From a virus, in the IMG/VR virus record IMGVR_UViG_3300047445_000134, positions 1 to 26,080 of that record: 26,080 bases of DNA, one strand, 5' to 3'. The position numbers and the translations under genes are program-made. The notes beneath the pieces are model-generated. The model worked only from the letters and a program-made list of their open reading frames with translations. It did no database searches and was not told the DNA's origin. Position 1 is the stretch's first letter. Every line of letters begins with the position of its first letter. Below, piece after piece: positions 1 through 26,080 of this stretch.

Positions 1-1
1 G

Positions 2-205
2 ATGGATGCACTCGCGCGAGCCGAGGCCCGGGACCCGCAGGTTCCAGGCGACATTCGGTACTGGTACGAGTACCGACTGAAGGCCGAGCGCGATCTTCAA
101 GCGCTCGGAATCCATCTGGCTGCCCCCACTGGAGTAAATAGAGAATTCAACAAGGATTCTCATGTCAGCACTTCTCCAGTCCGTCGTTCAAGACCTGATC
201 AATGA
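2..205 (+). CDS. C-terminal part of an uncharacterised protein (5' end outside window)
   Basis: The frame is open from the window's left edge and ends at TGA 203-205. The translation through about residue 45 looks like real protein (charged, with RYWYEYRLKAERDLQALGIH), and its codons favour G/C in third position as in neighbouring genes. The Met at position 2 is probably internal, because nothing upstream is visible to judge a start. If real, the frame runs 44 nt into the next gene, and its last 20 or so residues overlap the promoter-like site and start of that gene, which is unusual. I recognise no domain. A shorter real gene ending elsewhere, or a gene on the other strand, cannot be excluded. 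Confidence 0.4.
   Translation: MDALARAEARDPQVPGDIRYWYEYRLKAERDLQALGIHLAAPTGVNREFNKDSHVSTSPVRRSRPDQ
133..142 (+). promoter_or_regulatory. Putative T4-type late promoter (TAAATA)
   Basis: AGTAAATAGA at this site matches the core of the T4 late promoter (TATAAATA). It ends 21 nt before the ATG of the 152-aa gene at 162, with an AAGGA ribosome site in between. Equivalent TAAATAG sites lie 21-24 nt upstream of three other operons in this window. Confidence 0.55.
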
Positions 206-620
206 TCGCTCTGAACAAGCTCTCGCAACCATTCACCAGTATTTCGTCGAAAAGGTGCAAGAATCCATGATCACCGAAGCCGAAGCTCCGTCTGTACATG
301 ATGCGGTCATGAAGGCCATCGAAGTTGCCATGGGTGTTCGCCACTCGCAACTAGCTGATCTCGACGTCGGCGCGAATTACGTCAGCTTCGCTGGCGTGTA
401 CGAGTTCCCAGAGCACCGCACAGGTCTCGTCGCTGAAGCGCGCAAGCACGTGAAGAGCATTGGCACGATCAAGGGTTCGAACTCCACGCACTACAATGAG
501 TTCGTGACTTCGTTCGAGATCGAATTCAAGGACAGCGTGCCTGACCTGACCCATGAAGAGGGCGAGAAGCTCGAAGCTGCGATCAAGGCAAGGTTCAAGG
601 CGCAGCTCCAGCAGCGCTGA
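162..620 (+). CDS. Uncharacterised 152-aa phage protein, probably late/virion-associated
   Basis: The start is supported by AAGGA at 152-156, 5 nt before the ATG, and by the late-promoter-like TAAATA at 135-140. The N-terminal 35 residues form a likely amphipathic helix (QSVVQDLINDRSEQALATIH). The middle (about residues 65-120) alternates short strands, and the C-terminus is a charged helix (EEGEKLEAAIKARFKAQLQQ). Small helical proteins with this kind of N-terminus occur among prohead core or structural proteins of T4-like phages, but I cannot assign it to that group. It has no signal peptide, membrane segment or catalytic motif. It is the last + strand gene before convergent terminator hairpins, so it is probably transcribed alone or with genes left of the window. 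Confidence 0.85.
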   Translation: MSALLQSVVQDLINDRSEQALATIHQYFVEKVQESMITEAEAPSVHDAVMKAIEVAMGVRHSQLADLDVGANYVSFAGVYEFPEHRTGLVAEARKHVKSIGTIKGSNSTHYNEFVTSFEIEFKDSVPDLTHEEGEKLEAAIKARFKAQLQQR

Positions 621-623
621 GCG

Positions 624-643
624 ACACCGAATCTGATCGGTGT
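624..643 (+). terminator. Hairpin downstream of the 152-aa gene
   Basis: A perfect 7-bp stem ACACCGA/TCGGTGT encloses a 6-nt loop and starts 3 nt after the stop codon. It is followed by TTAGCTAAAC, itself part of the 12-bp palindrome GTTTAGCTAAAC (642-653). This fits a terminator for the + strand gene, although the T-run is short. Confidence 0.5.
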
Positions 644-653
644 TTAGCTAAAC

Positions 654-677
654 AAAAGAGGGACCCTAGGGTCCCTC
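654..677 (-). terminator. Rho-independent terminator of the minus-strand operon
   Basis: Positions 658-677 are a perfect 20-bp palindrome (GAGGGACCC and its complement around CTAG-like centre). Read on the minus strand it is followed by TTTTGTTTAG, a good U-tract. It lies 23 nt beyond the stop of the last minus-strand gene (700). The flanking AAACA/TGTTT could let it also stop transcription from the left. Confidence 0.75.
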
Positions 678-699
678 GGCTGTTTCTGGTGTCGCCGTC

Positions 700-1995
700 C
701 TACTTCCGAACGTACTTGAAGATTGCGTGCCTTCCGTTCTTCTCGACCTCGCCAGACTTGTAGTCGTCACCCAGAATCTGATCGGCGATCCGCTTGTAGA
801 TTCGAGCACGTGAGTTCTTCGTGTCAAGCTTCGCCAGAAAGCTGATGATCTTTGGCTTGCGCTCACGAACGAATTGTTCGAACGCCTTCTTGACCATCGC
901 ACCGACTTCGAACTCATTCCCAGATCCGGTCTTGCTGGTTGTTTCCCAAGTACCGTTGTCTTCGACGAACTCAACGTCCCACTCAGAGAGCGAGTAATCC
1001 AGAGCTGCGGCCTTGAAAATGATTGAGCGATCGCCAATCTTAGCTCTCGCTCGGAAAACGTTCTCTGCGTCTGTGACGACTTTGAAATCAACCGCAGTAT
1101 CAAGAGCCTCGTTCATCTTCCGAACGTACCTGTACACATGGTGCGTGCTAACTTCCTCTTTTTGTTCAGTGTACTTGTCGCCAAGGACTCGCTTCGCCAT
1201 CCGCTGGTAGATCTTTGTGCGAGCGTTCTTCTGATCGAGCTTCGCTGAGAACTCAACCGCTTCTGGCTTACGGGTCTGAATGAACTCGGTGAATGCTTTC
1301 TTGATCAGCGAACCGACTTCAAGCTCCCCACCTGAACCAGTCGCTTCAGTGCTCCACTCACCGTCTTCCGTGACTTCATAGAAGTCCGTGTTCCAGAGCT
1401 GTGGCTTTGCTGCAGGCATCTCGCATTCAGCGGCAAAGATCACACGGCGACCGCCGATCTCGGCTTCAACAACGAACAGATAAGGCTTGTCAGTCGTGAC
1501 CTTGTAGTTCACCTCAGTGTCGAGCAGTTCAGCGATCTTCTTTGGCTTGTCCTTCGTGACCGTGAATACGACAGCATCATCCGGCACCCATCCACCAGAG
1601 TCGCTATTGCCGTTATCGTCGTTCATGATCGAGTACGTGTACCCTGGTGGCGTGAATCGCTTCACCATCCGCGTGTAAGTAGCAACACGGCCTCGATCAG
1701 AGTGCTTCGCTGTGAACTCAATGTACTTCACGTTCCGCGACTTCACGAACGCCAGGGCAATCTCTTTGATCGTGCCCATCACTTCGAATTCACCACCAGA
1801 GCCGGTCATCTTTGTAGTCGCGCCCTTCTTTCCCTGCTCAATGAAATCAGCGTTCCAGTAGCCAACTGTGCCACCTTCACCTGCTGAAAATCTAATGTCA
1901 CGACCATTGCTGGAGAACACGGCCTCGAACTCGTCTGTCTCGTCAACAGTGATTTCGTAATTCTGAGTCTTGTTGAATAGTTCAAGCAGCTTCAT
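700..1995 (-). CDS. Three-copy member of the MKLxEL/TGSG paralogous family
   Basis: The 431-aa protein holds three head-to-tail copies of one domain, at about residues 1-150, 151-293 and 294-431. Each copy has the order: short lead (ELFNKTQNYEI, ELLDTEVNYKV, EALDTAVDFKV), a beta-rich stretch with G(G/D)R.(I/V).F, then TGSG(G/N)E(F/L)EV, a helix ending in KP/KY, (E/I)(F)xAK, and a (S)R..(I)Y.R(M/I) helix. Six other genes in the window carry single copies. It starts with the MKLLELF tag shared by eleven proteins here, overlaps the upstream gene by 4 nt (ATGA), and is the last gene before the terminator at 654-677. Function is unknown; late expression with baseplate genes suggests a virion or assembly role. 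I see no catalytic motif. Confidence 0.9.
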   Translation of the reverse strand: MKLLELFNKTQNYEITVDETDEFEAVFSSNGRDIRFSAGEGGTVGYWNADFIEQGKKGATTKMTGSGGEFEVMGTIKEIALAFVKSRNVKYIEFTAKHSDRGRVATYTRMVKRFTPPGYTYSIMNDDNGNSDSGGWVPDDAVVFTVTKDKPKKIAELLDTEVNYKVTTDKPYLFVVEAEIGGRRVIFAAECEMPAAKPQLWNTDFYEVTEDGEWSTEATGSGGELEVGSLIKKAFTEFIQTRKPEAVEFSAKLDQKNARTKIYQRMAKRVLGDKYTEQKEEVSTHHVYRYVRKMNEALDTAVDFKVVTDAENVFRARAKIGDRSIIFKAAALDYSLSEWDVEFVEDNGTWETTSKTGSGNEFEVGAMVKKAFEQFVRERKPKIISFLAKLDTKNSRARIYKRIADQILGDDYKSGEVEKNGRHAIFKYVRK

Positions 1996-2477
1996 ACTTC
2001 AAGGCCCTTCTTCACGAATGCAAAGTCAGTTGAGAAAACGTAATCGCCGCCGTTCGCATATTTCTTAGGACCTTCGAAAGCGTCGTACTCAGTGAATAGT
2101 TTCTTAGCAAGCTTGCGGTACACTGAGGCACGATTGTCTTTCTTGTTCTCGTCCTTATCAGCCGCGAATCTGACCACATCTGGGTCGTATTTCTCAAGGA
2201 ACTTCTTGGTCATGCTAGCGACAAAAGAAAGAACCTGCATCTCGCCGCCCTTGCCTGTCTTGTCGTAATACCGGTCATGCTCATCTTCTTCAGAGAATGT
2301 GAGAACCCAGTACGGACCGCCTGGGCCGATCTTGTGATGATTGTACAAACCTAACTTGTATTCAGCAAGGAAATGGAATGCGCGATCATCGATGATAGCT
2401 CTGGCTTCAAAGGTCCTTGAATTATTTTCAAGGATTTCGTACTCGACCGAGCGGTCCATCAATTCATTCAGTTTCAT
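1992..2477 (-). CDS. Single-domain MKLxEL/TGSG family protein
   Basis: 161 aa, starting MKLNELMDRSVEYEI. The family core is clear: TGKGGEMQVLSFVASMTKKFL, then YDPDVVRFAADK and NRASVYRKLAKKLF. It is most like the 161-aa protein at 3457-3942 (both have GGEMQVLSF, a longer lysine-rich loop before NRA..Y, and a polar C-terminal tail), so the two probably arose by a local duplication. The start overlaps the end of the previous gene by 14 nt, because the tag codons ATGAAACTGAATGA include that gene's TGA stop. Function is unknown. Confidence 0.9.
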   Translation of the reverse strand: MKLNELMDRSVEYEILENNSRTFEARAIIDDRAFHFLAEYKLGLYNHHKIGPGGPYWVLTFSEEDEHDRYYDKTGKGGEMQVLSFVASMTKKFLEKYDPDVVRFAADKDENKKDNRASVYRKLAKKLFTEYDAFEGPKKYANGGDYVFSTDFAFVKKGLEV

Positions 2478-2946
2478 TTTTCTTCAGATAGTGTCGGATT
2501 TCTGAATTGCTGTACCCGAGAAGTTTGCCAACCTTCGCGTCTGGATGATCCGCCGCGGTGCTGTTCTGATAGATCTTCGCGAGTTGCCGGCCACGCCATT
2601 CCTCTCCAGGCAGCGTAATAAAGTATGTAGAGGTCACGCCGTTCTCAGTAGCGTCTCCCCACTCCTTGTCGACCTTCTTGACCAGAACAAGCTTACCAGA
2701 CTGAACGTGCTTCTCGAACGCCGCGTACTCATCATTGTCGAGCACAGCCGCTGGCTTCAAACCACGGAGCATCAAGTTCAGGTGCTTACCTTCGTGCGGG
2801 CCGATCTTGCTGTTATCTGGATCGGCTTTTCGCTTGGTCTCCAGCCAGTCAATGAATTCTGGAGATGCATCATCGTCGTACGGAACATCGGTGATCTTGT
2901 GCACATCGTGACCAAACTTCGCTTCGAACAGTTCAATTAGCTTCAC
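2464..2946 (-). CDS. Uncharacterised MKLxELFE-tagged protein without the TGSG domain
   Basis: 160 aa, starting MKLIELFEAKFGHDV. After the tag it differs from its neighbours. It has a central GPHEGKHLNLMLRGLKPAAVL segment, a KLVLVKKVD strand and a C-terminal KVGKLLGYSNSEIRHYLKK helix. The C-terminal segment resembles the ends of other uncharacterised phage proteins I have seen. The LFE at residues 6-8 fits the L-x-E rule of T4 gp21 prohead protease cleavage. It overlaps its upstream neighbour by 4 nt and its downstream neighbour by 14 nt, so translation is probably coupled. It has no recognisable enzymatic motif. Confidence 0.88.
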   Translation of the reverse strand: MKLIELFEAKFGHDVHKITDVPYDDDASPEFIDWLETKRKADPDNSKIGPHEGKHLNLMLRGLKPAAVLDNDEYAAFEKHVQSGKLVLVKKVDKEWGDATENGVTSTYFITLPGEEWRGRQLAKIYQNSTAADHPDAKVGKLLGYSNSEIRHYLKKNETE

Positions 2947-3470
2947 AGATCTTTCCTAACCATGTACAGAAGTTCGTCCTTCTGATCGTGCTCTTGGCGG
3001 CTCTTCATCAATGAAGCGACCTCTGGTGATTTCTTCGCCAGATGCACGCCATCCTCGTACTCACTGGTGCGAGAGAACTTCTTGATCAGCGATTTGTAGA
3101 ATGATGTTCGGCTGCTTTCAGTCTTACGTGAGCTGAACGAGATAACAGCTGGACGTTCCTTGGCAGCGAACTCCTCCATGACCTTGATGACTGTCGAGAA
3201 GATCTTCAGCGCGTCGCCACCGTTCGTGATTGCGTACGCTGTTTCACCCGTCTCTTTGTCGACCCGAGAGAACATCACCTCAGCCACAGAGAACGAGTCG
3301 TCGCTCATGTAATCTTGTTCGTCTTCGTCCTCGAGCTTAACGTACGTCATCGCGAACTCTACGTGAATCTGGTCACCATCCTCGATCGTGAATCTGGTTT
3401 CAGCGCCTTGGCTTCCCCAATAATCAAGCTCGAACTCGTAGCATGAGTTCAGGAGTTCATTCAGCTTCAT
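2943..3470 (-). CDS. Divergent single-domain MKLxEL/TGSG family protein
   Basis: 175 aa from the ATG at 3468-3470, chosen over a longer frame because the product then begins MKLNELLNSCYEFEL and an AAGGA lies just upstream. The core is divergent but recognisable: NGGDALKIFSTVIKVMEEF in place of TGSGNE.EV, then ERPAVISFSSRKTESSRTSFYKSLIKKF. An acidic EDEDEQDYMSDD loop sits in the first half. The start overlaps the upstream gene by 14 nt and the stop overlaps the next gene by 4 nt. It is probably co-expressed with gp6. Role unknown. Confidence 0.88.
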   Translation of the reverse strand: MKLNELLNSCYEFELDYWGSQGAETRFTIEDGDQIHVEFAMTYVKLEDEDEQDYMSDDSFSVAEVMFSRVDKETGETAYAITNGGDALKIFSTVIKVMEEFAAKERPAVISFSSRKTESSRTSFYKSLIKKFSRTSEYEDGVHLAKKSPEVASLMKSRQEHDQKDELLYMVRKDL

Positions 3471-3942
3471 TTGAGTCCTTCTTCGTGTACGTGAAGTACG
3501 AGTACTCACCATCACTGCTCATGTTCACGGACAACGCGTAATCTTTGAACAGCCGTGTACCAAGCTTCTTGTACAAGTCGGCACGATTATCTTTGCTTCC
3601 TTCTTTTTCTGCACCGAAGCGGATCATGTCTGGATTGAACTTCGCGAGAGTTTTCTTGATCATAGACGAGATGAACGAAAGAACCTGCATTTCACCACCG
3701 TTTCCGGTCTTGTCATACACACGACGCGGGTAAATCTCGCCATCAGCTCGCGTTGACATCCTCAGTTCACTGAACTCAATGTACACGTACGGATGGCCAC
3801 CGCTTTCTTCACCAGCGCTATGGACAGCTGCAGAGAACAGGATCTCTCGATTCTCGATCACGGCCTTCACCATGAATGTTTTATCGGTGTCGCGTTCAAT
3901 CGTGTACTTGATCTCACGGTCCATCAATTCTTGAAGCTTCAT
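3457..3942 (-). CDS. Single-domain MKLxEL/TGSG family protein next to gp6
   Basis: 161 aa, starting MKLQELMDREIKYTI. The family motifs are TGNGGEMQVLSFISSMIKKTL, FNPDMIRFGAEK and NRADLYKKLGTRLF. It is the closest relative in the window of the protein at 1992-2477. Its ATG overlaps the gp6 stop by one base (TGATG), and it is the first of five tagged genes after gp6. Its last codons (..SNEAE) are also the start region of the next gene's tag. Function unknown; the position directly after a baseplate wedge gene suggests late expression. Confidence 0.9.
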   Translation of the reverse strand: MKLQELMDREIKYTIERDTDKTFMVKAVIENREILFSAAVHSAGEESGGHPYVYIEFSELRMSTRADGEIYPRRVYDKTGNGGEMQVLSFISSMIKKTLAKFNPDMIRFGAEKEGSKDNRADLYKKLGTRLFKDYALSVNMSSDGEYSYFTYTKKDSNEAE

Positions 3943-6900
3943 CAGCGCACCTGACGGATGATCGTTGGGGTCAGAGCTTCGACGATTTCGATGTCAGTCA
4001 ACTGAGCAGCTGATTGCAGGATTTCATCGAAGCCGCACTCGACCGTGAACATGTCACCGAACGAGTTCGTGCTGTACAACGGAACGAGAACAACCGAAGC
4101 GATCTCAGATGGCAGACGCTGGTGCATCAGAGCGATCAGCTCAGTCACATAGAACGTTTCACCGAAATCCCAGTTCGAGATGTCGAAGTACGTGTTCATC
4201 GTGTTCAGCAGCTCTTCCTTGATGCGCTCGTTCGTGAGTGTCGCACCTGGAGCACGGACAACCTTGAACTTCGCGCGGAACTGAGGCTCAGCCAAAGAAC
4301 CGAACAGCAGACGGAGCTTGCCAGGGTGGAGCACGATCGTGTCAGAGAGCATCTTGTTCTTCAACAGGTACCCATATGCCGAGCGCAGATCCAGTGGAGT
4401 TGGAGCAACTGGAGCTGAAGTCGTCAGACCACGGAGGAAGCTGATCACCGAGTCGTAGTAGCCCTGTGTCAGGACGTACGCATCATGAATGTTCGTGACC
4501 GAAGGATCGATGATGTTCGTGCTTGGTGCAAAGTGCTGCCACATGAAGTCCAGACCGGAGTCAGCTTGAGCTGCTTCGATCGAAGGCATGCGTTGACGAC
4601 GGCCGAAGACCATGTCAACATCAACGAACGCCCCAGGCAGGTACGTTGCGTTCTTCGCGTCAGCGTACTTCAGCGCATCATCGATTGGATCGAGGAGCGC
4701 TGTAGGAATTGCGAGCTCGAAGTACTCGTACGAGTCGTTCGAGAACGTTTCGTACTGGAGCAGACGGTCAGGAACCAAGTCACCAGACGAGTCTTCTTGA
4801 AGCAAATCAGTTGGAACAACTTGAAGCTTGTGGAAGTCAATAAGGCCTTCACCGCTCTTCACAGCGCCAACAACGTCGTACACTTGGCTCTTGCCGAGTG
4901 GAGCACCAGTGCTGTCCAGATTTGAGCGCAAGATCTTGATGTTATCAAATACGCGCTTCTTCGTGTCTTGGTCAAGGATCTGATCGACCTCATTGAACCA
5001 GAACTTCGTGGAAGGCGATTGGATCGTGAGCTTCAGATCGCGGTGATGGACTTCGTAGCCGATCACGTTGTTCGTTGGTTGTTGACGAATCTTACGAACG
5101 AACACGAGCCAGCTGTGTTGCTTCATGGCAACGCTGTCGTCCATCGTGAACAGCAGTTCGTCACCGTTGATAACTTGACCGCCAGAGTAATGTGGAAGCT
5201 GCGAGTAGCCGAGGATTTCCCACCAACCGTTCAGATTGATCGCACCTGGAGTAGACGACACACCATTGTTCCGGTAAGCGCCGCCATGCGAGGATGTCGA
5301 GCGTCCAACTGGCGCGCCAGAGACACCAGTGTCGAGAACGAATGCGTCACCTGGTTCGAACAGAATCGAGCTCTGCGTAATCAGGAAGAACGGCACTGGA
5401 GTCTGATAACCAGTTGGAGTGATGTCGTACGTCGTACCGACCGAGCCCGTTGGGAACGTGCCGCGCAGATTCGAACGAACATTCAGCGTCTGACCGTCAG
5501 CAGCAACTTCAATCGTCCAGACTTCACCTTGCACAGCGCCCTGTGGGCGGTTCAAGATCGTGATTGTACCCGAACCGATACCCGTCACATAACGATTGTA
5601 CCGAAGCGCGAAGTAATCCTGCTCAGCGATTGGCTGCAGACCGGAACCGATGTCGCCTGGTGGGAACTTGTTCACGCCGTCGATCGTGCGTGGCACAGCC
5701 GCAGCGTAGATACGCGAGTCGTCCTTCGGGAACAGATCTGGATCAGGGATGCGAGCGTAAATCTGCGAGTTCTGACCTTCAACGTACTCGAGTGGTTCAC
5801 CGTACCAGTGACGGTCAATCAGACCCTGCATCGCTGTCTTTTCTTTCAGCGAGCCGTCAGCAGTGGAACCATCAAGAAGCTTCACATAGCCGCCAGTAGG
5901 CGCCTTGTAAAGACCAGCACGATTGTCCTCAATGAACGAGCGACGTGGCGAGGACACAACACCTTGCGTTGCAGGATCCGTAGCCGAGATGTGCAGCATT
6001 GCGTTGATCACGCCATTCGACTCGAGCAGAGGCTCGATCACGGAGTCAATCAGCGCTTGGCCAGACAGGGACGTCGTCAAAGAGTTCAGACCCAGTTCGT
6101 ACCGCATCACGAGGTCATCACCGAAGATGTTCACGTTCTCGTACGAGCCGGAAGCGTCGTTCCAGTCGATGTACTTTGGCTGACCAGCGAACGTGCGATT
6201 AACCGCCTTCAGGCGAAGGATCGAAGGATCCTTGAGCATGAATGTGTTCGCATCTTGACCGTTCACAATACGGTTCTGAGCGTAGTACGTGCTTGGAGCG
6301 GACTGACGAACGTGCTCGATCGATTCCGATGCAGCACCGTTCTGGAGAGTGGTTGTCAGGCTGAACGTGACCGAGCAGGACTGGGTGTTCCCAGTGTTCG
6401 ACACGTACGTGAACGTCATTGGCTCGTTCACGATCTTGTTCTTCTGGATCACGATCGCGCGGTTAGCGGACGAGCGCATCCAGAAGCGGAACAGACCTTG
6501 CGGAGCGTTCACGAAGTCGCCGTCGCCGAACACGATCGCAATTTGATCGTTCTCCATCGTGTCGACTTCGTACTTCGAGCGTGTAGAACGATCATCGTTG
6601 AAGATCAGGTTCTGCTCGTTCACGGTCGAAACTTGCTTCCAGCGTTCCGAGATGTTCTGCTGTTCGTCGAGCTTCTGAACCCAGACGTCAGTGTGATTCA
6701 CGTTGTTCGGCAGGAACTCAACGCGACGATTTGGGAGCTTGTCGGCCAGGGTGTAGTCAATGCGAGCAAGCATACCCTGCTTCACGTACATCAGGAAGCC
6801 GGTGTAGTCAGAGCCGTCGCCAATACCGTCGTTCGCGTACAGCAGCGACAGAGGAGCGGACATGTCTGGCTCGCGTTCCAGTGGACCATTCTCATCGACG

Positions 6901-7541
6901 TCAGCAGGAACAACTTCCATTGGGTAGCTGTCAAGGCCGGTCGAAGCGGTGAATGCGTGCACACCGTTCGTGAACGACGAGGACTCAGCGTTCAGCGCGT
7001 ACAGATCCATTACAACGTCACCGACTTGGTACGTCTTCTGTGGTTGGCCGAAACGAGTGCTCAGGACGCGATTCGCGACGAGGAAGAATTGTTCCTTCCA
7101 GTTCGCGTTGTTCGGGTCATTCCAAACGATTGTCAGACCGGACAGGTCAACACCGCGGGAGTCGATCACTCGTTCCGAAGTCTTGATCGAGGTCATCTTC
7201 ACGAGGCCACGGACTGGGATGTTCCGAGTTGCCTTGTACGAAATGAGCTTCGCGAGACGCAGGATCGATTGCTTACGCTGCGCGGTCGTGATGAAGTTCT
7301 CATGGCTGACCATGTCGACACGGTACGCGAGCTGTTCAGCAACGTACGCGAACATCTCGAGCATGGCGATCAGTTCGGAGGACTGGATCAGGTCATTGAA
7401 TACTTCTGCGTAATAGATCCGCAGATAGTCAACGAGCGATTGCTTGATCGTGTTCGCGTCGAACGAGGTGAAGTTCACCTGTGCGAAAGCTTCGTAGATC
7501 TTTTCCCAGCTCTCGGCTGAGTTTGTATTGCGAAATGCCAT
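3942..7541 (-). CDS. gp6: Baseplate wedge protein, T4 gp6-like
   Basis: 1199 aa. The N-terminal 200 residues are typical of the gp6/baseplate-J group: a helical start, then IKQSLVDYLRIYY, ELIAMLEMFAYVAEQLAYRVDM, RKQSILRLAKLISYK and RNIPVRGLVK. The C-terminal part carries the J-like end (LNTMNTYFDISNWDFGETFYVTELIALMHQ). In T4, gp6 dimers join the wedges and drive the hexagon-to-star change of the baseplate. This copy is nearly twice the length of T4 gp6 (about 660 aa). The extra middle (about residues 400-900) includes beta-rich stretches that could be inserted domains. It is first in its operon behind a TAAATA site, with no strong ribosome site. An antisense open frame over most of it is a shadow. 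Confidence 0.92.
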   Translation of the reverse strand: MAFRNTNSAESWEKIYEAFAQVNFTSFDANTIKQSLVDYLRIYYAEVFNDLIQSSELIAMLEMFAYVAEQLAYRVDMVSHENFITTAQRKQSILRLAKLISYKATRNIPVRGLVKMTSIKTSERVIDSRGVDLSGLTIVWNDPNNANWKEQFFLVANRVLSTRFGQPQKTYQVGDVVMDLYALNAESSSFTNGVHAFTASTGLDSYPMEVVPADVDENGPLEREPDMSAPLSLLYANDGIGDGSDYTGFLMYVKQGMLARIDYTLADKLPNRRVEFLPNNVNHTDVWVQKLDEQQNISERWKQVSTVNEQNLIFNDDRSTRSKYEVDTMENDQIAIVFGDGDFVNAPQGLFRFWMRSSANRAIVIQKNKIVNEPMTFTYVSNTGNTQSCSVTFSLTTTLQNGAASESIEHVRQSAPSTYYAQNRIVNGQDANTFMLKDPSILRLKAVNRTFAGQPKYIDWNDASGSYENVNIFGDDLVMRYELGLNSLTTSLSGQALIDSVIEPLLESNGVINAMLHISATDPATQGVVSSPRRSFIEDNRAGLYKAPTGGYVKLLDGSTADGSLKEKTAMQGLIDRHWYGEPLEYVEGQNSQIYARIPDPDLFPKDDSRIYAAAVPRTIDGVNKFPPGDIGSGLQPIAEQDYFALRYNRYVTGIGSGTITILNRPQGAVQGEVWTIEVAADGQTLNVRSNLRGTFPTGSVGTTYDITPTGYQTPVPFFLITQSSILFEPGDAFVLDTGVSGAPVGRSTSSHGGAYRNNGVSSTPGAINLNGWWEILGYSQLPHYSGGQVINGDELLFTMDDSVAMKQHSWLVFVRKIRQQPTNNVIGYEVHHRDLKLTIQSPSTKFWFNEVDQILDQDTKKRVFDNIKILRSNLDSTGAPLGKSQVYDVVGAVKSGEGLIDFHKLQVVPTDLLQEDSSGDLVPDRLLQYETFSNDSYEYFELAIPTALLDPIDDALKYADAKNATYLPGAFVDVDMVFGRRQRMPSIEAAQADSGLDFMWQHFAPSTNIIDPSVTNIHDAYVLTQGYYDSVISFLRGLTTSAPVAPTPLDLRSAYGYLLKNKMLSDTIVLHPGKLRLLFGSLAEPQFRAKFKVVRAPGATLTNERIKEELLNTMNTYFDISNWDFGETFYVTELIALMHQRLPSEIASVVLVPLYSTNSFGDMFTVECGFDEILQSAAQLTDIEIVEALTPTIIRQVR

Positions 7542-7563
7542 GGTTTGTCCGGAACTGAAGTAA

Positions 7564-7573
7564 GCTATTTACG
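7564..7573 (-). promoter_or_regulatory. Putative late promoter of the gp6 operon
   Basis: Minus-strand CGTAAATAGC matches the TAAATAG consensus seen at the other sites and ends 24 nt before the gp6 ATG. It lies in the 96-bp divergent spacer shared with the small + strand genes. Confidence 0.55.
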
Positions 7574-7626
7574 TTCTGCTCGGAATGGGTGAATGTAACA
7601 GTTTTCCTGGTTCGCGCAGGATGCTG

Positions 7627-7632
7627 TATAAT
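7627..7632 (+). promoter_or_regulatory. Sigma70-type -10 (TATAAT) for the small + genes
   Basis: TGTATAAT has a perfect -10 hexamer. The -35 is weak (TTCCTG at 7604-7609, 17-bp spacer). The ATG of the first gene is only 5 nt downstream, so the transcript would start at or next to the start codon. Confidence 0.5.
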
Positions 7633-7637
7633 TCACC

Positions 7638-7838
7638 ATGCACGCAAAACCTGATCTTGACGACTTCGTTTGGTACGGCCAGCTCGCCCACTGCGCCGGG
7701 ATCAAGAACACCGAAGCAGACTACTCGGAAGAACGCGCGTCTGTTCACCGTGGGCAAACGGTCCAGATGAACGCGCAGTTCGTGGAAGGCGTTATCGCCG
7801 ACCCCCGGATGGATCTGGACCTGATTAAGGACTTCTGA
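7638..7838 (+). CDS. Uncharacterised 66-aa protein
   Basis: The product (MHAKPDLDDFVWYGQLAHCAG...) is acidic and soluble, with no recognised domain. Codon use looks genuine, and it is followed after 2 nt by the next start (TGATCATGAG), so it begins a three-gene + strand cassette. No Shine-Dalgarno is possible if transcription starts at the TATAAT six bases upstream, which would make it leaderless. An internal Met near residue 44 would give a very short product and lacks a good ribosome site. Small genes behind host-type promoters in large phages are often early, host-directed genes; that is inference. Confidence 0.72.
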   Translation: MHAKPDLDDFVWYGQLAHCAGIKNTEADYSEERASVHRGQTVQMNAQFVEGVIADPRMDLDLIKDF

Positions 7839-7840
7839 TC

Positions 7841-8083
7841 ATGAGCCGCTTCTTCCTGTTTAAGATGAAGGACCTGGAAATCCCGCCGTTCTTCACGGTA
7901 GTGACCACCTCTGGTTGCCTGGAACCGCCGCCGATCGACGCGGATGGCGAGGTCGTTCAGGTCGAGTGCGACGAGAACTCCCTCGCGTTCTGGCTGCTCG
8001 GCATCGGCAAAGTCTGGATGTCCGAGAACCCGGAAGAAGGCTGGTACGCGGTCGAGCTCACCCCAACCCCCATGGCGAACTAA
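7841..8083 (+). CDS. Uncharacterised 80-aa protein, first of a tandem pair
   Basis: The sequence begins MSRFFLFKMKDLEIPPFFTV and continues with a GEVVQVECDENSLAFWLLGIG stretch and an ENPEEGWYAVEL end. It is a paralogue of the next gene. The first 60 or so bases differ at only a few positions, so the duplication is recent, while the loop after FFTV and the C-terminus have diverged. The fold is probably a small beta-sandwich or barrel, judged only from alternating hydrophobic residues. It follows the 66-aa gene by 2 nt. I recognise no family. Confidence 0.8.
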   Translation: MSRFFLFKMKDLEIPPFFTVVTTSGCLEPPPIDADGEVVQVECDENSLAFWLLGIGKVWMSENPEEGWYAVELTPTPMAN

Positions 8084-8091
8084 GGATACCT

Positions 8092-8319
8092 ATGAGCCGC
8101 TTCTTCCTGTTCAAGACGAAGGACCTGGAGATCCCGCCGTTCTTCACGGTGCTCGATGGTACGCTCGATCTGGAACCGCCGATCGCCGCGAAGGGCGATA
8201 TCGTTCACATCGAGTGTGACGAGAGCGCCCTTACGTTCTGGCTGCGCGGTATGCTCTGTAAAGGCATCTGGATGGCCGAGAACACTGAAGATGGTTGGTA
8301 CATCGAGTTGCCAAACTAG
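8092..8319 (+). CDS. Uncharacterised 75-aa protein, second of a tandem pair
   Basis: 75 aa, starting at ATG 8092 behind TAAGGA. It shares MSRFFLFKxKDLEIPPFFTV, ..LEPPI.A.G(D/E)(I/V)V.(I/V)ECDE..L.FWL, and the W(M).EN.E(D/E)GWY end with the preceding 80-aa protein. Its stop TAG (8317-8319) overlaps the stop of the convergent minus-strand gene in a shared CTAG. There is no terminator hairpin at this junction, so opposing transcripts may run into each other. Function unknown. Confidence 0.8.
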   Translation: MSRFFLFKTKDLEIPPFFTVLDGTLDLEPPIAAKGDIVHIECDESALTFWLRGMLCKGIWMAENTEDGWYIELPN

Positions 8320-9020
8320 ACCAGTCCGAGCTCGCGCTTGAAGCGGAACTGCACGATCGCCCAGTAGTTCTGCAGGTCTTTGCTGACCTCGCCCTTGACC
8401 TTTTCCCATGCAGCTTCTGCATCGGCAAGGGTCTTCCCGGCTTTCTGAGCCGTGTTCGCGAGCATCTTCTTGTGCGGTGAAAGATCGCTCCGGAACTTGG
8501 CATCCTTCTGGACTGGGTAATCCTGCTCGCCGCTGATGTACGGATCCGAGCGCTTCATTGCGCCTTCGTCCACGGTCACGCGTCGATTCAGCTCGAACAG
8601 GATGTACTTCTCGGCACGACCCAGGCCTGTTTCGAACTCACGAACGAGGTATGCATCGGCGAATCGCTTGACCATTCGTCTGTACAACTTCACGCGCGAC
8701 TCTTCGGACTTCTTAGCCGAGAATTCCATTCGCTTCGGATTGTGTTCCTTGATCAGTGAACGGAAGCAATTCAGAACGAACTGGAAAACCTCGACTTCAT
8801 TGCCGCTTCCAGTAAGATCGGTCTTTACTTTCTGCTCACCATCGGCCCAGACATCATCAGTCAATTCAGAGAATAGAACTTCCCAAGTGATTCTGTCTTG
8901 GTGCGCGACAAATCGAATGACGCGATCGCCGATCTTCTTTTCAATCTCAAACATTCCATGATTGCGGTCACGAACGGTACCACCGTGATCAGCAGCTTTA
9001 AAAAGTTCATTCAGCTTCAT
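8316..9020 (-). CDS. MKLxELF/TGSG family protein with a C-terminal extension
   Basis: 234 aa from ATG 9018-9020, chosen because the product then begins MKLNELFKAADHGGTV like its two upstream neighbours; the longer frame would add 19 untypical residues. Residues 1-145 are the family domain (LTGSGNEVEVFQFVLNCF, NPKRMEFSAKKSEESRVKLYRRMVKRF). Residues about 146-234 are an addition absent from the sister copies. It is a linker with YISGEQDYP, then a helical end (AGKTLADAEAAWEKVK ... NYWAIVQFRFKRELGL) similar to C-terminal modules I recall on other phage proteins. It is the last gene of the upstream minus operon and overlaps its neighbour by 4 nt. Confidence 0.9.
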   Translation of the reverse strand: MKLNELFKAADHGGTVRDRNHGMFEIEKKIGDRVIRFVAHQDRITWEVLFSELTDDVWADGEQKVKTDLTGSGNEVEVFQFVLNCFRSLIKEHNPKRMEFSAKKSEESRVKLYRRMVKRFADAYLVREFETGLGRAEKYILFELNRRVTVDEGAMKRSDPYISGEQDYPVQKDAKFRSDLSPHKKMLANTAQKAGKTLADAEAAWEKVKGEVSKDLQNYWAIVQFRFKRELGLV

Positions 9021-9037
9021 TTGTCTTTCCTTGTCAG
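9007..9037 (-). repeat. 31-bp direct repeat, copy 1
   Basis: Identical to 9468-9498. It spans the last codons of one family gene (..LTRKDK stop), the ATGA overlap and the first codons (MKLNE) of the next. It is a footprint of tandem gene duplication and a possible site for homologous recombination. Confidence 0.85.
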
Positions 9038-9481
9038 GAGGAATACCGTGGATTCGTACCCAACGCGGCCTTGCCATGCCTTTTCGACTTCCTGAGTGTC
9101 GAAATCATTTGCGAATCGCTTGATCATCCGTTTGTAAAGCTGAACACGTGATTGCTCGGTTTTAAACGCACTAAATTCCATGGCCTTTGGATTGAACTTT
9201 TGAATGAACTCTCGCATGCACGCCATCACGAACGACATCACTTCAATTTCATTTCCACTACCAGTCAAGCCGTGATTTGATTTCTCGCCAGACTCGGTTT
9301 GCTCAGAGTCTTCGCTGAACGAGATCACGTATCTCACACCCAAATCTTTTTCAACGGTGAACGTGATTTCACGGCCGCCAATCTGCTTCGTGACTTCAAA
9401 GACAGGGTCATATCCGTTCTTACGATCTACGGCAACTTTACCGCCGTGATCTTCTTTATCAAACAGCTCATTCAGCTTCAT
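9017..9481 (-). CDS. Single-domain MKLxELF/TGSG family protein
   Basis: 154 aa, MKLNELFDKEDHGGKV start. The family motifs are near consensus: GGREITF, LTGSGNEIEVMSFVMACMREFI, NPKAMEFSAFKTEQSRVQLYKRMIKRFANDF. The 'DHGG/A' after the tag is shared with the genes on both sides, marking these three as the most recent expansion. It starts behind AAGGAAAG within the upstream gene's end and overlaps both neighbours by 4 nt. Function unknown. Confidence 0.92.
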   Translation of the reverse strand: MKLNELFDKEDHGGKVAVDRKNGYDPVFEVTKQIGGREITFTVEKDLGVRYVISFSEDSEQTESGEKSNHGLTGSGNEIEVMSFVMACMREFIQKFNPKAMEFSAFKTEQSRVQLYKRMIKRFANDFDTQEVEKAWQGRVGYESTVFLLTRKDK

Positions 9482-9498
9482 TTGTCTTTCCTTGTCAG
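9468..9498 (-). repeat. 31-bp direct repeat, copy 2
   Basis: Second copy of the repeat at 9007-9037, 461 bp away, at the equivalent gene junction. Confidence 0.85.
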
Positions 9499-9894
9499 CG
9501 CGAACAGGTCAAGGCCATGTTCACCATCATCTGGAGACAATTCGTAGTCGCCACCGAATCGCTTCACCAAATGGTGGTACACCGTTGATCGCGACTTGTC
9601 GCTGAATTCCGACCCAAAGACAATTCGCTCTGGGTTTCGCCGCTTAATGAAGTCGCGCATGCACGCCACCACGAATGACATCACCTGGATTTCATTCCCG
9701 CTACCTGTCATATCGACAGATACCTTATCACCACGCCATTCAGCGAATGAAACTTCCCAATCGTCTCTGTCGCTACGGTCTGCAGAGAAGGAAATCAGTC
9801 GATCACCAATCATCTTCTTCACGTTGAAGTGGTGCTCTGAGTTCTCAACTTCGGCGCCGTGATCAGCAGATCCAAAAAGCTCATTCAGTTTCAT
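9478..9894 (-). CDS. Single-domain MKLxELF/TGSG family protein, shortest copy
   Basis: 138 aa, MKLNELFGSADHGAEV start. It is close to the minimal domain: IGDRLISFSA, MTGSGNEIQVMSFVVACMRDFI, NPERIVFGSEFSDKSRSTVYHHLVKRFGGDY, ending ..FALTRKDK. It follows the gp25-like gene after a TGATCATGAAACT junction, which is also found in front of two tagged genes at 21058 and 21888. Being almost only the core, it is the best template for defining the domain. Function unknown. Confidence 0.92.
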   Translation of the reverse strand: MKLNELFGSADHGAEVENSEHHFNVKKMIGDRLISFSADRSDRDDWEVSFAEWRGDKVSVDMTGSGNEIQVMSFVVACMRDFIKRRNPERIVFGSEFSDKSRSTVYHHLVKRFGGDYELSPDDGEHGLDLFALTRKDK

Positions 9895-9896
9895 GA

Positions 9897-10280
9897 TCAG
9901 CCTACGTTGAATTCTAGACGGAGGGTTTCTTTCACATCGAGCTCGACGAACAACAGATCCACGAACGCAGCGATTGCATTCAGATCTGGCAGCGCGTTGA
10001 TCGACATGTCAATCAGACGGACGCGTGGATCATAATCAATGACCTTCGTGAGGTCTTCACGGACGATGTCAAGTGTCTTCTGATCGAGCGGTTCGAATGC
10101 AAGCAAAGGAATGCGCGTGCCGAAGTTTGGCTGATGCACGCGCTCGCCTGGAATCGTGTACAAGTGGTTCCACAGATCCTGCTTTACGAGATCCACGCCA
10201 GTCAGGCTGAAGCCACGCTTCTTGTTCGACAGGTACGAAGCGGTGCTGAACCCTCGGTACAGTGGTAGTTTGCTAGCCAT
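9897..10280 (-). CDS. gp25: Baseplate wedge protein, T4 gp25-like
   Basis: 127 aa from ATG 10278-10280 (a TTG just before it is an unlikely start). The gp25/lysozyme-like wedge family is shown by GVDLVKQDLWNHLYTIPGERVHQPNFGTRI and by FEPLDQKTLDIVREDLTKVIDYDPRVRL, with a beta-strand C-terminus. In T4, gp25 sits in the inner baseplate, forms the conserved core with gp6 and gp53, and nucleates the sheath. The length is close to T4 gp25 (132 aa). The start overlaps the spike gene stop by 1 nt, behind GGAAAG. It lies between the spike gene and the three tagged family genes. Confidence 0.93.
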   Translation of the reverse strand: MASKLPLYRGFSTASYLSNKKRGFSLTGVDLVKQDLWNHLYTIPGERVHQPNFGTRIPLLAFEPLDQKTLDIVREDLTKVIDYDPRVRLIDMSINALPDLNAIAAFVDLLFVELDVKETLRLEFNVG

Positions 10281-11398
10281 CAAGCTTTCCAGTTCTTATT
10301 CCGCTTGCCCTTCGTGCCAGGGCGAGTCCAAGGTTCATGATTCGGTACAACTGTCGGAGCCGTTGGACATTCAGCTGCTGCAGCACCAGGGCCGTTCAAG
10401 TGAATGTTCGAAGCAGTCTGAAGCAGATCACCTGAAGCAAGGATGTTGAACGCTGCACCGGAGTCCAGATTGATCCCTTTACCCGAGATGTTCGTTGCAC
10501 CACAAGCCGCAAGAAGCATCGCTCCGCCAGCCTGGATATTTACAGCACCACCAACACCGACGTTGAAGTTCCCTGTTGCGGTGAAGTTGAAGTCTCCACC
10601 AGTGCTCATGCTGACCGAGTCGGCCGCGTACATGTGGATCCGACCGTCTTGGTCCATTTCGAAGTACGACTTCCCGCGAGCTGTGGAAACGTAGATCCGT
10701 TCGTTCGCGTCGTCCAGAATGATCTGATGGCCGGCCGAAGTCTTCACTCGAACTCGGCCTGTCTCCGGATTGTCCTGGAAGATCAACGAGTGACGCCCAG
10801 GTGTTGTCAGAACGTAAGTCTGAGGATCATATTGAGCCGCGCCTTCTTTGTCACTCGGCGTCACCAGGTCCTTTTGGTACCCTTCAGTTCCATCCTTGTC
10901 GGTCTTGTCCTGAGCGACAGCACGTTCGTACACGCCACGGGTCTTGGCTTCGCTGGCATCGAGCTTACCGTCGAACTGCGCAGCAAGATTCGATGACTGT
11001 GGCTCGACCGGCTCGAACGTGTCCGAGAGCGGCATCTTGTTGATGTCGGCTCGATTGCGGCCCTGCGGCAGGGAACGATTCCCGTGATCACGGAAGTACG
11101 AACCCATGTACATCCGACGATTCGGGTCATTGTACAGGAAGCCGACGATCGCTTGAGCACCAGTCTTTGGCACAGCCCAGAAACCGTACGACATGAGGCC
11201 GGACGTTGTCGTACCTCCAGGCCCTGCTGGATAATCACGAGTCTGACCTGCCATTGGAGAGACGTACGTCGCCCACGGCAGATCATCAATGTTGTACATG
11301 TCGCCGTCAACTGCTGGAACCCAGATCTTGACACGCCCCATTTGCTGAGGATCGTTCGTGTCAACGACGACACCTTCCATGAGCGATGAGAGAATCAT
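10280..11398 (-). CDS. gp5: Baseplate central spike, T4 gp5/VgrG-like
   Basis: 372 aa. The N-terminus (residues about 5-105) is a gp5-type OB-fold: VVDTNDPQQMGRVKIWVPAVDG, DLPWATYVSPMAG, YGFWAVPKTGAQAIVGFLYNDPNRRMYMGSYF. After a linker, residues about 195-345 form the repeating strands of a triple-stranded beta-helix (GDFNFTATGNFNVGVGGAVNIQ, short V/A/G repeats). The tail is NGPG..PNHEPWTRP. The T4 lysozyme domain is absent, so this is a pure spike. The protein trimer should form the membrane-piercing needle at the centre of the baseplate hub. The start overlaps the hub gene stop by 4 nt. Last residues are strongly basic (KGKRNKNWKA). Confidence 0.9.
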   Translation of the reverse strand: MILSSLMEGVVVDTNDPQQMGRVKIWVPAVDGDMYNIDDLPWATYVSPMAGQTRDYPAGPGGTTTSGLMSYGFWAVPKTGAQAIVGFLYNDPNRRMYMGSYFRDHGNRSLPQGRNRADINKMPLSDTFEPVEPQSSNLAAQFDGKLDASEAKTRGVYERAVAQDKTDKDGTEGYQKDLVTPSDKEGAAQYDPQTYVLTTPGRHSLIFQDNPETGRVRVKTSAGHQIILDDANERIYVSTARGKSYFEMDQDGRIHMYAADSVSMSTGGDFNFTATGNFNVGVGGAVNIQAGGAMLLAACGATNISGKGINLDSGAAFNILASGDLLQTASNIHLNGPGAAAAECPTAPTVVPNHEPWTRPGTKGKRNKNWKA

Positions 11399-13470
11399 TT
11401 CAGTGTCGCTCCGTTCTGTGTTGCAGGTGCTGCATTACTCTTTGACGAGGCGCCGAACACGCTGAACTTATTCAGCTCAAGTTCCTGTGTGAAGTGCGCA
11501 CCTTCAATCTTTGTCTTGATCATGCCGCACCAGTAGAAGTTATCCGTCAGGAGCTGCTTCGTGAAGTTCTCGTTCGAGTCGATTGGATCGAGTGTCATGA
11601 AGTCGACGTTCGGGCCGTACACGTTCACCTTCACGAACATCGGTGATTGCGCAATTGACGTACCATCGATCTGCTTCGAGAGACGGTCCATCAGATCGGT
11701 CCGCCACTTCTCTTTCACGCCTTCATTCGTTTCACTGTTCGCCTTCGCTGATGTGATCGTGACAGCCGAGACGTGCTGTGGAATGAAACCGAATGTGCAA
11801 CGAGCGAGCAGATCGGGATTACCGCGAACTGTCATCTTCGCTTGACCGCTCAGATTGTAGAAGTCAGACAGATTCTGCGTGTACTGTTGCGACACTTGCT
11901 GAGGAGTCGCTTCACCGTCAGACTTCGCATTCGCGCCGAGATTGCTGAAGTTCGATCTTTCCTGCTCAGTGAGCATCCGCAGTGGGATTGGATCATTCCG
12001 TGAACGACCGAGAATCGACGTCGTGTCCTTTGCAGCCGTTGAACCGTCTTCTGGCTTCTTAGCTGCAGTGTCACCGCCCGTAAAGAGCTCACCTTGACCA
12101 AGCTTCACACCCTGCATCAGGAGCAGATTGAAGTTCTCGATCTTCAGGTCCAACGTCAGAACGTCCATGTTCCGGCCAGAGAAAATGTAGTCGTACTCGA
12201 GGTACGATTTAGGCAGGCGCTTGTTCCCAGTGGTCTCGTACAGTGCGTCTTCCGAGGACACGGCGGTTGAGGTCATGCCCTTCTGCGCATTTGGCACCGT
12301 GAACTCAACAACGTCAACGTGCACCGTGAACGAGTCATCGTCCGAGGTGATCGTGATCAGGTGCTTGTAGAACTTGATTGAGTCAGCCGACTTACCATTC
12401 GGCCCGAAGTTCGACAGCTTCTGAATCTGAACGACCTGCTTGAATACGACATCAAGAACTTCAGTGATTGTCAGGTAAGGATCGACTGCAATGTACGAGC
12501 TCTTTGCTGTAGCAGCCGAGTTCGCTTGCGCCTTCTTCTGCGCTTCAACTGCCGAGTCGTTCTGCTTCTTCGCGTTCGATGCTTTACGATCAGCTTCCTG
12601 CTTCAGGAGCTCAGCGAAATTGATCTCAGTTGCGGCACCTTGAGCTGGTCCGGAGAATGTAAATGCTTCCCATTCCTTTGGGATCGTGATCATGTACTGC
12701 ACTGGACGGCCGAGGCGCTGCGCCTTGTCCTTGCTGTCAGCATCGACACCGTTCACGGTCTTGTACCGCGTCAAAGACTCATCGTTCAGCCGACCTTCGA
12801 ACGACTTCACGAGAGCACCCAGGGTGTTCCCCGATCCGCCCGTATAGTAGTTAGATGCCGTTCCGATCGATGTCCACGACGTGTTCACTCGTGCATTCGA
12901 GGTCATACCGATCAGTGGGAAGCAAGAGCAAGCGTACACGCCCTTCACGTCGTTCAGATCGACCTGGATCGTGCTGAAGATTGCAGGGATGCCAATCGAC
13001 TGAACGATCTTCGTGTCGCCTTCGGCCGTGTGTCCAACGAAGATCACACGGATCAGGAGCGACATCCCATCAAAGCTGACTTGGAGTTTCTCGGCCATCA
13101 AGTACTGCAGGAAGTTCGCGAACGAAATGCCTGTGTTGTCGACAATGCTGAAGTCCATCTTCAGGCCGACGGAATTCGGTGAGTTCGAGCCAGGCACTGA
13201 CATCCCAGCGATCATTGTATCAATCGAAAAGTTTTCGATCGTGAACTGAGAGAAACGGCGCGTATCAATCATCAGGAAAGCTGACTCAGCCTTTCCGTCC
13301 ATTGAGATTGATCCACCAAGTTTCTTGCACGAGTCAATCGCTTTCAGCGAGGCCGAAAGCTTGTTCTCATCGCTGAAGTCTCTGAGCGCGTCAGTCGACT
13401 TCGCAGCAAGCACCACATAGTGGATCGTGTGCGATTGGAACTGATCTAGTTTGTTTGTGACGTTGATCAT
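11395..13470 (-). CDS. Putative baseplate hub protein (in T4 gp27 position)
   Basis: 691 aa and late-operon encoded, immediately upstream of the spike gene. I do not recognise strong sequence identity to T4 gp27. The position, size and alternating beta structure (KMDFSIVDNTGISFANFLQYL, NVYGPNVDFMTLDP, FTQELELNKFSVFG) fit a hub component that holds the spike. Residues about 295-320 form a lysine/alanine-rich helix (RKASNAKKQNDSAVEAQKKA). It starts directly after the preceding stop (TAAATG). Alternatives are a tail-tube-end or another hub protein. It has no enzymatic motif. Confidence 0.75.
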   Translation of the reverse strand: MINVTNKLDQFQSHTIHYVVLAAKSTDALRDFSDENKLSASLKAIDSCKKLGGSISMDGKAESAFLMIDTRRFSQFTIENFSIDTMIAGMSVPGSNSPNSVGLKMDFSIVDNTGISFANFLQYLMAEKLQVSFDGMSLLIRVIFVGHTAEGDTKIVQSIGIPAIFSTIQVDLNDVKGVYACSCFPLIGMTSNARVNTSWTSIGTASNYYTGGSGNTLGALVKSFEGRLNDESLTRYKTVNGVDADSKDKAQRLGRPVQYMITIPKEWEAFTFSGPAQGAATEINFAELLKQEADRKASNAKKQNDSAVEAQKKAQANSAATAKSSYIAVDPYLTITEVLDVVFKQVVQIQKLSNFGPNGKSADSIKFYKHLITITSDDDSFTVHVDVVEFTVPNAQKGMTSTAVSSEDALYETTGNKRLPKSYLEYDYIFSGRNMDVLTLDLKIENFNLLLMQGVKLGQGELFTGGDTAAKKPEDGSTAAKDTTSILGRSRNDPIPLRMLTEQERSNFSNLGANAKSDGEATPQQVSQQYTQNLSDFYNLSGQAKMTVRGNPDLLARCTFGFIPQHVSAVTITSAKANSETNEGVKEKWRTDLMDRLSKQIDGTSIAQSPMFVKVNVYGPNVDFMTLDPIDSNENFTKQLLTDNFYWCGMIKTKIEGAHFTQELELNKFSVFGASSKSNAAPATQNGATLK

Positions 13471-13842
13471 TTATACGATCGGAGTGATGTTCGAAAGTGG
13501 AATTGTCCGGGCGCTCTTGAATCCGCCGACTCGACCGTTCATGAGCATTCCAGCCCGATCCTTCGATGGGATACGGAGAACGCGGCCGATCGTGATCTCA
13601 GAGAATGGATCAAGGATCGCGTTGTACTGCGCGATCAACCACCAGAGATGAGAGTCGCCAAGGAATGCGGCAGCAATCAGATCAAGACGACCTTCAGTCT
13701 TGATGTCGACCGTGTACCGCATGTCGCTAGGATCTACTTCGAATTGAATGCGTTCCCACCATTCAAGGCGAGTGCTGTTCACTTCGGTCTCGCCGCCAGA
13801 GACGTACCGAGAGTTCTGAACGTTTACAGAGTTTTTATCCAT
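13471..13842 (-). CDS. Baseplate wedge protein, T4 gp53-like / LysM-type
   Basis: 123 aa. The central motif LDLIAAAFLGDSHLWWLIAQYN followed by ILDPFSEITIGRVLRIPS is typical of the gp53/tail protein X group: 'small wedge protein that orders gp25 and gp6', with a LysM-like end giving IP. It is shorter than T4 gp53 (196 aa). The start overlaps the upstream stop by 1 nt (TAATG), and the gene after it starts at once (TAAATG). The place between tail/hub genes supports the baseplate role. Confidence 0.75.
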   Translation of the reverse strand: MDKNSVNVQNSRYVSGGETEVNSTRLEWWERIQFEVDPSDMRYTVDIKTEGRLDLIAAAFLGDSHLWWLIAQYNAILDPFSEITIGRVLRIPSKDRAGMLMNGRVGGFKSARTIPLSNITPIV

Positions 13843-15281
13843 TATGCGCTCTTCAATTGATCAATCTTTGCCTGGGCCGCCGATGCCTGGGTGTTCAGGA
13901 ACTCCTTCTGCGAGGTCCACTTTGCACGATCTGCATCTGTCGCCGCCGCGGCGAGTGCCTTATCGGCCGATTCCATACGGGAACCTTGAAGCTCACTGAT
14001 GTACTTCTCAAGGCGAGCAATCTCAGTTTCGTTCGAAGGAGCAGCAGGAGCGGGGGCCGGTGCTGGAGCAGCTGCTGGCTCTGGGGTGTCCTTGGTCATG
14101 ATCGGCGTGCCTGACGCCAGCAGCGAATCGGCCGTGAAACCAGGGTCCGTTGAGGTGTCAGAAGCTTCAGTTGGATAGTTAGACTCGAACGGCTCGCTCG
14201 CTGTCGAGGTTGGGTAATCCGATTCGAACGAAGTAGCTTGCACGCCACTCTCTTGCTTAGCGTCAGACTCAAGTTCGCCAGACGGTTCAGAGCGATTAAC
14301 CTTACGATCACCACCGTATGCTTCGATCATGTCGCCGTTGCTGAACGCCAGCAGGTCAAATGCGTTGAACTGCACTGCAGAGAACGACTCAACCAGATTG
14401 ATTTGAACATTAATCACGGATGGGAATGGCTTCGACTCGACTGCATCGTCAATTGGAATCCAGTCACAGTCACGCGGCCATTGCCAGTTCAGTGAAGTCA
14501 GAACGACCGGAACCTTGCCAACGATACCACGCCAGCCGCTGAATGCCAGCACTGGAGGTGGAGCGCCTAGCATCTTTCCACGTTGGTTCTCACCGAAGTA
14601 CGGCATCACCCATGAGCGAAGACGATTGATGAACTCGTAATTCTGACGAGCTTGTTCACGAGTACTTGCCGTGAACATCGCGTTCACGTTCCACTGGGTA
14701 GCCTTCGTGCCCTTGTACTTCTGGAATTCGCCAGGCATCTGGGTAGCAGAGAGTGCTTCGTACTCAGCGTTCCGTTGCTCACCAACTTCAGGCATGATCA
14801 CGAACTTCACGAGCGTGTCATCAACCATCGAGACGAGTTGAACGATGTGATCGTCATTCCCGGAACTCGTGCCACCGCCAGCAGCATTGATCTGCGAAGC
14901 AGAGACTGAACTGCTTTTGACGGCTGAAGTACCTTCAAGTCCAGTGCCATCGAACATGTTCATCGCATCGAACTTAGCGATCAGCGAATCGAATTCTGCT
15001 TGATCGGCGCCGAATCGATCAGTGACCGCGCCGACAGCCTCATCGAGCAGTTTAGTGCTTCCAGCTGACGAGTAATCGATCGAGTCATCACGGACCATGA
15101 TCGGTGTTCGGCTTGCCCAAACAGCGTCAACATCAAAGCCGCCGTCATTCAGATCGGCAGAGTCGAGGGTACCGAGACCGGCTGGGCTCGAGGTGTACAG
15201 ATCCTCCGAGTAATCAGGCAGAGTAAGGTTCTCTGGCTCATTCACCTTCGGCAGGCTGAATACGGAATCAAGCAGTCCCAT
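13842..15281 (-). CDS. Tail-tube-proximal or baseplate structural protein
   Basis: 479 aa from ATG 15279-15281, behind AGGTGG; the alternative ATG 15 nt upstream has a poorer site. Residues about 130-325 resemble a structural protein common in large T4-like phages: VIMPEVGEQRNAEYEALSATQMPGEFQKYKG, then LRSWVMPYFG, LGAPPPVLAFSGWRG and VPVVLTSLNWQWPRDCDWIP. I think this is a tail-tube-end/baseplate component, but I cannot choose between gp48/gp54-type and hub roles. Residues about 330-480 are low-complexity: Ser/Thr/Glu-rich, then an Ala-Pro linker (APAPAPAP), then a coiled coil of about 75 residues. It overlaps the nucleotidyltransferase by 14 nt. Confidence 0.8.
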   Translation of the reverse strand: MGLLDSVFSLPKVNEPENLTLPDYSEDLYTSSPAGLGTLDSADLNDGGFDVDAVWASRTPIMVRDDSIDYSSAGSTKLLDEAVGAVTDRFGADQAEFDSLIAKFDAMNMFDGTGLEGTSAVKSSSVSASQINAAGGGTSSGNDDHIVQLVSMVDDTLVKFVIMPEVGEQRNAEYEALSATQMPGEFQKYKGTKATQWNVNAMFTASTREQARQNYEFINRLRSWVMPYFGENQRGKMLGAPPPVLAFSGWRGIVGKVPVVLTSLNWQWPRDCDWIPIDDAVESKPFPSVINVQINLVESFSAVQFNAFDLLAFSNGDMIEAYGGDRKVNRSEPSGELESDAKQESGVQATSFESDYPTSTASEPFESNYPTEASDTSTDPGFTADSLLASGTPIMTKDTPEPAAAPAPAPAPAAPSNETEIARLEKYISELQGSRMESADKALAAAATDADRAKWTSQKEFLNTQASAAQAKIDQLKSA

Positions 15282-15942
15282 CTGTACCACCTGCATTCTT
15301 GATCTTGTTGAACATCATCTTTGCCAGCTTCACATTGTCTTTCAGTCCGACTAGGATCGCGAACTTCTCGAATTCATTCTGTTTCACTGCGAGACGTGCC
15401 AGCGATCCGCTGACCATGCTCACAGGAATCGTCTCGTCCACGTACTTCAGGATGTCGGCATTCGCTGCGTTCTTGTCGAACTTGCTCTGCTTATCATCCG
15501 CGTTATCCGAGACGGTCTCGTCTCGGTCAAGAGTGATCGCGACGTGCTTGATCGTCTTACCGTCTTCACTCTTCTCGAAGTACTTGTCCAGCATCTCGAG
15601 GTACTTCGAAGCACGATCAGAGCCTGCAGCGATCGCAACCGGTTCGTATCCTTCTTCACGGACCTTCTCGAACGCGTCGTATGCAGAGCCGGCGATCAGA
15701 AATTTCACACCATCGGCCTTGCCGGAACCCGTCATGAATCGGACTCGTTCGTCTCCGGAGAGCGGGTTCTTTACCTTGTCTTTGCTGGTCTCTTTACCAG
15801 CGATGATCACGACGATCGGCATGGCATCGAGAAGCAGGTTCTGATTGTCGATCACGTACTTCTTGACCATGTCGATCACGGCGTAATGCCCCAGCGTCGG
15901 TGGCTGGAATCTCCCAATAACGACTGCGGCACGCTTAAGCAT
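15268..15942 (-). CDS. Nucleotidyltransferase (cytidylyltransferase/NMN-adenylyltransferase fold)
   Basis: 224 aa from ATG 15940-15942, where the protein begins MLKRAAVVIGRFQPPTLGHY; a longer open frame includes the upstream spacer and is rejected. The GRFQPPTLGH motif at residues 10-19 is the T/HxGH signature of the HIGH superfamily. PLSGDERVRFM, AAGSDRASKYLEML and the VSGSLARL segment (ISxTxxR-like) complete the nucleotide-binding site. Such enzymes join an NTP to a phosphorylated substrate; NAD synthesis (NMNAT) or a CDP-activated compound are both possible. It is first in the operon for tail and baseplate genes, behind a TAAATA site, so it is made late, which is odd for a nucleotide-metabolism enzyme. 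Confidence 0.85.
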   Translation of the reverse strand: MLKRAAVVIGRFQPPTLGHYAVIDMVKKYVIDNQNLLLDAMPIVVIIAGKETSKDKVKNPLSGDERVRFMTGSGKADGVKFLIAGSAYDAFEKVREEGYEPVAIAAGSDRASKYLEMLDKYFEKSEDGKTIKHVAITLDRDETVSDNADDKQSKFDKNAANADILKYVDETIPVSMVSGSLARLAVKQNEFEKFAILVGLKDNVKLAKMMFNKIKNAGGTDGTA

Positions 15943-15963
15943 TCTGGAACCCTGTGAACATCT

Positions 15964-15973
15964 TCTATTTAGA
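15964..15973 (-). promoter_or_regulatory. Putative late promoter of the 8.3-15.9 kb operon
   Basis: Minus-strand TCTAAATAGA ends 23 nt before the nucleotidyltransferase ATG, the same spacing as the gp6 promoter. No good ribosome site is seen in the short leader. Confidence 0.55.
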
Positions 15974-16046
15974 CCTTGATGAAAAGCGCTCGACGGGTCA
16001 ACCGCGAGCGTACAATAGTGGTGGAGCGATTCGGTTATCCCGGGTG

Positions 16047-16060
16047 ACCCGCGCGCGGGT
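16047..16060. promoter_or_regulatory. 14-bp palindrome at the -35 position (possible operator)
   Basis: ACCCGCGCGCGGGT is a perfect palindrome that covers the place where a -35 would be for the TACAAT at 16074. No -35-like hexamer is present. A regulator-binding site is possible. Confidence 0.35.
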
Positions 16061-16071
16061 GCAGGAGGAAC

Positions 16072-16079
16072 GTTACAAT
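16072..16079 (+). promoter_or_regulatory. GTTACAAT promoter-like element of the gp55 operon
   Basis: Contains the -10-like TACAAT (16074-16079). The same octamer lies upstream of the gp47-gp46 operon at 17647-17654, in each case followed 8-9 nt later by a hairpin that ends 2 nt before the ATG. A second TACAAT at 16011-16016 could be a further start. Confidence 0.5.
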
Positions 16080-16087
16080 ACACACAT

Positions 16088-16109
16088 GCCGTCACATTAC
16101 TTAGACGGC
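16088..16109 (+). promoter_or_regulatory. Leader hairpin directly before the gp55-like ATG
   Basis: GCCGTC and GACGGC form a 6-bp stem with a 10-nt loop (ACATTACTTA), 2 nt before the ATG. No Shine-Dalgarno fits the spacing. The same architecture precedes gp47 (17664-17685) with one C-G to T-A exchange in the stem. Confidence 0.55.
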
Positions 16110-16111
16110 AA

Positions 16112-16600
16112 ATGACCGAAACAACAACCAAGCCCAAGACAGTTAAGCCAGCCAAGAAAGAGCGTTCAAAGACCACCCAAGGTCATTACGTAAAGAACGC
16201 CGAGCTGCTCGCTGAATTCCATATCTGCAAAGCCAAGGGCGAGCTTTCCCCCCTGATGGCGAAGTACCTGATGATGATCGCTGAACGGTACTCGTACCAT
16301 CAGTGGTTCGCAGGATACTCTTTCCGTGAAGACATGGTTTGCACCGCTGTGGTGAATCTGTGTGCGAACTGGCATAAGTTCAATCCCGAGAAGTCCGATA
16401 ATCCGTTCGCTTACTACACGACGGCCTGTTATCGCTCTTTCCTATCGTACCTTGACGCTGAAAAGAAAGAGCGTACGATTCGTGATGAACTCCTGATTGA
16501 AGCTGGCGCGAACCCGTCGTTCAACTATCAGGCTCGGCACGGTACTTCGGGTAAGACTTCTGATGATACCGCATTCTCTGGCGGTGGTGGAGACGATTGA
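16112..16600 (+). CDS. gp55: Late-transcription sigma factor, T4 gp55-like
   Basis: 162 aa. It follows the layout of T4 gp55: a basic N-terminus, then YVKNAELLAEF (T4: YVNNKELLQAI), a helix ending in MIAERYSYHQWFAGYSFREDMV, CANWHKFNPEKSDNPFAYYTTACYRSFLSYL (T4: [24 protein letters not shown]) and a KKERTIRDE helix. This is a reduced sigma70-region-2 protein that should bind host RNA polymerase and read the TAAATA late promoters. It acts in T4 with the sliding clamp. The C-terminal tail is Gly/Asp-rich (GGGGDD), possibly a co-activator contact site. Its leader hairpin is shared with gp47. Length is close to T4 gp55 (185 aa). Confidence 0.85.
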   Translation: MTETTTKPKTVKPAKKERSKTTQGHYVKNAELLAEFHICKAKGELSPLMAKYLMMIAERYSYHQWFAGYSFREDMVCTAVVNLCANWHKFNPEKSDNPFAYYTTACYRSFLSYLDAEKKERTIRDELLIEAGANPSFNYQARHGTSGKTSDDTAFSGGGGDD

Positions 16601-16806
16601 TGATTCTCAAATACGGTTCATTTGACGATTACTGGAACGGAGACGGCGTTTACGTGTCTCTGCTCTGGAAGCGCGGTCACTTCCTGATCGGCGTTCGAAA
16701 GTGTCTGTTCGTTCTGCGAGCACTGAAGCCGCCAGGCAAGCCTGGTTATGCTCGCCTGTACATCGGGCCGTTCGAGTTTGAGGTAGCGCATGTCCACAAA
16801 GATTGA
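16600..16806 (+). CDS. Uncharacterised 68-aa protein
   Basis: Starts at ATG 16600-16602, overlapping the gp55 stop by 1 nt (TGATG), behind GGTGGAG. The product (MILKYGSFDDYWNGDGVYVSLLW...) is probably a small beta protein, with GHFLIGVRKCLFVL and ARLYIGPFEFEVAH strands. The spacing ties it to the sigma gene in translation. A longer frame beginning TTG adds one residue and is unlikely. It overlaps the following gene by 17 nt. I know no function. Confidence 0.75.
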   Translation: MILKYGSFDDYWNGDGVYVSLLWKRGHFLIGVRKCLFVLRALKPPGKPGYARLYIGPFEFEVAHVHKD

Positions 16807-17608
16807 CGGGAACGGTTACTTCTCGCCAGGAATTGCGTACGGTCAGTGCAGACTTGTTTATACGAGTTCTAGCGCGATCACTCTGTTCCCGTACCTAGGG
16901 AACAAGCTCAGCATCGGCCCGAACGCCGACATTTACACGGTTCCTGATGCAGGTGTTACGTTGGCACCTACTGGTCTAACGGCCGGTAGCACGTACAACA
17001 TTTACGCGTACGCATCTGGCGCGAACATCGTGCTCGAAGCGTCATTGACTGCACGTGCGAAAGACACCACGACCGGCATTGCGATCAAGACCGGCGATAA
17101 CACTCGCACTCTGGTCGGTAAGGCGTACTGCCAAGCTGGTGTTACTTGGGACACGACGGTAGGTGCAAAGCTTGTGATCAGCTGGTTCAATCGTCGTCCA
17201 GTTATGGCGACGCAAAATCTGGCATCGAACGTAACGTTGACCTCTACCACACCGGTCGAGTTGAGCACCCAGAACCGTTCGTACGGTCTGTGCTGGGGTG
17301 AAGACATCGTTGAAGCTCGCATGAGCGCAGTACTGAGTGGCGGAACACTGAACGTCGTGTACTATGGGAACGCCACTCTGCACGCGTCCGCTGGCGACAC
17401 AGCTGGGAATAACTCGTATTTTCAGACAGCATTTGCTGGTCAGTACGGTTCGATGTACAGCACTGTGGTCGCTCAACCTGCCGAAACTCTTGGCCCGACG
17501 AACAATCTGGTCTGGTCGACGCAAATGTCGTGGCTGAACGCTGCTGGGACGTCAACGTTCTACTCGGGTGCAACGAACACGACGAGCACACTGATCATTC
17601 AGGGTTAA
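16790..17608 (+). CDS. Fibre/adhesin-like virion protein
   Basis: 272 aa, start supported by GAGG 7-10 nt upstream. The N-terminal half has the pattern of small phage structural proteins with fibronectin-like repeats: GQCRLVYTSSSAITLFPYLGNKLSI, TVPDAGVTLAPTGLTAGSTYNIYAYASG, LEASLTARAKDTTTGI. The C-terminal half is rich in Thr, Ser, Asn, Gly and Ala (TSTTPVELSTQNRSYGLCWG ... TSTFYSGATNTTSTLIIQ), typical of beta-rich, surface-exposed fibre or head-decoration proteins. I take it as a tail fibre, spike tip or capsid-exposed protein but cannot decide. It is co-directional with the sigma gene, not in the minus-strand structural operon. Confidence 0.7.
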   Translation: MSTKIDGNGYFSPGIAYGQCRLVYTSSSAITLFPYLGNKLSIGPNADIYTVPDAGVTLAPTGLTAGSTYNIYAYASGANIVLEASLTARAKDTTTGIAIKTGDNTRTLVGKAYCQAGVTWDTTVGAKLVISWFNRRPVMATQNLASNVTLTSTTPVELSTQNRSYGLCWGEDIVEARMSAVLSGGTLNVVYYGNATLHASAGDTAGNNSYFQTAFAGQYGSMYSTVVAQPAETLGPTNNLVWSTQMSWLNAAGTSTFYSGATNTTSTLIIQG

Positions 17609-17619
17609 CCCGACCCTGA
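17599..17619 (+). terminator. Possible terminator hairpin after the fibre-like gene
   Basis: TCAGGGT and ACCCTGA form a 7-bp stem around a 7-nt loop that includes the stop codon TAA. There is no U-tract after it, so termination here is uncertain. Confidence 0.25.
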
Positions 17620-17629
17620 TCTGAACAGG

Positions 17630-17655
17630 AATTGTAACGGCAGGGAGTTACAATT
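17630..17655 (+). promoter_or_regulatory. GTTACAAT promoter-like element within a 9-bp inverted repeat
   Basis: AATTGTAAC (17630-17638) and GTTACAATT (17647-17655) form a perfect 9-bp inverted repeat with 8-nt centre GGCAGGGA. The right arm contains the -10-like TACAAT. It may be an operator or an arm of divergent promoters. Confidence 0.5.
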
Positions 17656-17663
17656 TGAACTGA

Positions 17664-17685
17664 GCTGTCTAATCCAAGCGACAGC
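17664..17685 (+). promoter_or_regulatory. Leader hairpin directly before the gp47-like ATG
   Basis: GCTGTC and GACAGC form a 6-bp stem with a 10-nt loop (TAATCCAAGC), 2 nt before the ATG. It matches the hairpin before gp55 in stem length, loop length and distance to the start, and one base pair has changed on both sides (C-G to T-A). Confidence 0.55.
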
Positions 17686-17687
17686 AC

Positions 17688-18740
17688 ATGACTTTGAAAA
17701 CCCCTATGCGCCTCATGATGTTCACGGACATCCATTGGGGCGCACGTACAAACTCCGATCAGCATCTGCAGGACTGCCTCGATTACATCGACTGGTTCTG
17801 CAAGCTCGCGATCGAACAGGAAGCGACGCACATCGCATTCCTCGGTGACTGGTTCGAGAATCGGAATCAGATCAACGTTCGTACCCTGAAGTACTCGCAA
17901 GAGGGCGCGCGTCGTCTGAACGCTCTCGGTCTGCCGATCTTCTTCATCGTCGGCAATCACGATCTGTACCATCGCTCGAATCGCTCGATCTACTCGACCG
18001 ATCAGTTCGGTGACCTGAAGAACTTCATCATGGTGAATGAACCGGTCGAGATCAGTGACGAGATGTTCATGTCTCCGTTCCTGTTCAAGGACGAGTACCC
18101 TGCTCTAGCTGAGCAGATCAACTCACACAAGTACGTTCTCGGGCACTTCGAGTTCCGGAACTTCGTCGTTACCGGGAATGACCGAGTGCTCGATCACGGT
18201 CCTGACGCGTCGCTGTTCACTGGCCCGAAGTACCTCCTGTCTGGTCACTTCCACAAGCGCCAAGCAAGCAAGAACATCATCTACATCGGGAACACTTTCC
18301 CAACATCGTTCGGCGATGCTGGCGACAACGAACGTGGTGCCGCTCTGCTCGTGACCGACACTGAAGAACTGTCGTTCTTCAATTACGACGCGGCTCCTCT
18401 GTTCTTCAAATGCCGTCTCTCGAACGTTCTGGCCGGTGACGTGCAATTCACGCCCCGCGCTCGGGTACGTTGTCTGCTCGATGCTGACGTACAGTACTCA
18501 GACGTACAAGCGTTGCGTGAAGAGATGATGACGGCGTTCGAACTCCGTGAGTTCTCCGTTGAAGAGGATCTGCAATCAAAGAAAGACTCGATCGCCTCGG
18601 GTCTCGAGATCGAGGGTGAACTCGATCTGTCATCGCTGGACGGCACGGTCCGCCAGCTGATCAATGAAGGCGTAACGCCAACCGCAACAATCGATCCGAG
18701 CATTCTGGTCGAACTGTACGAAGAACTTAAACTTGATTAA
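17688..18740 (+). CDS. gp47: Recombination nuclease subunit, T4 gp47/SbcD/Mre11-like
   Basis: 350 aa. The calcineurin-type phosphoesterase motifs are complete: FTDIHWG (D14, H16), GDWFEN (D54), GNHD (residues 89-92), LGHFEF (H153) and SGHFHKRQ (GHFH at 186-189). The metals of these residues cut DNA. With gp46 it forms the nuclease-ATPase that resects ends for recombination-dependent replication in T4. The start is not certain: ATG 17688 is taken because the leader hairpin ends just before it, but ATG 17706 (MRLMMFTDIHWG) better matches family starts. The next gene follows after 9 nt. Family length (T4 gp47 is 339 aa) fits. Confidence 0.92.
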   Translation: MTLKTPMRLMMFTDIHWGARTNSDQHLQDCLDYIDWFCKLAIEQEATHIAFLGDWFENRNQINVRTLKYSQEGARRLNALGLPIFFIVGNHDLYHRSNRSIYSTDQFGDLKNFIMVNEPVEISDEMFMSPFLFKDEYPALAEQINSHKYVLGHFEFRNFVVTGNDRVLDHGPDASLFTGPKYLLSGHFHKRQASKNIIYIGNTFPTSFGDAGDNERGAALLVTDTEELSFFNYDAAPLFFKCRLSNVLAGDVQFTPRARVRCLLDADVQYSDVQALREEMMTAFELREFSVEEDLQSKKDSIASGLEIEGELDLSSLDGTVRQLINEGVTPTATIDPSILVELYEELKLD

Positions 18741-18749
18741 GGAAGCAAA

Positions 18750-19289
18750 ATGACTTGCATCGTTGGTATTGAATTCAATGACAAGGTTCTGATGGGTGGC
18801 GACATCCAAGGGACCGGGTACAACAACAAGGTTGTGCACACGCAACCGAAGGTGTTCAACAAGAAGGGCGTTCTGTTCGGCTTCACGACCAGCTATCGCT
18901 TTGGCCAGCTCCTCGAGCACGGTCTTGCCGATCCAGTCGTTCCAGAAGACGACAATGAGATCTACCGTTGGCTGATCACTGTCCTGATTCCGGACATCAA
19001 GAAAGCGCTGAAGACCGGCGACTACGAAAAGGGTGGCACGTGTCTGATCGGCGTGAAGGGTCAGCTCTGGGAACTGCAAGACGACTTCAGTGTCTTGCGC
19101 TCTGTGAAGGGTTACACCGCTTGCGGCTCTGGCTATGAGTACGCAATGGGCTCGATGTTCACCACTGCAGGTCAACGCCCAAGCCTTAGCACCCAGCAAG
19201 AGTACACGAACGCAGTGAAAGCTGCGATCCTCACGGCCGGTACATTCAGCCCGTCCGTTGGTACCGACTCCGTCGTCATTTCGAACTAA
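18750..19289 (+). CDS. Proteasome-beta/HslV-like Ntn hydrolase
   Basis: 179 aa. It begins MTCIVGIEFNDKVLMGGD, the pattern of HslV and bacterial/phage proteasome-like proteins. Removal of Met1 would expose Thr as the nucleophile. Counting from that Thr, Asp is residue 17 and Lys (in QPKVF) is residue 33, the three catalytic positions of HslV. GVLFGFTTSYRFGQLL and a later CGSGYEYAMGSMF (like the GSG.YA.GA of HslV) continue the fold. It is probably a peptidase acting in a ring, but no ATPase partner is seen here. It sits between the gp47 and gp46 genes, behind AAGGA. The possibility of an inactive or regulatory copy cannot be excluded. Confidence 0.85.
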   Translation: MTCIVGIEFNDKVLMGGDIQGTGYNNKVVHTQPKVFNKKGVLFGFTTSYRFGQLLEHGLADPVVPEDDNEIYRWLITVLIPDIKKALKTGDYEKGGTCLIGVKGQLWELQDDFSVLRSVKGYTACGSGYEYAMGSMFTTAGQRPSLSTQQEYTNAVKAAILTAGTFSPSVGTDSVVISN

Positions 19290-19292
19290 ACA

Positions 19293-21032
19293 ATGAGCTC
19301 CTCCCTTTATTTCCGCGAACTGTCGATTCGGAACTTCCTCTCGTTCGGCCAGAATGAAACGATCATCGATCTGTCTGAGGCCGGTACGATTGAAGTCATT
19401 GGACAGAACTTGGACAAGGGCGGCTCGAACGGTTCAGGCAAGACGACGATCATCAACGCGATCTGCTACGCGTTGTACAACAAGCCGTTCGACAACATCT
19501 CGCTTCAGCGGCTGATCAACAGCACGAACGCGACGAAGAACACCTTGATGGAAGTGAAGCTTTCGTTCGAACGTGCTGGTGACGAGTACGAGATCACTCG
19601 TGTTCGTGGTGAGCATTACACGATCCGTCTGACGAAGAACGGTGAAGACATCACGCCAGGTAAGGGTGTTGCCGAGTGCGATGCCTTGATCGAGAGCGTG
19701 ATCGGTATCAGCTACGAGTTGTTCACGAAGACGATCATCTTCTCGGGGAACGCGCAAGCTTTCCTCGAGCTGCCAGTCGCTCAGCAACGTCTGCAGATCG
19801 AAGAGCTGTTCAACATCACGTTGCTCTCTGAGAAGGCGAAGGTCCTTCGTGAGAACATCAAGGTCACTGAAGGCGACATCAAGGTCCAGAAGGCCGTCGT
19901 GAAGCAGCAAGAAGTTGCTGTCGAGCTGTACAAGAAGCACATCACCGAAGCCGAGCAGCGAATCACTAAGTGGGATCAGACTCGTCAGAAGGACATCGCC
20001 GAGATTGAGAACACTCTGGCAGTGGTCGGTACTGTTGACTTCGAACTGGAGCAGCTCTTGCACGACGAGCGCTCGACGCTCGTTCAAGAAGGCGCGTACC
20101 TGGCTGCGAAGCTTGCTCCTGCCCGCAAGGATAATCAACAGCTTACTGCGGCTGTTGAGAAGCTTCTCGGCGAACAGGCTCATCTGGCTGACGCGACCTG
20201 CCCGTACTGTGCACAGAGTTTCGCCGATGCTCCAGCACGACTGGCAAAGATCGAAGACGAAATTGATGTGAAGGGTAAGCTCCTGATCCAGGTCGAGGCT
20301 GATGTTCAATCACTGACCGAGAAGGCACGTGAACAGCAAGCGCGTCTGAAGGAAGTCGAAGCCGGTATTCAGCACTCGAATCTGAACGAGCTCCTGTCTG
20401 CCCGTGAGAATGCATCTGTCCTTCGCACGAAGATGAACGATCTGAAGAACGCCGTGAATCCTCACGTCGAAGCTCTGGAACGCCTGCTTGCCGAAGACTG
20501 CAAGGAAGCCGATCATGCAAAGGTCGATGCCCTGCACAAGCGGCTCGAGCACATGCAGTTCCTGATGAAGCTCTTGACGAACAAGGACTCGTTCCTCCGT
20601 CGCCGAATCATCAACAAGACGATTCCGTTCCTGAACGATCGAATCAACGGGTACACCGCTCAACTCGGGCTGCCACACATCGTTCGATTCGATGCTGACA
20701 TGAGCTGCACGGTCTCTGAGTTCGGCCGTGAGCTGGACTTCGGTAATCTTTCAGCTGGTGAAAAGAAGCGAGTGAACGTCGGGCTGGCTCTTGCCTTCCG
20801 AGACGTGCTGCATCACATGCACGCGAAGTCGAATCTGATGCTGGTCGATGAACTCGACGGTCAGCTCGATGGTGGCGGTATTGATGCGGTGATTCGAATC
20901 ATCAAGGACAAAGCCCGAGACGAAGAGATGTCCGTGTTCATTATCTCGCACCACCCGAACGTGTCTGGCCGACTGGATCGAACGCTTATCGTTTCGAAAC
21001 AACATGGCTTCAGTACGATCAGCGACGGCTAA
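19293..21032 (+). CDS. gp46: Recombination ATPase subunit, T4 gp46/SbcC/Rad50-like
   Basis: 579 aa, close to T4 gp46 (560). In order: N-terminal FRELSIRNFLSFG, Walker A GSNGSGKT (44-51), Q-loop region GNAQAFLELP (152-161), a coiled coil from about 185 to 295, the zinc hook CPYC (303-306), a second coiled coil to about 430, the ABC signature NLSAGEKKR (485-493), Walker B LMLVDELDGQLD (515-526) and the switch ISHH. ATP binding closes the dimer and controls gp47 nuclease activity. It starts 3 nt after the hydrolase stop, with no clear ribosome site, so translation coupling is likely. The Asp-Glu of Walker B is intact, so it should be active. Confidence 0.95.
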   Translation: MSSSLYFRELSIRNFLSFGQNETIIDLSEAGTIEVIGQNLDKGGSNGSGKTTIINAICYALYNKPFDNISLQRLINSTNATKNTLMEVKLSFERAGDEYEITRVRGEHYTIRLTKNGEDITPGKGVAECDALIESVIGISYELFTKTIIFSGNAQAFLELPVAQQRLQIEELFNITLLSEKAKVLRENIKVTEGDIKVQKAVVKQQEVAVELYKKHITEAEQRITKWDQTRQKDIAEIENTLAVVGTVDFELEQLLHDERSTLVQEGAYLAAKLAPARKDNQQLTAAVEKLLGEQAHLADATCPYCAQSFADAPARLAKIEDEIDVKGKLLIQVEADVQSLTEKAREQQARLKEVEAGIQHSNLNELLSARENASVLRTKMNDLKNAVNPHVEALERLLAEDCKEADHAKVDALHKRLEHMQFLMKLLTNKDSFLRRRIINKTIPFLNDRINGYTAQLGLPHIVRFDADMSCTVSEFGRELDFGNLSAGEKKRVNVGLALAFRDVLHHMHAKSNLMLVDELDGQLDGGGIDAVIRIIKDKARDEEMSVFIISHHPNVSGRLDRTLIVSKQHGFSTISDG

Positions 21033-21037
21033 ATAGC
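21028..21037 (+). promoter_or_regulatory. Putative late promoter of the tagged operon at 21058
   Basis: GCTAAATAGC ends 22 nt before the ATG at 21058 and overlaps the gp46 stop codon. It sits in the inverted repeat ACGGCTA-AA-TAGCCGT. A -10-like TACAAT (21043-21048) lies just after it and could be a second start. Confidence 0.55.
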
Positions 21038-21057
21038 CGTTATACAATGGACTGATC

Positions 21058-21885
21058 ATGAAACTCTCCGAAATCAAAGCCCCAAAGAAGGACGAAGTCG
21101 TTCGCGACTCACAAGGTCGACCACTGCGTGGTCTCGCCAAGGAACGTGCTCTGCAGCAGCGGAAACTCGACAAGAACTTCAAGGACTACGATATCAAGGA
21201 TCATCGGATCGGGGTCGCAAAGGTCGTGAAGGAAGCAGCAATCAAGGAACTGGACAAAATTGCTGCCGAGCGCTTCGGCAGCTTTGGGTTCGCTGATCTA
21301 GAAGAAGACCAGGCAGCGCGACTGATCTACATCGAACGCGCGAACAAAATCGCTGAAAAGGAGTTTGGTGAGTTCGGTCTTATGTCATGCAACGCCACTG
21401 AAATTGCGCAGATCATTAACGCCAATCCTGCGCTGATTAAGAAGGTGAACGAAGAAGAGCTCGAATCAAAGACTGCAGAGGACCTGTGGTCGGAGAACTC
21501 GAGCTCTGCCTCGAAGTACATCAGCACGGCGACTTATCAGGTCCGTCCAATCAAGGACAGCAAGCCAGTGAAGTACGAAGCTTTCTCTGTGATCAGCACG
21601 ACGCGGAAGCCGTACGGCACGTTCACAGCTGACGAGCTGAACGCAGCCCTGAAGCCGATCCGTCCGAATCAGACTCCTGACGCTGAAGGATTCACGACGT
21701 ACATCGACCCTGTGAAGGTCGACGCGTTCCAGTACTCTGGTGACCCAGTGAAGGTTGATCTCGGCAAGGGTGATATTCAGACAGCCGACGATAGCGACTA
21801 CATTGTTCGCACTGTTGACGGGAACAACTTCGTGTACCGCATTGAAGAAGCCGGTGACTTTGAAGCTGGACTGAAGAAAGCCTGA
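21058..21885 (+). CDS. Uncharacterised MKLxEI-tagged protein
   Basis: 275 aa, starting MKLSEIKAPKKDEV. It has a lysine-rich helical N-terminal half (about residues 10-150, with RPLRGLAKERALQQRKLDKNF) and a mixed beta C-terminal half (YQVRPIKDSKPVKYEAFSVI, TFTADELNAALKPI, DYIVRTVDGNNFVYRIEEAG). The start lies behind TGATC and the late-type TAAATA. The junction CTGATCATGAAACT equals those at 21888 and, on the minus strand, 9894. I recognise no domain. Late-type control and the shared tag suggest a virion protein; that is inference. Confidence 0.85.
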   Translation: MKLSEIKAPKKDEVVRDSQGRPLRGLAKERALQQRKLDKNFKDYDIKDHRIGVAKVVKEAAIKELDKIAAERFGSFGFADLEEDQAARLIYIERANKIAEKEFGEFGLMSCNATEIAQIINANPALIKKVNEEELESKTAEDLWSENSSSASKYISTATYQVRPIKDSKPVKYEAFSVISTTRKPYGTFTADELNAALKPIRPNQTPDAEGFTTYIDPVKVDAFQYSGDPVKVDLGKGDIQTADDSDYIVRTVDGNNFVYRIEEAGDFEAGLKKA

Positions 21886-21887
21886 TC

Positions 21888-22664
21888 ATGAAACTTGCCG
21901 ATCTATTCGAGGCAGTCGTCTCCGATTCTGCCCAAGCACTCAAACTTCTTGGTCTCGCATCCGATGCGTCCATGACCGACGTGAAGGCTTCATACCGCAA
22001 GCTTGCGCAAAAGCTTCATCCTGACAAGAATGACGGCAGCGCTGAAGCTACCGAGAAGATGAAGATGGTCAATGCGGCGAATGACTTCCTACTGAAGCAT
22101 GGGTTGTCAAAGGCGACAGCTTCAGCCCAGCCTCCTGCAGAGGATGTGAAGTTCACCAAGGAAGGCATCAAAGAGGTCGACGATAAGCTAGAAGTGATTC
22201 TTAAGAATCCGGCATGGTTCGACAAGAAGGGCCGCTCAAAGTACATTGGACCAGTTCTTTTTGCACGTGAGCGCCTCAAGGTTGCCGAACAGCTGATCGA
22301 AATTCTCCCAGCGTACGAAGCTGTCATGAAGAAGATCGTTGCCTCTTGGAAGAATCGTTTCGAGAAGCCAGAACCTTTCAAGGCTGCAGCGAAGGAATTT
22401 GAAGAGTTCTTCAAAGAACATAAGCCAAATGATCTTCAAGCCCTTCTTAATCGCATTGCAAAGAGACAGCGCACAGCAGGGTGCACCTACCTTAAGGTGG
22501 AAACCCCACTTCGTAACAAGGTCAGCGACGAGCTCAGCGAGATCCTGAGTTCTCGTGAGAAGATCAAGGAAGCGGTAGTTGCAGTGGACAGAACTCCTGA
22601 GCAACGTGAACGTGCTGCGAAGGCTTCTGCTCGAATGAAAGCTCAGTGGGGTTCGACTTTTTAA
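21888..22664 (+). CDS. MKLxDLFE-tagged J-domain (DnaJ-like) protein
   Basis: 258 aa. After the tag (MKLADLFE) comes a J-domain at about residues 16-72: QALKLLGLASDASMTDVKASYRKLAQKLHPDKNDG, with HPD at residues 44-46 intact, so it should stimulate an Hsp70 (host DnaK). There is no glycine-rich or zinc-finger region. Residues about 90-258 are helical and lysine-rich, with no recognised domain (KYIGPVLFARERLKVAEQLIE, KAAAKEFEEFFKEHKPNDLQALLNRIAKRQ). It starts 3 nt after the preceding stop, behind TGATC. It could redirect host chaperones to phage assembly, or be injected if the tag marks virion cargo. Confidence 0.88.
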   Translation: MKLADLFEAVVSDSAQALKLLGLASDASMTDVKASYRKLAQKLHPDKNDGSAEATEKMKMVNAANDFLLKHGLSKATASAQPPAEDVKFTKEGIKEVDDKLEVILKNPAWFDKKGRSKYIGPVLFARERLKVAEQLIEILPAYEAVMKKIVASWKNRFEKPEPFKAAAKEFEEFFKEHKPNDLQALLNRIAKRQRTAGCTYLKVETPLRNKVSDELSEILSSREKIKEAVVAVDRTPEQRERAAKASARMKAQWGSTF

Positions 22665-23539
22665 TGAAGCTCTCTGAAATCAAACTCTTTGAGGCGCCAC
22701 TCGCTGACGTCTCGTACCACAAAGCTGCAACGACTGGATCGTTCTCCGCGAGCGACTTGAAGCTGATCAAGAAGTACATGGAGAGCGGTCACTACAAGGA
22801 CAAGCTCAAGGGCCTGCCTTTTGATCTGTACTTGTACATCGTAGACAACGGTGACGAGGGTGCAGCAGCGGCAGACAGCTATCCTGAGGGTGAAGTCATT
22901 CCGTCGATCTGGAAAGATCAGACGCGCAAGCTTTATCACAAGACCGACAGAGAGCGGATTGAGGGTGGCTATGAGCCTGATCCTGACGGTCTGGACTTCA
23001 GCGTTCAGCCATTCCCAGCGATTTTCGCGGCTGTTCGTGAACGAATTCAGAAGAATCCGAACAGCGTGCACTTCTTGCTTGGCGACAACTACTCAGATGA
23101 GCACCAGATGGGTGTGACACCGTGGATCGTCGCGCACAGACTCTGCCATTGCTATTCTGTTGGTGGCGGTGTGAGCGTCCCGCCTGAGTTGATCGCAGCG
23201 TACAAGAAGAAGAAGGGCATTCCAGCAGGCGAAGCGTTCACTGCAGGCTGGAAGGCTCTGCAAGCTTCACTGACATTCAAGAGCGCAAAGTCGAACAAGC
23301 TTATTGAGTCTGAAACCTCCGTCGAAATGAACGCGCAGTTCCTTGTCACTGGAGATATTCCACTTGATCTTCCTGCGTACAGCGCGAAACTGAAGGAGCT
23401 CAGCGACGTCAGTGGTTTCACTCTGACCGATGATGAAATCGTTCAGCAGACTGAGATCTGGAACAATGAAGTTAGCGAGTTCAAGGATCGCTGCAAGAAG
23501 GCCGCTGAACGTATTCGCGGCAAAGTGTTCTACGTGTAA
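22664..23539 (+). CDS. Uncharacterised MKLxEI/LFE-tagged protein with TPWIVAHR motif
   Basis: 291 aa, starting MKLSEIKLFEAPLADVSYH from ATG 22664, which overlaps the preceding stop by 1 nt (TAATG). The central block VHFLLGDNYSDEHQMGVTPWIVAHRLCHCY (residues about 135-164) is familiar from uncharacterised phage proteins. The H-R-x-C-H arrangement could bind metal, but there is no proven motif. LFEAPL gives an L-x-E site at residues 8-10. The C-terminal 80 residues are an acidic, helical region ending RIRGKVFYV. Function unknown. The hairpin for the next gene starts at its stop codon. Confidence 0.85.
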   Translation: MKLSEIKLFEAPLADVSYHKAATTGSFSASDLKLIKKYMESGHYKDKLKGLPFDLYLYIVDNGDEGAAAADSYPEGEVIPSIWKDQTRKLYHKTDRERIEGGYEPDPDGLDFSVQPFPAIFAAVRERIQKNPNSVHFLLGDNYSDEHQMGVTPWIVAHRLCHCYSVGGGVSVPPELIAAYKKKKGIPAGEAFTAGWKALQASLTFKSAKSNKLIESETSVEMNAQFLVTGDIPLDLPAYSAKLKELSDVSGFTLTDDEIVQQTEIWNNEVSEFKDRCKKAAERIRGKVFYV

Positions 23540-23589
23540 GCTCCGGGGGCTGATAAATACAGGATGCAAAGTCCTGTATCCCCGAAGCT
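23539..23589 (+). promoter_or_regulatory. Long hairpin enclosing the start of the endonuclease VII gene
   Basis: An inner 8-bp stem (ATACAGGA/TCCTGTAT, 7-nt loop) is extended by AGCTCCGGGG paired with CCCCGAAGCT (9 of 10) after an 8-nt bulge. The ATG (23564-23566) lies at the top of the inner stem. Read-through transcripts from upstream should therefore have the start masked. Confidence 0.6.
23552..23561 (+). promoter_or_regulatory. TAAATA late-promoter-like site inside the hairpin
   Basis: GATAAATACA ends 4 nt before the ATG. If used like T4 late promoters, RNA would begin at about 23565, without the 5' arm of the hairpin. Confidence 0.4.
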
Positions 23590-23965
23590 CAAATCCAAAG
23601 ACGTGAAGAAGACACGCCTTGCACTCCTCGAGTCGCAAGGTTTCAAGTGTGCTATCTGTCAACTCCCATGTGATGAAGAGCAAGCCGTTCTAGATCACTG
23701 CCACAAAGGCGGTTGGATCAGAGCGGTCCTGCACCGTGCCTGCAACGCAGCCGAAGGTAAAGTGATGAACTCCCTTCGTCGGTACGGTATCAAGGATCCA
23801 CAGAACTTCTTGCGTGAATTGATGAAGTACCATGAGGTTCATGCTACTAATCAGACCGGGTTGATACACCCGCTGCACTTCACTCCTGAAGAGAAGCTCG
23901 AGCGCTCGAAGGCGAAAGCCAAGAAAGCTCGGGCGAAAGCCAAAGCTGCTAAGTCAGCACAATAA
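23564..23965 (+). CDS. gp49: Recombination endonuclease VII, T4 gp49-like
   Basis: 133 aa. The His-Me finger family is shown by FKCAICQLPC (C29, C32), LDHCHKGGWIRAVLHRACNAAEGK (the catalytic DH.H and the second pair of zinc ligands, here H and C instead of C and C), and a helical C-terminus. Endonuclease VII cuts branched DNA (Holliday junctions) and mismatches before packaging. It is shorter than T4 gp49 (157 aa) and ends in a lysine/alanine tail. The start is uncertain: ATG 23564 has only AGG next to it and lies in a hairpin; GTG 23603 is possible and would keep all motifs. Confidence 0.88.
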   Translation: MQSPVSPKLKSKDVKKTRLALLESQGFKCAICQLPCDEEQAVLDHCHKGGWIRAVLHRACNAAEGKVMNSLRRYGIKDPQNFLRELMKYHEVHATNQTGLIHPLHFTPEEKLERSKAKAKKARAKAKAAKSAQ

Positions 23966-23980
23966 CTGAAAAGAGACTCT

Positions 23981-24574
23981 ATGACAGAACTTCCGCGCTG
24001 GACAGTGCGGCTTAATGCGACACGTCCAACTCCTGACTACCATGACCTGATCGCAATTGTTGCTCAGCACTATCACACGTACGTGTCTGCTGAGAACTTC
24101 CTTGCTCCGTACAACGCACGGGAACGATCGAAGTCTTTTTATACTCCGCCCGATCGTGAAACCCTGAAGCAGGTCGTGAAACAAGGTGGCATGAATAACG
24201 CCTCGTACTTCGCTCTCCTGAACGGCCTGATCAAGTTCTGCGAGACCACAAAAGGCATGCGCGCTCTTGCTGCTCCCCACCCAAGCACGATCCATTCGAT
24301 TCAGGTTCCCCAACCTGCGTTTGAGTTGGTCGAGACGGCTCAAGACTGTACAATGGGAACTCATCAGCTCACTGTGCCAGGTGCTGAACCGATCTATCTG
24401 AAAGGCGTCCGCAATCCGGAGTCGATCAGGTTCGTGATCGTTCGCCCGAAGCTCAGTCAGTTGGGTACTCCATCAGCCAAGGAGTGGGAAGCATTGCTGT
24501 TCAATCAGAACTACGGATACGTTCCGAACTGGGTGGACAGCACGTTGAACACTCGCTGGGCTGGCAAGTTTTAA
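23981..24574 (+). CDS. Uncharacterised 197-aa protein
   Basis: The protein starts MTELPRWTVRLNATRPTPDYHD. It has a helical N-terminal half (LIAIVAQHYHTYVSAENFL, RETLKQVVKQGG, NASYFALLNGLIKF) and a beta C-terminal half (TMGTHQLTVPGAEPIYLKGVRNPESIRFVIVRPK). No motif indicates an enzyme. It lies 15 nt after the endonuclease VII gene with only a weak AAGAGA upstream. It may be expressed with that gene. Not recognised. Confidence 0.8.
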   Translation: MTELPRWTVRLNATRPTPDYHDLIAIVAQHYHTYVSAENFLAPYNARERSKSFYTPPDRETLKQVVKQGGMNNASYFALLNGLIKFCETTKGMRALAAPHPSTIHSIQVPQPAFELVETAQDCTMGTHQLTVPGAEPIYLKGVRNPESIRFVIVRPKLSQLGTPSAKEWEALLFNQNYGYVPNWVDSTLNTRWAGKF

Positions 24575-24589
24575 CCTGAAGAACTGACA

Positions 24590-24802
24590 ATGAACGCAAA
24601 GATCGCAAAGCAACTCCGTCGTATCGCCCGTGGCATGGTTGTTGCCGCGGAAGCTGAAGCCGCACCGAAGGGTCCGGAAGCAACTGGCAAACCTCTCTCG
24701 ATCAAGAAGGTCGCGTACCAGCAGAACCAAAAGGGCACGATCAGCGTGGCGAAGAACACGTACAAGGGTGCGTACAAGGCGCTGAAGGCCGGCACTCTGT
24801 AA
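24590..24802 (+). CDS. Small basic protein, 70 aa
   Basis: MNAKIAKQLRRIARGMVVAAEAEAAPKG at the start and a YKGAYKALKAGTL end. It is strongly basic (many Lys and Arg) with an Ala-rich linker. Short lysine-rich proteins beginning MNAK.AK..R are common in phage genomes as uncharacterised genes. DNA or RNA binding is possible from the charge only. It follows the 197-aa gene after 15 nt with GAAG upstream. Confidence 0.78.
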   Translation: MNAKIAKQLRRIARGMVVAAEAEAAPKGPEATGKPLSIKKVAYQQNQKGTISVAKNTYKGAYKALKAGTL

Positions 24803-24805
24803 CTC

Positions 24806-25276
24806 ATGGGCAAGATCAAGAATAATTCGATTCCGGTCGGATATCAGATCCAAGTTCAATCGTGGGAAGGTGACGCAGATCGCTACCACACGTGTACCCT
24901 GAGCGGGCTGACCTCTCACGAGGTCGACTTTATCGCGTTCATCGTTCGACACTTTCGATCGGTGAACGCGATGACCAAGCCTGGCCTTGGGAACATGTAC
25001 GTTCATGGTTGGCAGTTGAAGCAACTGATCGACGAAGCGACTGTGAAGTTTGGCGTGCCGCAATCGCAGAGCATGCAGTACTTCGTGTTCGACGAAGAAG
25101 ATGAGTACAAGGAAGATCACGCGTACAGCATGATCAGCACGCTGCTCGGCGAGGTCCAGTACACTGGCGACTACTCCGGGTATGCGCCCGATAAGCACTT
25201 CTGCCGCGTGTTTGATCTATTTGTGGTGTACGAGTACGAAGCTCCGGTCAAGGACGTTACGAAGCGATTCACCTGA
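24806..25276 (+). CDS. Uncharacterised 156-aa protein
   Basis: The protein has GYQIQVQSWEGDADRYHTCTLSGLTSHEV in its first 45 residues. This resembles a family of phage proteins of unknown function with a 'SWE.D.D.Y' motif. An acidic FDEEDEYKEDHAYS stretch is central, and the C-terminus is beta-rich (CRVFDLFVVYEYEAPV). It starts 3 nt after the previous stop, with no strong ribosome site, so coupling is likely. It is the last gene before the TATAAT at 25291. No function can be given. Confidence 0.8.
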   Translation: MGKIKNNSIPVGYQIQVQSWEGDADRYHTCTLSGLTSHEVDFIAFIVRHFRSVNAMTKPGLGNMYVHGWQLKQLIDEATVKFGVPQSQSMQYFVFDEEDEYKEDHAYSMISTLLGEVQYTGDYSGYAPDKHFCRVFDLFVVYEYEAPVKDVTKRFT

Positions 25277-25290
25277 TCCGCCTCCGGGTG

Positions 25291-25296
25291 TATAAT
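25291..25296 (+). promoter_or_regulatory. Sigma70-type promoter (TATAAT) for the 170-aa gene
   Basis: TGTATAAT with TTCACC at 25268-25273 as a possible -35 (17-bp spacer). It resembles the promoter at 7627 in the TGTATAAT core. A GGAGG (25309-25313) and ATG (25319) follow at normal distances. Confidence 0.55.
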
Positions 25297-25318
25297 GCCA
25301 CATCACCTGGAGGTTTCT

Positions 25319-25831
25319 ATGGACATGCGTGATTCGAGTTGGTACCGTGGGTGCACCAAAGCACGGCGTGGTTTTGGTGCACGTCGCTTGGAGCTGATCG
25401 AAAAGCTCTGGGAAGAGCAGAACCTGCTCACGCACCTGATCATTCAGGGTCAGGCTTCTGGCCGCACGCCAGCAGAGCTGGAGCTGGTCAAGAAAGGCAT
25501 CGACGCGCTCAGGGTCGAGCTCGATGAGATCACGCTTCCGAAGGACGTGCGCTCGAAGCGCGAGATCTGGATCGAGGAAACTCAGCTCCAGCGGAACGTC
25601 GCGAACCTTCCGAAAATCTCTGACGCTGCTCTCGGCGCAGAGTACGATCGTGATCTCGAAGAGCGGGTCTGGGCGAAGAAGATCCGCAAAGAGCGAAAGA
25701 CCGATCACCCGGGCGGCGAGCTCGGGCTGATCGCAGATGGCATCCTCGGAGATCGCAAAGTACGTGAAGTGCTCCTTGGCGATATTCCGTTCGGCGTTCA
25801 CCGTGACAAGACCGTACAAACTAAGCGCTAG
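25319..25831 (+). CDS. Uncharacterised charged helical protein, 170 aa
   Basis: 170 aa from ATG 25319, set by GGAGG at 25309-25313; an ATG at 25295 would be inside the -10 hexamer. The protein has a basic start (YRGCTKARRGFGARRLEL), then a long helical, probably coiled-coil stretch (ELIEKLWEEQNLLTHLI ... AELELVKKGIDALRVELDEI), and a mixed C-terminus with ERVWAKKIRKERK. It has its own host-type promoter, so early or middle expression is likely. Codons are somewhat more GC-rich than in the late genes, as in the cassette at 7638-8319. Function unknown. Confidence 0.82.
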   Translation: MDMRDSSWYRGCTKARRGFGARRLELIEKLWEEQNLLTHLIIQGQASGRTPAELELVKKGIDALRVELDEITLPKDVRSKREIWIEETQLQRNVANLPKISDAALGAEYDRDLEERVWAKKIRKERKTDHPGGELGLIADGILGDRKVREVLLGDIPFGVHRDKTVQTKR

Positions 25832-26080
25832 AACGCTCCTTCACCCTCAGCACCCGCTGCACTGGACTCGGTTCTGGCCGGACCTGCAGCGGTTGCATCG
25901 GACGCGCGTCGAAGCTCGCCAAGACCTTGTGCTCTGGCTGGCGAATCTGTACCACGGCGCGATCCACTGCGGGAAACCGCTCGGCTTCTGCTCGATCCAA
26001 GTTCGCTTGATGGACCTCCGCGAGTGGGTCCGCGACTACAAACCCGCGCTCGATCATTTCTTCGAAGTGAAGCAGCTCGG
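25803..26080 (+). CDS. Start of an uncharacterised protein, cut by the window edge
   Basis: An open frame runs from GTG 25803 to the end of the window (92 codons), overlapping the previous gene by 29 nt. The translation looks like real protein: TRFWPDLQRLHRTRVEARQ, DLVLWLANLYHGAIHCGKPL, DLREWVRDYKPALDHFFEVK. The start is weak (no ribosome site before GTG), and other starts such as TTG or an internal ATG are possible. No domain is recognised. A shorter frame on the minus strand here lacks such regular codon use. Confidence 0.5.
   Translation, partial: MTRPYKLSARTLLHPQHPLHWTRFWPDLQRLHRTRVEARQDLVLWLANLYHGAIHCGKPLGFCSIQVRLMDLREWVRDYKPALDHFFEVKQL

Follow-up and report, generated by a model that had tools for sequence, protein, structure and literature searches.

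The window, i.e. the whole stretch of 26,080 nucleotides that was analysed computationally, comes from a T4-related myovirus, as seen from its homologues of gp55, gp47, gp46, baseplate proteins and endonuclease VII, the last of which is a DNA-junction-cutting enzyme (Table 1). The same phage is represented by a 234,547-bp contig (G001) of almost identical sequence, in which a coordinate equals the window position + 61134; window positions 1-103 have no match in this otherwise near-identical contig and are likely to be the end of an assembly or local variation. A gene assigned to phrog_1040 ('peptidase HslV family') lies at 18750-19289, between the homologues of gp47 and gp46. With the endonuclease VII of the window as the query, tblastn recovers T4 gp49 at E 9e-8, and the Cys and Asp-His residues are conserved in the protein alignment, which places the protein in the T4 gp49 family. 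The co-directional gene located 5' of it would be the source of read-through RNA into the endonuclease VII gene, and RNA from the second TAAATA, further upstream, would likewise read through to it.

Table 1. Features of the window that bear on expression of the endonuclease VII gene (window coordinates)
Feature	Position	Strand	Remarks
Late sigma factor gene, gp55 family	16112..16600	+	phrog_234, E 6.7e-31
gp47 homologue	17688		
gp46 homologue	19293		
Baseplate proteins			on the other strand
Second TAAATA, ordinary leader spacing	21030..21035	+	precedes 275-aa gene at 21058
Gene of unknown function, co-directional, 5' of endonuclease VII	22646..23539	+	297 aa, or ~290 aa from an internal ATG
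Outer stem, 5' arm	~23539..23548	+	not conserved; absent in most orthologs
Late-promoter core TAAATA, gp55-type (predicted)	23554..23559	+	in 5' part of hairpin
Inner stem, 5' arm (ATACAGGA)	23557..23564	+	conserved
Endonuclease VII gene, T4 gp49 family	23564..23965	+	133 aa; phrog_423, E 5.8e-38
Endonuclease VII ATG and predicted late transcription start	23564..23566	+	invariant KLK; T4 promoter rule
Inner stem, 3' arm (TCCTGTAT)	23572..23579	+	conserved
Outer stem, 3' arm	23580..23589	+	not conserved; absent in most orthologs

Several proteins of this phage share an N-terminal peptide (such as MKLSEIK, MKLADLFEA, MKLIELFEA or MKLLDLFES), from which the original prediction spoke of a 'tagged operon'. 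Their genes are found at window 21058-23539 and at G001 63598-64080, 115936-116814 and 124322-125350; the protein at window position 21888 carries a DnaJ domain, and similar N-termini occur in relatives (MHTFKQFLAEA; MKTSFRQFLAES in XacN1). The shared N-terminus resembles MKTYQEFIAEA, the peptide by which internal head proteins of T4 are targeted to the capsid, and if this likeness is right, the proteins that start in this way may be packaged and injected.

Residues K8-L9-K10, encoded just downstream of ATG 23564, are invariant in the protein alignment of 11 endonuclease VII orthologs. As these residues are encoded upstream of GTG 23603, that codon lies inside the conserved protein and is rejected as the start of the full-length product; the case that GTG 23603 is the only start, which the original prediction had named as speaking against it, does not apply.

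In the 234-kb genome of G001, TAAATA is the most enriched hexamer in the intergenic DNA upstream of genes (26 occurrences versus 1.65 expected), where in most cases an ATG with a Shine-Dalgarno site follows at a distance of 24-41 nt, measured from the T of the hexamer. TAAATA is also the core of the T4 late promoters, and together with the presence of a gp55 gene in the same phage, this enrichment points to late promoters of the gp55 type, of which the gp55-family protein is the expected recogniser. The 7-mer ATAAATA was rejected as the promoter consensus, with 4 matches in the 234-kb genome versus 4 for the reversed-pattern controls. In 31 of the 32 confident promoters of the window phage the base before the core is G or C, while it is A at the 23554 site, which gives this site a low matrix score (rank 57). 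By its sequence alone it would therefore be a weak promoter candidate, and it is the relatives that settle its status. An A before TAAATA is common in sister genomes, and the preference for G or C in the window phage versus the acceptance of A in its sisters suggests that gp55 specificity has drifted within the family. A core preceded by a non-T4 base is also found in phage Aeh1, of which the late promoter is CTAAATA, whereas a leaderless class has not been reported there (PMC1524935).

A number of other predicted late RNAs of the phage (at G001 4201, 13191, 16745, 20238, 61269, 140716 and 216363) seem to start with a hairpin directly after TAAATA, for example TAAATA GTCCTCAGAGGGCC...GCAGAGGAC. 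At ordinary, leadered late promoters, too, more RNA pairs span the predicted start of the late RNA than in shuffles (mean 10.0 versus 7.8 pairs; 243 promoters in ten genomes), as if many late genes lose 5' arms by late initiation. In addition, a terminator-like repeat (GAGGGACCCTAGGGTCCCTC, with variants) recurs at the ends of gene blocks, at G001 ~93, 61785, 89745 and 219370.

The original prediction put ATG 23564 in an extended hairpin, with an inner stem of 8 bp, an outer stem in which 9 of 10 pairs form, and TAAATA in the 5' part. Folding bears this out: positions 23537-23594 reach -24.8 kcal/mol, compared to -11.9 +/- 2.6 for shuffles (z -5.0, with 0 of 200 shuffles as stable), and equally good folds occur in only 0.26% of the 54-nt windows genome-wide. 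The position of TAAATA is also kept in relatives. An RNA that starts at 23564 lacks the 5' arm, so that the fold is gone: the RNA cut at this position reaches -5.5 kcal/mol, no better than shuffles, compared to -28.9 kcal/mol for the read-through form. The structure is not an intrinsic terminator, as the stem is followed by CTCAAATCC and no T run, and a permissive Rfam search of 23400-23800 returned only sub-threshold chance matches (snoRNAs and one miRNA).

A search with the gp46 protein led to 58 related loci, in many of which endonuclease VII is encoded near gp46, usually between the same two neighbours, and a further search brought the family orthologs to 13 distinct ones in all. In 12 of these 13, TAAATA (TACATA in one) is found 4-6 nt before the start codon; with the number of nucleotides between core and start written as N4, N5 and so on, the spacing is N4 in ten, N5 in one and N6 in one, the ordinary distance of N23 being restricted to one AT-rich phage. 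The start codon lies within a covarying hairpin in 11 of the 12 short-spacing orthologs. The four bases before the ATG vary (CAGG, TGGG, GGGG, CGGG, AGGG, GGAG etc.), each pairing with its own downstream stretch, and in all 5000 permutations with swapped downstream halves the own pairs did better. When the sequences are aligned on the stem, 93% of the cells pair; both partners have changed in three of the six pairs, and one pair is seen as C-G, G-C, A-U and U-A. This alignment was fitted to the stem, and the swap test is therefore the fairer control. In one ortholog (L044), which starts with GTG, another stem is formed and its loop contains TAAATA. The original prediction had proposed a test for the same fold in relatives; the inner stem is kept there, with compensatory changes, while the outer stem (with one mismatch) is particular to the window phage. 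Among endonuclease VII loci further removed from it (e.g. L111-L178, mostly with 30-50% identity) almost none has the element, and it is therefore confined to the family of the window phage; a similar-looking 8-bp hairpin near the start at locus L003 was discarded, being no better than shuffles (z -1.1).

The short spacing extends beyond endonuclease VII. Across ten family genomes, the TAAATA-to-ATG spacing is bimodal, with 30 cases at N4, 16 at N5, 13 spread over the eight bins N6-N13, and 243 at N21-N32 (ATGs taken from the ORFs of a simple ORF caller, with orthologs counted separately). The 18 one-base variants of TAAATA have 0-7 cases each at N4-N5, amounting to 54 of 17942 sites compared to 46 of 884 for TAAATA itself (Fisher p ~2e-34, again with orthologs counted separately). 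The same count yields one case at N4-N5 and no short peak in T4, and two cases and no short-spacing peak in the related named phage PA5oct. The cultured jumbo phage XacN1 has 10 cases at N4-N5 and 6 at N6, with a peak at N5-N6, a few of these cases being duplicates because of its long terminal repeats; when six of its starts were compared with the depositors' annotation, five agreed. Among orthologs the short spacing is kept in endonuclease VII (5/5), a PAAR protein (3/3), a 177-aa protein (3/3), a phrog_14168 nuclease with a signal peptide (3/3), a hydrolase-like protein (4/5) and a ligase-like protein of ~770 aa (4/6), and several homing endonucleases also belong to the short-spacing genes.

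A Shine-Dalgarno-like tetramer at -16 to -5 is present in 2 of the 46 short-spacing genes, compared to 138 of the 243 ordinary late genes, a scarcity that is partly by construction, because the promoter core fills the place of the Shine-Dalgarno site. TAAATA does not serve here as an upstream stop codon plus spacer, since its TAA ends a called ORF at only 2 of the 46 sites. Pairing across the start averages 9.2 in this class, versus 7.6 in shuffles, and is strong in ~9 of 46; a hairpin is therefore not a general feature of these genes, and masking would be an addition in some of them rather than a trait of the class. The hydrolase-like gene (~190 aa, with the motif YIHGLNSS) has the short spacing at G001 130850, G003 217586, G010 78395 and G002 133817, and a start hairpin in three of these four.

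What can be read from the DNA itself is a promoter motif, a fixed short spacing, a covarying hairpin, a conserved start and a class of genes with such spacing. The T4 late promoter consensus spans -13 to -6 (PMC1524935), and with the core 4-6 nt before the ATG, +1 would come to lie no more than two bases from the A of this codon. Applied strictly, the -6 rule would put +1 at 23565, i.e. on the T of the ATG at N4 sites and one base late, so that a shift of one base to the A would be needed. With +1 at or near this A, late RNA would be translated from the conserved ATG in a leaderless, or nearly leaderless, manner. The original prediction, which expected a 5' end at 23560-23570, overlooked that such an end would remove the whole leader.

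The explanation that fits best, and that we consider probable, is a late promoter at the AUG, a leaderless late mRNA and a read-through RNA masked by the hairpin. TAAATA 23554-23559 would act as a gp55-type late promoter from which RNA starts at, or within about two bases of, A23564, and the resulting endonuclease VII mRNA would be translated through recognition of its 5'-terminal AUG. In the read-through RNA the same AUG would be internal, with the promoter core in the place of the Shine-Dalgarno site and no usable Shine-Dalgarno site available. The downstream flank of the promoter would form the 5' arm of the hairpin, in which NNGG before the ATG pairs with CCNN a few codons into the gene, and the AUG buried in this way would be translated poorly. 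The promoter would set both the timing of transcription and the usability of the start codon, which is probably silent early and active late. What the mask would keep apart is promoter-proximal and read-through RNA, rather than strictly late and early RNA, because RNA from the late promoter at 21030 would read through as well. The exact RNA 5' end, the leaderless translation and the repression of the read-through RNA by the hairpin are inferred.

Among the alternatives, the one that survives best, although rather unlikely, accepts a leaderless late mRNA and takes the hairpin not as a mask, but as a protein site in DNA or RNA (for example an operator, or a cruciform through which endonuclease VII limits its own gene) or as an element for mRNA processing or stability. 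The position of the dyad, where a branched-DNA nuclease gene begins, would be in line with this, as would the lack of a strong hairpin in most short-spacing genes, and an internal AUG without a Shine-Dalgarno site should already be weak in the read-through RNA, making a mask perhaps unnecessary. However, the stem can vary in sequence provided that pairing is kept, and it always encloses the start codon, which agrees better with pairing than with a base-specific operator. Moreover, cruciform extrusion is unlikely for stems of 4-7 bp and loops of 4-11 nt, and unrelated genes also have strong hairpins with this geometry (G001:130850, G003:217586 and G002:252845, the first of which reads TAAATAGGGG-ATG-GCCCC).

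Considerably less probable is a mechanism exactly like that of T4 gene 49, in which a leadered late RNA would have its Shine-Dalgarno site and start codon freed from the hairpin. Barth et al. (1988), as cited in PMC2988022 and PMC3014915, reportedly dealt with the regulation of T4 gene 49 (endonuclease VII) through its leader. In favour of such a mechanism are the same gene, the same type of promoter and a hairpin over the start region, and T4 gene 49 is indeed listed among the genes with an inhibitory structure at the start (PMC3014915). In the T4 sequence AATAAATA lies in the 5' arm, and the ATG and a purine-rich AAGGTAAGGG tract lie in the 3' arm. Both genes thus have a late promoter in the 5' arm of a start-covering hairpin, which would be lost from the late RNA and would mask the read-through RNA. 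However, in T4 a distance of 29 nt separates the end of the core from the ATG, and the late RNA retains some two dozen nucleotides of leader, with the start region in the 3' arm, whereas in the window the ATG follows the core by 4 nt and coincides with the predicted +1, leaving no leader from a T4-type start, and the start codon lies in the loop or upper stem. There is no Shine-Dalgarno site at a usable distance, the only later in-frame start is the internal GTG 23603, and the short spacing is itself conserved across orthologs. The original prediction, that the start is masked in read-through RNA and that a late promoter lies in the stem, as in T4 gene 49, is therefore partly supported: its logic seems right in outline and agrees with the pairing, the spacing and the relatives, but the equation with T4 gene 49 fails. 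Likewise, its expectation that the arrangement is kept although the sequences have diverged holds among the relatives, with their compensatory changes, and not for the arrangement of T4 gene 49. Finally, that TAAATA 23554 is a chance match and unused as a promoter, the hairpin merely lowering translation of endonuclease VII from the operon RNA, would agree with the low matrix score and the preceding A, but is very improbable, because 12 of 13 orthologs, whose leaders have otherwise diverged, have TAAATA or TACATA 4-6 nt ahead of the start codon, and because the spacing is bimodal genome-wide.

A leaderless late mRNA with a hairpin-masked read-through form, as preferred here, has parallels, besides T4 gene 49, in T4 e (lysozyme), soc, I-TevI and segB and in Aeh1 mobE, of which the late RNA also omits the 5' arm of an inhibitory hairpin, and several of which are homing endonucleases, as are several of the short-spacing genes (PMC2988022, PMC3014915). 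According to reviews, masking in gene 49, e, soc and I-TevI is of the leadered kind, and in all the cases described the masked element is a Shine-Dalgarno site and the late RNAs have leaders, in which they differ from the genes considered here (PMC3014915, PMC2988022). Leaderless phage mRNAs, with the AUG at the RNA 5' end and no Shine-Dalgarno site, are known from lambda cI and others, and recognition of an AUG at or near the 5' end is a general property of 70S ribosomes (PMC9031893); that phage transcripts are often leaderless is also remarked in passing in a paper on the jumbo phage AR9 (PMC5312081). Leaderless mRNAs such as that of lambda cI, however, have no tie to a T4-type late sigma factor or to a mask in an alternative, longer transcript, and regulation by upstream RNA is expected to be unlikely for leaderless mRNAs (PMC9031893). 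No paper was found that links T4-type late promoters to leaderless mRNAs, which is weak evidence of novelty, since subscription papers were mostly outside the literature covered.

Endonuclease VII thus appears to be one case of a leaderless class of late genes that is apparently undescribed and that T4 does not seem to have. For this T4-related jumbo phage family and XacN1 as a whole, the balance tips slightly towards a class in which +1 falls on the AUG and the codon is translatable only in RNA from the late promoter, with a covarying hairpin that would tighten the switch in some genes (endonuclease VII, the hydrolase-like gene and some homing endonucleases). The hairpin-masked late genes of T4 are a textbook case of timing by promoter choice, in which, in the cases described, a ribosome-binding site is freed. 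Here, many genes apparently achieve the same timing without any leader, both in one cultured phage and in a large clade of jumbo phages from the environment. Gene finders that rely on Shine-Dalgarno sites will misplace such short-spacing starts. If the proposed mechanism is true, these phages would make regular use of leaderless translation in their late expression, and it would become testable whether they use or alter the preference of the host for leaderless mRNAs late in infection.
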